Below the pieces are notes generated by a model. The model ran no database searches. It worked only from the letters and a program-made list of their open reading frames with translations, and was not told where the DNA came from. A stretch of 64,000 nucleotides of DNA from Aquitalea magnusonii (lineage in GTDB: Bacteria; Pseudomonadota; Gammaproteobacteria; Burkholderiales; Chromobacteriaceae): NCBI RefSeq assembly GCF_003202035.1, contig NZ_QJKC01000009.1:124001-188000 (forward strand), written 5' to 3'. Numbering within the stretch: the first letter of the stretch is position 1; the number at the start of each line of letters is the position of its first letter. Shown piece by piece: positions 1 through 64,000 of this stretch. The translations under genes and the position numbers were made by a program.

Positions 1-595
1 GTGCTGCCGGCGGGCGTGAGGTGTTGTCCGGTGCGCCTGATCTGCAGGCTAGTTGCCTGTCAGGGTCTCTTTGTTTCCGCATCATGCTGCCACATCCGCG
101 CTGTAGTGGCTGCGCTACCTTGCCGGCACTTGGTCTGGGTGTTGCCGTCTTGCCAGTAGACAAATTTTCCGGGTGCGCTTAATGCGCGTTTTGCTTGCGC
201 AGCCGTCGCATGGTGTTGTTATTTTGCCTCGTCCGGCAAAACGGCTGGTTTGCTGCAAAGCAAGAAAGGCGCAAATCCTTGTAGTGCAGTGCTTACAGAC
301 CATAGTCATTTGCGATATCGTGCGCTGCAAAACGGCCAGGTGGCCGTAGGCGGCTGGTCGGATTTCCGCAAACTGCGAAAGTTTTATGCGTGTTGATTGA
401 CAGCTGAATCGTGACAACTAGAATGGGCCGAAAATAAAACGAACAATATAAATACAAAAAACAACATAACAAAGATTGCTGCCTCACTTTCCTGGCCTGT
501 CAGGCGGGAGTGTTCGAGGTGATGCCGTCAACACCAGTCAGCAAAAAAGCGCTCGGCCTGCAACGGCCCTTTGGATTGCAAAGGAGACACCTCAC
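1..595. other. Non-coding region upstream of glpK
   Basis: No reading frame here looks like a protein. Frames open from the left edge stop within about 180 bases and give Cys-rich, unnatural translations, and there is no usable ribosome binding site. The last 170 bases before glpK turn AT-rich (around 410-475) and contain the candidate GlpR box at 429-448. The region most likely holds the glpK promoter and perhaps the tail of a gene outside the window. Confidence 0.6.
429..448. promoter_or_regulatory. Candidate GlpR operator upstream of glpK
   Basis: The AT-rich string CGAAAATAAAACGAACAAT is nearly the same as one upstream of glpD (3221-3240): CGAAAA, a short A-rich spacer, then CGAACA. DeoR-family GlpR regulators bind repeats containing TTCG/CGAA cores, and a glpR gene lies at 7421-8185. 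Function is inferred from the repeat and context. Confidence 0.5.
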
Positions 596-2092
596 ATGAA
601 AAACCAGTTCATCCTGGCTCTGGACCAGGGAACCACCAGTTCCCGCGCCATTCTGTTCAATCAGGCGGGCGACATCGTTTCGCTGGCACAAAAGGAATTC
701 CGTCAGATCTACCCCCAGCCGGGCTGGGTGGAGCACGACCCGCAGGAGATCTGGGGTGGTCAGGCCGGCGTCGCGGCCGAAGCCGTGGCCAAGGCCGGTA
801 TCGATGGCCGCAGCATTGCCGCCATCGGCATTACCAACCAGCGCGAAACCACCATCGTGTGGGACCGTGAAACCAGCCTGCCGGTATACAACGCCATCGT
901 CTGGCAAGACCGCCGCACCGCGGAATTTTGCGATCAGCTGAAAGAGCGCGGCCTGGCCGACGCCATCCGCAACAAGACCGGCCTGCCGGTGGATGCCTAT
1001 TTCTCCGGCAGCAAGATCAAGTGGATTCTGGACAATGTGCCGGGTGCGCGTGCCCGCGCCGAAGCCGGCAAGCTGGCCTTTGGTACGGTAGATAGCTGGC
1101 TGATCTGGAACTTCACCCACGGCAAGGTACACGTTACCGACGTATCCAATGCCTCGCGCACCATGCTGTACAACATCCACAGCCAGCAGTGGGATGCCGA
1201 GCTGCTGGACATCATGGGCATCCCGGCCAGCATGCTGCCGGAGGTGAAAAGCTCCAGCGAAGTGTATGGCCACACCCATGCCGCCCATCTGGGCGTGGAA
1301 ATCCCGATTGCCGGCGTGGCCGGCGACCAGCAGGCGGCGCTGTTCGGCCAGCAGTGCACCCGTCCGGGCATGGTGAAGAACACCTACGGCACTGGCTGCT
1401 TCATGATGATGAATACCGGCAGCAAGCCGATCGAATCCTCCAACAATCTGCTGACCACCATTGCCTGGAAGCTGGATGGCCAGGTGCAGTACGCGCTGGA
1501 AGGCTCCATTTTCATTGGCGGCGCGGTGGTGAAATGGCTGCGTGACGGCCTGGGCATCATCCGCCATTCGGCCGATGTCGGCCCGCTGGCGCAGGAAGTG
1601 GACAGCAGCGATGGCGTGTATCTGGTACCGGCCTTTGCCGGGCTGGGTGCGCCGCACTGGCAGCAAAATGCCCGCGGCACCATTGTCGGTGCCACGCTGG
1701 GCACCAAGGCCGCGCATATCGCCCGCGCCGCGCTGGACAGCATTGCCTACCAGACCATGGACGTGCTCAAGGCCATGGAAGCCGATGCCGGCATGGCCAT
1801 TGCCGAGCTGCGCGTGGATGGTGGTGCCACCGTCAACGAACTGCTGATGCAGTTCCAGTCCGACATCCTCGGCGTGGATGTGGTGCGCCCGAAAATCACC
1901 GAAACCACCGCGCTGGGAGCCGCTTATCTGGCGGGCCTGGCCGTGGGTTACTGGGATGGCGTGGCGGATATCCAGGGCCAGTGGCAGCTGGATCGTCGCT
2001 TCCAGCAGAACATGGCTGCCGAACAGGTAGCGGACAATGTCCGCGGCTGGAACCGCGCCGTCAACGCCGCCAAGGCCTGGGCTGAATCCTGA
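596..2092 (+). CDS. glpK: Glycerol kinase
   Basis: ATP-dependent phosphorylation of glycerol to sn-glycerol 3-phosphate, the committed step of glycerol use in the cytoplasm. The 498-residue product has the usual family length and begins with the FGGY-kinase phosphate-binding motif [12 protein letters not shown] (about residues 8-19). It carries the typical [10 protein letters not shown] segment and the C-terminal RVDGGATVN and [10 protein letters not shown] motifs. The ATG at 596 is chosen over an upstream in-frame start because it follows an AGGAG Shine-Dalgarno (582-586) and matches the family N-terminus. glpF and glpD follow on the same strand. A candidate GlpR box lies 150 bases upstream. 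Confidence 0.97.
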
Positions 2093-2144
2093 GTCGCAAA
2101 CCGACCGCCTTGTCCCGCCGCCGCCTTGCCCGGGCGGACGGTGG

Positions 2145-2163
2145 GCCGGATGCACAGTCCGGC
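2145..2163 (+). terminator. Weak hairpin between glpK and glpF
   Basis: GCCGGA and TCCGGC form a perfect 6-bp stem around a 7-base loop, followed by a moderately T-rich stretch. It may attenuate or process the glpK-glpF transcript. It lacks a clear U tract. Confidence 0.25.
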
Positions 2164-2319
2164 GGTTGTCTTGCTTCATTTTCCTGAGTGTCCACCAGGC
2201 AGCCGGCATGGCGATATAGGTGTCGTCAGCGGTCTGCTGCGGTGGTAGCAGCGTCGGGGAGAGCAGCTGTCTGCCAATGTAGCGGACGGTAGCGGGAGCC
2301 CTGGCGCGGAGACAAAACC

Positions 2320-3024
2320 ATGAATCCTTTGTTTGGTGAATTTATCGGAACCGCCCTGCTGGTGTTGCTGGGCAATGGCGTGGTGGCCAATGTGCTGCTG
2401 AACAATACCAAGGGCCATAACAGCGGCCTGATCGTGATTGCCTTTGGCTGGGCCATGGCGGTGTTTGTCGGGGTATTCAGCGTGGCCGCCATCAGCGGTG
2501 CCCACCTGAACCCGGCAGTGACCGTGGCGCTGGCGGTGGCTGGCAAGTTTGAATGGGCCCGTGTACCCGGCTATGTGCTGGCGCAGATGCTGGGCGGCAT
2601 GATGGGGGCGCTGCTGGTGTGGGTGATGTACCGCAAGCACTACGAAACCACCGAATGTGCCGATTTGAAGCTGGCCACCTTCTGCACCGGCCCGGCCATC
2701 CGCAGCCTGCCGGGCAACCTGTTGTCCGAGGTGCTGGCCACCTTTGTGCTGGTGTTTGCCATCCTCAGCATGGTGGCGCCCAAGATGTCGCTGGGGGCGA
2801 TGGATGCCCTGCCGGTGGCGCTGCTGGTGCTGGGCATCGGGGTGTCGCTGGGCGGTACCACCGGCTATGCCATGAGCCCGGCGCGCGATCTGGCACCGCG
2901 CATCATGCATGCCCTGCTGCCCATTCCCGGCAAGCGCTCCAGCGACTGGGGCTATGCCTGGGTGCCGGTAGTGGGTTCCTTGCTGGGTGCCACCCTGGCG
3001 GCGGTGACCTACACCCATCTGTGA
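2320..3024 (+). CDS. glpF: Glycerol facilitator / aquaglyceroporin (MIP family)
   Basis: Inner-membrane channel for facilitated entry of glycerol, working with GlpK, which traps it. The 234 residues form six hydrophobic segments with two half-helix motifs. The first is canonical (HLNPAVT, NPA at 64-66). The second reads MSPARD, with Ser186 in place of the usual Asn. The C-terminal segment HALLPIPGKRSSDWGYAW is typical of bacterial GlpF proteins. It lies 227 bases after glpK and before glpD. The protein is shorter than the 281-residue E. coli GlpF but within the MIP range. The AGC codon for Ser differs by one base from Asn AAC, so a real substitution and a sequence error are both possible. Confidence 0.93.
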   Translation: MNPLFGEFIGTALLVLLGNGVVANVLLNNTKGHNSGLIVIAFGWAMAVFVGVFSVAAISGAHLNPAVTVALAVAGKFEWARVPGYVLAQMLGGMMGALLVWVMYRKHYETTECADLKLATFCTGPAIRSLPGNLLSEVLATFVLVFAILSMVAPKMSLGAMDALPVALLVLGIGVSLGGTTGYAMSPARDLAPRIMHALLPIPGKRSSDWGYAWVPVVGSLLGATLAAVTYTHL

Positions 3025-3067
3025 TTTTGCTTTGCTCCTGGTCGCCCCGGAGGTTCGGGGCCGGCAA

Positions 3068-3090
3068 GCCACCTGCGGGTGGCTTTTTTT
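3068..3090 (+). terminator. Rho-independent terminator after glpF
   Basis: GCCACC, loop TGCG, GGTGGC, followed directly by seven T residues. It lies 43 bases past the glpF stop, so glpD has its own promoter. Confidence 0.9.
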
Positions 3091-3220
3091 ATGTGCAGTT
3101 CCTGCCCGTGACCGGGTGTTCTGCCGCTGCCGGCAGGGCAGGGGGAAGAAGGCGGCGCCGGCGCCTGGCGGCGGCGAGCAAACAATATTGTGGTCTATAC
3201 GCACATTGCAGCGCACAAAA

Positions 3221-3240
3221 CGAAAACAAACGAACATTTT
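3221..3240. promoter_or_regulatory. Candidate GlpR operator upstream of glpD
   Basis: CGAAAACAAACGAACATTTT matches the element upstream of glpK with one base less in the spacer. It sits about 120 bases before the glpD start in an AT-rich promoter-like stretch (3181-3270). GlpR control is inferred from the shared motif and the nearby glpR gene. Confidence 0.5.
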
Positions 3241-3356
3241 GTGTTGAATTTGTATTCGTATGACTCTATGCTAAGCAGCATCAACAAGCAGAATCCGCCT
3301 TCTTGCCCTGTAGCGACAGGCGCAGGCCGGATGCAGACAAGACCGAGGATTGCACT

Positions 3357-4895
3357 GTGAAACTCTATGACCTGATGGTGATTGGCGGCGGCATCAATGG
3401 CACCGGCATTGCCCGCGATGCGGCAGGGCGCGGCTTGTCCGTGCTGCTGTGTGAAAAGGACGACCTGGCCTCGCACACCTCGTCGGCCAGCACCAAGCTG
3501 ATCCATGGCGGCCTGCGCTATCTGGAGTATTACGAATTCGGCCTGGTGCGCAAGGCGCTGCAGGAGCGCGAAGTGCTGCTCAAGGCTGCACCGCACATCA
3601 TCTGGCCGCTGCGTTTTGTCATGCCGCATGACAGCAGCCAGCGCCCGGAATGGATGATCCGCTGCGGCCTGTTTCTGTACGATCACCTGGCGCGGCGTGA
3701 AGTATTGCCCGGCTCGGAAACCATCAGCTTTGCCAGCCATCCGTCCGGCGCGCCGCTGCAGGCCGCTTTCAAGCGTGGTTTTGTCTATTCCGATGGCTGG
3801 GTGCAGGATGCGCGGCTGGTGGTGCTCAATGCCATGGCCGCCGCCGAACACGGTGCGCGCATCGTCACCCGCACCGCCTGTGTGGCGGCGCGGCGCGAGG
3901 GCGAGCGCTGGATCTGTACCTTGCAGCATAGCGACGGCCAGCGCGAGCAGGTAGCGGCGCGTGCCGTGGTCAATGCCGCCGGCCCCTGGGTGGAAAGCCT
4001 GCTGCAAGACACCCTGCAGCTGCCATCGCCCAAGTCCATCCGTCTGGTCAAGGGCAGCCACATCGTGGTGAACAAGCTGTTCGATCACCCCTATGCCTAT
4101 ATTTTCCAGAATCCGGACAAGCGCATCATTTTCGCCATCCCCTATGAAAACGACTTCACCCTGATCGGCACCACCGATGTGGAATACCACGGCGACCCCG
4201 GTGCCGTGGCCATCGATGCGGACGAGGTGGATTATCTGTGCCGCATGAGCAATCGCTATTTCAACAGCCAGATCGGCCCGGATGATGTGCTGAGCACCTA
4301 TTCCGGCGTGCGCCCGCTGCTGGACGACGATGCCAGCAATGCCTCCAGCGTGACGCGTGATTATTCACTGGAGCTGGACAGTGCCGGTGCGCCAATGCTG
4401 TCGGTGTTTGGCGGCAAGATCACCACCTACCGCAAGCTGGCGGAAGAAGCAGTAGACCGACTGGCCCCGCTGCTGGGCAATCACCAGCCCACCTGGACGG
4501 CCGGCGTGCCCTTGCCCGGTGGCGACATGCCAAACGCCGACGCGGCGGCTTTCCTGGCGGCCAGCCAGCAGCGCTATCCCTGGCTGCCGACCGCGCTGTT
4601 GCAGCGCTATGTGAAAAGCTATGGCACGCGCCTGGCCACGCTGATCGGCAGTGCCCGCAGCCTGAGCGAGCTGGGGGCGGAAATCCTGCCCGGCGTGTAT
4701 GAGGCCGAGCTGAGCTATCTGGTGGATCAGGAATGGGCGCTCACGGCAGAGGACATCCTGTGGCGGCGCAGCAAGCTGCGGCTGCATTTGCCGGCTACTG
4801 CCGGCGCCATCCTGGATGGCTGGCTGGCGCAGTACCGTGCCGGCGCTGGCTTGCGTCAGCCTGAGCGGCTGGTTGCCGGCACCCAGCCGGGCTGA
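3357..4895 (+). CDS. glpD: Aerobic glycerol-3-phosphate dehydrogenase
   Basis: Membrane-associated FAD enzyme that oxidises sn-glycerol 3-phosphate to dihydroxyacetone phosphate and passes electrons to quinone. The 512 residues start with the dinucleotide-binding motif VIGGGINGTG (about 7-16), then SSASTKLIHGGLRYLE, a family signature, and end with the GlpD C-terminal domain. The GTG at 3357 is preferred: it follows GAGGA (3345-3349) with 7-base spacing and the product then aligns with known GlpD N-termini. An ATG at 3303 would add 18 unconserved residues. It is flanked by a candidate GlpR box upstream and a terminator downstream. Confidence 0.96.
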   Translation: MKLYDLMVIGGGINGTGIARDAAGRGLSVLLCEKDDLASHTSSASTKLIHGGLRYLEYYEFGLVRKALQEREVLLKAAPHIIWPLRFVMPHDSSQRPEWMIRCGLFLYDHLARREVLPGSETISFASHPSGAPLQAAFKRGFVYSDGWVQDARLVVLNAMAAAEHGARIVTRTACVAARREGERWICTLQHSDGQREQVAARAVVNAAGPWVESLLQDTLQLPSPKSIRLVKGSHIVVNKLFDHPYAYIFQNPDKRIIFAIPYENDFTLIGTTDVEYHGDPGAVAIDADEVDYLCRMSNRYFNSQIGPDDVLSTYSGVRPLLDDDASNASSVTRDYSLELDSAGAPMLSVFGGKITTYRKLAEEAVDRLAPLLGNHQPTWTAGVPLPGGDMPNADAAAFLAASQQRYPWLPTALLQRYVKSYGTRLATLIGSARSLSELGAEILPGVYEAELSYLVDQEWALTAEDILWRRSKLRLHLPATAGAILDGWLAQYRAGAGLRQPERLVAGTQPG

Positions 4896-4957
4896 GTGAT
4901 CGCGTTTGTTGTTGGCGTATCTTGTTGTATCGGGGCTTGCTCCCGTCTCCTCCCCTG

Positions 4958-4987
4958 GCCCCACCCTTGTCGGTGGGGCATTTTTTT
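4958..4987 (+). terminator. Rho-independent terminator after glpD
   Basis: GCCCCACC, loop CTTGTC, GGTGGGGC, then A and seven T residues. It ends the glpD transcript just before the AraC-type gene. Confidence 0.9.
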
Positions 4988-5033
4988 GTAGCAGCCTGCA
5001 CGCAGCCCCTTGCCATGCCGCTACCATGGGCAC

Positions 5034-5768
5034 ATGCCCCATCAAGACGACCTGCTGCTGGAGCTGCGCAGCTACCAGCAGGAAAGCCGGCAGCACCAGC
5101 ATGATTACCATCAGCTGGTGCTGCCGGTGCGTGGCTGCCTGGAGCTGGATGTGGCCGGCCGTGGCGGCCTGGTGCAGGCCGGCCAGCTGGCGGTGATCGC
5201 TGCGGGCAGCGGCCACGGCTTTGCTGCGCCCGGCGACAATGCCTTTGTGGTGGCCAATGTGCCGGCGGCGCTGGCGCCGCAATTGGCGCAGCTGCCGGCT
5301 TTCCTGCCGCTGGATGCCGGCCTGCTGGCCTATGTCGCCTTTTTGCGCGAGGAGCTGCAACGGCCACAGGCCGCTGTGGCCGGACGGCGGCAGATGTTGC
5401 TGCTGCTGACGCAATTGCTGGCCGAACGGGCCGGCGCTGCCTTGCAGCTGGACCGGCGGGTGGCGGCGGCGCGCGCGCTGCTGGATGCGCGCTTTGCCGA
5501 AGACATCAGCCTGGCGCAGCTGGCGGCGGCCGCGCATCTGAGCGTGCGCCAGCTGTCCGAGCTGTTCCGCCGCCAGCTGGGCATGAGCCCCGGCCAATAC
5601 CAGCTGGAGCAGCGCATGCAGCATGGCTGGCTGTTGCTGGAGCAGGGCTGTTTGCCGGTACAGCAGGTGGCCGAGCACTGCGGCTATGCCAGCCTGTCCG
5701 CCTTTAGCGACCGCTTCCGCCGTCATTTCGGTATCGCGCCCAGCCACTTCCGCCAGCACGGCAAATAA
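5034..5768 (+). CDS. AraC-family transcriptional regulator
   Basis: DNA-binding regulator of 244 residues. The N-terminal half is a cupin-like sensor domain. The C-terminal ~95 residues hold the two helix-turn-helix motifs of AraC proteins (ISLAQLAAAAHLSVRQLSELF and VQQVAEHCGYASLSAFSDRFRRHFG). The ATG at 5034 gives the conventional N-terminus but has no recognisable Shine-Dalgarno and lies only 46 bases past the glpD terminator, so the leader must be very short. A TTG at 5010 in the same frame is an alternative. A YddG-like exporter follows 77 bases downstream on the same strand and is the probable target. Confidence 0.88.
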   Translation: MPHQDDLLLELRSYQQESRQHQHDYHQLVLPVRGCLELDVAGRGGLVQAGQLAVIAAGSGHGFAAPGDNAFVVANVPAALAPQLAQLPAFLPLDAGLLAYVAFLREELQRPQAAVAGRRQMLLLLTQLLAERAGAALQLDRRVAAARALLDARFAEDISLAQLAAAAHLSVRQLSELFRRQLGMSPGQYQLEQRMQHGWLLLEQGCLPVQQVAEHCGYASLSAFSDRFRRHFGIAPSHFRQHGK

Positions 5769-5845
5769 GCCCGCCAGCTCGCCAAAGCCTGCTGGCCGAG
5801 CGCACGTTACGCTGGCGCATTGCTTTCCATCCGGGGTGTTTTGCC

Positions 5846-6742
5846 ATGCTGAGCCGCCGCCAGGCTACCTTGATCGGCAGTCTGTCCATTGTGTTATGGG
5901 GCAGTCTGGCCCTGCTGACCCGGCTGACCGCCGGGGTGTTTCCACCGTTTCAGTTGCTGGCCATGAGCTTTGCGCTGGCCTTCGGCCTGATGCTGGCCAA
6001 ATGGCTGCGCGCCGGCCAGTCGCCACTGGCATGCCTGCGCCAGCCACCGCTGGCCTGGGCGCTGGGGGTGGGCGGCTTGTTCGGTTATCACTTTTGTTAC
6101 TTTCTGGCCATGCGGCTGGCCCCGGCGGTGCAGGTCAGCCTGCTGGCCTATTTGTGGCCGCTGCTGATTCTGCTGTTTTCCGCCATGCTGCCCGGCCATC
6201 GCCTGTCGCGCTGGCATGTGCTGGGCGGCCTGCTGGCACTGGGCGGCTGCTGGTTGCTGCTGGGCGGCGGGCAGGGCGGTTTTGCCGGCCAGTATCTGCC
6301 CGGCTATCTGATGGCCTTGCTGTGCGCGCTGATCTGGTCGCTGTATTCGGTGGCCAGCCGGCTGGTGGCGCAGGTGCCGACCGATGCCGTGGGCTGGTTT
6401 TGCGCCGCGACGGCCTTGCTGGCGGCGCTGTGTCATCTGTACGGAGAAAGCACTGTATGGACGGCACCGTGGTCGGCCTGGCTGGGCGTGCTGGCCCTGG
6501 GCCTGGGGCCGGTGGGTATCGCCTTCTTTACCTGGGATATCGGCATGAAGCAGGGCGATCTGCCGCTGCTGGGGGTGTTGTCCTATGCCGCGCCGCTGAT
6601 TTCCACCCTGTTGTTGCTGGCCGCTGGCCTGGCCACGCCCAGCTGGAGCCTGCTATTGGCCTGCCTGGCCATCATCGGCGGGGCGGCGCTGGCGGCGCGG
6701 GCTGGCGGAGACCGGTTTAGAGCCGCTCACAAAACCTCGTAG
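5846..6742 (+). CDS. DMT-superfamily exporter, YddG-like (aromatic amino acids probable)
   Basis: Inner-membrane EamA-type exporter of 298 residues with about ten hydrophobic segments. The N-terminus (RRQATLIGSLSIVLWGS) resembles E. coli YddG, an exporter of aromatic amino acids, so that is the best guess for substrate. It follows an AraC regulator. The last residues (about FRAAHKTS and the stop) are encoded by the left arm of the palindromic repeat at 6720-6833, so the C-terminal tail appears to have been replaced or extended by that element. Confidence 0.85.
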   Translation: MLSRRQATLIGSLSIVLWGSLALLTRLTAGVFPPFQLLAMSFALAFGLMLAKWLRAGQSPLACLRQPPLAWALGVGGLFGYHFCYFLAMRLAPAVQVSLLAYLWPLLILLFSAMLPGHRLSRWHVLGGLLALGGCWLLLGGGQGGFAGQYLPGYLMALLCALIWSLYSVASRLVAQVPTDAVGWFCAATALLAALCHLYGESTVWTAPWSAWLGVLALGLGPVGIAFFTWDIGMKQGDLPLLGVLSYAAPLISTLLLLAAGLATPSWSLLLACLAIIGGAALAARAGGDRFRAAHKTS

Positions 6743-6833
6743 AGCACCCGAGTCAAGGCGCGCCGACGCAGACAGTACAGTGAGTACGGCAAGTCGGCGC
6801 AACGCAGAATCGGGGGGTTTGTGAGCGGGTCTT
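6720..6833. repeat. Palindromic repeat element (~115 bp) between convergent genes
   Basis: The outer arms CCGCTCACAAAACC (6723-6736) and GGTTTGTGAGCGG (6816-6828) are inverted copies with one base difference. Inside them GCGCCGAC (6760-6767) and GTCGGCGC (6793-6800) form a perfect 8-bp inverted repeat, and GTAC occurs twice in the loop. The element covers the last codons of the YddG-like gene and reaches the stop codon of the opposite peroxiredoxin gene. It resembles a REP- or MITE-like non-coding element. Copy number elsewhere in the genome is unknown. Confidence 0.7.
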
Positions 6834-7380
6834 AGTGACCCGCGGCTTTCCAGGCTTCCACCGCCTGCATGGTATTGGCTACATGCTGGTTCGGGTCCAT
6901 GGCACTGTAGCTGTACCACACCTTGTGGTCCGGGGTGATGACATAGGAGGTGCGGCTGGCGTAGCTGGTGCCGGGAATCATCACCGCGTCGTAGGCTTTC
7001 ATGATCTTGCGCTCGCCATCGGCCGCCACCGGGAATTTGCTGCGGCATTCGGACACGGAAAAGCGCTGCAGCTTTTCGATGTCATCGCCGGACACGCCAA
7101 TCACCGTGGCGCCCAGCGCCTTGAATTTGTCCACCGCCTCGGCAAACAGGTGGGCTTCCACCGTGCAGCCACTGGTAAAGGCCGCCGGGTAGAAATACAG
7201 CACCACCGGGCCGTGCTGCAGCGCTTCGTTCAGCGAATACTGAAAGCGCTTGCCGCCCAGCGAGGCTTCGGTGCGAAAGTCGGGCGCGGCGGCGCCCTTG
7301 GCCAGTTCGGCCTGGGCCAGCGCCGAACACAGCAGGGCGCTGACACCCAGCGCCAGACACAGACGGGATAACAGTTTCAT
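6832..7380 (-). CDS. Exported peroxiredoxin (AhpC/TSA, BCP-like)
   Basis: Thiol peroxidase of 182 residues that probably reduces peroxides in the periplasm. The first ~24 residues (MKLLSRLCLALGVSALLCSA...) form a cleavable signal peptide. A thioredoxin-fold domain follows with the peroxidatic motif FTSGCT (Cys72) and a possible resolving Cys112 (SECRSKF). Most BCP-type enzymes are cytoplasmic, so the signal peptide is notable. The start at 7380 is supported by GGAG about 9 bases upstream. An in-frame extension to 7458 would bury the signal peptide. Its 3' end abuts the palindromic repeat. Confidence 0.9.
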   Translation of the reverse strand: MKLLSRLCLALGVSALLCSALAQAELAKGAAAPDFRTEASLGGKRFQYSLNEALQHGPVVLYFYPAAFTSGCTVEAHLFAEAVDKFKALGATVIGVSGDDIEKLQRFSVSECRSKFPVAADGERKIMKAYDAVMIPGTSYASRTSYVITPDHKVWYSYSAMDPNQHVANTMQAVEAWKAAGH

Positions 7381-7420
7381 GGCATGACTCCGTAGTACTG
7401 CGGTGGCCTGGGCGTCAGGG

Positions 7421-8185
7421 TCAGCCGGCCACAAACAGCTGGGTGCCGGCTTCGGCAATCACCGCTTCCATTTCCGCTGGCACCGGCTTGTCGGTAAACA
7501 AGGCATGGACCTGGGACAGATGGCCCAGTTCCACCAGTGCCGGGCGGCCAAACTTGGAATGGTCCGCCGCCAGCAGCACCTGGCGCGATTGCTGGATGAT
7601 GGCTTCCGAGGTGCGTACTTCACGATAGTCGTAATCGCGCAGCACGCCATCGTTTTCAATGCTGGAAATGCCGATGATGCCGTAATCCACCTTGAACTGG
7701 CGGATCAGCTGCACCGTGGCTTCGCCGGTGATGCCGCGGTCGCGCTTGCGCAGCACGCCGCCCAGCACGATGACTTCGCAATCCGGGTAGTCGGCCATCA
7801 TGTCGGCCACGTGCAGGTTGTTGGTGATGACCCGCAGGCCGCGATGGCGGTGCAGCGCCTTGGCCACTTCTTCGGTGGTGGTGCCGATATTGATGAACAA
7901 GGAGGCATTGTCGGGAATCTGCCTGGCCAGCAGCTCGGCCAGCCGGCGTTTTTCCTCGATGCACAGCACCTGGCGGGCGTTGTAGGCCACGTTTTCCACG
8001 CTGGACAGCACGCTGGCGCCGCCGTGATAGCGCTGCAGCAGCTGGTGTTCCGCCATCAGCGCAATGTCGCGGCGTATGGTCTGGTGGGTGACGCCAAAAT
8101 GGGCGGCCAGCTTTTCCACGGTGACATAGCTTTCGCGATGGACGATGCCCAGCAGTTCCTGCTGGCGCTGATTGAGAATGATCAT
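7421..8185 (-). CDS. glpR: Glycerol-3-phosphate regulon repressor, DeoR family
   Basis: Transcriptional repressor of 254 residues, expected to respond to glycerol 3-phosphate. The N-terminal DeoR helix-turn-helix (VTVEKLAAHFGVTHQTIRRDI) is followed by a sugar-phosphate-binding domain with the GlpR-like motifs LFINIGTTTEEV, VITNNLHVA, GEATVQ, YREVRT and ADHSKFGR, which closely parallel E. coli GlpR. It lies 2.5 kb after glpD, and two matching candidate operators lie before glpK and glpD. ATG 8185 is chosen to match GlpR N-termini. No strong Shine-Dalgarno is visible there. Confidence 0.93.
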   Translation of the reverse strand: MIILNQRQQELLGIVHRESYVTVEKLAAHFGVTHQTIRRDIALMAEHQLLQRYHGGASVLSSVENVAYNARQVLCIEEKRRLAELLARQIPDNASLFINIGTTTEEVAKALHRHRGLRVITNNLHVADMMADYPDCEVIVLGGVLRKRDRGITGEATVQLIRQFKVDYGIIGISSIENDGVLRDYDYREVRTSEAIIQQSRQVLLAADHSKFGRPALVELGHLSQVHALFTDKPVPAEMEAVIAEAGTQLFVAG

Positions 8186-8283
8186 GGTGGCGGGTCGTTT
8201 GTCTGTATGCAGCAGTGTTGGAGGCTGTCTGATTCTACATGAGCGGCGCATTTCGCCAAATGTTGTCCATCGCTGTCAGGGCT

Positions 8284-8883
8284 TCAATCCAGCCGGCGCA
8301 GCCTGCGGCGGAAGGCTTCGGCAATGCTCAGCTGTCGCGGGCCGGGCAGGATGCGGCAGGATTCCCCGGCGCGTAGCGTGCCGCTTTGCAACACCGCCAG
8401 ATAAAAGCCGCAATGGCCGCTTTGCGCCATCAGCTTGACGGCGAGGCGCATGTCCATGTGGGCCTGGAACTTGAAGCAGGGCTGGCGCGGCTCGGTAATC
8501 TGCAGCCGGCAGTCGGCAAATTCCAGCACATCCCCCACGTAGGCATCCTGTTCCAGCAGGCCGCTGATGGTGAGGTTCTCCCCCAGCATGCCGTGGTGCA
8601 GTGTGGTACCGGCGTGGCGCGAGCCATGCTGCTGGCAGGCTTGCTCCCAGAAGGGGTAGTGCTCCAGCGGATAGGCGTAGATGGCCTTGGCCAGCCCGCC
8701 GTGCACGGTGGGGTCGGCCTGTTCGTCGCCGGCCAGTCCCAGCTTGCCCAGCGTAATGGCGGTGGGGCGGAGCAGGGTGCTGACGGGTAGCTTGTTGATG
8801 CCGCTCATGATGCGGCGGCCCTCGATCAGCATGGGGCTGACCGTGGCCAGATTGATGGAATGCAGGGTGAGGCTGTCGCTCAT
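8284..8883 (-). CDS. MOSC-domain protein (YiiM-like)
   Basis: Cytoplasmic protein of 199 residues with the MOSC (molybdenum cofactor sulfurase C-terminal) fold. Family motifs seen are GDEQADPTVHGG, the YAYPLEHYPFWE region, GENLT and a Cys in EPRQPCFKF that corresponds to the conserved MOSC cysteine. YiiM-like proteins reduce N-hydroxylated compounds with a molybdenum cofactor, but the substrate here is unknown. It starts 7 bases after the stop of the FAD oxidoreductase gene and is the last gene of a three-gene minus-strand operon. Confidence 0.85.
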   Translation of the reverse strand: MSDSLTLHSINLATVSPMLIEGRRIMSGINKLPVSTLLRPTAITLGKLGLAGDEQADPTVHGGLAKAIYAYPLEHYPFWEQACQQHGSRHAGTTLHHGMLGENLTISGLLEQDAYVGDVLEFADCRLQITEPRQPCFKFQAHMDMRLAVKLMAQSGHCGFYLAVLQSGTLRAGESCRILPGPRQLSIAEAFRRRLRRLD

Positions 8884-8890
8884 GTCGGTC

Positions 8891-9991
8891 TCATCGGTGT
8901 TGATTGGCCAGGGCAGTCACCGCCTCGGCCAGTGCCAGGCAGCTGGTCAGGCCGGGGGATTCGATGCCGTAGAGGTTGATCAGCCCGGCCACGCCATGCT
9001 CGGCCGGGCCCTGGATGACAAAGTCGGCATCGGCCATGCCCGGCCCCACCAGCTTGGGGCGCACCCCGGCATAGGCGGGCTGTAGCGCATCGTCCGCCAG
9101 CTGCGGCCACCAGCGACGGATGCTGTGATAAAAAGCAGCGGCGCGTGCCGGGTCCTGCCGGTAGTCCACGCCATCTATCCATTCCACATCCGGGCCGAAG
9201 CGCGCCTGTCCGGCCAGATCCAGCGTCAGGTGGCAGCCCAGCCCGCCCGCTTCCGGCAGCGGATAAATCAGCCGCGAGAACGGCGAACGCCCGCTCAGGC
9301 TGAAATACACGCCACGCGCGTAATGGGCGGCCGGGATGGTTTCACGTGGAACACCGGCGATATTGGTGGCAACTGACGCTGCCCATAGCCCGGCGGCATT
9401 GATCACCAGCCGGGCTTGTATGGGCATGCCGGCAATCTCCAGCAGCAGCCCCTGTGGCAGGGTACGCCCGCCGCTCACCGGCGAATGACAGGCCAGCTGT
9501 GCGCCGTGGGCTTCGGCATCGGCCAGCAGGGCTTGCAGCAAGGCATGGCTGTCGACGATGCCGGTGGAGGGGGAGAGCAAGGCGGCATGGGCGCTCAGTG
9601 CCGGTTCCAGCGCTCGCACCCCGGCAGCGTCCAGCCATTGCAGATCGTCCACGCCATTGGCGGCGGCGCGGCGGGCAATGTCCTGCAAGCGCGGCAGATC
9701 GGCGGCGCTGTGGGCCAGCAGCAGCTTGCCGATACGCTGGTGTGGAATGTGCCGCTCGGCACAGTAGCGGTACAGCAGGTCGCGGCCTTGCAGGCATAGC
9801 CGCGCCTTCAGGCTGTCAGTGGGGTAGTACAGCCCGGCGTGAATCACTTCGCTGTTACGGCTGCTGGTGTGCTGGCCGGGCTGCGCTTCGGCTTCGCAAA
9901 TCATCACCTCGCGCCCGGCCATGGCCAGCTGGCGGGCAATGGCCAGCCCCACCACGCCAGCACCAATGACTACACAATCCAGTGTGTCCAT
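8891..9991 (-). CDS. FAD-dependent oxidoreductase (DAO family, L-2-hydroxyglutarate dehydrogenase-like)
   Basis: Flavoprotein of 366 residues. The N-terminal Rossmann motif [16 protein letters not shown] (about 7-22) and the segment [17 protein letters not shown] are typical of the LhgO-like branch of the DAO superfamily, which oxidises 2-hydroxy acids. The C-terminus ([16 protein letters not shown]) is also typical. Its ATG shares one base with the TGA of the upstream MocR-type gene (TGATG), so the two are translationally coupled. A 14/16 match to the ParB site parS lies inside the gene at 9338-9353. Confidence 0.88.
9338..9353. other. Near-consensus parS site
   Basis: GGTTTCACGTGGAACA matches the ParB-binding consensus TGTTTCACGTGAAACA at 14 of 16 positions, with the CACGTG core intact. 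It lies within a coding region, as parS sites often do. It supports the perfect site at 38008-38025. Confidence 0.5.
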
Positions 9992-11424
9992 CAGCGGCTC
10001 CCGGCCAGTTGTTCGCTGGCCAGCCAGCCCAGGGTGCGGATGTCTTCCGCCAGCTGGGTGGACCAGGGTTGGCCGCAATTGATGCGCAGGCAATGGGCAA
10101 AACGCGGTTCAGCCGAGAACACCAGGCCGGGGGCAAAGCTGATGGAGCGCGCCAGGGCCGTTTCCAGCATGGCCTGGCTGTCCAGCCCTTCCGGGCCTTC
10201 CACCCATAGCAGCATGCCGCCCTGTGGCCGTCGCACGCGGGTACCGCGCGGAAAAGCCGCCAGCACGGCATCGGCCAGGGCGTCCATCTGTTGCTTCAGT
10301 TGCTGGCGGATGCGCTGGCTGATGCGGGCGTAATCGCCGCTGGCCAGCACCTCGGACAACACCGCCAGCAGGATGGCCGGGCTGACCAGGCTGCTGCTTT
10401 CACGCAGCCGCTCCAGTGCCGCATGGTGGCGGCCACCGGACAGCCAGCCCAGGCGGAAGGCCGGGGCAAAGCTCTTGGTGAAGGACGAACAGTAAATCAC
10501 CTCGCCGTCGCGGTCCCAGGCCTTGAGCGGTGTGGGGTGCTGCGCGCCGAAGTACAGCTCGCCGAACACATCGTCTTCGATGATGGTCAGGCCGTGGCGG
10601 CGGGCCAGTTGCAGCAGGCGTTTCTTGTTGTCGTCCGGCATCAGCGCGCCGGTGGGGTTCTGGAAATTGGTCACCGTCACCAGGCATTTCACCGGTGCAC
10701 CGTGGCGCAGGGCAAATTCCAGCGCCTCCAGCGACAGCCCGGCATCCGGCGTGCAGGGTATTTCCAGCGCCTTCAGCCCCAGGATCTGCAGGGTTTGCAG
10801 CAGGCCGAAGTACACCGGGGTTTCCACCGCCACCACGTCGCCCGGCCGGGTGAGGTGACGCAGCGACAGGCTGATGGCTTCGGTAATGCCCTGGGTAAAC
10901 AGGATATGGTCGGTAGGGATGTCCAGTTGCCAGCTGGCGGCCAGCCGCCGTATCTGCTGCTGCAGCTGCTGCTGGTCGGCGGTGGGCAGGTAGGCGCCGA
11001 TCAGCTCGGGCTGGCGCGCCAGCAGCAGCTGCATGCGGCGTGACAGCTCCTGCGCCGGGTACAGGCTGCTGTGCGCCTCGGCCATATGCAGTTGCTGGCG
11101 GATGGACGAGGCCGACAGGCGGATCAGCTGGCTCATGCGGCTGTCGACATCCACCAGTGCCGCCGCGGTGGGGCCGGGCGGCGCCGTCGTACCGCTGGCG
11201 ACATGGCGTGGCAGCGCGGCAAAAAAGCCGCTGCGCGGCCGTGCCACCACGCGTTGTTGTTCTTCCAGATGACGGTAGGCCGCCAGTGCGGTCAGGGTGT
11301 TGACGCCGTGCTCGGCCGCCAGTCGGCGCACCGCCGGCAGGCGGCTGCCCGGTGGCCATTCGCCGCTGTCCAGCCTTGCCTGTAGCTGGTGGGCGATATG
11401 CAGATAAAGCGGAAGATCGGTCAT
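9991..11424 (-). CDS. MocR-family regulator (GntR helix-turn-helix fused to aminotransferase domain)
   Basis: PLP-dependent transcription factor of 477 residues. A GntR winged helix occupies about residues 5-70 ([29 protein letters not shown]). A linker and a class-I aminotransferase-like domain follow, with [14 protein letters not shown] and the PLP-lysine motif [15 protein letters not shown]. It overlaps the FAD oxidoreductase start by one base and is divergent from benE, so it probably regulates one or both. A CTGTT/AACAG palindrome lies directly before its start codon. The inducing amino compound is unknown. Confidence 0.92.
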
Positions 11425-11426
11425 TG

Positions 11427-11442
11427 CTGTTCTATATAACAG
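11427..11442. promoter_or_regulatory. Palindrome between mocR-like gene and benE
   Basis: CTGTT, spacer CTATAT, AACAG, starting 3 bases upstream of the MocR-type start codon, in the 112-base gap to benE. Its position suits an autoregulatory operator. Function is inferred. Confidence 0.4.
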
Positions 11443-11536
11443 ATTCAGCCCAGTCTACGCTGTTTGTGGCCGCTGTGGGAAGGCAGATGGGCCGGCTTGC
11501 TCTAGCCTGTACCCATCAACGCATCTGGAGTCATCC

Positions 11537-12799
11537 ATGTCCACCCTTTCCCCGCGCGAGTCTCCTGCCAGCCCGACGCATGCTGATCGTGTGCCGTTCA
11601 GCTGGTCGCATTTCTCGCCTTCGGCCGGCCTTGCCGCAGTGCTTGCGCTGCTGGTGGGGTATTCCGGCCCCTTTCTTATTATTGTGCATGCCGCCCAGTC
11701 GGCCGGGCTGAGTGCGGCCCAGCTGGGTTCCTGGGTATGGGCGGTGTCCATTGCCTCTGGTGTGGCCGGTATCTGGCTGACGCTGCGCTGGCGCGTGCCG
11801 GTGATTACCGCCTGGAGTACACCCGGTGCCGCCCTGCTGCTGGCCGCCTTGCCTGGTGTGCCCTATGGCGAGGCGGTGGGGGCGTTTCTCGCCGCCGCCG
11901 TCATGGTCACCCTGGTGGGGGTGAGTGGTGCCTTCGACAAGCTGATGAAGATCTTTCCGGCCTCGCTGGCTGCCGCCATGCTGGGTGGCATCCTCTTCCA
12001 CTTTGTCGCCGATGTGGCCGCTGCCGCCAGCCAGCAGGCGCTGCTGGTGGTGCCGATGACGGTGCTGTTCTTCATTGGCCGCAAGCTGTTTCCGCGCTTT
12101 GCGCTGCTGGCCGCCATTGGCCTGGGCCTGGCCATTGCCAGCTGGCAAGGCATGTATGGCACGGGCGGCAGCTGGCAGGGTAGCAGCGGCCCGCTGTTTA
12201 CCATGCCGCAATGGTCGTGGACGGCCTTCGTCAACCTGGCTTTGCCGCTGGCCTTGCTGGCGCTCACCAGCCAGTTTCTGCCCGGCATGGCGGTGTTGTC
12301 GGCCTCTGGTTACCACATCCCGGCGCGCTCGCCGGTCACCGTGCTGGGGCTGGCTTCGGTCATCACCGCGCCGCTGGGCGGGCATGGTGTGACGCTGGCG
12401 GCCATCATCGCCGCCATCTGTACCGGGCCGGAAGCCCACCCCGACCCGCAGCGCCGTTACATGGCCGGGCTGGTGTGCGGGGCGTTGTACATCGTGCTGG
12501 GCATTGCCGGCGGCGCGCTGGCTGGCCTGGTGCTGCTCTTGCCCAAGGCGCTGGTGGTAACGGCCGCCGGGCTGGCGCTGTTTGGTACGCTGGCCTCATC
12601 GCTTACCGCGGCGCTGATGGACGAGGGCCACCGCGAAGCGGCCTTGCTTACCTTTGTGGTGGCGGCATCCGGTGTCACCATCGCCGGGCTGGGCTCACCG
12701 CTGTGGGCGGTACTGGCCGGTGGCAGTGTGTCCTGGCTGCTGAAGGCGCGCCCCAAAAGCACGCCGGCCAGCAAGCCGGTGATACAGGGCAAAAACTGA
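11537..12799 (+). CDS. benE: Benzoate/H+ symporter family transporter
   Basis: Inner-membrane protein of 420 residues with about twelve hydrophobic segments, matching the BenE family along its length (FLIIVHAAQSAGLS, WSTPGAALL, ITAPLGGHGVTLAAI). BenE proteins import benzoate, but no benzoate catabolic genes are in the window, so the true substrate may differ. The start at 11537 follows CTGGAG. It is divergent from a MocR-type regulator and closed by a strong terminator at 12819. Confidence 0.9.
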   Translation: MSTLSPRESPASPTHADRVPFSWSHFSPSAGLAAVLALLVGYSGPFLIIVHAAQSAGLSAAQLGSWVWAVSIASGVAGIWLTLRWRVPVITAWSTPGAALLLAALPGVPYGEAVGAFLAAAVMVTLVGVSGAFDKLMKIFPASLAAAMLGGILFHFVADVAAAASQQALLVVPMTVLFFIGRKLFPRFALLAAIGLGLAIASWQGMYGTGGSWQGSSGPLFTMPQWSWTAFVNLALPLALLALTSQFLPGMAVLSASGYHIPARSPVTVLGLASVITAPLGGHGVTLAAIIAAICTGPEAHPDPQRRYMAGLVCGALYIVLGIAGGALAGLVLLLPKALVVTAAGLALFGTLASSLTAALMDEGHREAALLTFVVAASGVTIAGLGSPLWAVLAGGSVSWLLKARPKSTPASKPVIQGKN

Positions 12800-12818
12800 G
12801 CGTTGAGTCAGACAAGAC

Positions 12819-12853
12819 AATGGCCGCCTGCAGCAGCAAGCGGCCATTTTTAT
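12819..12853. terminator. Bidirectional terminator between benE and the fimbrial gene
   Basis: AATGGCCGC, 12-base loop, GCGGCCATT, followed by TTTATT on the plus strand and preceded by an A-rich run that serves the minus strand. Confidence 0.85.
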
Positions 12854-13962
12854 TGATAGGACAGGGTGAAGGTGGCCGCTGCGGAGAGCATGCCCGGGGT
12901 GATCGGACCGGTGCGGATATAGGATGCCGTAAAGGTAAAGGTCTGCGGGCCGGTCAGCTTGTTATTAAGAACGATTTGATTGATGGTGCCGGGTTCGGAG
13001 GAGTCTGGTCCAAAGCTGATTATTTTTTGATTATGTTGCAATTGCAGGCCCAGTCCTTTGCTGCTTGATGTCGATGCTGCGCTAAGAATATTGCTGGTTT
13101 GGCCAATTTTATTATTGTCGGTAAAGGTAATGCTCAGGCTGGTGGGGTAGGGGCAGTTGACGGTGATGCTGAAAGGTACATTACCTGCCGTGCTACCCAG
13201 TGCAGGCAGTCGCCTTACATCGATTGGTGGCAGATTGACGGTGGCCGGGCTGAGGTTTTGCAGGGTGCAGCTGTCGGCGGTAATGGTAAACGCTGAAGTG
13301 CGGGGTGTGACGAGAAAGCCGCCAGTTGGCCGGTTCCATTCGGTCTGGTAGTAGTGGACATATAAGCCGTAACCGGTGGGGAATGAGATGGTGTTATTGT
13401 CGATATTGGCTATATTACCGATTTTATACAATTGAAAATGAAAGCGACCAAGATAGTCATAGCGACGTGCGCTATTGACGGTGTCTTCGCATGCGTATTG
13501 GGCTTGGTTATTACTCCCCCCGGCCAACCAGGTCGTACCATTGGACTGGCAAAAATTGCCTGGCTCAAAGCCAAAGGAAAATCCCACTCCCGCGGTGTTT
13601 GTCCGGTAAATATTGCGGCCATTGATGCTTGTGACGTAATGGGATGTCAGGCCCCATATCCAAAAAATGCGTCTGAGGTCGGGAGAGCCGCATTGTGCCA
13701 CAGGGATATCGCCAGAGATGATTTCATTGCCAATTTTGCCATTGATGGGAATGCTGTTGGCATTGAATTTGAATGACGGAAAAACGATCTTACCGCCGAG
13801 CGGGTCGATGCAGTAAGCGAAGGCAGTGGCAGAGTGCAAGGCAAGAAGGCCAGCCAGGACCAAGAAGATTTTTTTGAATATTTTATGACTGACCGGGTCT
13901 GCGGCCTGGCTGCTGGGCAGACTATTGCGGATGATCATTCTTGCGGAATCACGGCAGTGTTT
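12850..13962 (-). CDS. Fimbrial adhesin-like protein (chaperone-usher type), orphan
   Basis: Secreted protein of 370 residues. After an N-terminal hydrophobic signal (IFKKIFLVLAGLLALHSATAFA) comes a ~190-residue adhesin-like region. A pilin domain follows, starting around DSCTLQNLSPATVNLPPIDV and ending in the typical donor-strand-accepting tail GMLSAAATFTLSYQ. Such tips are assembled by a periplasmic chaperone and an outer-membrane usher, but neither gene is in this window. The gene is clearly more AT-rich than its neighbours, with many AAT, ATT and TTA codons, which suggests acquisition by transfer. ATG 13962 is preferred because GGGAT lies about 9 bases upstream. ATG 13938 is an alternative. 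Confidence 0.8.
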   Translation of the reverse strand, partial: KHCRDSARMIIRNSLPSSQAADPVSHKIFKKIFLVLAGLLALHSATAFAYCIDPLGGKIVFPSFKFNANSIPINGKIGNEIISGDIPVAQCGSPDLRRIFWIWGLTSHYVTSINGRNIYRTNTAGVGFSFGFEPGNFCQSNGTTWLAGGSNNQAQYACEDTVNSARRYDYLGRFHFQLYKIGNIANIDNNTISFPTGYGLYVHYYQTEWNRPTGGFLVTPRTSAFTITADSCTLQNLSPATVNLPPIDVRRLPALGSTAGNVPFSITVNCPYPTSLSITFTDNNKIGQTSNILSAASTSSSKGLGLQLQHNQKIISFGPDSSEPGTINQIVLNNKLTGPQTFTFTASYIRTGPITPGMLSAAATFTLSYQ

Positions 13963-14660
13963 CATTTGGCAAGATCCCAAAAAATAAACCCGTCGACAGG
14001 GTAAAATAAAATGATCAGTGCGTACTGGGAACTTTCTTTTAGCTAAATGGATAGTTCAGATTTATAATATATTTGGCGAGTAATTAGCGTTTTAATATGC
14101 GATTTTCTATTTGGAGACAACTGACCATTTTTCGGGTTTGCCCTGTATGCATTTCTCCGCTGGCTGGTCGAATAATCAGCGCAAGCAAGTATTGCCGCGG
14201 TCTTGCACCTTGTACCTTGCATCAGGCTTGTCATGCCATTTTATTGGCTGCGCTAAAAGCGCAGCGGATAATCAAGGCTCTTTTTAAAGGGAAGCCAGAT
14301 AATCCTGCGGATATTGGCCGCGACAGCCGTAAAAAACGGCTGCGCTGTTCTGCCTTTCTGTCCTGCCCCGCGATGGCTGGCGTCGGCATAGCTTGGCCAG
14401 GGCTGGCAGGCTCATTTCTAAAGCATGCTTGATGATTTTTGCAGCAACAGGGCCGATGCATCGGGCGTGCTCTGGGTGGTGACACCCTGCTTTGCCTGGG
14501 TCGGCAGCGCTTGCCGCGGGGTGGGAAGCTGGTCATGTCCCGGCCTGCCGTGTACAGTGGTCATTCTGTATACAATTTTCCAGTCAGTGCGATATCGGCC
14601 ATAAAATGCCGTCCGGGTGCCGTTGGCACGGCTGACATGGTTGAAAAAGGAGTGAACACG
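13963..14660. other. AT-rich non-coding stretch before the aminopeptidase gene
   Basis: About 700 bases without a convincing gene. Short frames on both strands lack ribosome binding sites and have unnatural composition. Seen in it are an AT-rich promoter-like part (13980-14100) next to the fimbrial gene, a strong hairpin CAGCCGT-AAAAA-ACGGCTG at 14324-14342 without a T tract, and a TATACAAT string (14569-14576) that may be a -10 box for the aminopeptidase gene. Confidence 0.5.
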
Positions 14661-16049
14661 ATGTTTTCTGCCGCTACCTATCTGCAACGCCGCACGGCGC
14701 TGCAACAGTCCCTGCCGGGCAGCCTGCTGCTGTTCGTCGGCAATGTGGATTCGCCGATGAACTACCACGACAACATCTTTCCCTTTGTGCAGGATTCCAG
14801 CTTTCGCTACTTCTTTGGCCAGAACCAGCCGGGCATGGCGGCGCTGATCGACACGGCGGCTGGCAGCACCACCTTGTTCGGCAATGATCCGGAAGTGGCC
14901 GACATCGTGTGGACCGGCCCGCAGCCCACGCTGGCCGAGCGCGCCGCGCGTGCCGGCATCAGCCACAGCCAGCCCTATGCCGCGCTGGAGCAGGTGCTGG
15001 CCGCTGCACGGGCTGCCGGGCGGACGATTCACTACCTGGCCCCGTATCGCGGCGAAACCCGGCTGGAGCTGGGCCGCCTGCTGCAGGTGCATCCGGCCGA
15101 GGTGGCTGGCGGTTTTTCGCCACAGCTGACCCGTGCCGTGGTGGCGCTGCGCGAAATCAAGAGCGCGGAAGAGGTGGCGGAAATGGAAGCCGCGCTGGCG
15201 GTGACCGGTGCCATGCATGTGGCGGCCATGCAGTCCTCGCGCCCCGGCGTGGTGGAGCATCAGGTGGTGGGCATCATGGAAGGCATCATGCGCCGCCACG
15301 ACTGGCAGCTGGCTTACCCGTCCATTTTCTCGCGCCGCGGCGAGGTGCTGCACAACCATGCCCACGATAATGTGCTGCAAAAGGGCGACCTGGTATTGAA
15401 CGACACCGGCTGTACCTCGGGTGGTGGCTACGCCAGTGACATCACCCGTACCTTCCCGGTGGGCGGGCGTTTCAACCAGCAACAGCGTAAGTTGTACAAC
15501 ATCGTGCTGGACATGCAGTTGCAGGCCATTGCCGCCATCAAGCCCGGCGTGCGCTATCTGGATGTGCACAAGCTGGCGGCGCAGGTGATGGTGCAGGGCA
15601 TGAGCGAACTGGGCTTCTTCCATGGCCCGGTGGAGGAGATTGTCGAATCCGGTGCCTATGCCATCGCCTTCCCGCATGGCCTGGGCCATCAGATCGGCAT
15701 GGATGTGCACGATATGGAAGGTCTGGGCGAGGATCTGGTGGGCTATGACGACAGCGTGCAGCGCAGCCCGCTGTTCGGCCTGGGCTATCTGCGGCTGGGC
15801 AAGGCGCTGAAAGCCGGCATGGTGCTGACGGTGGAGCCGGGCATTTATTTCATTCCGGCCTTGATCGCCGCCTGGCAGGCCGAAGGCCGCCACAGCCAGT
15901 ACATCAACTACGCCCGTTTTGCCGAGATGACTGGTTTTGGCGGCATCCGTATCGAGGACAATGTGCTGGTGACGGAAAGCGGCAGCCGGGTGCTGGGCGA
16001 GCCGATTCCCAAAACCGTGGAAGAGCTGGAAGCCATCATGCAGCAGTGA
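14661..16049 (+). CDS. M24B metallopeptidase, Xaa-Pro aminopeptidase (PepP-like)
   Basis: Cytoplasmic peptidase of 462 residues that removes N-terminal residues preceding proline. An aminopeptidase P N-terminal domain (about 1-150) precedes the pita-bread catalytic domain. The dinuclear metal ligands can be recognised: Asp in LNDTGC, Asp in SDITRTF, His in FPHGLGHQIG, Glu in LTVEPGIYF and Glu in IRIEDNVLV. The start at 14661 is fixed by AAGGAG (14647-14652) with 8-base spacing. A terminator follows at 16078. The gene stands alone between the AT-rich fimbrial region and the CBS protein. Confidence 0.92.
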   Translation: MFSAATYLQRRTALQQSLPGSLLLFVGNVDSPMNYHDNIFPFVQDSSFRYFFGQNQPGMAALIDTAAGSTTLFGNDPEVADIVWTGPQPTLAERAARAGISHSQPYAALEQVLAAARAAGRTIHYLAPYRGETRLELGRLLQVHPAEVAGGFSPQLTRAVVALREIKSAEEVAEMEAALAVTGAMHVAAMQSSRPGVVEHQVVGIMEGIMRRHDWQLAYPSIFSRRGEVLHNHAHDNVLQKGDLVLNDTGCTSGGGYASDITRTFPVGGRFNQQQRKLYNIVLDMQLQAIAAIKPGVRYLDVHKLAAQVMVQGMSELGFFHGPVEEIVESGAYAIAFPHGLGHQIGMDVHDMEGLGEDLVGYDDSVQRSPLFGLGYLRLGKALKAGMVLTVEPGIYFIPALIAAWQAEGRHSQYINYARFAEMTGFGGIRIEDNVLVTESGSRVLGEPIPKTVEELEAIMQQ

Positions 16050-16077
16050 CCGTGGCATTTGCTGTGCCAGACATGCC

Positions 16078-16101
16078 AACCGCCCCGAGGGGCGGTTTTT
16101 G
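16078..16101 (+). terminator. Rho-independent terminator after the aminopeptidase gene
   Basis: AACCGCCCC and GGGGCGGTT pair around a tiny loop, followed by TTTTT. Confidence 0.85.
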
Positions 16102-16363
16102 TTTGTGCCGTACTGCTGGCCGCCCGCTGCCCGGCATGTTTCGCCCGGCCATTCATCCGCAGAGGGCTGCAACACAAATTTGCAGCATGCTGCGAACAGC
16201 GGCCTTGCATCCGGAAAATCCTGCCTAGAATGAAATCTGGACCGTAGCGGGGGAGACAGCGCCGGTCCAGCCCGTCAGCGACGCGACAGCCAGCCTGTCG
16301 TGCCACTGTGACCAGGCCTCGCCGTCTGGCCAGACAACAACATCGATCCAGCTGGAGAGTCAC
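16102..16363. other. Intergenic region before the CBS-domain gene
   Basis: No gene seen. It contains an inverted repeat GCTGCAA/TTGCAGC (16166-16172 and 16080+100 to 16186) overlapping a perfect 12-base palindrome GCAGCATGCTGC (16182-16193). These may be operator sequence for the downstream gene, which has its own ribosome binding site near 16352. Confidence 0.35.
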
Positions 16364-16966
16364 ATGGAAACTTCATTTCAAGCGCTGCCATCCATGGCCA
16401 TGCCCAAACATACCGACCTGGTGCACCTGGACCAGCGTCCGCTGCGTCCCATCAATCTGAAAAGCCCGGCGCTGGAGGTGATGACCGACCTGCGCATCAT
16501 CGATCCGGTCAGCATTGGCGAGGATGAAATCCTGCGTCACGCGCATAACCTGATGATCAGCCGCGGCATCCGCCTGCTGTTTGTGCAGGATGAGGACAGC
16601 CGGCTGGTGGGCCTGATCACCGCGTCGGATATTCTGGGTGAGCGCCCGGTGCAGTGCATGCTGGAACATGGCAAGCGCCATGATGAAGTGCTGGTGCGCG
16701 ATGTGATGACGCCGCGCAGCGAACTGGAAATGCTGTCGCTGGCCGATGTGCAGCACGCCACCGTCGGCCACATGGTGGCCACGCTCAAGCAGCAGGGGCG
16801 GCAGCATGCGCTGGTGGCCGAGCTGGACCTGAACACCGGCCATTACCAGCTGTGCGGCATGTTCTCAACTTCGCACATGGCACGGCGGCTGGGCATGCCG
16901 CTCAACTTCATGCGCGTGCCGCAGGCACTGTCGGAAATCCAGCACGCGCTGCTGCACGAGGGCTAG
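16364..16966 (+). CDS. CBS-domain pair protein
   Basis: Soluble protein of 200 residues made of two CBS motifs: about 35-95 (VMTDLRIIDPVSIGEDE ... LVGLITASDILGE) and about 110-180 (VRDVMTPRSELEMLSLADV ... GMFSTSHMARRLG). CBS pairs bind adenine nucleotides or SAM and usually regulate another protein. As a stand-alone pair it has no catalytic domain and no assignable target. A GGAG sequence precedes the ATG at 16364. The opposite-strand Lrp regulator ends 21 bases after it. Confidence 0.88.
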   Translation: METSFQALPSMAMPKHTDLVHLDQRPLRPINLKSPALEVMTDLRIIDPVSIGEDEILRHAHNLMISRGIRLLFVQDEDSRLVGLITASDILGERPVQCMLEHGKRHDEVLVRDVMTPRSELEMLSLADVQHATVGHMVATLKQQGRQHALVAELDLNTGHYQLCGMFSTSHMARRLGMPLNFMRVPQALSEIQHALLHEG

Positions 16967-16987
16967 CCCCGCGGGCGGGCCGGGGTT

Positions 16988-17479
16988 TCAGCTACCTTCG
17001 CCCGCCGTGTCTTGTGGTACGGCGGTGCTGTACTTGGTGGTTTCCATCACCACCAGCGATTCAAACTCGCGCACATTGTCATTGCTCATGATGTGCTCGC
17101 GGCAAAAGCGCTCGTAATCGCCCATGTCGCGTACCAGCACCACCAGCACAAAGTCCGGCCGCCCGGTCACGTGGTAGCACTCCACCACTTCCGGCGCGGC
17201 GCGGATGGCCTGCTTGAAGGCATCCACCAGCGCAATGCGCTCGCGCTCCAGAATCACATTCACCACCAGCCGTAATGGTCGCCCCAGCACGGCCGGGTCC
17301 ACCAGGGCCACCTCGCGGCGGATGATGCCCTCGCTGCGCAGCCGTTTCAGCCGCCGGGTAACCGCGGTAGGCGACAGGCTGACGGCTTCGGCCAGTTCAT
17401 CGTGGGTGCGGCGCGCGTCTTCCTGCAACAGCGCCAGCAGCTTGCGGTCGTAGCTATCCAGCTGTTTTTCATCCGCCAT
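16988..17479 (-). CDS. Lrp/AsnC-family transcriptional regulator
   Basis: DNA-binding regulator of 163 residues: an N-terminal AsnC helix-turn-helix (about 10-60, TAVTRRLKRLRSEGII) and a C-terminal RAM ligand-binding domain (YHVTGRPDFVLVVLVRDM). The ATG at 17479 follows AGGA. It is divergent from a DMT exporter with a perfect TTGAATATTCAA palindrome between them, so it most likely activates that exporter in response to an amino acid. Confidence 0.92.
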   Translation of the reverse strand: MADEKQLDSYDRKLLALLQEDARRTHDELAEAVSLSPTAVTRRLKRLRSEGIIRREVALVDPAVLGRPLRLVVNVILERERIALVDAFKQAIRAAPEVVECYHVTGRPDFVLVVLVRDMGDYERFCREHIMSNDNVREFESLVVMETTKYSTAVPQDTAGEGS

Positions 17480-17494
17480 ATCAGTTTTCCTGCA

Positions 17495-17506
17495 TTGAAT
17501 ATTCAA
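17495..17506. promoter_or_regulatory. Palindrome, candidate Lrp/AsnC operator
   Basis: TTGAATATTCAA is a perfect 12-base palindrome located 15 bases upstream of the Lrp-type start codon, in the divergent region shared with the exporter at 17599. AsnC/Lrp-family sites often have this kind of AT-centred symmetry. Function is inferred. Confidence 0.5.
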
Positions 17507-17598
17507 AATCATCAGTTTGTGTGCATTCTGACGCAGTAAAACGCAGCGGTGCAAGCTGGCGTGCTGCTTACACTGGCAGCATCCATCGGAGATGCACC

Positions 17599-18504
17599 AT
17601 GTCGGCTTCCACTACCACCCTTAACCCCTTCCTGTCCCGCAGCGCCGCCTCAGCACGCTGGCTGCCCATGCTGCTGTTTGCCGCGCTGGTGACGCTGTGG
17701 GCTTACAACTATGTGGTGATGAAGCAGACCTTGCAGGCCACCACGCCCATTACCCATCTGATTTTGCGCACCACGCTGGGCAGCCTGACCCTGTTTGGCG
17801 TGCTGCTGGCGCGTGGCCGTGCCATCCGGCCGCAGCGGCTGATGCAGGCGGCGCAAGTGGGGCTGAGCACCACCTGCCTGTACAGCCTGTCCATTACCCT
17901 GGCGCTGGTGGCGGGGGCGGCGGGGCGGACCTCGGTGCTGGTGTTCACCATGCCGTTCTGGGTGGCCTTGCTATCGCGCTGGCTATTGGCCGAACCGTTT
18001 GGCCGTCGTACCCGGCAGGCGCTGCTGGCCGGTTTTGTCGGGCTGATGCTGATTGTGGCGCCCTGGCAGCTGCATGGCGGTGTGCTGCCCATGCTGCTGG
18101 CGGTGCTGGCCGGTTTCTTCTGGGCGCTCGGTTCGGTACTGAGCAAGCGGGCGACGCGCTGTGGCCAGCTCGATAGCCTGAATTTTTCGGCCTGGCAAGC
18201 CTTGATTGGCTTGCTGCCCATTCTGGCGCTGTGGCCGTGGGCGGATTTTGCCCATATCCACTGGTCCGGCAGTTTTGTGCTGGGTCTGTTGTATGCCGGG
18301 GTGTTGTCCAGCGCGGTGGGCTGGCTGGCCTGGCTGTGGCTGCTCAAGCGCTTGCCGGCCAGCACGCTCAGTTTCAACGCGCTGGTGATTCCGCTGCTGG
18401 CGGTGGCCATGGCCGCAGTGCAATTGGGAGAGTGGCCTTTGGCGCGCGAATTGGCCGGCATGCTGCTGGTGGGGGCGGGGATTGTGCTGATTGCCCGGCG
18501 CTGA
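17599..18504 (+). CDS. DMT-superfamily (EamA) exporter
   Basis: Inner-membrane exporter of 301 residues with ten predicted hydrophobic segments in two EamA repeats (TLWAYNYVVMKQTLQ at the start of repeat one; VLAGFFWALGSVLSKRA in repeat two). Substrate unknown. The divergent Lrp-type regulator suggests an amino acid or related metabolite. ATG 17599 follows CGGAG with 7-base spacing. A terminator lies 20 bases past the stop. Confidence 0.9.
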   Translation: MSASTTTLNPFLSRSAASARWLPMLLFAALVTLWAYNYVVMKQTLQATTPITHLILRTTLGSLTLFGVLLARGRAIRPQRLMQAAQVGLSTTCLYSLSITLALVAGAAGRTSVLVFTMPFWVALLSRWLLAEPFGRRTRQALLAGFVGLMLIVAPWQLHGGVLPMLLAVLAGFFWALGSVLSKRATRCGQLDSLNFSAWQALIGLLPILALWPWADFAHIHWSGSFVLGLLYAGVLSSAVGWLAWLWLLKRLPASTLSFNALVIPLLAVAMAAVQLGEWPLARELAGMLLVGAGIVLIARR

Positions 18505-18523
18505 ACCGGGCTGGCGAAACAAC

Positions 18524-18548
18524 AAGGCCGCTGCAAAGCGGCCTTTTG
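18524..18548. terminator. Terminator between the DMT exporter and the 18577 gene
   Basis: AAGGCCGC, loop TGCAAA, GCGGCCTT, then TT. The symmetric A and T flanks allow use from both strands. Confidence 0.8.
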
Positions 18549-18576
18549 CATGTTGACGATGCAGTGGGATGCGGAC

Positions 18577-18957
18577 TCAAACCACCAGCGAAATCAGCGT
18601 GCCGACGGTGACCGCCGCCGCCGCCCAGCGTCCGGCAGTGAAATAGCTGTTGTCGGACTGGGGCGTTGCCGGGGCGGGCTCGGCCGCCGGGTCGGGCAGG
18701 TTAAGCACACCGTAGGTAAAGGATTTGACGGCGGATGGCGCGTTGTCATCCGTGCTGGCTGCATTGCTGTCGCTGCTGGCCTCATCCGCCTTGCCCTTGC
18801 TTTGCAGTTTCACGATGGTGGAGGGCGAGGCGCTTGCCGCCTTGCCATCGCTGTCCAGCGTGTTGCTGGCTTTGCCCGCCCTGGCGGCAGTCTGGCCGTT
18901 AGCGCTCAGTGTGCTGGTGCCGCTATTGTTTACCGCGTTTGCTTTGCTGATATCCAT
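18577..18957 (-). CDS. Small Ser/Ala-rich protein with C-terminal membrane anchor
   Basis: Not recognised. The 126-residue product has no N-terminal signal. Its first ~95 residues are low in complexity and rich in Ala, Ser, Asp and Asn, so probably disordered. It ends in a single hydrophobic segment (TAGRWAAAAVTVGTLISLVV), like a tail anchor. The ATG at 18957 has only a weak GCGAG ribosome site, and a GTG lies one codon upstream. It precedes the DUF2145 pair on the same strand but ends at its own terminator. Confidence 0.5.
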   Translation of the reverse strand: MDISKANAVNNSGTSTLSANGQTAARAGKASNTLDSDGKAASASPSTIVKLQSKGKADEASSDSNAASTDDNAPSAVKSFTYGVLNLPDPAAEPAPATPQSDNSYFTAGRWAAAAVTVGTLISLVV

Positions 18958-19088
18958 CACGGTCTCGCTGCATACAAATGATGATCGGATGCTTCATTAT
19001 CGGCATGGCGCAGCGACGACATGAGGGGGGTGGAGGTAAAGATCGGGTAAAGAAAGGTTAAGCGCGCTGGCTTGCGCCCGGCCACTGC

Positions 19089-20015
19089 CTAGTCCAGCTG
19101 TTGCACGGTGTCACCCTCGGCCGGCTGGCAATCATCCGCCATGTCGTCCCAGCCATGGTGGGTGACCAGGGTCTTGCCACGCAGGCATACCTGTATACGT
19201 TCGGTTCCGGCGGCCTGCTGGCGCACAAAACCTTCAATGGCCGCGGGCAGGCTCACCTGATAGCGGTTTGCCGCCAGTTCGCTGTCCGGGTGGTCACCAT
19301 TATGCACCAGCGGCACCACATTGGCCGCCCACACCATGTAGCGGTGTTTCACATCGACGGTATCCGGGCGGTAGCCCTGTTGTTGCAGCCAGTCCTGTGC
19401 CTGCCTGCGGCCATCGCCTGCACGCGGCAATTGCCCCCAGGCGTGGGCCAATAGCTCCACCAGCCACTGGTTGCAGTTCTGGTAGCGGGTGGAGAAGGGA
19501 TAGGCATTGGCGCTGTAGTCCGCCCCCAGCAGCTGCAGCGACAGCTTGTTGTCCAGTGCGGCCTCCACCAGTTGTGCTTCCTGTTTGGCCGGCAACAGCA
19601 GGATGGACAGATAGACATTGCTGCCTTGCGGCTGGTCGATCAGAAAACCGGGCAGGCCCTGGTCGTACAAATGCGGACGCTGTTCGTCACACGCGTAGTA
19701 GAGCTGGCGTACCGACCATGGCGTATTGGGATTGTTGCGCAGGCTGATGCCGGCATGCGACAGGCGGATGTGAAAGCGTTCCAGATCCAGCCCGGAGCGG
19801 GAGATGATGGCCGCCTGATGGCCGGATTCATCCAGCAGCTGGCGCACCTGCTGGCTGAACAGCAGCAGCTCGCTCTTGCGTGCCACGCTTTGCTGTGAGG
19901 CCTGCTCGCAGAACATCAAGGACGATGCCGCCGCAGCGTTGGCCAGTGTGGCCGCCAAGGCCAGCAGCCCTGCCAGCAGCAGGGCTTGCAGACCTCGGCC
20001 GGTGTAACGGTGCAA
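19089..20015 (-). CDS. DUF2145-family exported protein
   Basis: Exported protein of 308 residues, function unknown. The N-terminal hydrophobic stretch LQALLLAGLLALAATLANAAAA is a signal peptide. The mature part shows the features I associate with DUF2145 (IISRSGLDLERFHIRLSHAGI, WSVRQLYYACDE, YDQGLPGFL, and CNQWLVELLAHAW with a conserved-looking Cys). The start appears to be TTG at 20015, since no ATG or GTG fits before the signal peptide. It begins 5 bases after the stop of the upstream exported protein, so the two form an operon and probably act together at the envelope. Confidence 0.8.
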   Translation of the reverse strand: MHRYTGRGLQALLLAGLLALAATLANAAAASSLMFCEQASQQSVARKSELLLFSQQVRQLLDESGHQAAIISRSGLDLERFHIRLSHAGISLRNNPNTPWSVRQLYYACDEQRPHLYDQGLPGFLIDQPQGSNVYLSILLLPAKQEAQLVEAALDNKLSLQLLGADYSANAYPFSTRYQNCNQWLVELLAHAWGQLPRAGDGRRQAQDWLQQQGYRPDTVDVKHRYMVWAANVVPLVHNGDHPDSELAANRYQVSLPAAIEGFVRQQAAGTERIQVCLRGKTLVTHHGWDDMADDCQPAEGDTVQQLD

Positions 20016-20020
20016 CAGGA

Positions 20021-20473
20021 TCAGGACACCACTTTGGGCTGTACTTCGGATTTCCAGGCCTGATCCAGCAGCAGGGCAAACGGCTGCTGGTTGTCGGCGC
20101 GGGCAAACACCAGGCCATAGGCTTGCTTCTGCGCATGCACGATCTGGCCGGTTTCCACGCCGCTATGCTTCACATCCGCCTGGGCCACGAACAGATTGAA
20201 CGGTTCGGTATTGTTGGCGGCAGCCACCGGTACCAGGGTGAGCTGGGTTTTGCCCGCTTGCTCGGCCTGGGCCACGGCCACCACCTTGTAGTCGCCTTCG
20301 GCAATCTTGCCAACAGCCTTGGAGGAGTTCTGCAAGGAGGTGGAAATGCTGCCCACCGTGGCGCTGACGCTGTCAGAGACGGAAAGCAGGGAGACGGCAG
20401 CCTGTGCCGACGCACACAGCAGGCCCAGGCTAAGCAGCAGGGTGCCGGCAATGGTTTTCTTCAGATGGGTCAT
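20021..20473 (-). CDS. Small exported protein paired with DUF2145
   Basis: Not recognised. The 150-residue product has a clear signal peptide (MTHLKKTIAGTLLLSLGLLCASAQA) and a mature part of mixed Ser/Val/Ala-rich sequence without cysteines, metal motifs or further membrane segments. The ATG at 20473 fits the signal peptide better than an in-frame start at 20524. It lies immediately upstream of the DUF2145 gene with a 5-base gap, which suggests joint function in the periplasm or outer envelope. Confidence 0.75.
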   Translation of the reverse strand: MTHLKKTIAGTLLLSLGLLCASAQAAVSLLSVSDSVSATVGSISTSLQNSSKAVGKIAEGDYKVVAVAQAEQAGKTQLTLVPVAAANNTEPFNLFVAQADVKHSGVETGQIVHAQKQAYGLVFARADNQQPFALLLDQAWKSEVQPKVVS

Positions 20474-20734
20474 GGTCTTGGCGTTATCTATCACGGTGCG
20501 AAATCTTGCGGTGAGAAAAGTCATTGCAGCAGTGGCCTCCTGCGCTGAACAGGCTGTCGGTCAAGCCGGCTGTGGCAACGGTAGACTGCATGTGCCGGGC
20601 TATTGTTCCCAGTGGCGGCGGCCTGGCACAAGCAGATTTACAAAAATTGATCGGCCACCCGCCCGCCTGGCTTGTGTGGCGGCTATCCGGGCGGCAAGAT
20701 CAGGCCATTGCATGCAAAACACGAGGAAAACCGC

Positions 20735-21787
20735 TTGGCCCAGTCTTCCGGTAAGGACAGCCTTGTTCTGTGCGGCGGCGACAACCCTGCCGGCCGGCCG
20801 GTGTCGCTGCACGCCATCGTGTCCACGGTGAATGTGCTGGCCGAACAGGGCATTGCCGCGGCCGAGCTGCTGGCCGGCAGCGGCATTCCACCGGAACGCC
20901 TGCTGGAGCCGGCGCGGCTGATCAACCATCATCAGGAACTCACCGTGTTCGACACGGCCCGGCGCCTGTCGCAGGACGATGCCCTTGGCCTGCGGCTGGG
21001 CCATGCCATGCATACCTCCAACTACGGCATTCTGGGTTACACCATGCTGGTCAGCCCCACCTTGCGCGTGGCACTGGAAACCGCCATCCGCTTTCCCTTG
21101 CTGCTGGCCAGCTATTTTACCCTGCGGCTGGAGGAGCGTGGCAAGGAAGCCTGGCTGCTGGCCGACGATTATCGCTACCGCGCGGATTTGCTCAGCTTCA
21201 ATGCCGAAATGTGTCTGTCCTCGATGTGGACCATCGCCCGCGACTGCATGGGGGTGCGCTGGTCGCCCAAGGCGGTGCACATGAGCTTTGCCCCACCCGC
21301 GCATGCCGGGCTTTATCCGGCCATTTTCGGCCAGGCCGGCAGTTTTGACATGGTGGAAAATGCGCTGCTGTTTCCGGCCAAATGGCTGGACCGGCCCCAG
21401 CCGCTGGCCGATGCGGTCAGCTTTCACATGGCGCTGGAACAGTGCCAGCGCCAGCAGCAGCAATGGGCCAGCAGCCATGGCTCGGCGCTGGTGGCACGGG
21501 TGCTGCGGCTGATGCAGTCCGACCCGGTACGCTTTGCCCGGCTGGACGAGCTGACCACCAACCTGCATATGTCCGAACGCACCCTGCGCCGCAAGCTGGC
21601 GGCGCTGGGCACCTCCTTCCAGGCCCTGCTGGATCAGGCGCGGCACCAGCAGGCACTGCATCTGCTGCAGGAAAGCAGCCTGTCCATCAGCATGATTGCC
21701 GAGCGGCTGGGCTTTGCCGAAGCCGCCAGCTTTCGCCATGCCTTTGCCCGCTGGACCGGCAAGCGCCCCTCCGATTTGCGCCGCTGA
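20735..21787 (+). CDS. AraC-family regulator with AraC-type ligand-binding domain (OruR/ArgR-like)
   Basis: Regulator of about 350 residues. The ~200-residue N-terminal domain (LGLRLGHAMHTSNYGILGYTM) belongs to the Arabinose_bd/ornithine-utilisation type. The C-terminal ~100 residues contain the AraC DNA-binding domain (RTLRRKLAALGTSFQALLDQ and ISMIAERLGFAEAASFRHAF). No ATG is available. TTG at 20735 is chosen because it follows GAGGA (20722-20726) with 8-base spacing, and a TTG at 20672 would be a longer alternative. It lies upstream of the polyamine transport operon and is its likely regulator. Confidence 0.85.
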   Translation: MAQSSGKDSLVLCGGDNPAGRPVSLHAIVSTVNVLAEQGIAAAELLAGSGIPPERLLEPARLINHHQELTVFDTARRLSQDDALGLRLGHAMHTSNYGILGYTMLVSPTLRVALETAIRFPLLLASYFTLRLEERGKEAWLLADDYRYRADLLSFNAEMCLSSMWTIARDCMGVRWSPKAVHMSFAPPAHAGLYPAIFGQAGSFDMVENALLFPAKWLDRPQPLADAVSFHMALEQCQRQQQQWASSHGSALVARVLRLMQSDPVRFARLDELTTNLHMSERTLRRKLAALGTSFQALLDQARHQQALHLLQESSLSISMIAERLGFAEAASFRHAFARWTGKRPSDLRR

Positions 21788-22102
21788 CGCCGCCTTTGCA
21801 CCCCTTTGTTCTGCCCCGGCTGGCGCGCCGGCCAGGGGACGGGTTTGCCCTGTCCGGAATGGCCTGTCCCAAGCGATGGGAGCCATCCTGCACGCGGTTG
21901 GCAGGCCATTTTTGGCCGTATTTATCCCATAGTTGACCGCTATGTATCTTTTCGCCGCGGCGCTTGTTGGCAGAATGAATAAAAAAAGACGGACCACTCG
22001 CTGTCATTGCCAAGGCCAGTTCTCCCTCGCCAGGAGAGTGCCCCGCGGCTGCCCGGCCCATAGGCAATGCCACGTCCGATCACACAAAACGGAGGAGAAA
22101 CC
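21788..22102 (+). other. Leader region of the polyamine operon
   Basis: Gene-free stretch after the AraC regulator. From 21945 it is AT-richer. A structured element follows at 22005-22069 and then an unusually strong Shine-Dalgarno (22091-22097) for the small ORF at 22103. Promoter elements were not fixed. Confidence 0.5.
22005..22069 (+). ncRNA. Predicted structured leader RNA upstream of potABCD
   Basis: CATTGCC (22005-22011) pairs perfectly with GGCAATG (22063-22069), and GGCC (22014-22017) with GGCC (22055-22058). Within this closing stem lie two hairpins, TCTCC/GGAGA (22021-22025 and 22033-22037) and GCC/GGC (22040-22042 and 22047-22049). The result is a three-way-junction shape typical of small riboswitches or regulatory leaders. 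It matches no riboswitch class I know. Structure is read by eye and function is inferred. Confidence 0.4.
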
Positions 22103-22288
22103 ATGAGCAAACCCTGCGCTGTCGCCATCCCGGCGACGCCATGCCCGACCATGCGCCAGTCGCTGCGACACAGCGGCACGCTGCCGGAGGGGGACTGTTC
22201 CCCGCGCTGCCACGGCAGTTCCTTCCTGTGCCATGACCCGGCTGCACGGCTCAGCCCGTGCGGCCATGCCCGTCCGCCCGGCGTGTAG
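22103..22288 (+). CDS. Short Cys/Pro-rich ORF, possible leader peptide
   Basis: A 61-codon frame beginning with ATG 8 bases after GGAGGAG, the strongest ribosome binding site in the region. The product has six cysteines (5, 14, 32, 36, 43, 52) and many prolines, with no signal peptide or known domain. The coding DNA is full of hairpins (for example GTCGCC-ATCC-GGCGAC). It lies between the AraC regulator and potA and may be a translated leader that couples ribosome movement to expression of the transporter, or a genuine small protein. Confidence 0.4.
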   Translation: MSKPCAVAIPATPCPTMRQSLRHSGTLPEGDCSPRCHGSSFLCHDPAARLSPCGHARPPGV

Positions 22289-22321
22289 CGCCAGGCTTTC
22301 CTGACCCTGACAGCAGCCCAA

Positions 22322-22344
22322 CACCACCGCCATGCGGCGTGGTG
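22322..22344 (+). promoter_or_regulatory. Hairpin just upstream of potA
   Basis: CACCACCGCC and GGCGTGGTG pair over 9 bp with one bulged C around the loop ATGC. A GTGTTTT run follows 9 bases later, and the potA ribosome site lies 30 bases later. It could act as an attenuator for the operon. Confidence 0.35.
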
Positions 22345-22384
22345 CGGGGGCGTGTTTTCACTGCATTTGCACCGGAGGACTGCC

Positions 22385-23470
22385 ATGAGCGGCAATCGTG
22401 TGGCCATTGAGGTCGACCATGTCTGCAAGCGTTTTGGTCATGATGAACATGCGGTACTGGCGCTGGACCATATTGCGCTGAGTATCCGCGAGAACGAATT
22501 CTTCACCCTGCTGGGCCCGTCCGGCTGTGGCAAGACCACCTTGCTGCGCATGATTGCCGGCTTCGAGGACGTCAGCAGCGGCGACATCCGCCTGTATGGC
22601 CAATCGCTGGCCGGCAAGCTGCCCTTCCAGCGCCCGGTGAATACCGTGTTCCAGAGCTATGCCTTGTTTCCGCACCTGACCGTGGCAGAAAACGTGGCCT
22701 TCGGGCTGGAAATGCGCGGGGTCAAGGCTGCCGACATCAAGCCCATCGTGGCGGAAAAACTGGAGCTGGTGAAACTGGGCGGTTTTGCCCGCCGCCGTCC
22801 GCACCAGCTGTCCGGCGGCCAGCAGCAGCGGGTGGCGCTGGCCCGTGCGCTGGCGCCATCGCCCAAGGTATTGCTGCTGGACGAATCCCTGTCCGCACTG
22901 GACCTGAAACTGCGCAAGGAAATGCAGGTGGAGCTCAAGCGCTTGCAACGTGAAACCGGCATCACCTTTGTGTTTGTCACCCACGATCAGGAAGAAGCGC
23001 TCACCATGTCCGACCGCATCGCGGTGATGTCGGCGGGCAAGTTGCAACAGGTGGGCAGCCCGGAGGACATTTACGACCGCCCTGCCAACCGCTTCGTCGC
23101 CGATTTCATCGGCGAAACCTCCTTCCTGCAAGGCCGGGTGGCTGATGGCCTGCTGCACTTTGGCGATGCCGGCAGCCTGCCCGGCACGGTGCTGGACCAA
23201 AGCCACGACGGCCATGCCGCGCTGGCGGTGCGGCCCGAGCGCCTGCAACTGTCCACCAGCGGCAGCGGCCTGCACGGCGTGGTGTCCGAGGTGGTGTATC
23301 GCGGTGTGGATACCGTTTACACCGTGCAACTGGCCGACGGTCAGCCCTGCCGGGTGCGCAATACCAATGACAGCGGTGCGGTGCGGCTGGCGCGGGTGGG
23401 TGACAGCGTGCAGCTGTCGGCGCAGCCCGGTGCCTTCCACCGTTTGCAGGAGGCCGACCATGTCGCTTGA
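22385..23470 (+). CDS. potA: Polyamine ABC transporter, ATP-binding subunit
   Basis: Cytoplasmic ATPase of 361 residues that powers uptake of putrescine/spermidine-type substrates. Walker A is GPSGCGKTT, the signature is LSGGQQQR, and Walker [12 protein letters not shown] carries Ser after DE as in E. coli Pot[17 protein letters not shown] follows, and a C-terminal TOBE domain (from about residue 280) completes the protein. ATG 22385 follows GGAGGAC. Its last 11 bases overlap the start of potB. It is the first structural gene of potABCD plus amidohydrolase. Confidence 0.95.
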
Positions 23471-24350
23471 CCCACAACGGCGCTGGCGTCGCCGCCTGCT
23501 GCTGGCGCCCACCACGCTTACCCTGCTGCTGTTCATGCTGCTGCCCATGCTGTTGATGGCCTGGATGTCGGTACTGGCGCCGGACACCTACGGCGGCGTG
23601 CGCTGGCATGAGTGGAGCCTGGATGCCTATGTGCAATTCCTGTACGAGCGCGATCTGGACGACAGCCTCACGCTCAACAGCGATTACCTGCAAATCTTCG
23701 GCCGTTCGTTTTTGCTGGCCGGTTTTGCCACCGTGGTGACGCTGCTGATCGGCTTTCCCACCGCGCTGTATATCGCGCTGAAAGAGGAAACAACCCGCCA
23801 GCGGCTGATCCTGCTGATTTCCATCCCGTTCTGGACCAACCTCTTGGTGCGCACCTACGCCTGGATGCTGCTGCTGCGCAATGGTGGGCTGATCGACAGC
23901 AGCCTGTCCTGGCTGGGCCTGAGTCAGGGCGCGCTGGATGTGCTGTACACCCCCACGGCGGTGGCCATCGGCTTTGTCTATTCCTTCCTGCCCTTCATGG
24001 TGCTGCCCATCTACACCAGTCTGGAAAAAATGGACTGGCGGCTGGTGGAAGCAGCCTTCGACCTGGGAGCCAACCGCTGGCAGGCGCTACGGCGGGTGAT
24101 TCTGCCGCTGGCCATGCCCGGCATCGTGGCGGGCTGCCTGCTGGTGTTCATTCCGGCCATCGGCTCCTATTACATCCCCGAGCTATTGGGCGGCGGCAAG
24201 AGCCTGATGATAGGCAACCTGATCCAGAACCAGTTTGGCACTGCGCGTAACTGGCCGTTCGGTGCTGCCTTGTCCTTCATGTTGCTGGCGCTGGTGCTGC
24301 TGGCGATGTGGGTTTACACCAGGCGCTTCCAGCGCCCTCCGGGAGAATGA
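23460..24350 (+). CDS. potB: Polyamine ABC transporter, permease subunit
   Basis: Inner-membrane permease of 296 residues with six hydrophobic segments. The EAA loop that contacts the ATPase reads [27 protein letters not shown]. The large hydrophilic segment after the first helix (about 40-80) is typical of PotB. ATG 23460 lies inside the end of potA (11-base overlap), so translation is coupled. It forms a heterodimer with PotC. Confidence 0.94.
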
Positions 24351-24351
24351 C

Positions 24352-25140
24352 ATGCAAGCATCCAATACCCTGTGGCGCTTTCGTGGCGTCACCCCCACCG
24401 CCATGCTGGCCTTTGTCTATCTCTACCTGCCCATCGTGGTGCTGGTGGTGCTGTCCTTCAACGCCAACCGCATTGCCACGCTGTGGACCGGTTTTTCCTT
24501 CGACTGGTATCTGAAGGTGATGGACAACGACAACATCCTGCGGGCTACCAAGAACTCGCTGATCATCGCCTGCGGGGCCACGCTGCTGGCCACCAGCTTT
24601 GCCACCATGGCGGCGCTGGCCATGGCCGGCAGGCGCTTTCGCGGCCAGGCTTTCATCAATGCCATGCTGGGCCTGCCGCTGCTGGTGCCGGAAATCGTCA
24701 CCGCCGTGGCGTCCTTGCTGTTTTTCCTGGCGCTGGGGCTGGACCTGGGCCTGCTGACGGTGCTGATTGCCCACACCGTGTTCTGCATCCCCTTTGCCTA
24801 TCTGCCCATCCGCGCCCGGCTGGAAGGGCTGGACCCACGGCTGGCGGAAGCCGCGGCGGATCTGTACGCCGGGCCGTTTGCCACCTTCCGCCGGGTGACC
24901 CTGCCCTTGATTCTGCCTGGTGTGCTGTCCGGCGCCATGCTGGCTTTCATCGTGTCGCTGGACGATTTCGTCATCACCTTTTTTGTGGCCGGTGCCGGTG
25001 CCACCACACTGCCGGTATACATCTTCGGCCTGATCCGCATGGGCATCACCCCGGAAGTGAATGCGGTATCGGCGCTGATGCTGCTGGTGTCCATTGCCTT
25101 TGTCGCGCTGTCCTACTGGATGGGCCAGCGCAAATCCTGA
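24352..25140 (+). CDS. potC: Polyamine ABC transporter, second permease subunit
   Basis: Inner-membrane permease of 262 residues with six hydrophobic segments. Its EAA loop is LAEAAADLYAGPFATFRRVTLPLILPG, and the segment SLDDFVITFFVAGAGATTLPVYIF is characteristic of PotC-type proteins. It starts one base after the potB stop and its ribosome site (GGGAG) lies in the potB tail. It is the partner of PotB in the channel. Confidence 0.94.
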   Translation: MQASNTLWRFRGVTPTAMLAFVYLYLPIVVLVVLSFNANRIATLWTGFSFDWYLKVMDNDNILRATKNSLIIACGATLLATSFATMAALAMAGRRFRGQAFINAMLGLPLLVPEIVTAVASLLFFLALGLDLGLLTVLIAHTVFCIPFAYLPIRARLEGLDPRLAEAAADLYAGPFATFRRVTLPLILPGVLSGAMLAFIVSLDDFVITFFVAGAGATTLPVYIFGLIRMGITPEVNAVSALMLLVSIAFVALSYWMGQRKS

Positions 25141-25206
25141 ACCGGGTCGGCGGCGGTTTCGCCCCTCATGTTTCGCTTGTTGCACAACATACGAAGGAGA
25201 ATTGCC

Positions 25207-26250
25207 ATGAAAGTCTGCAAACTGCATGCGCTGGCCCTGGCGGCTGGACTGCTGCTATCCGCCTCGGCCATGGCCGCAGGAGAGCTGAACCTGTACAACT
25301 GGTCCGACTACATTCCGCAGGATTTGCTCAAGCGCTTCGAGAAGGAAACCGGCATCAAGGTCAACCTGGATGTGTTTGATTCCAACGAATCCTTGCTGGC
25401 CAAGCTGAAGGCCGGGGCCAAGGGCTATGACGTGGTGGTGCCGTCTGACTACATGGTGAAGATCATGCGTGACGAAGGCCTGCTGGAAAAAATCGACGTC
25501 AGCAAGATGCCCAATTTCAAGCTGGTGCAGGCTCCGCTCAACAAGCCGGATTTCGACCCGCAACGCGAATATTCCGCACCCTATATGTGGGGGGTAACCG
25601 GCTTTACCTATGACGCCAGCCGCGTGCCGGGCGGCAAGCTGGATAATAGCTGGAAGAGCTTCTTCACTCCGCCGGCCGCGCTCAAGGGCAAGGTGGTGGC
25701 GCTCAATGACGTGGCCGAGCTGTACAAGGCTGCCGCCATCTACCTGAAAGTGGACCAGTGTACCGAGGACCCCAAGCAGGCCAAGCGCATCCAGGACCTG
25801 CTGGAAGCGCAAAAGCCCATGCTGGCCATGTATAACTCCGACGGCACCATCGAACGCATGCAGGCGCAGGAAGTCATCATGCACCAGCAATGGAACGGTG
25901 CCGCCTACCGTACCCGGCAGAAGCTGAAGTCCGCCGTGTTTGTTTATCCGAAAGAGGGCATCCCCTTCTGGAACGACAATCTGGTCATCCCCAAGGGCGC
26001 CAAGAACCGCGATAACGCGCTCACCTTCATCAACTGGATGATGGCACCGAAGAATATCGCCGAGGCCTCCAACTTCACCGGCTACAACAATGCCATCAAG
26101 GGCAGCTCTGCCTATTTTGTCGCCGACCTCAAGGCCGACCCGGCCATCAACCCCACCGCCGCCATGCGCGCGCTGTTTGTGCCCAACAAGAACTGTTCGG
26201 CCAAGGCCAATGCCCTGCGCGACCGGGTGTGGACCAAGCTGAAGAAATAA
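25207..26250 (+). CDS. potD: Polyamine ABC transporter, periplasmic binding protein
   Basis: Periplasmic receptor of 347 residues. After a ~23-residue signal peptide (MKVCKLHALALAAGLLLSAS...) the mature protein starts ELNLYNWSDYIP, the PotD/PotF hallmark. YDVVVPSDYMV and SDGTIERM follow, and the region WNDNLVIPKGAKN forms part of the ligand cleft. The substrate class (putrescine, spermidine or acetylated polyamine) cannot be fixed from sequence alone. The downstream acetylpolyamine amidohydrolase makes acetylated forms attractive. An AAGGAG ribosome site precedes ATG 25207. Confidence 0.94.
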   Translation: MKVCKLHALALAAGLLLSASAMAAGELNLYNWSDYIPQDLLKRFEKETGIKVNLDVFDSNESLLAKLKAGAKGYDVVVPSDYMVKIMRDEGLLEKIDVSKMPNFKLVQAPLNKPDFDPQREYSAPYMWGVTGFTYDASRVPGGKLDNSWKSFFTPPAALKGKVVALNDVAELYKAAAIYLKVDQCTEDPKQAKRIQDLLEAQKPMLAMYNSDGTIERMQAQEVIMHQQWNGAAYRTRQKLKSAVFVYPKEGIPFWNDNLVIPKGAKNRDNALTFINWMMAPKNIAEASNFTGYNNAIKGSSAYFVADLKADPAINPTAAMRALFVPNKNCSAKANALRDRVWTKLKK

Positions 26251-26255
26251 GTCTC

Positions 26256-26290
26256 GCCGGCTAAGAACCAGGTTCTGCAGCCGGCTTTCC
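26256..26290 (+). terminator. Strong hairpin between potD and the amidohydrolase gene
   Basis: GCCGGCT pairs with AGCCGGC and inside it AGAACC with GGTTCT, giving a long stem followed by TTTCCCT. It probably gives partial termination or 3'-end protection, so that potABCD is made in excess of the hydrolase. Confidence 0.5.
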
Positions 26291-26344
26291 CTCGCCAACA
26301 CCAAGCAATGCCGCTGGCCCCATGCCCGCGGCAAGGAGACCTGC

Positions 26345-27382
26345 ATGCTGACGATTTACAGTGACGACCACCACCTGCACCACGGCAATGCCGAGTTGAT
26401 TGACGGTACTCTCAAGCCTTGCTTTGAAATGCCCAGCCGCGCCGACATGGTGTTGCAGCGCGTGCGCCAGACCGGGCTGGGCGACATCATCGCCCCCACC
26501 GAACACGGGCTGCAGCCGCTGTTGCGCGTGCATGACGCGGGCTATGTGCGTTTTCTGGAGCAAGCCTGGAGCCTGTGGCAGGCCGAAGGCCGCAATCATG
26601 ATGCGCTGCCGCTGGTATGGCCGGTGCGCGGCCTGCGTACCGACCGTATCCCGCAGGATATCGACGGCCTGATGGGCTATTACTCCTTCGATGCCGGGGT
26701 ACCCATCACCGCCGGCACCTGGCAGGCCATCCGTTCCTCGGCCAATGTGGCGCTGAGCGGGCTGGATGCCATGCTGGCCACCGGGCACAGCACCTTTGCC
26801 CTGTGCCGTCCGCCCGGCCATCATGCCGCAGCGGATTATATGGGCGGCTATTGCTACCTCAACAATGCCGCCATTGCCGCCCAGGCCATGCTGGACCGTG
26901 GTGCCAAGCGGGTGGCGATTCTGGATGTGGACTACCACCACGGCAACGGCACGCAGAGCATTTTCTATCAGCGCAGCGATGTGCAGTTTTTGTCCCTGCA
27001 TGGCGACCCCATGGTGGAGTACCCCTATTTCCTCGGCCATGCCGACGAAACCGGGGAAGGGGCCGGGTTGGGCTTCAATCACAACTACCCGCTGGCCCAT
27101 GGCACCGATTGGTCGCACTACGGCCCGGCGCTGGCCGATGCCTGCAGCAAGATTGCCGCCTATGCGCCGGACGCGCTGGTGGTGTCGCTGGGGGTGGATA
27201 CCTTCGAGCAAGACCCGATCTCGCGCTTCAAATTAAAGAACGCCGACTACCTGCGCATGGGTGAAGTCATTGGCGGGCTGGGCCTGCCCACCTTGTTTGT
27301 GATGGAAGGCGGCTATGCGGTGGAGGACATCGGGGTGAATGCGGTAAATGTATTGTCCGGCTTTGACAGCGTGGCGGGCTGA
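26345..27382 (+). CDS. Acetylpolyamine amidohydrolase (histone-deacetylase superfamily)
   Basis: Zinc hydrolase of 345 residues that removes acetyl groups from acetylated polyamines. The catalytic pair is His159-His160 (RPPGHHA). Zinc ligands Asp196 and His198 lie in LDVDYHHGNG, with the third at Asp285 (LGVDTFEQD), and the catalytic tyrosine is Tyr324 (EGGYA). The length and N-terminus (LTIYSDDHHLHHG) match bacterial acetylpolyamine amidohydrolases rather than eukaryotic-type deacetylases. Placement after potD suggests that imported acetylpolyamines are deacetylated before catabolism. Confidence 0.92.
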   Translation: MLTIYSDDHHLHHGNAELIDGTLKPCFEMPSRADMVLQRVRQTGLGDIIAPTEHGLQPLLRVHDAGYVRFLEQAWSLWQAEGRNHDALPLVWPVRGLRTDRIPQDIDGLMGYYSFDAGVPITAGTWQAIRSSANVALSGLDAMLATGHSTFALCRPPGHHAAADYMGGYCYLNNAAIAAQAMLDRGAKRVAILDVDYHHGNGTQSIFYQRSDVQFLSLHGDPMVEYPYFLGHADETGEGAGLGFNHNYPLAHGTDWSHYGPALADACSKIAAYAPDALVVSLGVDTFEQDPISRFKLKNADYLRMGEVIGGLGLPTLFVMEGGYAVEDIGVNAVNVLSGFDSVAG

Positions 27383-27390
27383 GAATGGCG

Positions 27391-27410
27391 GGGAGGCCGG
27401 CTGGCCTCCC
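27391..27410. terminator. Hairpin between convergent genes
   Basis: GGGAGGCC, loop GGCT, GGCCTCCC: a perfect 8-bp GC-rich stem in the 39-base gap between the amidohydrolase and the glutamate synthase-family gene. No T tract, but its position suits bidirectional transcript ends. Confidence 0.6.
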
Positions 27411-27421
27411 TGACTGCAGTT

Positions 27422-29032
27422 TCAGGCATGGGCCGGCGCAAAACTGCCCGCCTGCGCCATACGCCACATGCGGCCATAGAACTCGGCCTTGATCTCGCTG
27501 GCCAGCAGCTCGCCCGGCTGCAAGAACACATGCAGCTGTGAGTACAGGCGGATTTCGGTATCGCTCACCCGCCGCACCAGGTGATGCGCCTCCAGTTGTT
27601 CCGGGTGGGTAAGGCCGGCGGCGGCCAGCATCTCGGACAGCGCATGCAGGGTGTTGCGGTGGAAGTGATACACCCGCTCGGCCTTGTCCGGCACTACCAG
27701 AGCGCGCTGGCGCAGCGGGTCTTGCGTGGCCACGCCGGTGGGGCAGCGGTTGGTGTGGCAGCTCTGGCTCTGGATACAACCCACGGCAAACATGAAGCCG
27801 CGGGCGGAATTGGCCCAGTCGGCCCCGATGGCCAGCACGCTGGCAATGTCGAAGGCGCTGATGATCTTGCCGCTGGCGCCCAGCTTGATCTTGTCGCGCA
27901 AATTCAGCCCCACCAGAGTGTTGTGGACAAACAGCAAGCCCTCGCGCAGCGGCACGCCAATATGGTCGGTGAATTCCAGCGGTGCCGCGCCGGTGCCGCC
28001 TTCCTTGCCGTCCACCACGATGAAATCCGGCAGGATGCCGCTTTCCAGCATGGCCTTGGCAATGGCCATGAATTCCCACGGATGGCCGAGGCAAAACTTG
28101 AAGCCCACCGGCTTGCCGCCAGACAGCTCACGCAGCCGGGCAATAAAGGCCATCATCTCCAGCGGAGTGGAGAAGGCGCTGTGGCTGGAGGGCGACACGC
28201 AGTCCTGCCCCAGCGGCACGCCACGGGTGGCGGCGATTTCCGGCGTTACCTTGTGCTTGGGCAGAATGCCGCCGTGGCCGGGCTTGGCCCCCTGGCTAAG
28301 CTTGATTTCAATCATCTTCACCTGCGGGTTTTGTGCCTGGGCGGCAAAGCGCTCCGGGTCGAAATGCCCGTCTGCATCGCGGCAGCCAAAGTAGCCGCTG
28401 CCCAGCTCCCATACCAGGTCACCGCCGTGTTCCAGATGATAGGGGCTGATGCTGCCCTCGCCGGTGTCGTGGTAGAAACCGCCCTGGCTGGCCCCCTGGT
28501 TGAGCGCGCGGATGGCGTTGGCGCTGAGTGCACCAAAACTCATGGCCGAAATATTGAATACCGAGGCGGAGTAGGGCTGCGCGCATTGCGGGCCACCAAT
28601 CTGCACCCGGAAACCGGCCGGGTCGCTGCGCGGGGCCGGGCGGATCGAGTGACTGATGAATTCGAAGCCGCTGCCATATACATCCAGCAGGGTGCCGAAG
28701 GGTTTGTCGGCCTGGGTGTTCTTGGCGCGGGCGTAAACCAGCGAGCGCTGGTCACGCGAGAAGGGCAGCTGTTCGCCATCGGCTTCCAGCAGGTACTGGC
28801 GGATTTCCGGGCGGATGGCTTCCACCAGATAGCGGATATTGCCCAGCACCGGGTAGTTGCGCCGCACGGCGTGGCGGGTTTGGGTGAGGTCCAGCACGCC
28901 CAGCAGGCTGAGCGCGATGGCTGCGAGGGTGAAGGGCCACAGCCATTCGATCTGGTGCAATACCAGGCCGATCAGGCTGAGCAGGATGCAGGCGGCGAAA
29001 AAGGCATAGCGGCTGAGCAGGGACAGGTTCAT
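27422..29032 (-). CDS. FMN-binding glutamate synthase-family protein, membrane-anchored
   Basis: Protein of 536 residues. Two hydrophobic segments at the N-terminus (about 7-25 and 30-48) anchor it in the membrane. The rest is the FMN-binding TIM-barrel domain of glutamate synthase (ISAMSFGALSANAI, KPGHGGILPKHKVT, DGKEGGTGAAPLEF, and the Fe-S-type cysteines in CIQSQSCHTNRCPTG). It lacks the glutaminase domain, so it is not a full GOGAT. The electron donor and true substrate are unknown. It is transcribed toward the acetylpolyamine gene, with a 10-bp inverted repeat upstream at 29070-29097. Confidence 0.9.
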   Translation of the reverse strand: MNLSLLSRYAFFAACILLSLIGLVLHQIEWLWPFTLAAIALSLLGVLDLTQTRHAVRRNYPVLGNIRYLVEAIRPEIRQYLLEADGEQLPFSRDQRSLVYARAKNTQADKPFGTLLDVYGSGFEFISHSIRPAPRSDPAGFRVQIGGPQCAQPYSASVFNISAMSFGALSANAIRALNQGASQGGFYHDTGEGSISPYHLEHGGDLVWELGSGYFGCRDADGHFDPERFAAQAQNPQVKMIEIKLSQGAKPGHGGILPKHKVTPEIAATRGVPLGQDCVSPSSHSAFSTPLEMMAFIARLRELSGGKPVGFKFCLGHPWEFMAIAKAMLESGILPDFIVVDGKEGGTGAAPLEFTDHIGVPLREGLLFVHNTLVGLNLRDKIKLGASGKIISAFDIASVLAIGADWANSARGFMFAVGCIQSQSCHTNRCPTGVATQDPLRQRALVVPDKAERVYHFHRNTLHALSEMLAAAGLTHPEQLEAHHLVRRVSDTEIRLYSQLHVFLQPGELLASEIKAEFYGRMWRMAQAGSFAPAHA

Positions 29033-29069
29033 GCGGGCTCCGGCAGGCGTGGGCTGAATGCGGGATGCT

Positions 29070-29097
29070 ACAGCACAAGGGTTGGGACTTGTGCTGT
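29070..29097. promoter_or_regulatory. Perfect 10-bp inverted repeat, possible operator or terminator
   Basis: ACAGCACAAG and CTTGTGCTGT are exact inverse complements separated by 8 bases. The repeat lies 38 bases upstream of the glutamate synthase-family start and 68 bases past the stop of the 29165 gene. There is no T tract, so an operator is somewhat more likely than a terminator. Confidence 0.45.
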
Positions 29098-29164
29098 CTG
29101 ATCCGCTTCAGCTTAGCGCCCAGGCCGGGGCTGCGCCATGGCTGGTGGCAGCGCAGTGATGGTC

Positions 29165-29572
29165 TTAATGAAAACGCACGATGTCGCCGTTGTGATCGAA
29201 AGCCAGATAGCGCGCAACATCGCCTCCGGTCTGGATGGTCTGGATCATGCGCTTGAGCGCCGCTTCGATATCGGCTGCGGCGGGCGGGCCACCGGCGCTG
29301 CCATCCAGACAGGCGACAAACACGATTTGCCACGGCTCGCCCATGCGGGCCGATTCGGCTTGCAGGCTGGCAAAGTCCGCCAGTTCGCTGGCGGCGCGGT
29401 CCAGGCACATGCTGGGCAGCAGGATGCCGCCCTCGCCGCGGGCAAAGCGCTCGGCTTCCTGCGGCTGGTGGTCGTCATGCAGCACGGCTTTGGTAAATAC
29501 CAGCAGCAGATGCTGCGGCTCGGACTGCTGGCGGGCTGCAGCCAGCAGCGTGTTGAAATCGTCGATGTCCAT
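29165..29572 (-). CDS. Conserved hypothetical protein (often labelled ribonucleotide reductase subunit alpha)
   Basis: Soluble 135-residue protein without signal peptide or membrane segment. The layout (DIDDFNTLLAAARQQ, LLLVFTKAVL, FARGEGGILLPSMCLD, WQIVFVACLDG, FDHNGDIVRF) resembles a small betaproteobacterial family that databases often call ribonucleotide reductase subunit alpha. The protein is far too short for that enzyme and has none of its active-site cysteines, so that name should not be trusted. ATG 29572 was chosen as giving the natural N-terminus. Confidence 0.75.
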   Translation of the reverse strand: MDIDDFNTLLAAARQQSEPQHLLLVFTKAVLHDDHQPQEAERFARGEGGILLPSMCLDRAASELADFASLQAESARMGEPWQIVFVACLDGSAGGPPAAADIEAALKRMIQTIQTGGDVARYLAFDHNGDIVRFH

Positions 29573-29751
29573 GGTGCTCAGTACGGGGCGAAAGTGGCAG
29601 CTGGCAGTGTGTGGGCTGGCCATCCGCTTTGCCATCCGCCGCTGGAACTAGTTGCTGGCGGCATTGGAATGAGGCATTCGATGGCAAGAAACAGGGAGCG
29701 GCGGCGGCTTTTCCCACTTATGCTGGCAGTCATGACCAGGGGAGGGTGGCG

Positions 29752-30612
29752 ATGCGACGGGAAATGGCAGGATTGGTGGTGCTGGCAGCCTTGTGGGGGG
29801 CTTCGTTTCTGTTCATGCGGGTGGCGGTGCCCGCGCTGGGGCCATTCGTGCTGATTGCCTTGCGGCTGGGGCTGGCCTCGCTGGTCTTGCTGCCCATCTT
29901 GCTGTGGCGAGGCGGTATCGGCCTGTGGCGGCAACACTGGCAGCGCATTGCCGTGGTGGGGGTGTTTCTGTCGGCACTGCCTTTCTGCCTGATTGCCTGG
30001 GCCAGTCTCAGCCTGCCGGCGGGGGTGGCGTCGGTGCTGAATGCCACTACCCCGCTGATGACCGCGCTGTGGGCCATGCCACTGGCAGGCGAGCGCATGA
30101 CCGCACCGCGGGCGGCCGGTTTGCTGCTGGGGCTGGCCGGGGTGCTGGTGTTGATGCTGGGGCGTGGGGCCGCCTTTGATGTAAGGACCATGCTACCCGT
30201 GCTGGCCATGCTGGGCGCCACCGCCTGTTATGGCTGGTCCGGCCATATGGCCAAGCGCTGGTTGCCCGGCCTGCCTTCGCTGGTGACGGCCACCGGCAGC
30301 CTGTTCAGCGGGGCGGTGCTGGTGACGCCGCTGGCGTGGCTGACCTTGCCGGCCCAGGCTCCATCGGCCACGGTATGGGGGGCGGTGGTGATGCTGGCGC
30401 TGGGCAGCACCGCGCTGGCCTATCTGATTTTCTACTGGCTGATCGACAGGCTGGGTGCGACCCGCGCCAGCAGCGTCACCTATCTGGTGCCGGTTTTTGG
30501 CGTGCTGTGGGGAAGCATGTTGCTGGCCGAGCCTGTCGGCGTGCTGATGCTGCTGGGCGGGGTGCTGATTCTGTGCGGGGTGTTGCTGCTGGGCTGGCGC
30601 CGTGCTGGCTGA
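29752..30612 (+). CDS. DMT-superfamily (EamA) transporter
   Basis: Inner-membrane protein of 286 residues with ten hydrophobic segments in two EamA halves (LVVLAALWGASFLFMRVA and SSVTYLVPVFGVLWG mark the halves). It probably exports a metabolite or amino acid, with no hint of which. The start at 29752 is set by GGAGG (29741-29745). The opposite-strand sensor kinase gene ends 24 bases downstream. Confidence 0.9.
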   Translation: MRREMAGLVVLAALWGASFLFMRVAVPALGPFVLIALRLGLASLVLLPILLWRGGIGLWRQHWQRIAVVGVFLSALPFCLIAWASLSLPAGVASVLNATTPLMTALWAMPLAGERMTAPRAAGLLLGLAGVLVLMLGRGAAFDVRTMLPVLAMLGATACYGWSGHMAKRWLPGLPSLVTATGSLFSGAVLVTPLAWLTLPAQAPSATVWGAVVMLALGSTALAYLIFYWLIDRLGATRASSVTYLVPVFGVLWGSMLLAEPVGVLMLLGGVLILCGVLLLGWRRAG

Positions 30613-30635
30613 GCCAGCCGACGCCCGCCTTCGGC

Positions 30636-31961
30636 TCAGGCGCTGACTGGCTGCGGCTGAGCCAGCGGCAGCAGGATGCGGATGCGGAAGCCGCCATCGG
30701 CCTCGTCAGCAAACTGCAGCTGGCCATGGTGCTGCTTGACCACGCGCGACACGATGGCCAGCCCCAGGCCGCTGCCGCCATCGGTGCCGCGGTGTTCGGC
30801 CAGCCGCTCGAAGGGGGCCAGCGCCGATTCGCGCAGCGCGGCGGGAATGCCCTGGCCGTGGTCGATCACGCTCAGTTCCGCCATGCCGTCGCGCTGGTCG
30901 ATTTCCACCCGCAGCGGCGGCTTGCCATAGCGGCGGGCGTTTTCCAGCAGATTGGACAGCAGCCGCTCCAGCGCCAGGGCATCGGCCTGCAGTTCCGGCT
31001 CGGCCTGGCGCAGCAGTTTCACATCCAGCCCGTCGCGGCCAAAACGCGCTACCACGCTGTCGGCCAGTTCGGCCAGCGCCACCGGCTCCAGCCTGGCCGA
31101 TTCTTCGGCACGGGCAAAGTCGATGAACTGGCGCACGATGCGCGACAGCTCGTCGATATCCGCCAGCATGTCCGGGGTATCGCTATTGTGTTCCTGCAGC
31201 TCCAGCATCAGCTTCAAGCGGGTCAGCGGGGTACGCAGGTCGTGCGACAGCCCGGCCAGCATCAGCCGGCGTTCACGGGCGGCGCTATCCAGCGCACTGG
31301 CCATGTGGTTGAAGCCGCGGGCCAGCGCCATCAGCTCGCGCGGCCCCTCTTCGGCCAGCGGCGGCGGCAGTTTGCCGCGCGCCAGCTCGCGTGAGGCTGC
31401 CACCACCTTGCCGATGGGGCGGGTGATGCGCCATGCCACCAGCGAGGCCAGCAAGGTGGCCAGCAAGGTGGCCAGCAGCGCAGCCTGGATGATGGCGTAG
31501 ATGGGCCGGTCGCTATAGCGGCCAAATGGAATCACCAGCCAGTAGGGGGTGTCCAGCACATGCACGTTGACCCATAGTTCGTTGCGGTCTTCGCGGTGCA
31601 CCATATAGCCGCGCACGGTGTCGTCCAGGCCCTTGCTCAGCCGGCTCACCAGGCTGTTGGCCACCCGCGGCAGTTCGGTGTCGAACTGTTGTCTGGCTGC
31701 GGCCTGTTGTGGCAGCAGGCGCGGCAGGCCGGGGCGGTTGTAGCTGGCCAGAAAAGCGCTGCGCTGGTCGGGGCTCATATTGTCCATCGAGCCTTCGAGG
31801 AAGGCCAGCGTGTCCACCACCTGGGCATACAGCTGCTTGTCCATCAGCTTGTGGCGCTCACCCGCCGCGATATAGACGGTGACGATCTGGGTGGTGACCA
31901 CCACCACCACCACCAGCACGATCAGGCGAAACAGCAGGGAACCGGCAAGGCGTCGCAGCAC
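30636..31961 (-). CDS. Sensor histidine kinase, EnvZ-like
   Basis: Inner-membrane sensor of 441 residues: transmembrane helix (about 12-30), periplasmic domain (about 31-150), second helix (about 155-180), HAMP domain, dimerisation domain with the phospho-acceptor His in LSHDLRTPLTRLKLMLE, and ATP-binding domain (LENARRYG, VIDHGQGIP, GGSGLGLAIV). It starts with GTG three bases after the stop of its response regulator gene. A short tandem repeat encodes LLATLLATLLAS in the second helix. The signal is unknown. Confidence 0.94.
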   Translation of the reverse strand: MLRRLAGSLLFRLIVLVVVVVVTTQIVTVYIAAGERHKLMDKQLYAQVVDTLAFLEGSMDNMSPDQRSAFLASYNRPGLPRLLPQQAAARQQFDTELPRVANSLVSRLSKGLDDTVRGYMVHREDRNELWVNVHVLDTPYWLVIPFGRYSDRPIYAIIQAALLATLLATLLASLVAWRITRPIGKVVAASRELARGKLPPPLAEEGPRELMALARGFNHMASALDSAARERRLMLAGLSHDLRTPLTRLKLMLELQEHNSDTPDMLADIDELSRIVRQFIDFARAEESARLEPVALAELADSVVARFGRDGLDVKLLRQAEPELQADALALERLLSNLLENARRYGKPPLRVEIDQRDGMAELSVIDHGQGIPAALRESALAPFERLAEHRGTDGGSGLGLAIVSRVVKQHHGQLQFADEADGGFRIRILLPLAQPQPVSA

Positions 31962-31964
31962 CGC

Positions 31965-32690
31965 TTACTCCCGTTCACTGCCGTCGGGCACGAAGACATA
32001 GCCGTAGCCCCACACGGTCTGAATGAAGCGCAGCGGGCTGTCGCCGCCCTCCAACGTTTTGCGCAGGCGGGATATATGCACGTCGATGCTGCGATCCAGC
32101 GATTCGCCATTGCCCTTGCCCAGCGCCATTTCCATCAGCTGTTCACGGGTGAGCGGGCGGCGCGGATGGGTGGCCAGCACGGTGAGTACGGCAAATTCGG
32201 CGGTGGTCAGCGACAGCGGCTGCTGGTTTTTCAGCAGTTCGCGCCGGCCCAGATTGAGCTGGAATTCGCCAAACTCGATCACCTCGTCGGACTCGTGGCG
32301 GGCGGCCAGCGCCGGGGTGGCGTGATGGCGGCGCAGCACCGACTGGATGCGCGCGGTCAGCTCGCGCGGATTGAAGGGTTTGGGCAGATAATCGTCGGCA
32401 CCCATTTCCAGGCCCAGGATGCGGTCCACATCCTCGCCACGGGCGGTCAGCATGATGACCGGCACCATCTCGCCCTGGGCGCGCAGGCGGCGCACCACGG
32501 CCAGGCCATCATCGCCGGGCATCATCACGTCCAGCACCATCAGGTCCGGACGGTTGCGTGCCAGTTTGCGGTCCAGTTCACGGGCATCCGGCAGGGTGTC
32601 GACCACATAACCCTGCTGGCCCAGATAGCGGGTGAGCAGTTCGCGCAGCTTGGCGTCGTCGTCGACGATGAGAATCTTGTTGTGTTCCAT
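31965..32690 (-). CDS. OmpR-family response regulator
   Basis: DNA-binding response regulator of 241 residues. The receiver domain (about 5-120) has acidic residues in IVDDDAKLR, the phospho-acceptor Asp in MVLDVMMPGDDG and Lys in YLPKPFNP. The winged-helix output domain (about 140-235) ends in SIDVHISRLRKTLE and VWGYGYVFVP. It is the partner of the EnvZ-like kinase directly downstream. ATG 32690 follows AAGGA. Two TAACAT repeats ten bases apart lie upstream, between it and a divergent gene for a small exported protein. Confidence 0.95.
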   Translation of the reverse strand: MEHNKILIVDDDAKLRELLTRYLGQQGYVVDTLPDARELDRKLARNRPDLMVLDVMMPGDDGLAVVRRLRAQGEMVPVIMLTARGEDVDRILGLEMGADDYLPKPFNPRELTARIQSVLRRHHATPALAARHESDEVIEFGEFQLNLGRRELLKNQQPLSLTTAEFAVLTVLATHPRRPLTREQLMEMALGKGNGESLDRSIDVHISRLRKTLEGGDSPLRFIQTVWGYGYVFVPDGSERE

Positions 32691-32810
32691 GGTGTTTTCC
32701 TTGATCGCCCGGCGCGGCAAAGCGGCTGGCATGCTGATGGCAAAGCTTAACCCGACCCAACCGGCTAGGCGATGGTGGATCATGAATTTCTGTTAAACGC
32801 CATCGGCCAT

Positions 32811-32840
32811 TCACAAAAGTTAACATTTGGTAACATGCGA
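32811..32840. promoter_or_regulatory. Tandem TAACAT direct repeat, candidate OmpR-type site
   Basis: TAACAT occurs at 32821-32826 and 32831-32836, exactly one helical turn apart, preceded by a weaker copy (CACAAAAGT). Tandem half-sites with 10-base spacing are typical for OmpR/PhoB-family regulators. The repeat lies between the response regulator gene and the divergent exported-protein gene. Confidence 0.5.
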
Positions 32841-32905
32841 CACACGGATGCGCAAAGGCCGCCTTCTACACTGGGACGGTGTGCTGCATGCCGGAGATCA
32901 TGATC

Positions 32906-33118
32906 ATGAAAAAGTCCTTGATTTTACTGCTGTTTGCCATCTGTTTGCCGGGTCTGGCCGCGGTAGTGCAGGCGGCCGAGCGCGGTGGCAACGGTGCCGA
33001 TGTGCGCGAGGCGCGCCAGCTGGCCGCGCAAAGCACCCAGCAGGCAACGCCGCTTGCCGGTTACACCGTGCCGGATGGCGCATCGACCCCGATGCGGCGC
33101 CCAGCCGGTGAAAAGTAA
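32906..33118 (+). CDS. Small exported protein
   Basis: Not recognised. A 70-residue product with a strong signal peptide (MKKSLILLLFAICLPGLAAVVQA) and a ~46-residue mature part rich in Ala, Gln, Gly and Pro, without cysteines. ATG 32906 lies 9 bases after GGAG, while an in-frame ATG at 32900 is too close to it. It is divergent from the OmpR-type regulator and downstream of the tandem TAACAT repeat, so it is a likely target of that system. It is the first of three consecutive exported-protein genes. Confidence 0.7.
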   Translation: MKKSLILLLFAICLPGLAAVVQAAERGGNGADVREARQLAAQSTQQATPLAGYTVPDGASTPMRRPAGEK

Positions 33119-33208
33119 GCCCACAGTCATTCATATTCCATCAGCCTTCTGCTGTGATGCCGCTGAGTCATCATGGCAGGAGGCGTAATGTCAGGTTAAA
33201 ATGAAGCC

Positions 33209-33580
33209 ATGAAGTACCATGCCATTTATGTCTTGCTGTTTGCCACGGTGACGGCGTTCGCCTTGCCAGCGCTGGCGCAAGGCCCGAATGGCGTGGAGGA
33301 TGGTGCAGCGCAGTTCCAGCGTTTCCCGCCCCGGCAAGCTGCCGGCGAGGAGCGCCGCTTGCGCAATCTGCGTCTGAAGGAGGCGGTGCAGGCCGGTGAT
33401 TTGTCGCCGGAAGACGCGCGCCGCCTGCAGCACAGACATCCTCCAGGGGCGCCGCCTGCGGGTGGCATGGGTGGACCTGACCGTTTTGCACCGGATGGTT
33501 TTTCGCATCCGCCGCCGGGCCAGCGCAATTTCTGGCGCGACAAGCGACAAAAGGCTCAGGAGCAATTCCAGAACGATTGA
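33209..33580 (+). CDS. Small exported Pro/Arg-rich protein
   Basis: Not recognised. The 123-residue product has a signal peptide (MKYHAIYVLLFATVTAFALPALA). The mature chain is rich in Arg, Pro, Gly and Gln, with a helical central part (EERRLRNLRLKEAVQAGDLSPEDARRL) and Pro-Gly-rich segments. It lacks cysteines. The DLSPEDARRL segment resembles short helices in periplasmic metal- or stress-response proteins, but this is only an impression. It lies between two other small exported proteins on the same strand. Confidence 0.65.
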   Translation: MKYHAIYVLLFATVTAFALPALAQGPNGVEDGAAQFQRFPPRQAAGEERRLRNLRLKEAVQAGDLSPEDARRLQHRHPPGAPPAGGMGGPDRFAPDGFSHPPPGQRNFWRDKRQKAQEQFQND

Positions 33581-33629
33581 TCCGGCTATCTTTAGCAGCC
33601 GGACATTGCCAGTGGCAAGGATCACGGCC

Positions 33630-34097
33630 TTGAACAAAGCTTGGGGTAAGTGGAGTAGCGGCAACTGGCTGGCGGGTTTGGCCATGCTGGCGGGTTTGGC
33701 ATGGTCGGCACAGCTGCAGGCGGCCCCGGAGTGTGACAAGGCGATGGCGCCGCAGCGCTGTGCCAGTTACCGCCAGGGCTGGCTCAGTTGTTCGGATCTG
33801 ACTGCCGGATCACGGCGCGCCTGTATCGAACAGTTCACCCCGGCGCTCAGTTGCCAGCGCAGCCGCGATGCCCGGCGCTGCGAGGCCTTGCTGGCGGCCC
33901 AGGCGGCCTGCGAGGGCAGCGAGGGGCTGGCGCGACGGCTGTGTGTGCGCGAGCGCCTGCCGGCGGCGGATTGCAGCCACGCCTCCAACAAGGCCCGCTG
34001 CGAACAGCGGGCGGCGGCCGAACAAAGCTGTGCCGAAACCGCAGCGCAGCAAGGCCGCGAATGCGTGCGCAAGGCCCTGGCACCTTCCGGCAACTGA
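33630..34097 (+). CDS. Secreted cysteine-repeat protein (three 40-residue repeats, twin-CX9C-like)
   Basis: Not recognised as any family. The 155-residue product starts at TTG 33630, 8 bases after AAGGA, and has a signal peptide (WLAGLAMLAGLAWSAQLQA). The mature chain has twelve cysteines at 35, 44, 54, 65, 75, 84, 94, 105, 115, 124, 134 and 145. The spacing x8, x9, x10, x9 is repeated exactly, so every cysteine recurs after 40 residues. Arg precedes or nearly precedes many of them (PQRC, ARRC, KARC). Read from the second cysteine, each unit is C-x9-C-x10-C-x9-C, the pattern of twin-CX9C helical hairpins. The cysteines probably form disulfides in the periplasm. Function unknown. Confidence 0.75.
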   Translation: MNKAWGKWSSGNWLAGLAMLAGLAWSAQLQAAPECDKAMAPQRCASYRQGWLSCSDLTAGSRRACIEQFTPALSCQRSRDARRCEALLAAQAACEGSEGLARRLCVRERLPAADCSHASNKARCEQRAAAEQSCAETAAQQGRECVRKALAPSGN

Positions 34098-34111
34098 AGC
34101 CGGCACAAAAC

Positions 34112-34143
34112 AAAACCCCGCTGTCGCGACAGCGGGGTTTTTC
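34112..34143. terminator. Strong bidirectional terminator
   Basis: AAAACCCCGCTGTCG and CGACAGCGGGGTTTT form a nearly continuous perfect stem with A and T tracts on the two sides, between the cysteine-repeat gene and the convergent quinone oxidoreductase gene. Confidence 0.93.
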
Positions 34144-34158
34144 ATGGGCAGCCGCGAT

Positions 34159-35133
34159 TCAGGGCTGCAGAATGATGGAGCCGGTGGTGCGGCGGCCTTC
34201 CAGATCGCGGTGCGCAGCCGCGGCGGTGGCCAGCGGATAACTGGCGGATGGCCTGACCTGCACCGCGCCGGCGGCAATGCGTTCGAACAAGGCCGCTGCC
34301 GATGCTTCCAGTTCTGCGCGTTGGGCGATGTAATCGGCCAGCTTGGGGCGGGTGAAAAACAGCGAACCTTTCTGCGACAGCAGCAGCGGTTCGAATGCCG
34401 GCACCGCTCCAGAGGCATTGCCGAAGCTGACAAAGCTGCCACGCGGGGCCAGGCTGTTCAGCGACATCTCGAAGGTGCTTTTGCCTACCGAGTCATAGAC
34501 CACCGGCACGCCCTTGCCGCCGGTGATTTCGCGCACCCGTGCCACCACATCTTCCTCGCTGTAGTTGATGACATGGGCGCAGCCCAGCTGGCGGGCCAGT
34601 TCGCCCTTGGCCGCCGAGCCGACCGTGCCGATCACCTGCACGCCCAGTGAGCTGAGCCACTGCACGGCGATCTGGCCGACGCCGCCGGCAGCGGCATGCC
34701 ACAGCACGGTCATGCCGGGCTGGACGGCAAAGGTACGGCGGATCAGGTACTCCACCGTCATGCCCTGCAGCATGATGCAGGCGGCCACTTCATCGCTGAT
34801 GCTGTCCGGCAGCTTGACCAGCAGCGTTGCCGGCAGCAGCCGTTCCGTGCTGTAGGCACCCAGCGGCCCGCCGGCATAGGCGACGCGGTCACCCACTTGC
34901 AGCTGGGTCACGCCTTCGCCTACCGCCTCCACCACACCGGCGGCTTCGCAACCCAGGCCGCTGGGCAGGGCTACCGGATAAAGCCCGCTGCGCTGGTAGG
35001 TATCGATGAAATTGACGCCGATGGCATGGTGGCGCAGGCGCACTTCGCCTGGGCCGGGTTCGCCGACGCTGCTGTTTTCCAGCTGCAGCACATCGGGTGA
35101 GCCGGTGACGTGAAAACGGATGGCCTGACTCAT
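34159..35133 (-). CDS. NADPH:quinone oxidoreductase (zinc-independent MDR family)
   Basis: Cytoplasmic oxidoreductase of 324 residues. The N-terminal GroES-like domain contains GVNFIDTYQRSGLYP. The NADPH-binding domain contains LWHAAAGGVGQIAVQ and YDSVGKSTFE, which match the Qor/QOR1 type that reduces quinones by NADPH without zinc. ATG 35133 follows AAGGAC. The gene stands alone, convergent with the cysteine-repeat gene. Confidence 0.93.
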   Translation of the reverse strand: MSQAIRFHVTGSPDVLQLENSSVGEPGPGEVRLRHHAIGVNFIDTYQRSGLYPVALPSGLGCEAAGVVEAVGEGVTQLQVGDRVAYAGGPLGAYSTERLLPATLLVKLPDSISDEVAACIMLQGMTVEYLIRRTFAVQPGMTVLWHAAAGGVGQIAVQWLSSLGVQVIGTVGSAAKGELARQLGCAHVINYSEEDVVARVREITGGKGVPVVYDSVGKSTFEMSLNSLAPRGSFVSFGNASGAVPAFEPLLLSQKGSLFFTRPKLADYIAQRAELEASAAALFERIAAGAVQVRPSASYPLATAAAAHRDLEGRRTTGSIILQP

Positions 35134-35349
35134 GGTACGGTCCTTTTCCAGCATGAAGACATGGCGTCGAGTCTGCACCGCGTACCGGCGCCATGCAAGC
35201 CGTGTCTGGCGAACAGTGCGTTTCCCGCGGGGGGCTGACTTGGTGTTTGGCCGGTTTTCTTCCTACATTGAATCCAGGGTACCTTGCTGCCAGCAGGGAA
35301 GATCGGATCGGGCGGAGCAGATCATGCAAGCCACACGAAGGGAACAAGC

Positions 35350-35889
35350 ATGAAAGGCGTGGTGTTTACCGAGTTTCTGGAAATGGTGGAGAGCCGTTTT
35401 TCTGCCGACATGGTGGATGACATCATCGAGGATGCCGGCATCAAGTCAGGAGGTGCCTACACCGCGGTGGGCAGCTACCCCTTTGCCGAGATGGTGGCGC
35501 TGGTGACGGCCTTGTCGCAGCGCAGCGGGCTGGAGCCGCAGGCGCTGATCTACGCCTTCGGCCATTACCTGTTCGGGCGTTTTGCCCTGCTGTATCCGTA
35601 CAGCATCCAGGGTTGCAGCAATGCATTCATGGTGCTGAGCAATATCGAGAAACACATTCACCAGGAAGTACACAAGCTCTATCCGGATGCACAACTGCCC
35701 CATATCGAGGTGCTCAGCAGCGATGAGCGCTGCCTGACCTTGCTGTACCGCTCGCCGCGCTGCCTGGCCCCGCTGGCTTCCGGGCTGATCCAGGGGGCGC
35801 TCGATCATTTCGGCGAGCAGGGGCGCATCGTGGTCGAGCCATTGAACGATGAAGGCAGCAAGGTGCGCTTTGTGGTGGAACTGGTATGA
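35350..35889 (+). CDS. H-NOX heme-nitric oxide sensor
   Basis: Soluble heme sensor of 179 residues that binds nitric oxide (in some relatives oxygen). The fold is recognisable from MKGVVFTEFLEMVE at the start. The proximal heme ligand is probably His104 in KHIHQEVHKLYP, and the porphyrin-propionate motif Y-x-S-x-R is Tyr133-Ser135-Arg137 (YRSPR). The ATG at 35350 follows GAAGGGAA. Its stop overlaps the start of the hybrid kinase by four bases (ATGA), the usual arrangement of H-NOX with its cognate kinase. Confidence 0.95.
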   Translation: MKGVVFTEFLEMVESRFSADMVDDIIEDAGIKSGGAYTAVGSYPFAEMVALVTALSQRSGLEPQALIYAFGHYLFGRFALLYPYSIQGCSNAFMVLSNIEKHIHQEVHKLYPDAQLPHIEVLSSDERCLTLLYRSPRCLAPLASGLIQGALDHFGEQGRIVVEPLNDEGSKVRFVVELV

Positions 35890-37304
35890 GCGAAGACGAA
35901 CTGGCCCAGTTGCAAGACCAGCTGCTGCGTTACCAGAAGCGCTACCAGCGCGAGAAAGCCGCGCGCAAGGAGGCCGAGGTATTGCTGGAACAGCGCAGCC
36001 GCGCCTTGTACGACGCCAATTTCGAATTGTCCACCGTGGCGGCCCAACTGGAGAAGATCGTCGAATGGCGCATGGCCCAGCTGTCCGAGGCCCTGCTCAA
36101 GGCGGAAATGGCGGCCAAGGCCAAGTCGGAATTCCTGGCGGTGATGAGCCACGAAATCCGTACGCCGCTCAACGGGGTGCTGGGCATGGCCGAGTTGCTG
36201 TCCCATTCCAAGCTGACCGCGGAGCAGGGCGAGCAGGTGGCCACCTTGCAGGAGTGCGGCACTTCGCTGCTGGCGCTGATCAACGACATTCTCGACCTGT
36301 CCAAGATCGATGCCGGCAAGCTGACACTGGAACAGCGGCCTTACAATCTGTATGCCCTGCTCGATAGCGTGGTCAACCTGTTTGTGCCCAAGGCGATGGA
36401 GGCCGGCCTGCATATCGAATGGCAACGGCCACAGGGCAGCGCCTGGCTGCTGGGCGATGCCACCCGGCTGCGCCAGATCACCAGCAACCTGCTGAGCAAT
36501 GCCATCAAGTTCACCCACCAGGGTGCGATCACCGTGACGGTGGGCATCGAACCGCTGGAAGATACCTTCGACATGAAGCGTCTGGTGCTGGTGATCCGTG
36601 ATACCGGCATCGGCATGACCCAGGAGCAGCTGGGCAAGGTGTTTACCGCCTTTGAGCAGGCCGACTCCACCACCACCCGCCGCTATGGCGGCACCGGGCT
36701 GGGGCTGGCCATCTGCCGACGCCTGGCCGAGGCCATGGGCGGGCGCATCGATGTCAGCAGCGAGCCCGGTGTGGGCAGCTGCTTCAGCGTGCACTGGGTT
36801 GCCACTGAGACCAGCGCTCCGGCCGCCGAGGCGCCGGTCATCGTGCTACCGGAGGAGGCGCCGAGCCCTGGGGCGGCCGCGCTGTCGGTCATGGTGGCCG
36901 AGGACAATACGGTGAACCAGAAGTTGATCATCAAGCTGCTGGACAAGCTGGGTTACCGCGATGTGCTGCTGGCCGCCAACGGGCGGCAGGCGCTGGAACG
37001 GGTCAGCCAGGGCGGGGTGGAGCTGATCCTGATGGACATGCAGATGCCGGAAATGGACGGGCTGGACGCCACCCGCGCCATCCGTCAGCTGGAGCTGGAC
37101 TGCCAGCCCCACATCATTGCGCTGACCGCCAATGCCTTCGATGAAGACCGCGAGCGTTGCCAGCAGGCGGGCATGAATGACTTCCTGTCCAAGCCGGTCA
37201 GCCTGGAGCGCCTGTCCGTGGCCATGCAGCGGGCCAGCAGCCTGCTCAGCAAGCAGAAGCAGCCCAGTCCAGCAGGGGAGCCAGACACTCAGGCCAGCGC
37301 TTGA
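35886..37304 (+). CDS. Hybrid histidine kinase associated with H-NOX
   Basis: Cytoplasmic kinase of 472 residues without membrane segments. An N-terminal coiled coil (about 1-75) is followed by the dimerisation domain with His89 (MSHEIRTPLNG), the ATP-binding domain (SNAIKFTHQG, IRDTGIGM, GGTGLGLAICRRL) and a C-terminal receiver with Asp384 (LILMDMQMPEMDG) and Lys in FLSKPVS. NO binding to H-NOX probably inhibits its autophosphorylation, as in Shewanella and Vibrio HnoK systems. No output regulator is adjacent. Its last 59 bases overlap the convergent yqiA gene. Confidence 0.94.
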   Translation: MSEDELAQLQDQLLRYQKRYQREKAARKEAEVLLEQRSRALYDANFELSTVAAQLEKIVEWRMAQLSEALLKAEMAAKAKSEFLAVMSHEIRTPLNGVLGMAELLSHSKLTAEQGEQVATLQECGTSLLALINDILDLSKIDAGKLTLEQRPYNLYALLDSVVNLFVPKAMEAGLHIEWQRPQGSAWLLGDATRLRQITSNLLSNAIKFTHQGAITVTVGIEPLEDTFDMKRLVLVIRDTGIGMTQEQLGKVFTAFEQADSTTTRRYGGTGLGLAICRRLAEAMGGRIDVSSEPGVGSCFSVHWVATETSAPAAEAPVIVLPEEAPSPGAAALSVMVAEDNTVNQKLIIKLLDKLGYRDVLLAANGRQALERVSQGGVELILMDMQMPEMDGLDATRAIRQLELDCQPHIIALTANAFDEDRERCQQAGMNDFLSKPVSLERLSVAMQRASSLLSKQKQPSPAGEPDTQASA

Positions 37305-37815
37305 GCCGGTGGTCGTCGCCATTGAAAATGGTTTGTCGGTGTCCGCGGTAATAGCGTGCGGCGGCCTGCCAGTCCAGTACCTCATCCGCACTGCCCAGCC
37401 ATAGCCAGTATTCACCGGCTGCCGGTGCTGCAAGACGCATGTCCAGCAAAGCCTGCATGTCGGCTTCGTCCAGCACGTACTCTTCCCCGGTGTAGGGATT
37501 GCGCTGCGAGCCCAGATAGTGCCGCAGATCGTCATACGGGGTGATGGCGGGATTGATCAGCGCCGCCTTGCGGCCATGCTGTTCGGCCAGCCAGCCGGCG
37601 TAGTAGCCGCCCAGTGAGCTGCCGATCAGCCAGCTGTCGGCGGGCAGGGACAGCAATAATTCTTCTGCCTGAGCAATGGCGCTGGCCGGATGCGGCGACA
37701 GCCGTGGGCAGTGCAAGGTGACGGCGGGGGCATGCCGGGCCAGCCAGGCCGCCGTTTCCTGTGCCTTGAGCGATTGCGGACTGGAGTTGAAGCCGTGCAG
37801 ATAGACAATGTGCAT
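37246..37815 (-). CDS. yqiA: YqiA-type esterase
   Basis: Small alpha/beta hydrolase of 189 residues, acting on short acyl esters in the cytoplasm. It follows E. coli YqiA closely: start MHIVYLHGFNSSPQSLKAQE, nucleophile Ser in GSSLGGYYAGWLAEQ, the motif NPYTGEEYVLDE, Asp in GSADEVLDW and His in GDDHRLKRW. The ATG at 37815 matches YqiA N-termini, and a longer in-frame extension to 38016 is not supported. The 3' end runs 59 bases into the opposite-strand hybrid kinase gene. Confidence 0.92.
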   Translation of the reverse strand: MHIVYLHGFNSSPQSLKAQETAAWLARHAPAVTLHCPRLSPHPASAIAQAEELLLSLPADSWLIGSSLGGYYAGWLAEQHGRKAALINPAITPYDDLRHYLGSQRNPYTGEEYVLDEADMQALLDMRLAAPAAGEYWLWLGSADEVLDWQAAARYYRGHRQTIFNGDDHRLKRWPECLAPLLDWAASAC

Positions 37816-38007
37816 GATGCGTGTACAACAAAGAGCGGATTGATGATGAAGCCCGGTGCGTGTTCCACGATGAGAACACCACAACCGGCTTGGGCTGGGC
37901 GGGGAGATGCGACTGCCGCTGGCAGGAGGGGCAAGCGCGAGCCCGGAGACGGGTACCGTCACGCTTGCACACCTGGTGTACCGCCAGGGCAAGCCGGTCG
38001 GCCTGCC

Positions 38008-38025
38008 CTGTTTCACGTGAAACAG
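38008..38025. other. parS centromere site (ParB binding)
   Basis: CTGTTTCACGTGAAACAG is a perfect 18-base palindrome containing the 16-base parS consensus TGTTTCACGTGAAACA without mismatch. It lies one base beyond the stop codon of the binding-protein gene, outside coding sequence. parS sites nucleate ParB for chromosome segregation and cluster near the origin. Confidence 0.88.
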
Positions 38026-38026
38026 C

Positions 38027-38791
38027 TTACTCGGCCTGCCATTCGTAGGCCTTGAGAATGGCCTTCAGCTTGCCGCTGCGGCGCATGGCCTCGATACCCT
38101 GGTTCAGTTTTTCAGTACTGACCGGCGAGCTGGGGGCCACGGCGCACATGGTGGGCATATAGGTTACCGTCAGCGGGTGCTGCTTGAAGGCGCGGGCTTC
38201 CTGCGGATTGGTCTTGGCCCACCAGGCCAGCTCCAGTTCCGAGGAAATGGCGACATCGGTCAGATGCTTTTGCAAGGACTTGACCAGCAGTTCCAGCCGA
38301 GGCTCATCCACGCGGGTGGTGCGGCCCACTGCCCACAGGTGTTCCAGCGTGGGGTAGCTGTAGCCGCGAATGGTGCCGATGCGCTTGCCGGCCATTTCAT
38401 CGGCCTGGTGCAGGTCCGGCATGTCCTTGAGCGACAGCGCCCGCTCCACTTGCGGATAGAATTCGCGCGTCCAGCCCAGGCGTGCGGCATTGCCATACCA
38501 TTCCGGATTGGCATTGCACACGATGTTGACCTTGCCGGTTTCAATGGCGTTTTCCACCCGCTTGCGCGCAATCACCACATACTGGGCTTTCATGCCCAGT
38601 TCAGCGGCCAGTGCATCGCCCAGTTCCTTGGTCAGCCCCCCGGACAGTGCCTGGTTGTCCGGCGTCAGTACCACGATGGGCGGTGCGTCGGAATCCGACA
38701 CCCCGATTTTCAACATGCCTCCTGCGGCGGCCACTTGTGCCAGCGCTGCTCCCGTCAACAGCGCCAGCCAGGTCTTATTCAAACCAACCAT
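38027..38791 (-). CDS. Periplasmic solute-binding protein (SBP_bac_3, amino-acid type)
   Basis: Exported binding protein of 254 residues: signal peptide (LNKTWLALLTGAALAQVAAA), then an amino-acid-type two-lobed domain (LKIGVSDSDAPPIVVLTPDN, GLTKELGDALAAELGMK, NIVCNANPEWYGNA, IGTIRGYSYPTLE). No ABC permease or ATPase is adjacent, so it may be a stand-alone receptor or serve a transporter encoded elsewhere. It is divergent from metH. The parS palindrome lies directly after its stop codon. Confidence 0.88.
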   Translation of the reverse strand: MVGLNKTWLALLTGAALAQVAAAGGMLKIGVSDSDAPPIVVLTPDNQALSGGLTKELGDALAAELGMKAQYVVIARKRVENAIETGKVNIVCNANPEWYGNAARLGWTREFYPQVERALSLKDMPDLHQADEMAGKRIGTIRGYSYPTLEHLWAVGRTTRVDEPRLELLVKSLQKHLTDVAISSELELAWWAKTNPQEARAFKQHPLTVTYMPTMCAVAPSSPVSTEKLNQGIEAMRRSGKLKAILKAYEWQAE

Positions 38792-38909
38792 AAGCTTGTA
38801 CTCTCTTCTTCTTAGTTAGTTGTCTGACAGTTCCAAACCCAATGGTAAACTGATCGGCCGCACCTTGAGTGTGCCTTTTATCGTTCTAGCCAATAACAGC
38901 CTGTTTGCC

Positions 38910-42623
<3,714 letters not shown>

Positions 42624-42643
42624 GTCCTTTGTCGCCTGACAGC

Positions 42644-42670
42644 AAAAGCCGCCGCCTGGCGGCTTTTTTT
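42644..42670 (+). terminator. Rho-independent terminator after metH
   Basis: AGCCGCC, loop GCCT, GGCGGCT, followed by seven T residues. An A-rich flank allows some use from the minus strand, where the diguanylate cyclase gene ends. Confidence 0.9.
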
Positions 42671-42675
42671 GTGGG

Positions 42676-43743
42676 CTAGCCTGCCTGGGCCAGCGGGTGT
42701 GGCTGCGGCGGAGGGGGGCTGGATGGTGCCAGCACAAAACCGTTCTTGCCGCGGCGCTTGGCCTGATACAGCGCATTATCCGCCTGGCGCAGCGCGGCAC
42801 TCAGCCCGATGCGGCCATCCATCTGCACGATGCCGATGCTGATCGACAGCCGCCGCTGCTCCACGCTGCAGGTATTCACCCGCTGTATCAGCTGGGCTGC
42901 CAGCTCGCTGACGCGCTGGCTATCCAGCAAGCGGGTGAACAAGCCGAATTCCTCGCCGCCCAGCCGCCCGCACAGGGCCACATCGGGATGCCCGCTCAGT
43001 TTACGGGCGATTTGTTGCAATACCTGATCGCCCGCCTCGTGGCCGAAGTCGTCATTGACGCTTTTGAAATCGTCGATATCCACCATCAGGAAATGACCGT
43101 GCTGGGCCGGATACCAGGCCTGCAGTTTTTCCAGCAGGCTGCGACGGTTGTCGATGCCGGTGAGGGCATCCTGAAAGGCCAGCGCTTCCAGATCACGGCG
43201 CAAATGGTAGCCGCGCAGCCGCAGGCGGCGAAACAGGATGTTGAGCGTCAGGCCCGAGGCCAGCGTCGCGACGGTGAGCAGGGCGATCAGTGAATCCTGT
43301 TGCCATAGCCGCCGGTCTTCCAGCGTGCCTTGCAGCAAAATGCCCCAGACACAGCAACTGGCCAGCAGGAAGCTATACGAGCTCTGGAAAACCGGTGCCA
43401 TGGTCAGGGTGATGCACACGGCAATCGAGGTGGCCCACAGGCTGGTATCCGTGACAAACAGCATGCTCAGGCGAAAGCCCAGCGCCAGCCCGCACAGATT
43501 GAGCAGCATGCCCAGCAGCAGGGTGTGGCGGTGACCGGCATTCAGTGACAGCAAGGTGCCGGCCAGCATGATCAGGCTGACCAGGAGCGCGTTGGCCAGG
43601 TCGATCTGCCGGTGGGTGTGGGCGAGCAGCAGGGAAGCCAGCCAGGATACCTCCCCCAGCAGCTGCGTCCATACTGCGATGGGCCGCAGCTCGAGAAAGG
43701 ACTGATGCTGGAAATCTGCATCGCCAGCATAAAGGTACTTCAT
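42676..43743 (-). CDS. Membrane-bound diguanylate cyclase (GGDEF domain)
   Basis: Synthesises c-di-GMP from GTP. The 355 residues comprise about six hydrophobic segments (about 30-195) and a C-terminal GGDEF domain (about 200-340) with DALTGIDNRRSL, the substrate region MVDIDDFKSVNDDFGHEAGD and an intact active site GGEEF. No product-inhibition RxxD motif is obvious before the active site. ATG 43743 follows AAGGAGG. The membrane part matches no sensor domain I can name. Confidence 0.92.
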   Translation of the reverse strand: MKYLYAGDADFQHQSFLELRPIAVWTQLLGEVSWLASLLLAHTHRQIDLANALLVSLIMLAGTLLSLNAGHRHTLLLGMLLNLCGLALGFRLSMLFVTDTSLWATSIAVCITLTMAPVFQSSYSFLLASCCVWGILLQGTLEDRRLWQQDSLIALLTVATLASGLTLNILFRRLRLRGYHLRRDLEALAFQDALTGIDNRRSLLEKLQAWYPAQHGHFLMVDIDDFKSVNDDFGHEAGDQVLQQIARKLSGHPDVALCGRLGGEEFGLFTRLLDSQRVSELAAQLIQRVNTCSVEQRRLSISIGIVQMDGRIGLSAALRQADNALYQAKRRGKNGFVLAPSSPPPPQPHPLAQAG

Positions 43744-44037
43744 GGGGCCTCCTTGCAAAGCGGCGACAGCGGAGGCTGCCACTCCCGGGGACATCGCAGC
43801 ATCGTGGCGGCTCGGTCTGGGGTGGTCGACTGGACATAGGTGCAGGTCGAGTGGGTGGGGAGTCGACATCCGGCGCACCGTGTGCTCTTGCATCCGGGCT
43901 CCGGCGGTGCACAATGACCCGATGTCTGTTACCGGTGCATATGCCTTAGATCAAGAAAGCAGGCTGGTGTCGGGGCTAGCATGAAGTTGTAGTCAGGTGG
44001 CATGCACGCCACTCCACCCACCTATCAGGAGAAGCCG

Positions 44038-44253
44038 ATGTTTCCAGAATTCCGTGATCTGATCAGTAAACTGAAAACCGAAGACGACCACTTCAGCCGC
44101 CTGTTCAACAAGCACAATGAACTGGATCAGACCATCAAGAACATCGAAGCCGGCATTGAAAAAGGCAGCCAGTTCGATGTGGAAGTGCTGAAGAAGGAAA
44201 AACTCAAGCTCAAGGACGAGCTGTATGTGATCCTGAAAAAAGCCGAAGCCTGA
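44038..44253 (+). CDS. DUF465 (YdcH-like) protein
   Basis: Small 71-residue helical protein of the YdcH/DUF465 family: FPEFRDLISKLKTEDDHFSRLF and LKKEKLKLKDELYVILKKA are family-typical. It probably forms a coiled-coil hairpin. Function is not established. AGGAGAAGCCG precedes ATG 44038, which is preferred over an upstream in-frame ATG at 44002. It is a single-gene unit ended by a strong terminator. Confidence 0.92.
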   Translation: MFPEFRDLISKLKTEDDHFSRLFNKHNELDQTIKNIEAGIEKGSQFDVEVLKKEKLKLKDELYVILKKAEA

Positions 44254-44271
44254 TTGCCGGCATCGCTCATG

Positions 44272-44299
44272 AAAAAACCCGCCGGTTGGCGGGTTTTTT
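44272..44299. terminator. Bidirectional terminator after the DUF465 gene
   Basis: AAAAAACCCGCC, loop GGTT, GGCGGGTTTTTT: perfect stem with A and T tracts. It serves the DUF465 gene and the convergent ABC transporter gene. Confidence 0.93.
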
Positions 44300-44326
44300 G
44301 TTACCACAAGCCTGGGCTGGCTGGCA

Positions 44327-46192
44327 TCAGGCCGGGTCCAGTTCGCCCGGACGGACGTCCTCGTCGGCGTCCTCTCCCAGAAAACCGCCGCTCTGGTGTG
44401 CCCACAGCCGGGCATACAGGCCGCCCCTGGCCAGCAGGCTGGCGTGGTCGCCTTCCTCCACCACCCGGCCCCTGTCCAGCACGATCAGCCGGTCCATGGC
44501 GGCAATGGTGGACAGGCGGTGGGCGATGGCCACCACGGTCTTGCCTTCCATCAGCCGGTACAGGCTGCTCTGGATGGCGGCTTCCACTTCCGAATCCAGC
44601 GCGCTGGTGGCTTCGTCCAGCAGCAGGATGGGGGCGTCTTTCAGCATCACCCGGGCAATGGCCACGCGCTGACGCTGGCCACCGGACAGCTTGACGCCGC
44701 GCTCCCCCACATGGGCATCGTAGCCGCGACGGCCCTTGGGGTCGGTCAAGGCCTGGATGAAGTCATGTGCCTCGGCCTGCTGCGCGGCATGGATCATGGC
44801 CGCATCGCCGGCATCCGGCCGGCCGTACAGCAGGTTGTCGCGGACCGAGCGGTGCAACAGCGAGGTGTCCTGCGTCACCATGCCGATCTGCGCGCGCAGG
44901 CTGTCCTGGGTCACCGTGGCAATATCCTGGCCGTCGATCAGGATGCGGCCCTGCTCGATGTCGTAAAAACGCAGCATCAGGTTGACGATGGTGGACTTGC
45001 CGGCACCGCTGCGGCCGACCAGGCCGATTTTCTCGCCGGGGCGAATGGTGAGGTTCAGCCCGTCGACAATGGTGCGCTCGCCACCGTAGGAAAAGCTGAC
45101 ATTGTCGAAACGGATCTCGCCGCGCGCCACCTGCAGCGGCCGGGCATCCGGCTGGTCGACAATGGCCACCGGTCGCGACAGGGTGCTGATGCCATCGTGC
45201 ACGGTGCCGATATTTTCGAACAGGCTGGACATCTCCCACATGATCCAGTGCGACACGCCGTTCAGGCGCAAGGCCATGGCGGTGGCGGCGGCCACGGCAC
45301 CGATGCCGACCTGGCCCTGGGTCCACAGCCACAGCGTGGCACCGGCGGTACTGGCAATCAGCCCCATGCTGAGAATGTGGTTGGTGATTTCAAAGCCGCT
45401 GACCAGGCGCATCTGGCTATAAGCGGTCTGCATGAATTCCTGCATGGCGCTCTTGGTGAAGGCCGCCTCGCGCTGACCCTGGGCAAACAGCTTGACCGTG
45501 GCGATATTGGTATAGGCATCGGTCACGCGGCCGGTCATCAGCGAGCGGGCATCCGCCTGGCGGGCCGAGGCCTTGCCCAGCCTTGGCACAAAGAAGGCCA
45601 GGGTGGCGACATACAGCAGCAACCAGCCGATGAAGGGCAGCAGCAGGCTGCTATCGAAGCTGCCGACCACCGCCACCATGGTGATGAAGTAGATCACCAC
45701 GAATACCAGGATGTCGGTGATGATCAGCACCGTGTCGCGCACCGCCAGCGCGGTCTGCATCACCTTGGCGGCGACCCGGCCGGCAAATTCGTCCTGATAA
45801 AAGCTCATGCTCTGTCCCAGCAGATGGCGGTGAAACTGCCAGCGCAGGCGCATGGGGAAATTGCCGAACAGGCTCTGGTATTTGAACATGGCCTGCAGGG
45901 CGATCAGCAGCGGGCTGGCCAGCAGGATGCCGCCCAGCAACAGCAGGTGATGGCGTTCCTGTGTCCACAGTTGCGACGGTGCCACATGGCTGAGCCAGTC
46001 CACCACCGAGCCCAGCATGGAGAACAATAGGGCCTCGAAGGCGCCGATGAGGGATGTCAGCAAGGTCATGCACAGGATGTAGGGGCGCATGCCGCTGGTG
46101 GCGGACCAGACAAAGGGCAGAAAGCCCTTGGGGGGCTGTACGGGGGGGGTATCGGGGTAGACTTCTACCCGCTTTTCAAACCAGGAAAACAT
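44327..46192 (-). CDS. ABC transporter, fused permease and ATPase (exporter type)
   Basis: Half-transporter of 621 residues that acts as a homodimer: six membrane segments (about 35-330) with a Walker-type ATPase at the C-terminus (GLVGRSGAGKST, LSGGQRQR, ILLLDEATSALD, AHRLSTIAAMDR). The motif set belongs to the MsbA/multidrug exporter group. The substrate is unknown. ATG 46192 follows AAGGAC. No accessory genes adjoin it. Confidence 0.93.
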   Translation of the reverse strand: MFSWFEKRVEVYPDTPPVQPPKGFLPFVWSATSGMRPYILCMTLLTSLIGAFEALLFSMLGSVVDWLSHVAPSQLWTQERHHLLLLGGILLASPLLIALQAMFKYQSLFGNFPMRLRWQFHRHLLGQSMSFYQDEFAGRVAAKVMQTALAVRDTVLIITDILVFVVIYFITMVAVVGSFDSSLLLPFIGWLLLYVATLAFFVPRLGKASARQADARSLMTGRVTDAYTNIATVKLFAQGQREAAFTKSAMQEFMQTAYSQMRLVSGFEITNHILSMGLIASTAGATLWLWTQGQVGIGAVAAATAMALRLNGVSHWIMWEMSSLFENIGTVHDGISTLSRPVAIVDQPDARPLQVARGEIRFDNVSFSYGGERTIVDGLNLTIRPGEKIGLVGRSGAGKSTIVNLMLRFYDIEQGRILIDGQDIATVTQDSLRAQIGMVTQDTSLLHRSVRDNLLYGRPDAGDAAMIHAAQQAEAHDFIQALTDPKGRRGYDAHVGERGVKLSGGQRQRVAIARVMLKDAPILLLDEATSALDSEVEAAIQSSLYRLMEGKTVVAIAHRLSTIAAMDRLIVLDRGRVVEEGDHASLLARGGLYARLWAHQSGGFLGEDADEDVRPGELDPA

Positions 46193-46402
46193 AAAGATCG
46201 TCCTTGTCGGGACCGGCGGTCCGTTGAGGTTGTATGGGAGTATGACGATAGCTTGAAGTGAAGCGGCCAGCAATGCTTTTTTTGCATGGCTGGAGGCAGG
46301 TTCACCGTCGGCCTTGCCGCCATTTTAGTGGTGTTTTGTTGCCGGCAGTTCCGCGCGGCGTGGTGATGGCCTGTCCGGACCAAGGCGTGAACGGGCGCAA
46401 GC

Positions 46403-46442
46403 CAAAACAAAACTGCCCGGCCGAGCAGGTCGGTCGGGCAGT
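46403..46442 (-). terminator. Terminator of the methyltransferase gene (minus strand)
   Basis: Read on the minus strand, ACTGCCCG and CGGGCAGT form the stem, extended inward by CCGA/TCGG, and are followed by TTTTGTTTT. Confidence 0.85.
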
Positions 46443-46457
46443 CTGGCGCGACGGCAA

Positions 46458-47474
46458 TCAGACGTGCAGCAGCACGATCTTCAGCGGATGCTGGCCGTCG
46501 CTGCTGGGGAAATCCTGCTCCGGGGTAATCCATTCCACTGCGTGAATGGTGCGGCCGGCTTTTTCGGCGCTGCGCTTGAGCGATTCCAGCCAGGCATTGC
46601 CGTCAACCTGGGCCACATTATTGCAGCAGATCAGCATGCCGCCTTCGGCGGTGCACAGCAGGGCCGGCTTGAACAGGGCCTGGTAGTCGTTGACCAGGTC
46701 AACCACGCCAAACGGGCTTTTGGCATAGCGTGGCGGATCGAGGAAGACCAGATCGAACTGGCGGGCTTCCAGTGTCGGGAAGGGGGGCATTTTCTTGCCG
46801 CGCACCATCTTGGGCTGGCCGATGCCGGACAGCTGGCGCAAGGCGGCAAAGGCATCGCTTTGCACGCAGCGCGGGCGGGTCGCCAGGCTGTTGAGCTTGG
46901 CATTGGCGCGGCCTACGGCCAGGCTGGATTCGGCAAAATCCACATTCATCACAAACTGGGCACCGCCCTTGGCCGCCGCCAGGCCCACGCCGCAGGTGTA
47001 GGCGAACAGATTGAGCACGCTCTTGCCTTCGGCCAGCTGCATCACGCGGCGGCGGCCGGCGCGCAGGTCGAGGAACAGCCACGGGTCCTGGCCGCTGTGG
47101 CGACCACGGATGTGGTAGCGGATGCCCAGCTCATGGGCCACGCGGTTTTCCTCGGCCACCGCTTGTTCGGCCAGGCTCAGGCTGTTGTTGATGCGGGAAT
47201 TCTTGCCGCTGCGGTCGTTGTAGACCAGCTGCAATTCCGGCAGCAAGCCGGCATAGAAGCGGCGGATTTCGTCCAGCTCGGCATCTTCCAGGCTCTGGTG
47301 GAAGCTTTGCACCAGCAGCAGGTCGCCATAGCGGTCTACCGTCAGGCCGGCCACGCCTTCCACGCTGCCGTGGAACAGGCGGTAAGTATTGGTATCTTCG
47401 GCGATCAGGCGGCTAACAAGATCACTGCGGCGGTCGGCTGCTGCTTGCAGCAGGGCGCTCAGGGAGTCGGACAT
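46458..47474 (-). CDS. Class I SAM-dependent methyltransferase (RlmI/RlmK-like)
   Basis: 338-residue methyltransferase. The N-terminal part (RLFHGSVEGVAGLTVDRYGDLLLVQ) is the EEHEE-like domain of RlmI/RlmK rRNA methyltransferases but lacks their PUA domain. The SAM-binding part has VLNLFAYTCGVGLAAAKGG and the catalytic-type motif FLDPPRYAKS. A 23S rRNA cytosine or guanine target is likely from family. Its start is divergent from the HD-GYP gene. ATG 47474 gives the natural N-terminus. Confidence 0.88.
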   Translation of the reverse strand: MSDSLSALLQAAADRRSDLVSRLIAEDTNTYRLFHGSVEGVAGLTVDRYGDLLLVQSFHQSLEDAELDEIRRFYAGLLPELQLVYNDRSGKNSRINNSLSLAEQAVAEENRVAHELGIRYHIRGRHSGQDPWLFLDLRAGRRRVMQLAEGKSVLNLFAYTCGVGLAAAKGGAQFVMNVDFAESSLAVGRANAKLNSLATRPRCVQSDAFAALRQLSGIGQPKMVRGKKMPPFPTLEARQFDLVFLDPPRYAKSPFGVVDLVNDYQALFKPALLCTAEGGMLICCNNVAQVDGNAWLESLKRSAEKAGRTIHAVEWITPEQDFPSSDGQHPLKIVLLHV

Positions 47475-47534
47475 GGAAGGCTTTCTTTCTGGAATGGCTG
47501 CAATTGTAAGCCCTGTAGTGGAATGCCTCAAAAA

Positions 47535-47544
47535 TTAGCGCTAA
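47535..47544. promoter_or_regulatory. Short palindrome between divergent genes
   Basis: TTAGCGCTAA is a perfect 10-base palindrome in the 152-base divergent region of the methyltransferase and HD-GYP genes. Possible operator, weak evidence. Confidence 0.25.
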
Positions 47545-47626
47545 GTTGTAAGAATCCATTGGCATAGTCGACTCATCACAGACAGCCAGAACTGGGCCAG
47601 CGTATGGCCACTTAGCGGAGCACAGC

Positions 47627-48505
47627 ATGCAGGCAGCACAAGAATTACTGAAAACCCTCTACACCATGGCCATGATGGTGGAAACCCGCGATGCCTATAC
47701 CGGCGGCCATTTGTGGCGGGTTTCACGCTTTTCCGGCCTGCTGGCGCAGGAACTGGCGCTGCCACGCGGCGAGGTGCTGCGCATCATGCTGGGTGGGTTT
47801 CTGCATGATCTGGGCAAGATCGGGGTGCCGGACGCCATTCTCAACAAGCGCGACCGGCTGAGTGACGAAGAATATGCGGTGATCAAGACCCATCCGCAGC
47901 AGGGGGCGGATCTGCTGCGCGAGCATCCGCTGGCCGCACTGGCCATGGAGGCGGTGCTGATGCATCACGAAACGCCGGATGGGCGCGGTTATCCGGCCGG
48001 CCTCAAGGGCGAGGCCATTCCGCTGGTGGCACGCATCGTCGGCATTGCCGATGCCTTCGATGCCATGACCAGCCACCGCCCTTATCGTGCGGGCATGCCG
48101 GTGGCCCGGGCGCTGGAGATCATCCGCGACAATCTGGGCAGCCAGTTTGACCGCGCCTGTGGCGAGCGCTTTATCGCGCTGGGCGAGGCGGGCAAGCTGG
48201 AGCATATCGTCGGCCACAGCGAGGCGGGCATTCCCCTGCAAAGCTGCCAGGCTTGCGGGCCCATCATCGCCATTCCGCGCCGCCTGCAGGATGGTGCCAC
48301 CGTGCATTGCCCCTCCTGCGGCGGTGGCTACCGTTTGAGCCGGCAAGGGCAGGGACTGGCGCTGGCCCCCACCGGCCAGCGTGATGCCTTGCAGGTGCAA
48401 CGGCCTGCGGTGGACCACGAACTGGTGGCCGAGCTGGTGCAGGAGGCTGCCGCCTGCCTGCCATCCGGGCGCCAGGGCGGCTGGCTGGCGCGGCTGTTTG
48501 CCTGA
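47627..48505 (+). CDS. HD-GYP domain protein with C-terminal zinc ribbon
   Basis: Probable c-di-GMP phosphodiesterase of 292 residues without a receiver or membrane part. The HD-GYP domain fills about residues 8-185: GGHLWRVSRFS, the HD pair in FLHDLGKIG, HHETPDGRGYPAGL with the GYP motif, and DAFDAMTSHRPYR. It continues into a C-terminal segment with two Cys pairs (CQACG at about 206 and CPSCGGGY at about 227), which looks like a zinc ribbon, unusual next to HD-GYP. ATG 47627 follows GGAG. A partner for the ribbon is unknown. Confidence 0.9.
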   Translation: MQAAQELLKTLYTMAMMVETRDAYTGGHLWRVSRFSGLLAQELALPRGEVLRIMLGGFLHDLGKIGVPDAILNKRDRLSDEEYAVIKTHPQQGADLLREHPLAALAMEAVLMHHETPDGRGYPAGLKGEAIPLVARIVGIADAFDAMTSHRPYRAGMPVARALEIIRDNLGSQFDRACGERFIALGEAGKLEHIVGHSEAGIPLQSCQACGPIIAIPRRLQDGATVHCPSCGGGYRLSRQGQGLALAPTGQRDALQVQRPAVDHELVAELVQEAAACLPSGRQGGWLARLFA

Positions 48506-48606
48506 GGCGCGTGACCGCGTGCCCGGGGATTGTGTCAGCGAGTGTTAAGCGCGGGATGTAAGGCTAGAGTTACAGTGCTTTAGCCGGTAGGCTTGAGTTC
48601 TTTGTC

Positions 48607-49869
48607 ATGGCCGCTACGGCCGTTTTGTCACTGATGAACGACGCTTCTGCATCCCTGCGGCATTGCCGCCCGTTCTGGCAGTTCTGGTCGGCCCGCGTGC
48701 TGCTGACTGCCGGCTTTCAAATTCTGACCGTAGCCATAGGCTGGCAGGTGTATGCCCTGACCGGCAGCGCGCTCGACCTGGGGCTGGTCGGGCTGTTGCA
48801 ATTTCTGCCGCGAGTGCTGCTGGTGCTGGTCACCGGGGTGGTGTCCGACCGCTTTGACCGGCGCCGGGTGGTGGCCATCAGCCTGGCCATCCAGGCGCTG
48901 GCAGCAAGCGTGCTGCTGCTGGGTAATCTGGGCATGGGCTGGCAGGTCAGTCGCGAGCTGATCTTTGCCCTGTCGGTGGTGGTGGGCTGCTGCCGCGCTT
49001 TCGACATGCCGGCCATGCAGTCGCTGCTGCCCAATATCGTACCCGCCAGCCTTTTGGGGCAGGCCATTGCCATGGCCGCCTCGGCCAATGAGGCCGCCAC
49101 CATCATCGCCCCGGCGCTGGGCGGCTTCCTGTATGCGGTGGGGGCCGAGCTGACCTATGGCCTGGCGGCCGCCTGTTTTCTGGCCTGCCTGGTACTGGTC
49201 AGCCTGCTGCCCTCCAGCCGGGTGCTGCCCACCGGCCAGCGGGTGTCGCTGGACTCCCTGCTGCTGGGCGTGCGTTTCATCCGCAGCCGGCCGGATATCC
49301 TGGGGGCGATTTCGCTGGACCTGTTTGCCGTACTGCTGGGCGGGGCCACTGCCTTGCTGCCGGTGTTTGCCCGCGACATCCTGCTGACCGGGCCGTGGGG
49401 GCTGGGCTTGTTGCGCTCGGCCCCGGCGGCCGGGGCGCTGCTGATGTCGGCCTGGCTGATGCGCCATCCGATACGCCGGCGCTCCGGGCACATCATGTTT
49501 GCCGCTGTCGCCGTGTTTGGCCTGGCCACCATCCTGTTCGGCCTGTCGCGTTCTTTCCCGCTGTCCTTGCTGGCGCTGATGCTGCTGGGTTCGGCCGATG
49601 TCATCAGCGTGGTGATCCGCGGCACGCTGGTGCAGCTGGAAACGCCGGATGACATGCGCGGCCGGGTCAATTCGGTGAACTCGCTGTTCATCGGTGCCTC
49701 CAACCAGCTTGGCGAGTTCGAATCCGGTGTCACGGCGGCCTGGCTGGGAACCGTGCCTGCCGTGGTATTGGGTGGGGCGGGCACCTTGCTGGTGGTGCTG
49801 CTGTGGATGCGCTGGTTTCCGCAACTCGCCCGGCGTGACCAGCTGGTATCCAGTCATGAAACCGCTTGA
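48607..49869 (+). CDS. MFS transporter (EntS-like exporter)
   Basis: Major facilitator of 420 residues with about twelve hydrophobic segments. The loop motif SDRFDRRRVV follows helix 2 and the segment RAFDMPAMQSLLPNIV is typical of the MFS_3/EntS branch, which exports siderophores or drugs. The start is uncertain: ATG 48607 and ATG 48634 both lack a clear ribosome site. No siderophore genes adjoin it. It lies between the HD-GYP and esterase genes. Confidence 0.88.
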   Translation: MAATAVLSLMNDASASLRHCRPFWQFWSARVLLTAGFQILTVAIGWQVYALTGSALDLGLVGLLQFLPRVLLVLVTGVVSDRFDRRRVVAISLAIQALAASVLLLGNLGMGWQVSRELIFALSVVVGCCRAFDMPAMQSLLPNIVPASLLGQAIAMAASANEAATIIAPALGGFLYAVGAELTYGLAAACFLACLVLVSLLPSSRVLPTGQRVSLDSLLLGVRFIRSRPDILGAISLDLFAVLLGGATALLPVFARDILLTGPWGLGLLRSAPAAGALLMSAWLMRHPIRRRSGHIMFAAVAVFGLATILFGLSRSFPLSLLALMLLGSADVISVVIRGTLVQLETPDDMRGRVNSVNSLFIGASNQLGEFESGVTAAWLGTVPAVVLGGAGTLLVVLLWMRWFPQLARRDQLVSSHETA

Positions 49870-49873
49870 GCTG

Positions 49874-49905
49874 GCACATTTAATGACTTTGGTATATTAA
49901 TGTGC
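49874..49905 (+). promoter_or_regulatory. Inverted repeat around a probable extended -10 element
   Basis: GCACATT (49874-49880) and AATGTGC (49899-49905) flank an AT-rich centre that contains TTTGGTATATT, an extended -10 (TGnTATATT type). It lies 40-70 bases before the esterase gene. A repressor binding the arms would cover the promoter. Inference. Confidence 0.4.
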
Positions 49906-49944
49906 GGCAAACGCTGAAGTTTGCCCAAGTCAGGAGAAGTAAAC

Positions 49945-50883
49945 ATGCATGCAGTCAGCCCCAAGCTGACCGACTGGTTGTCCCAGCTCAACCAGCTCAT
50001 CCGCCGCCTGCGTGACAGCGGCTACAAGCCCACCGCCATTGGTGCCCGCGAGGCGCTGGCCAATGTCACCCGCAGCCTGGTCAGTGCCGGGCCGGACATT
50101 GCCTGGGTCAATGACGAAATCATCCACGGCCGCGATTACAGCGTGCCGGTGCGTATCTACCATCCGGCACCGCAGGAGGCGCGGCCGGTGCTGCTGTTTT
50201 TGCATGGTGGCGGCCATACCGCCGGCAGCGTCAGCGTCTACGACCCCATCAGCCGCCGGCTGGCCGCGGCCACCGGCCATATCGTGGTGGTGCCGGAATA
50301 CCGGCTGGCTCCGGAAAACCCTTACCCGGCCGCGCTGCATGATGCCTATGCCGCTGCCCGCGGCGTGTTTGCCGCGCTGAGCGCGCGCCAGCTGCCGTTT
50401 CTGTCCAGCCTGTCGCTGATGGGCGACTCGGCCGGTGCGGCGCTGGCGGCCACGGTGAGTGCGCGCTCGCAGCACGATACCGCCTTGCAGATCGCCGCCC
50501 AGGTGCTGGTCTATCCCAGCCTGGACTACAGCATGAGCCTGCCGTCGATTACCGAGAATGGCGAAGGCTATTTTCTCAACAGCGATCGCATCGCCTGGTA
50601 TTTCGACAATTATTTCCAGCATGGCGAGGACCGGCTGGCCGCCTCGCCCTTGCACATGGCGATGACCGAACGGCTACCGGCCACCCTGGTGGTCACGGCC
50701 GGGTTTGATCCGCTGCGTGACGAGGCGCTGTGCTATCTGGATAAATTGCGCGCGGCCGGGGTGCCGCACCAGCATCTGCATTTTGATGACCTGGTGCATG
50801 CCTTTCTCAATATGGAACAGCTGGTGGCAGCGGAGTGTGCCCGGACTTACCAGCAGATCGCCGCCTTTCTCGACCGCTACTAG
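49945..50883 (+). CDS. Alpha/beta hydrolase, hormone-sensitive-lipase family esterase
   Basis: 312-residue esterase. HSL-family markers are the oxyanion motif LFLHGGGHTAGS, the nucleophile motif GDSAGAAL, the acid in GFDPLRDEA and His in DDLVHAFLNM. It probably hydrolyses short-chain acyl esters in the cytoplasm, since there is no signal peptide. AGGAGAAG precedes ATG 49945. The stop overlaps the convergent YgjP-like gene by four bases. Confidence 0.92.
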   Translation: MHAVSPKLTDWLSQLNQLIRRLRDSGYKPTAIGAREALANVTRSLVSAGPDIAWVNDEIIHGRDYSVPVRIYHPAPQEARPVLLFLHGGGHTAGSVSVYDPISRRLAAATGHIVVVPEYRLAPENPYPAALHDAYAAARGVFAALSARQLPFLSSLSLMGDSAGAALAATVSARSQHDTALQIAAQVLVYPSLDYSMSLPSITENGEGYFLNSDRIAWYFDNYFQHGEDRLAASPLHMAMTERLPATLVVTAGFDPLRDEALCYLDKLRAAGVPHQHLHFDDLVHAFLNMEQLVAAECARTYQQIAAFLDRY

Positions 50884-51395
50884 CGCGCAGCCGGGCTGGT
50901 GGCTGGCTCCAGTTCGCGCAGGGTCAGCCACAGCCGGGTATCGAATTCCAGCTGGTGGTAAGCCGGCTCCATATGGCAGCACAGCTGGTAGAAGGCCTTG
51001 TCGTGGTTTTTCTCGCGCAGATGGGCCAGTTCGTGCACCACGATCATGCGCAGGAAAGCTTCGGGCGCGTCGCGGAACAGGCTGGCGATGCGGATTTCGT
51101 GCTTGGCCTTGAGCTTGCTGCCCTGCACCCGCGAAATCTGGGTATTGGTGCCCAGTGTTCCCTTCACCGGGTGCTGGCGGTTGTCATACAGCACCTTGGT
51201 GGGGGCCGGGGCATTTTTCAGATAGCGCTGTTTCAGCTCGCCGACATACTGGTACAGCGCGTTATCGCTCTGTACGGCGTGGCTGTCGGGATAGCGGCTG
51301 GCCAGCCAGTTGCCCAGGCTGCCGTCGTCCAGACGGGCCTGGACCTGGACGAGCAGGCTGGGTGGGTAGTGCAGCAGGTATTTGAGGGCAGACAT
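50880..51395 (-). CDS. YgjP-like metallopeptidase-domain protein
   Basis: 171-residue putative zinc metallohydrolase of the YgjP/DUF45 family. The HExxH motif is in VVHELAHLREKNHDKAFY, where the second histidine (NHDKAF) is a typical third ligand. No signal or membrane segment. Biological role unknown. The convergent esterase gene overlaps it by four bases. Confidence 0.85.
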   Translation of the reverse strand: MSALKYLLHYPPSLLVQVQARLDDGSLGNWLASRYPDSHAVQSDNALYQYVGELKQRYLKNAPAPTKVLYDNRQHPVKGTLGTNTQISRVQGSKLKAKHEIRIASLFRDAPEAFLRMIVVHELAHLREKNHDKAFYQLCCHMEPAYHQLEFDTRLWLTLRELEPATSPAAR

Positions 51396-51445
51396 GGCGG
51401 CAGTTTAGCAAAGCCGGCGCGGCCCTGCCGCAGCAGGGTGGCGGC

Positions 51446-51982
51446 TTATGCCTGGACGGCGGCCAGTTGCGCCGGCTTCGCCCAGCGATAGCACAGGGCA
51501 ATGGCCTTGCGCCCGTCCGGGGCCAGCACGTTTTCACGGTCTACCATTTCCCCGCCCATGCGGCTGTAAAACCGCCGCGCCTCGCTATTGGCCTCGTATA
51601 CCCACAGGTGCATGGGGCGCCCCGGCTGCAGGGTATCGGCCTGGGCAGCCGCCGCCTGCAACAGGCTGCGGCCGACGCCACGGCCTTGCTGACCGGGCAG
51701 CACATGCAGATTGTCCAGCAGCAGGCCGCGCTCGCTCTCGCCATCCGGCAGCAGGCAGACAAAGCCCACCGGCTCGCCTTCCCACAGGGCCAGCAGCACC
51801 CACAGATGCTTGTCGTAATGGAAGCGGCGGGTCCACATGGTGTGGCGCTCGGTCGGGGCAACGTGGTCGAGATAGTCGTCGGACAGAATGGTGCGGTAGC
51901 TGTGCTGCCAGCTTTCGGTATGCAGTCGGGCAATCAGCCCGGCATCGTCAAAGGTGGCAACACGCAGGGTCAGCGAGGTCAT
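51446..51982 (-). CDS. GNAT-family acetyltransferase
   Basis: 178-residue N-acetyltransferase. It starts with the GNAT beta-strand TLRVATFDDAGLIARLHTESW and has the acetyl-CoA-binding motif VLPGQQGRGVGRSLLQAAAAQA (Q/R-x-x-G-x-G/A). Substrate unknown. The segment HTESWQHSYRTILSDDYL is common in uncharacterised GNATs. No clear ribosome site precedes the ATG. Confidence 0.88.
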   Translation of the reverse strand: MTSLTLRVATFDDAGLIARLHTESWQHSYRTILSDDYLDHVAPTERHTMWTRRFHYDKHLWVLLALWEGEPVGFVCLLPDGESERGLLLDNLHVLPGQQGRGVGRSLLQAAAAQADTLQPGRPMHLWVYEANSEARRFYSRMGGEMVDRENVLAPDGRKAIALCYRWAKPAQLAAVQA

Positions 51983-52057
51983 GGGGTTTGGCTAGGAGCT
52001 AGGGATACCGGCATTTTACGACAGCCAGATGACGTTAAGGTTCGCTTTGCATGGCAA

Positions 52058-52501
52058 TTAACGCGGCGCGCGCAAGGGGCGTGCAGTAATCGGGGTGGAC
52101 AGGATGATGGAGGTGCGGGTTTCGCCCAGATGATTCACCCGCGCCACCAGTGTTTCCAGATGGCCGACATCCCGTGCCAGCAGGCGGAACAGATAGGAAT
52201 CGGCCCCGGTGACATGGTGGCATTCCAGCACTTCCGGCATGTCCTCCAGTAATTGCAGCAGCTTTTTCTTGTAGGGCTGTGCCACGGTAATGCCCACCAT
52301 GGCCGACAAGGTGTAACCCGCCTTGGCGGGCGACAGCCGGGCGTGGTAGCCCTGGATCACCCCGGCTTCTTCCAGCCGTTTGACCCGTTCCGACACGGCG
52401 GGCACCGACATTGCCACGGCACGCGCCAGCTCGGTCAGCGACAGGCGGGCATCCTGCTGCAGGCATTCCAGAATCTTCCAGGCTTTGCTGTCGATCTCCA
52501 T
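52058..52501 (-). CDS. Lrp/AsnC-family regulator divergent from LysE exporter
   Basis: 147-residue regulator: N-terminal AsnC helix-turn-helix (LTELARAVAMSVPAVSERVKRLEE) and C-terminal RAM domain (HHVTGADSYLFRLLARDVGHLE). It is divergent from a LysE-type exporter with 131 bases between them, so it most likely controls amino-acid export. This is the second Lrp/exporter pair in the window; the other is at 16988-18504. Confidence 0.92.
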   Translation of the reverse strand: MEIDSKAWKILECLQQDARLSLTELARAVAMSVPAVSERVKRLEEAGVIQGYHARLSPAKAGYTLSAMVGITVAQPYKKKLLQLLEDMPEVLECHHVTGADSYLFRLLARDVGHLETLVARVNHLGETRTSIILSTPITARPLRAPR

Positions 52502-52632
52502 GGCCGTCCCTTTATGGTGAAAGTGCAGTCTGACTTTAATTTATCAGTTATACGGGCGGCTTTGCCTGAAAAACACCATGTAAGCCTGCCGGCTGGCCGG
52601 GCAGACTGTTTGCTCCTGTCAGGAGTCCTCTC

Positions 52633-53265
52633 ATGCATTTGTTGACCTTGTTTGCCCAAGCCCTGTTGCTGGGCCTGGCCATTGCCGCCCCGGTCGGGCC
52701 GATCGGCCTGCTGTGTATCGACCGCAGCTTGCGTCAGGGACCGTGGGTGGGGCTGGCCACCGGGCTGGGCGCGGCGACGGCTGATGCGCTGTATGCCACC
52801 TTGGGCGCGCTGGGGCTGAGTGCGCTGATCCAGCAGCTGACGGCGCTGGCCCTGCCGCTGGCGGTGGCCGGCAGCCTGTTGCTGGCGTGGATGGGGCTGG
52901 GCATGTTGCGGCGCCATGCGGGAAGCGAGGCCGCCCGGGTGGCAAGTGCCCATGGCTGGTATCGTGCCTGGGCTTCGGCGCTGCTGCTGACCCTGAGCAA
53001 TCCCATGACCATCTTGTCCTTTCTGGCCGTGTTCGCCAGCCTGTCCGGCCATGCCCAGCCGGGTATGGCCGAGGCCCTGCTGATGGTGGCGGGGGTGTTT
53101 GCCGGCTCGGCACTATGGTGGTGTGTGCTGGCTTTCGGGGCCGGCCGCTTGCTGGGCCGGCTGGGCGAGGCCGGGCGGCAGCGCATCGATATCGTCTGTG
53201 GCCTGCTGCTGCTGGGCATGGGCCTGCTGCTGCTGTGGCGTGCGCTGGCCGCACTGGTGGGATAG
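52633..53265 (+). CDS. LysE/RhtB-family amino-acid exporter
   Basis: 210-residue inner-membrane protein with about six hydrophobic segments. The LysE signature is at the start (AIAAPVGPIGLLCIDRSLRQG) and LSNPMTILSFLAVFA is typical of helix 4-5. It probably exports an amino acid recognised by the divergent Lrp-type regulator. ATG 52633 follows AGGAGTCC. Confidence 0.92.
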   Translation: MHLLTLFAQALLLGLAIAAPVGPIGLLCIDRSLRQGPWVGLATGLGAATADALYATLGALGLSALIQQLTALALPLAVAGSLLLAWMGLGMLRRHAGSEAARVASAHGWYRAWASALLLTLSNPMTILSFLAVFASLSGHAQPGMAEALLMVAGVFAGSALWWCVLAFGAGRLLGRLGEAGRQRIDIVCGLLLLGMGLLLLWRALAALVG

Positions 53266-53351
53266 TGGTTCCTTGTCTGATGGCTAAAGTGGACCTGTGA
53301 TAGGGCCATTGCCGGATGAATAATGCAGGCTTGCCCTCAGGAGAAAGCACC

Positions 53352-53783
53352 ATGACCAGTTTGCGTCAGCCTTATGCCGAATTGTCCGGTCCGGCCTTGC
53401 AGCATTTGCGAGCCATCAAGAAATTGCTGGAAGACAGCCCCTTGGGGCGTAATCTGGTGGAGCTGGTGTATTTGCGCGTGTCGCAGCGCAATGGCTGCGC
53501 CTTTTGCCTGGACATGCATGCCCGCGCATTGCGCAGCGGCGGGGAAAGCCCTGTCCGGCTGGATACGCTGGCCGGCTGGCGCTTGAGCCCGCATTTTACC
53601 GCGCGGGAAAAAGCCGCGCTGGCCTGGGCCGAGTCGCTGACCGATATTGCCAGCAGTCAGGCGGACGATGCGGCGTATCAGCCCTTGCTGACGCATTTTT
53701 CCGCGCAGGAAATCTGCGACCTGACCATGGCCATTGCCAGCATGAATGCACTGAACCGCCTGGCCATCGCCATGCGGCAATAG
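53352..53783 (+). CDS. AhpD/carboxymuconolactone decarboxylase-family protein
   Basis: 143-residue alkylhydroperoxidase AhpD-like protein. The redox motif is Cys-x-x-Cys followed by His in NGCAFCLDMHARAL, with the family helix around it. It probably acts as a thiol peroxidase or reductase. AGGAGAAAG precedes ATG 53352. It is the first gene of a three-gene unit with an ABM monooxygenase (11-base gap) and a PaiB-like FMN protein. Confidence 0.92.
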   Translation: MTSLRQPYAELSGPALQHLRAIKKLLEDSPLGRNLVELVYLRVSQRNGCAFCLDMHARALRSGGESPVRLDTLAGWRLSPHFTAREKAALAWAESLTDIASSQADDAAYQPLLTHFSAQEICDLTMAIASMNALNRLAIAMRQ

Positions 53784-53794
53784 GGAGGCACGAT

Positions 53795-54106
53795 ATGTAC
53801 GTGGTGATTTTCCGGGCGCAGGCCCGTCAGCTGGACGAGGAGTACAGCCGGGTGGCGGCACAATTGCGCGAACTGGCATTGAGCCGTTTTGGCTGTCTGG
53901 AGTTTGTCGCGGTGAATGAAGGCGGGCAGGAGGTGGCGCTGTCCTACTGGCCGGACCTGGACAGCATCCTTGTCTGGAAAGCCAACGCCGATCATCTGCT
54001 GGCGCAGCAGCTGGGGCGTGAGCGCTGGTATGCCGGCTACCGGGTGCAGATTGCCGAGCTCGTGCGCGACTATGCTTTCCCGGCCAGTACGGGGGAACAA
54101 CCATGA
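53795..54106 (+). CDS. Antibiotic-biosynthesis-monooxygenase (ABM) domain protein
   Basis: 103-residue ferredoxin-like ABM domain protein (MYVVIFRAQARQLDEEY, FVAVNEGGQEVALSYWPDLDSILVWK). Members act as small monooxygenases or heme-degrading enzymes, but nothing here fixes the reaction. GGGAGG precedes ATG 53795. Its stop overlaps the next gene by four bases (ATGA), so it is co-translated with the PaiB-like gene. Confidence 0.85.
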   Translation: MYVVIFRAQARQLDEEYSRVAAQLRELALSRFGCLEFVAVNEGGQEVALSYWPDLDSILVWKANADHLLAQQLGRERWYAGYRVQIAELVRDYAFPASTGEQP

Positions 54107-54702
54107 GCCTGTACTGCCCTGCGGCATTCGCCGCCGACGCCGACTATGCGCGGCAGGTGATGGCCGACAATCCCTTGGCCACGCTGATTACCCAGGGCGC
54201 TGGCGAGCCCTGGCTCAGCCATGTGGTATTGCTGCCCGACCCGTGCGAAGCCGATTGCCTGCTGGGCCATCTGGCGCGGGCCAATGGCCATGCCGCGGTA
54301 CTGTTCGGGCAGGACAGTGTGGCGGTGTTTACCGGTGCGCATGGCTATGTTTCGCCGCGCTGGTATGAGTCGGACGGCATGGTGCCCACCTGGAATTACC
54401 GGGTGGCACATGCCCATGGCCGGGCCGAAGCGGTGGAAGGGGAGGCGCTGTCAGCCTTGTTGCAGCAGCTGGCCTTGCAGTTTGAAGGCGCGGCCGGCTG
54501 GAACAGCAGCGCACTGTCGGCGCAGGCTATGGCCGCCATGCAGCGCGGCATTGTCGGCTTCCGGCTGCGCGTGCAGCGCTGGGATGTCAAGGCCAAGCTC
54601 AGCCAAAACCGCTTGCCGCAGGACCGGCAAGGCGTGATTGCCGCGCTGGAGCAGGGCGATGCAGCCGCGCGGCAACTGGCGGCCATCATGCCACCGCCCT
54701 AG
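54103..54702 (+). CDS. PaiB-family FMN-binding protein
   Basis: 199-residue FMN-binding split-barrel protein of the PaiB family (named for a negative regulator of sporulation and proteases in Bacillus). It has the typical start YCPAAFAADADYARQVM, the core GANGH-type region ARANGHAAVLFGQD, WYESDGMVPTWNY and the C-terminal KLSQNRLPQDRQGV. It starts inside the stop of the ABM gene. The role is probably redox or detoxification, shared with its two operon partners. Confidence 0.9.
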   Translation: MSLYCPAAFAADADYARQVMADNPLATLITQGAGEPWLSHVVLLPDPCEADCLLGHLARANGHAAVLFGQDSVAVFTGAHGYVSPRWYESDGMVPTWNYRVAHAHGRAEAVEGEALSALLQQLALQFEGAAGWNSSALSAQAMAAMQRGIVGFRLRVQRWDVKAKLSQNRLPQDRQGVIAALEQGDAAARQLAAIMPPP

Positions 54703-54717
54703 TACGCCGGCTGCTGC

Positions 54718-55263
54718 TTAATGCGGCACTTTCAGCGGCTCTACCTCAACCAGCACGCTGCGGCTTTCATCGGCCAGCCAGAGTTGGCCGTCCTGTACGG
54801 TGGCGGTCAGCTGCATGCCGCGCTGGCACAGGCTGGCCAGTTCGGCCAGGGTGGCGGTGCTGATGCGGTATACGCTGAGCTTGTCCAGCTTTACCAGCTT
54901 GTTTTCGATCTGCGGCCACCATACCTCGCTGGAGCGGCCGCCATAGCTGTACAGCACCACCTTGTCGGCGCGGCTGCAGGCTTTTTTCAGGCGTTTTTCA
55001 TCCGGCTCGCCCAGCTCTATCCACAGTTCGATTTCATCGCTGTAATTTTTCTGCCACAGCTCGGCTTCGTCGTCCGAGCTAAGGCCACGGGTAAAGCTCA
55101 GGGTGTCACTGGCGTTCAGCACGAAGGCCACCAGGCGCACCATCAGGCGCTCCACGGTTTCCGACGGGTGTTGCGCCAGGGTCAGGTTGTGGCTGGCATA
55201 GTAGCCGCGGTCCATGTCGGAAATCGACAGGCCGGCTTTATAAATGGTGGCTGTAAGCGCCAT
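54718..55263 (-). CDS. yaeQ: YaeQ-family protein
   Basis: 181-residue protein of the YaeQ family, which has a PD-(D/E)XK nuclease-like fold. MALTATIYKAGLSISDMDRGYYASHNL at the start and VVLYSYGGRSSEVWW near the centre are family hallmarks. The activity is not established. The ATG at 55263 is the family start, and an in-frame extension to 55371 is not supported. Confidence 0.93.
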   Translation of the reverse strand: MALTATIYKAGLSISDMDRGYYASHNLTLAQHPSETVERLMVRLVAFVLNASDTLSFTRGLSSDDEAELWQKNYSDEIELWIELGEPDEKRLKKACSRADKVVLYSYGGRSSEVWWPQIENKLVKLDKLSVYRISTATLAELASLCQRGMQLTATVQDGQLWLADESRSVLVEVEPLKVPH

Positions 55264-55346
55264 GATGATGTTTCCGCAATATTGGGTTGAAGGCCGCATG
55301 ACTGGCGGCAGACGTCTGGAACAAACCGGGAGGGAGCAGGCTGGCG

Positions 55347-56063
55347 CTATTGCTCCGGCTGACTGATGCACAACAGGCTTTCGCCTTTCCAGTTGATGCT
55401 GGCTTCCTTGCCCCGGATGGTGAATTCGACATTCTGGCCGGCATAGCGGGCACCGCCGGTCACCAGCTCCTGCTGATGCAGGATGACCTGGCTTTTGCCG
55501 CGTACCAGCCGCGCCGTGGCCGGCTTGGTGCGGTAAAACGTGGCCAGCACATCGTTATTGCCGCCGCCACCGCACAGGTAGTGCAGCGGGGTCAGCGAGG
55601 GGGCCAGCCCCCAGCCGGCCTGCAGTTCGGTAATGCGCAGAATATAGGTATCCCCCAGACACATATGGGGATTGTCGTTCTTCATGCATTCCTTGAGATT
55701 GTGCGCCCAGCGCCGCTGCTCCTGCTCCAGCTTGCTCTGGCTGGGGGCGCCGGCGCTGTTTTGCCTGGCCTTGTCCATGGCCTGGGTGAAAACCTTGTCC
55801 AGACGGTTGCCCAGCCGGATCAGCCCTTCATCCTGGCACAGCATGGTTTCCATGGCATTGGCCGGCTTGTTGCAGTCGAACTCGGTGGCCTGCATGGTCG
55901 GCGTGGGGGGCAGAGTGGGCGGTACCGGCTGGCGCAGGCTGCCTCGGCCACCGTTCTTGTCCGGCCCGGTACCAAGCGAGTGCGATCCGTTCAGGGCATG
56001 CGCCTGGCCGGAGATGAGCAGTAGCAAAAGGACTGCAAATGGCACTGGGGGGATCTTGAGCAT
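55347..56063 (-). CDS. Exported lysozyme-inhibitor-type protein, LprI domain plus MliC-like domain
   Basis: 238-residue exported protein. A signal peptide ([20 protein letters not shown]) is followed by a Pro-rich linker and an LprI-type domain ([31 protein letters not shown], about 62-140) with Cys pairs. A C-terminal MliC-like domain ([17 protein letters not shown] ... LLCISQPEQ) completes it. MliC domains inhibit C-type lysozyme in the periplasm. Combining both in one chain suggests a role against host or competitor lysozymes. Confidence 0.85.
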
Positions 56064-56279
56064 GCTTTATTGTGCCATGTGCAGCGATGTTACGCTGCAC
56101 CAATACGCAGGATGATTTCCCTGCCCGGTCAATTGTCTGTAAACTCGCCGACTTCCGCGTCTTGCCAATCGGCGCGCAATGCAAGCCTCATCCCGAGGCG
56201 GTCCGCATTTATTTCAACCGTTTATCGTCAGCCTAGATTGGTGTCGCTTACTGCGATCAGGCAGTCGCAGGAGTGCAGT

Positions 56280-57749
<1,470 letters not shown>

Positions 57750-57904
57750 GCCGCTTGCTGCCGCCGTTGGCGGCCCGTATGCTGATGTGATGGGAGTCAC
57801 TGCCGGGATCGTCAAACCATGGCGGCAAGGCAGGGCAGTGGCCGTCGCGGGGAAGTCTGGCGTGAGTACGTCAGTGGCTAACGATTCGAATCACGGAGCA
57901 GGTC

Positions 57905-58726
57905 ATGAAACAATGGCTTGCAGGTCATGCCGGCACCGTCCGGCATCTTGCCCTGGGCATCATGTTGATGGGCTGGGCGCTGGCTGCGCCCGCCGCACAT
58001 GGCCAGCCGCCAGCCGGCGGCTGGCTGTCCATTGTCTTGGCGTCCGACGAGTGGCCTCCCTATCTTGGCAGCCATCTTCCCGATAACGGCATTCTGTCCC
58101 GCGTGGTCACCGCCGCCTTTGCCCGCGCCAATGTCGGGGTCAGTTACCGTTTCCTGCCCAATAACCGCAGCCTGCAATCCGCACGCAATGGCACGGCGGA
58201 CGGCAGCCTGGGCTGGGCGCCCAGTCCCGAGCGCTTGCAGGATTTGCTATACAGCCAGCCGGTCATGTCGGCACGCATGGTGTTTTTCCAGCGCAAGTCC
58301 GAGCAGCGGCGCTGGACACAGTTGGCCGATCTGGCCGGACTGCGCATCGGCATCACCATCGGCAATTTCTATTCCGCAGAATTCGACCGCCTGGTGCAGC
58401 AGGGCCTGTTGCAAACCGACGGTGCGGCGGATGACCTGAGCAATTTCCGCAAGCTGCTGGCGCGCCGCATCGATCTGTTCCCGATTGAAGAAGATGTCGG
58501 TCAGTTCTTGCTGGCACGCAACTTCCCCCCGGCGCAGGCCGGCCAGCTATCCAGCGGCCAGTCATTCTGGACGGCCCCGCTGCATGTGGTGATCTGGCGG
58601 CGGCATCCGCAAGGTGCCGAGCTGATCGCCCGCTTCAATCGCGGTTTGCAGGCCCTGCAAAGCAGTGGCGAATTCGAGCGCATGGTGCGGGAAACGCGGC
58701 TGGCCTGCCAGCGCAGCCAGCCCTGA
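57905..58726 (+). CDS. Periplasmic solute-binding protein (SBP_bac_3 type)
   Basis: 273-residue exported protein with an N-terminal hydrophobic signal (LALGIMLMGWALAAPAAHG) and a SBP_bac_3-like domain (LASDEWPPYLGSHLPDNGILSRVVTAAFARA, RNGTADGSLGWAPS, LRIGITIGNFYSAEFD). No transport permease adjoins it, so a role as a stand-alone sensor or receptor is possible. CGGAG precedes ATG 57905. Confidence 0.88.
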   Translation: MKQWLAGHAGTVRHLALGIMLMGWALAAPAAHGQPPAGGWLSIVLASDEWPPYLGSHLPDNGILSRVVTAAFARANVGVSYRFLPNNRSLQSARNGTADGSLGWAPSPERLQDLLYSQPVMSARMVFFQRKSEQRRWTQLADLAGLRIGITIGNFYSAEFDRLVQQGLLQTDGAADDLSNFRKLLARRIDLFPIEEDVGQFLLARNFPPAQAGQLSSGQSFWTAPLHVVIWRRHPQGAELIARFNRGLQALQSSGEFERMVRETRLACQRSQP

Positions 58727-58744
58727 GTCCAGCCGGCTCCGGCT

Positions 58745-59335
58745 TCAGCAGGCTGCGGCGGTCTGGCTGGCAATCAGCGCGGCAGCATCCTCCAGCAGCC
58801 GTGCGGACAGTGCCGGGTCGTTAACGGCACGCGACAACAGCAAGGCGCCGACCATCAGGCTTAATTGCACCGTCGGCTTGAGCGGGCTGCCGCCGCTGGC
58901 GGCATCCTGCTGCGCGGCCGCCGCCAGGGTGGCCAGCTGTTGCTCCAGCCCGCTGGTAAAGGCCTGGCGAGCCTGGCTGCCACGCCGGCTCAGTTCGCCG
59001 GCCAGTGCGACCGCCACGCAGCCGGTATCCGGAAAATCCCGATGCGGGATGCTCAGATAGTGTTCCGCCACTCCCCGGCATTGCTGCCCCGGCCCGGCCT
59101 GCTGGCCTTGTTGCTGCCACTGCTCCGCCATCTGCTGCATGGCCTGCTGGCAGACCTGGGCGACCAGATCTTCCTTGTCCTTGAAGTGCCAGTAAAAGCC
59201 GCCGTGGGTCAGCCCAAGGTCGGCCATCAGGTTGGCAATGCCCACCGCGGCAATGCCTTCCGAGCGAAAGCGCAGGCTGGCCATGTCCAGGATGCGTTGG
59301 CGGATGGCGGTCTTGTGTTGTTTGTCGTAGCGCAT
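58745..59335 (-). CDS. TetR-family transcriptional regulator
   Basis: 196-residue repressor. The N-terminal helix-turn-helix lies at about 10-55 (RILDMASLRFRSEGIAAVGIANLMADLGLTHGGFYWHFKDKEDLV). The rest is a ligand-binding helical domain of the AcrR/NemR-like group with PDTGCVAVALAGELSRR. A TATGAT/ATCATA palindrome lies 33 bases upstream, between it and the divergent AraC gene, and is a good candidate for autoregulation. Target and ligand unknown. Confidence 0.92.
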   Translation of the reverse strand: MRYDKQHKTAIRQRILDMASLRFRSEGIAAVGIANLMADLGLTHGGFYWHFKDKEDLVAQVCQQAMQQMAEQWQQQGQQAGPGQQCRGVAEHYLSIPHRDFPDTGCVAVALAGELSRRGSQARQAFTSGLEQQLATLAAAAQQDAASGGSPLKPTVQLSLMVGALLLSRAVNDPALSARLLEDAAALIASQTAAAC

Positions 59336-59367
59336 GCTTGTTTCCGTAGCGGACCGGCTGATTTTCT

Positions 59368-59383
59368 TATGATGTATATCATA
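59368..59383. promoter_or_regulatory. Palindrome, candidate TetR-type operator
   Basis: TATGAT, spacer GTAT, ATCATA in an AT-rich 171-base gap between the divergent TetR- and AraC-type genes. The size and symmetry suit a TetR dimer. Inference. Confidence 0.5.
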
Positions 59384-59506
59384 TAAACAATTACCAACTT
59401 AATCAGCAAGATAGCGTTAACCGATTTCGCCGCTGGCGGCAGGCGTTTTTGTGGCGTGTGGCGGACAAGACTTGCCGGCCGCACGCTTTCGCGTTGCAAT
59501 GCCGAC

Positions 59507-60364
59507 ATGTCCCCAACTTCTGCATTGGCCGCCACCCTGGCCACTTACCATTCGCGCCGGCAGCAAAGAATCGCCCGCGTGCCCATCTGGCAGTCCCAGC
59601 TGATTGCCGTGCTGGAAGGCTGCAAGATCATCCACACGCGCAGCGGCGAGCTGGTTTGCCGCGCCGGGGAGTGGCTGCTGCTGCCTGCCGGGCAGGAGCT
59701 GGAGCTGGTCAACCAGCCGGATGCCGACAGCGGCAACTATCTGGCCCTGGCGCTGACCCAGGACCGGCAATGGCTGCAGCGCTTTCATGCGCTTTATGGC
59801 CATTTGCTGCTGGACGCAGCGCCTGGTCATCCGGTGTTCACCCCCAGCGCCAGTAGCCGCCAGGCTTTGCAGCAACTGGTAAATACCCTGGAGCGGGCAG
59901 ACGGCCCGATCGACCAGGCCCTGGCCGAGCATGGCTGGCAGGGCCTGATGCTGGCCTTGTTGCAGCAGGGGCAGGGCCGCAGCCTGTTGCTGCTGCCGAC
60001 CGAGGATGCCCGCCAGCAATTGCAGGCATTGTTTGCTTTCGATCCGGCGCACGACTGGACGCCGGCGAAGGTGGCGCAGCACTTGTCCATGAGCGAAGCC
60101 ACGCTGCGGCGGCGGCTGGCGGCGGCCAGCTGCACCTTTTCCGGTTTGCTGACCGAAGCGCGGCTGGCGCATGGGCTGGGACTGGTGATGACCGGGCGGC
60201 AGTCCTTGCTGGACGTGGCGCTGGCCAGCGGTTATCAGTCGCCATCGCGCTTTGCCGCCGCTTTCCGCCGCCGTTTTGGCCTGACGCCCAGTGCCCTGCG
60301 TGCCACCCGCGAATTGCCCGAGGACCTGTTCAGTACCGGCGATGCGCCGGTGATTCCGGGTTGA
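59507..60364 (+). CDS. AraC-family transcriptional regulator
   Basis: 285-residue regulator. The N-terminal cupin-like segment (IAVLEGCKIIHTRSGELVCRAGEWLLLPAG) is an AraC_N-type sensor. The C-terminal AraC domain includes PAKVAQHLSMSEATLRRRL and DVALASGYQSPSRFAAAFRRRFGLTP. ATG 59507 was chosen because an upstream in-frame ATG at 59456 adds an unlikely basic extension. It is divergent from the TetR gene. Its target is not evident. Confidence 0.9.
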   Translation: MSPTSALAATLATYHSRRQQRIARVPIWQSQLIAVLEGCKIIHTRSGELVCRAGEWLLLPAGQELELVNQPDADSGNYLALALTQDRQWLQRFHALYGHLLLDAAPGHPVFTPSASSRQALQQLVNTLERADGPIDQALAEHGWQGLMLALLQQGQGRSLLLLPTEDARQQLQALFAFDPAHDWTPAKVAQHLSMSEATLRRRLAAASCTFSGLLTEARLAHGLGLVMTGRQSLLDVALASGYQSPSRFAAAFRRRFGLTPSALRATRELPEDLFSTGDAPVIPG

Positions 60365-60592
60365 AAAGCCCTGCGACAGGCTGCTGGCTGCCATGGCCCT
60401 TGCGTATTTGCACGCCCTTTCGCCATGGCTGACCCTTGGCTCAGCGGCTTTCCAAGGCTGTGCGGCGTGAGCGGCAAAGGCGATGCACTGAGCGGCCAAG
60501 GCGCGCTTTGCCTGGCAGGCTTGCCTAGAATGATGCAGGCAATGCAGCCATGGCTGCTGCCGTGCATCCCTTATTCTTCGTGGAGTAACACC

Positions 60593-61138
60593 ATGCGTCA
60601 TTTGTTGCCGACTCTTGTTTTTGGTCTGCTGTGCAGCACCGCACACGCGTTTCAACTGGGTAGTAGCGAGGTAAAGGCCGGCGGCACGCTGTCGCGGGCA
60701 CAGGAGTTCAACAGCTTTGGCTGCAGCGGTGGCAATACCTCGCCTGCGCTCAGCTGGAGCGATGTGCCGGCCGGCACCCGCAGCTTTGCCCTGACTGTTT
60801 ATGATCCGGATGCGCCCACCGGTAGTGGCTGGTGGCACTGGCTGGTATTCAATCTGCCGGCAGCCACCCGCTCCTTGCCGACAGGTGCCGGCAGTGCCGA
60901 TGGCCAGCATTTGCCAGCCGGCAGCGTGCAGAGCAAGACCGATTACGGCCAGCCCGGCTTCGGTGGAGCTTGCCCGCCGCTGGGTGACAAGCCGCACCGT
61001 TATGTCTTTACCGTGCATGCGCTGAAGGTGGACAAGCTGGACCTGCCGGCCGATGCCATGCCGGCGCTGGTGGGTTACATGCTCAATGCCAACAGCCTGG
61101 GCAAGGCCAGTTTCACCGCCTATTACGGCCGTCATTGA
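60593..61138 (+). CDS. Exported YbhB/YbcL-type PEBP-family protein
   Basis: 181-residue protein of the phosphatidylethanolamine-binding (Raf-kinase-inhibitor-like) family. A signal peptide (MRHLLPTLVFGLLCSTAHA) exports it, like E. coli YbcL rather than cytoplasmic YbhB. Ligand-site motifs are CSGGNTSPALSWSDVP, DPDAPTGSGWWHWLVFNLP and GACPPLGDKPHRYVFTVHAL. The two cysteines may form a disulfide. TGGAG precedes ATG 60593. Ligand unknown. Confidence 0.92.
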   Translation: MRHLLPTLVFGLLCSTAHAFQLGSSEVKAGGTLSRAQEFNSFGCSGGNTSPALSWSDVPAGTRSFALTVYDPDAPTGSGWWHWLVFNLPAATRSLPTGAGSADGQHLPAGSVQSKTDYGQPGFGGACPPLGDKPHRYVFTVHALKVDKLDLPADAMPALVGYMLNANSLGKASFTAYYGRH

Positions 61139-61231
61139 GGGCGAGCGGCAGGTGCGGCTATGACGTCGCCATCTTGACGCGGCGGGGCTTACACGTTAAA
61201 CAGAGTTTTATTTCTGTTGTGAGCTCCTGTC

Positions 61232-62551
61232 ATGTCGCGCCTGCAAACCTTTGTTCCCCCCCGCCCCGATGCCGCCTTGATGCAGTTTCTGGTGCCGGTG
61301 AACCGCTGGCTGAACCTGCACGGGGTGCCGCTGCTGCGCGACCTGCCGCTGCTGGGGCGGCTGCCGGGTTTTTCCGGTGTGGCGGACATCCGCGAATGGC
61401 ATCTGCCACCCGAGCACGAGGCGCGCCTGCGGCAGGCGCTCAGCCCGCGCAATGTCAGCTTTATCGGGCCCAATCATCCCGAGTTCTTTACCGACTGGAT
61501 GATAGACAAGGAGCTGTCCGCCCGTTATGCACCACAGCTGGCCAGCTGGGCCACGCATACCGTGGTGAATGGCATGGGGGCGGCCATGCAGCGCTTCTGG
61601 CTGCGCAACAACCTGATTGCCCAGATTCCCGGTGCTGCCAGCCAGGCGGCGAAGCAGCACTCGGTGGAGTGGGCCTTGCAAGGCCATGGCGTGTTGCTGC
61701 ACCCGGAGGGCGCCGTCGGCTGGCATGCCGACTGGCTGGCCCCGCTGTTTCCCGGGATTGCCGAACTGGCACTTGGCGCGCATGCCCGCTTGCAGGCCAT
61801 GGGGCTACAGCAGCTGCCCCCGGTCCATATCGTACCGGTGGTGTGGAAGCTGCGTTTTTTGCACGATGAAACACGCGCCATCCGTCGCGAACTGTTGTGG
61901 ACGGCAGCACGGCTGCGGCTGGAGGTCAGCCCGGATGCCGATTTGCCGCAGCAGTTGTTCCAGCTGCTGAGCGGCGTGCTGGAGCGCGAAGCCGCCCAGT
62001 GTGCTGTCAGCCTGCCCTTGCGACACGAGCAGTCCTATTTCGACCGCCAGCAGCGCCTGCAACAGCAGCTGGCGCTCCGGCTCGACCAGCTGGCCGGTGC
62101 CGAGCATGCCAGCCTGAGCGCGGGGCGCCGCTGGAGCCGGGTGCTGCGCGAAAGCCGCAGCGAGAGCCAGCGCCAGGAAATGAAGCCACTGCTGGCAAGC
62201 TGGGAACGTTTGCAGCGGCTGGCCCCGGCGGCCTACAGTCAGCCCTTGCTGGCGCAGGAGCACGTGGCCGAATGCATCAAGCGGGTGCGCAACGATTATT
62301 GCAAGGGGCGCCTGCGCGATACCCTGAACGCCTTTTTCCCGCGGCCGGCCGGCCCGCGTGCCTTGTATATGCGCGTGGTGGAACCGATAGACATCGGCCA
62401 CTGGCTGCGTGAACAATCCGACTGCAGCGCCACCGCCCTGGTGGTGCAGATGCGCAGCAGCATGCAGCGGGAGCTGGACGCCCTGCTGGAGGGCCTGCAT
62501 CAGCGCGAACCTTACTGGACCCTGGCCAACCCCCTGATCAGCCGCGCCTGA
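61232..62551 (+). CDS. PlsC-like acyltransferase family protein
   Basis: Probable lysophospholipid acyltransferase-type protein of 439 residues without membrane segments. It contains GPNHPEFFTDWMIDKE, which resembles the catalytic NHxxxxD box except that five residues, not four, lie between His and Asp, and LLHPEGAVGWHAD, which resembles the EGT box. A long C-terminal helical part (about 210-439) is unlike minimal PlsC enzymes. The acceptor lipid is unknown. It starts at ATG 61232 with a weak ribosome site. Confidence 0.65.
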   Translation: MSRLQTFVPPRPDAALMQFLVPVNRWLNLHGVPLLRDLPLLGRLPGFSGVADIREWHLPPEHEARLRQALSPRNVSFIGPNHPEFFTDWMIDKELSARYAPQLASWATHTVVNGMGAAMQRFWLRNNLIAQIPGAASQAAKQHSVEWALQGHGVLLHPEGAVGWHADWLAPLFPGIAELALGAHARLQAMGLQQLPPVHIVPVVWKLRFLHDETRAIRRELLWTAARLRLEVSPDADLPQQLFQLLSGVLEREAAQCAVSLPLRHEQSYFDRQQRLQQQLALRLDQLAGAEHASLSAGRRWSRVLRESRSESQRQEMKPLLASWERLQRLAPAAYSQPLLAQEHVAECIKRVRNDYCKGRLRDTLNAFFPRPAGPRALYMRVVEPIDIGHWLREQSDCSATALVVQMRSSMQRELDALLEGLHQREPYWTLANPLISRA

Positions 62552-62734
62552 ACAGCGTGCAGGGCCGGCAGCGACAGGCGGCCCGCCCTGTTTGTTCGAT
62601 CAGTACCACAAGCAGACAGCGTAAATGGATGAATCCGTGGATTTATCCAAAATGCTTAGCTATTCTTGCTGCCCATGCCGCGACACAAATGACGAATACC
62701 GTTTTGTCTGGTCACGGCCCTATGGGGAGTCGCG

Positions 62735-64000
62735 GTGAGCACATCAGGCAAAACAGTGAAGCCATGGCTGGCCAGTGCCGGCGGGACCATGATCAGCGCA
62801 TCGGTGCTGTGTCTGGCAGCGCTGCTGTCCATGCAGCTGCCGCGTTCGGTGGATTTTGGCCCACTGGCCTTGCCGCTGTGGTTGCCGGCCGGTCTGGCGC
62901 TGGCCATCGCCATGCGCTGGGGCTGGCGCACTGCCCCCGGCCTGTGGCTGGGCATGGCTCTGGGCAATGTGCTGATCTTGCAGCAAGCCTGGCCTGCGGC
63001 CCTGGCCATCGCGCTGGGGCAGGCTGCTGCCCCATTGCTGGCTGCCTATGTGTTGCGGCGGCAGCAAGCCTTGCCCTTCTACCGGCTGTCCCGCGTGCTG
63101 ATGTTCCTGTGGTGCGGGGTAGTGGGCAGCGCCTTGCTCTCTGCCTTGTGGAGTGGTTTTTTCCTGGATGTCAGCACGCTGCCAAGTGGTGTCGAGCGCT
63201 GGCAGTGCCTGCTGGCGCGTGGGCTGGGCGAGCTGTTTGGCATGCTGGCGCTCACCCCTTCCGCGCTGTTCCTGCTGCAAGCCGAACCGGCTCGCTACAG
63301 TCGCAATCCGGCCAGCTGGCTGGAAAGCATGCTGCTGCTGTGGACCAGCCTGCTGCTGGCGGTGGTGGAATTCATCGTGGCCGATTACCGCCATGGCGTG
63401 GCGGCCAGCCTGTGGCCGCTGTTTTGCATCGCCCTGATGTGGGTGGCCTTCCGTTGCCGGCTGGCCCTGGCCTACTGGCTGCATAGCGGCATCGTGCTGC
63501 TGGCATTTGGCGGCGTACTGCTGCATAACGGTGCCGCCTACCAGGACCCCGGTCTCAGCGGCATGGCCGCTGCCGGCATGCTGCTGCTGGTGCAGTCACT
63601 GGCCTTGCTGGTGTTTGGTGCGCTGGTGGCCGAGCGGCGTTTTACCGAAGACTGGCTGCGCCGTGCCAACCAGACACTGGAAGCCAAGGTGGTGGAGCGC
63701 ACCCGCCAGCTGGCCGAAAGCGAGGCCCGTCTCAAGCTGATGGCCGATGCCTCACCCTTTCCGCTGGCCATGAACAATCTGAACGGCGGTAGCCTGATCT
63801 ACGCCAATGCCCAGGCGGAAAGTCTGTTCAAGTGCCGTCTGGATGGGCAGCAGCGCCGGGTGCAGGATTTCTATGTCGATCCGGCCGAGCGGGAAGGCAT
63901 CTCCGCCCTGCTGCGCAGCCAGGGGGCGGTACGGGATCATGAAGTGCAGCTGCACGATGCCGAAGGCCGCCAGTTCTGGGCGCTGGTGTCCTGTGCGGTG
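62735..64000 (+). CDS. MASE1-type membrane sensor with PAS domain (cut by window end)
   Basis: Partial gene, 422 codons inside the window. It begins at GTG 62735 after GGGGAG (62724-62729). About eight hydrophobic segments (residues ~15-300, with LPLWLPAGLALAIAMRWGWRTAPGLWLG near the start) form a MASE1-type sensor. A short coiled coil (RANQTLEAKVVERTRQLAESEARLKLM) and the start of a PAS domain (DASPFPLAMNNLNGGSLIYANAQAE) follow. The missing C-terminus is probably a GGDEF, EAL or histidine-kinase output. Confidence 0.85.
   Translation, partial: MSTSGKTVKPWLASAGGTMISASVLCLAALLSMQLPRSVDFGPLALPLWLPAGLALAIAMRWGWRTAPGLWLGMALGNVLILQQAWPAALAIALGQAAAPLLAAYVLRRQQALPFYRLSRVLMFLWCGVVGSALLSALWSGFFLDVSTLPSGVERWQCLLARGLGELFGMLALTPSALFLLQAEPARYSRNPASWLESMLLLWTSLLLAVVEFIVADYRHGVAASLWPLFCIALMWVAFRCRLALAYWLHSGIVLLAFGGVLLHNGAAYQDPGLSGMAAAGMLLLVQSLALLVFGALVAERRFTEDWLRRANQTLEAKVVERTRQLAESEARLKLMADASPFPLAMNNLNGGSLIYANAQAESLFKCRLDGQQRRVQDFYVDPAEREGISALLRSQGAVRDHEVQLHDAEGRQFWALVSCAV

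Follow-up and report, generated by a model that had tools for sequence, protein, structure and literature searches.

Disulfide-held helical repeats are already known. The Sel1-like Hcp proteins of Helicobacter are cysteine-rich and exported, with alpha-helical repeats of about 40 residues that hold one disulfide each; the GLG1-type repeat (Pfam PF00839), which is found in bacterial proteins too, has four cysteines; and PsiF is a short exported repeat with two cysteines, one before and one after a G-x-E-R-K-like stretch. The CHCH proteins, imported into the mitochondrial intermembrane space by Mia40, are small and helical and carry cysteines nine residues apart on paired helices, as in ATPTG9, CHCHD5, mS37 and NDUFS5; mS37 and 7zm7_U are twin-CX9C proteins. 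A disulfide-held helical hairpin of plant origin is vicilin-buried peptide 8 (6o3q).

The gene described here lies in a stretch of 64,000 nucleotides, referred to below as the window, from an Aquitalea genome (NCBI lineage Betaproteobacteria, Neisseriales, Chromobacteriaceae). Its product is a member of what appears to be an undescribed bacterial family with one to five four-cysteine units per protein. Four cysteines per unit distinguish it from the Sel1-like Hcp proteins and from the PsiF repeat, which has two, and its cysteine spacing differs from that of the GLG1-type repeat. None of the three was listed at E up to 1 for the window protein or for 15 + 33 aligned members, in searches where the HMMER filters drop most matches above about 0.1. 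Vicilin-buried peptide 8 is likewise a small helical hairpin and matched our unit model weakly (E 6.9), with a cysteine pattern that differs from that of the window unit.

The first-pass annotation, made from the sequence, knew of no described bacterial family with this layout, and no Pfam, NCBIfam, PHROGs or PADLOC model matched the window protein convincingly. The best Pfam match across the window protein and 30 + 15 + 33 aligned members was an unconvincing BLTP1_N (E 0.0055), and the window protein scored 11.8 bits vs a cut-off of 100. The best NCBIfam E for the window protein and 33 members was 0.031, again unconvincing, and for the window protein itself PHROGs gave at best 0.65 and PADLOC nothing. 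Among the literature matches listed, no title or abstract opening names such a bacterial family. The libraries searched contain neither the unit, nor its multiplication from one to five copies, nor the family, which adds to the known bacterial repeats one with a clean unit rule. Most probably the protein is exported, is oxidised by the Dsb system and acts as a helical scaffold or a binding module, its export, oxidation and function being what we infer; we put the probability that it is a stapled helical scaffold at roughly three in four.

Gene, cysteine register and unit phase

The cysteine-repeat gene (33630..34097, + strand, stop included) is an open frame of 155 aa with a TTG start, upstream of which AAGGAT was read by eye; many relatives from other genera have ATG starts at slightly shifted positions. 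The signal peptide reported earlier is present as a hydrophobic N-terminal export signal (residues 1-31, 33630..33722, + strand), recognised by eye and with its cleavage site estimated by eye. The mature part is basic, with a computed pI of 8.7. An inverted repeat followed by T runs lies 3′ of the stop codon (34112..34141) and looks like a terminator for this gene and the converging one. It was scored as a terminator on the - strand alone, and shuffled sequence contains sites of this kind just as often (2 found, mean 1.9).

As the genome is GC-rich, with long open frames in many phases, the frame might be a product of chance and its periodicity accidental. Comparison with six same-genus relatives speaks against this: dN of the mature part was 0.019-0.149 and dS 0.57-2.49, with dN higher in the export signal than in the mature part in 6/6 comparisons. 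Since dN lies far below dS, the frame is counted, on evolutionary evidence, as a translated gene under purifying selection. Homologues in eight genera, moreover, keep fixed cysteines. Together these findings refute a chance open frame, to which we give a negligible probability.

The twelve cysteines of the window protein stand at 35, 44, 54, 65, 75, 84, 94, 105, 115, 124, 134 and 145, and eight of them have a partner exactly 40 residues further on. When the mature sequence was shuffled 20,000 times and scored at the best period within 20-60, the maximum was 6 period partners, reached in 7 cases. The positions and the exact 40-residue register given in the first-pass annotation are thus confirmed and exceed what shuffling produces. 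It had also described the residues between the cysteines as diverged, and indeed only 5/36, 8/36 and 5/36 non-cysteine residues are identical between units. Its proposal that the cysteine scaffold is under selection agrees with dN far below dS and with a cysteine spacing that, when checked, proved to be conserved across homologues.

Where the earlier description does not hold is the boundary of the unit. Both C-x9-C-x8-C-x9-C and C-x9-C-x10-C-x9-C occur across unit borders of the window protein, and the latter had been taken as the unit; the incomplete third unit and the spare Cys35 reported on that basis follow from the frame chosen. We instead read the repeat unit as C-x8-C-x9-C-x10-C (cysteines a, b, c and d), the phase used by one-, two-, three- and five-unit relatives, because a one-unit relative and many two-unit relatives use it. 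The window protein then consists of three complete units: C35-x8-C44-x9-C54-x10-C65 (33732..33824), C75-x8-C84-x9-C94-x10-C105 (33852..33944) and C115-x8-C124-x9-C134-x10-C145 (33972..34064), all on the + strand. The third unit has its last cysteine, and Cys35 is cysteine a of the first rather than a leftover, in line with the even cysteine counts of 82/82 relatives described below.

Relatives, unit number and cysteine parity

An A. palustris protein is 98% identical to the window protein. Single-sequence and profile searches agree on a homologue in 45/61 Chromobacteriaceae genomes (own included), spanning 8/10 genera, and the profile search did not find the gene in the other 16/61. A two-unit profile matched 24/399 genomes of the order. 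Six belong to the own family (f1), and the others spread over four further families of the order: f23 (eight), f21 (seven), f46 (two) and f11 (one). Within f21, 49/150 genomes match. Beyond the order, with the best candidates per genome scored, only the own genome matched in a class sample of 369 genomes, and only the own genome and one frame of G1004 in a phylum sample of 249. The G1004 frame (E 6e-4) was set aside as a 46-residue frame with two stops, as was a match in G251 of family f34 (E 2e-4) in which the unit pattern is absent; a candidate second copy in the own genome (E 0.039) was rejected because the match holds a stop and no cysteine pattern. No relative was confirmed in the viral contigs scanned, and a plasmid search with one relative as query gave no match.

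The first alignment comprised 30 of 35 homologous frames, leaving out L003, L010, L011, L014 and L015, which duplicate other records or a single gene; nine of the twelve cysteines never vary among these 30 relatives, and a further two reach at least 90% conservation. Unit number varies widely. One relative, a single gene in G331 (L072), has 4 cysteines in exactly the C-x8-C-x9-C-x10-C arrangement; two units are found in G302 and G243, three in G273 and G752, and five, with 20 cysteines, in G778. In f21, 24 of the 27 loci read encode two units with a spacing of 9-10-11-10-9-10-11 and the other three encode three units. Intact chains start at cysteine a and finish at d; a C-terminal tail brings two further cysteines in L042 and L132.

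Spacing within the unit is close to uniform: in 202 parsed units the a-b distance is 9 in 182, b-c is 10 in 189 and c-d is 11 in 192. Consecutive units are separated by 10 in 72/72 Chromobacteriaceae joins and 39/40 f21 joins, by 12 in 6/6 f23 joins, and by 9 and 18 in two other joins. In seven f21 units the b-c distance is 14, which adds one turn of helix and leaves a-b and c-d at or close to their usual values. A few f23 values of 11 for b-c and 10 for c-d are artefacts: a cysteine ahead of the gene itself caused L067 and L071 to be parsed as one unit, whereas inspection by eye shows two in each.

In all 82 distinct relatives the number of cysteines between the start of the first unit and the stop is even: 12 in 40 of them, 10 in six, 8 in 34, and 20 and 4 in one each. 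Counted in this way, cysteines of the signal and two that precede the first unit in L138 are omitted. The spacing and parity figures also omit G169 (assembly gap in the frame), G251 (no pattern), G764 (a 44-residue frame with a stop inside the match), duplicates, and matches in f21 and f1 lacking a given or fetched locus.

The third unit decays in some relatives of genus g2. In L027, L033, L035 and L084 cysteines c and d are both lost while a and b are kept, the latter separated by x8 in one case and by x5 or x6 in three; in L029, L030, L032, L036 and L099 the decayed unit retains four cysteines at altered spacing. These nine loci form a natural series of unit loss.

Predicted fold and disulfide pairing

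A model of the whole mature protein, built from six rows, was poor (pLDDT 63.8, pTM 0.36). The 48-residue unit was modelled from an alignment of 18 rows, three units each from the window protein and five Aquitalea relatives, and gave a mean pLDDT of 76.4 for the second unit of the window protein (five models, 74.2-76.4) and a pTM of 0.51. The model is a helix-loop-helix with helices at 2-7, 12-24 and 31-40, and the helical hairpins proposed in the first-pass annotation are accordingly predicted for the unit, in the latter two helices. The short first helix carries cysteine a; b lies close to the beginning of helix A and c immediately beyond its end, and d falls within helix B. Apart from the cysteines, apolar sites are few (clearest at A12, A16, L32 and L36 by mean hydropathy over 132 unit sequences); the hydrophobic core looks thin, so that staples would have to carry much of the stability. 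Structure searches found nothing significant with either the unit model (best E 4.5) or the whole-protein model (best E 3.8), and mutual information between unit positions was uninformative, being dominated by the invariant cysteines and the pseudocount.

From these features we propose an exported three-unit repeat protein, periplasmic or secreted, in which each unit would be a small helical hairpin. Cysteine a would be followed by an eight-residue loop, helix A would run from b to c, and after a ten-residue turn helix B would bear d, from which the chain would continue to cysteine a of the next unit. Disulfides would join neighbours across each loop, a to b and c to d, and would be formed in the periplasm by the DsbA/DsbB system; DsbA-like and DsbB genes are present in the own genome. 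With every turn of the chain stapled in this way, units could be gained or lost without stranding a cysteine. The product would be a short, rigid, basic scaffold, most likely a module that binds or structurally supports a partner in the envelope, although such an envelope-tied role is put forward tentatively and may well prove wrong.

The a-b and c-d pairing is favoured because of the even counts, the joint loss of c and d, the 14-residue b-c distance and the phase of the one-unit relative. Were a-b and c-d partners, c and d would be expected to disappear together while a and b stay. Cysteines b and c of the one-unit protein are ten apart on one predicted helix, which makes their mutual pairing unlikely. 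We give a stapled helical scaffold with this particular pairing a little better than even odds. For the three-unit form, parity alone cannot separate neighbour pairing from nested pairing with the end cysteines joined or free.

That nested arrangement is the one expected if the units are twin-CX9C (CHCH-type) hairpins, with outer-outer and inner-inner disulfides and one end cysteine on each side paired or free. The CX9C spacings that run along the chain across unit borders would suit it, as would the helical hairpin of the unit model. So would the profile searches against solved structures, in which ATPTG9, described with two CHCH domains in a passage of PMC10653836, was the first match, always below threshold (E 0.045, 0.015, 0.011 and 0.048, a range of 0.011-0.048). 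The second match, where listed, was mS37 (E 0.25 and 0.29), and one listing had a complex I subunit and CHCHD5 further down. By name, 4/6 sequences in one profile listing and 3/5 in another were CHCH-type, none of them significant.

Whether spacing drives this likeness was probed with a scrambled control, run once, in which the eight cysteine columns of the 12-row profile were kept and all other columns scrambled. Its top entry was CARD9 (0.074), versions of NDUFS5 made up 13/14 of the sequences listed (best E 0.34), and ATPTG9 was unlisted; the true 12-row profile listed ATPTG9 alone, at E 0.048. The return of NDUFS5 by a scrambled profile indicates that cysteine spacing alone can bring up CHCH proteins, while the absence of ATPTG9 from that list speaks for the CHCH reading, and the likeness may go beyond spacing. 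Curated CHCH-type Pfam models were all far from their cut-offs across 15 + 33 aligned members: COX6B (0.022), NDUF_B7 (0.049) and COX17 (0.66) each appeared for one member of the 15, beside six unrelated families, and CX9C (PF16860) for one of the 33 at E 0.38, beside seven other families. With no Pfam cut-off reached, CHCH membership was rejected as a claim.

The unit phase argues against nested pairing, which in the a-b-c-d phase would leave unpaired ends in the one-unit and many two-unit relatives, and an odd cysteine count was found in 0/82 relatives. We therefore regard nested twin-CX9C hairpins as improbable. On the side of the twin-CX9C reading of the first-pass annotation are the CX9C spacing along the chain and the hairpin model; on the other side are the one-unit relative, with its single CX9C, and the lack of any CHCH model over its cut-off.

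The unit of the stapled scaffold may nevertheless resemble a CHCH hairpin as a pair of stapled helices, a likeness drawn from sub-threshold matches that may be partly spacing-driven. Unlike CHCH proteins, members of the window family carry a bacterial export signal (read by eye), and their C-x8-C-x9-C-x10-C unit occurs in one to five copies and can stand alone with one CX9C. Pairing would be between neighbours, in contrast to the nested pairs of CHCH proteins. Somewhat short of an even chance is the fuller picture of an extensible helical solenoid, each turn stapled by a neighbour disulfide, whose unit may be single or strung to five and whose CHCH-like spacing was reached independently in another oxidising compartment. 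If neighbour pairing is true, the family would offer a natural, length-adjustable, disulfide-stapled helical scaffold for the study of oxidative folding and for protein design. The family is also a test case for convergence, with like cysteine spacing in two oxidising compartments served by the unrelated machineries DsbA and Mia40.

Genomic context and possible role

In Chromobacteriaceae the cysteine-repeat gene would be the last of a small presumed operon divergent from envZ/ompR. In the window, the OmpR response regulator (31965..32783, - strand) passes the NCBIfam OmpR equivalog cut-off (335.4 vs 331 bits), and the adjacent EnvZ-like sensor kinase (30636..31961, - strand) has EnvZ as its best NCBIfam match, at 241.2 vs a cut-off of 415 bits. 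The presumed operon begins with s79 (32879..33118, + strand), a small exported protein recognised in Aquitalea loci only, which weakly matches the unnamed phrog_35391 (E 0.0073). It is followed by s123 (33209..33580, + strand), whose product is small, basic and exported and contains the motif LRxLRLxEA. The window s123 has no Pfam or NCBIfam match, and one homologue weakly matches Metal_resist (E 0.033).

CpxP sits beside CpxRA, and by analogy the cysteine protein could be a periplasmic accessory of EnvZ/OmpR that binds the EnvZ sensor domain or relieves a stress read by EnvZ. This would accord with the gene order in 24 loci drawn from the 45 genomes with the cysteine gene. In 24/24 of them (four Aquitalea and twenty others, eight genera) ompR and envZ lie divergent near it, and an s123 homologue stands between ompR and the cysteine gene in all 20/20 non-Aquitalea loci (11/20 by tblastn alone). 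However, ompR is kept in 16/16 family genomes without the cysteine gene, and s123 is visible in 11/16 of these, one other locus having 300 bases on that side. In one Aquitalea genome (G009) only the cysteine gene, last in the row, has apparently been lost. It is s123 rather than the cysteine gene that accompanies ompR more steadily, and beside relatives in other families there are other neighbours. A fixed functional bond with EnvZ/OmpR was rejected on these grounds, and an accessory role of the CpxP kind is unlikely.

The s123 homologues (L080-L099, L149, L153, L154 and L156-L163) share a fuller motif, LRxLRLxEAxxxGDxxxEEA. In loci of genera g3, g4, g5, g6 and g10 a further small exported protein with an SGALTDAEL-like motif also lies between ompR and the cysteine gene; it adjoins ompR in L086-L088, L090, L092, L095-L098 and L158-L163. 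One member of this type matches Pfam FlxA at E 1.7e-06, just above the cut-off and probably through its coiled coil.

Other lineages place other genes beside the family. A gene of one and the same cluster lies near the relative in five of seven f21 loci, four of which belong to one genus; in the two loci checked it codes for a T2SSE-type ATPase. Among the f23 loci, L107, L109 and L111 have a gene for a TonB receptor, a PKHD-type hydroxylase or TonB nearby, and L108 has an M13 peptidase gene. As the neighbours differ between lineages, the unit resembles a transferable module that takes different partners in different lineages, and no role is pinned by context, because neighbours vary in this way and 16/61 family genomes are without the gene.

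All eight f23 relatives read (L045, L065-L071) end in SPMGH, and this ending, together with the TonB receptor, PKHD-type hydroxylase and TonB neighbours, hints at a role in iron uptake in that family. The same three f23 loci would fit a direct metal-binding function, with copper or zinc bound by the cysteine thiolates or copper delivered in the manner of COX17, and so would the Met/Gly-rich linkers ahead of the units in several f21 relatives. Yet the cysteines are 8-10 residues apart, and neither CC nor CxxC occurs in the mature window protein. Disulfides are what the even counts and the pairwise loss fit, and the DsbA-like and DsbB genes to make them are present; there is accordingly little likelihood that metal binding is what the cysteines are for. 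The disulfide-stapled scaffold remains the preferred reading.

Two further features were seen in passing. Relatives from f21 often have Gly/Met/Pro-rich linkers preceding the first unit, which recall copper-handling proteins, and several others have Lys-rich tails (linkers or tails in L041, L042, L055, L060, L122, L123, L132 and L133). Further along the window, at 35284-37304, an H-NOX gene (Pfam HNOB, E 2e-36) overlaps a gene for a sensor kinase with a receiver domain, the kinase being recognised by eye; the two are likely a nitric oxide or oxygen sensing pair.
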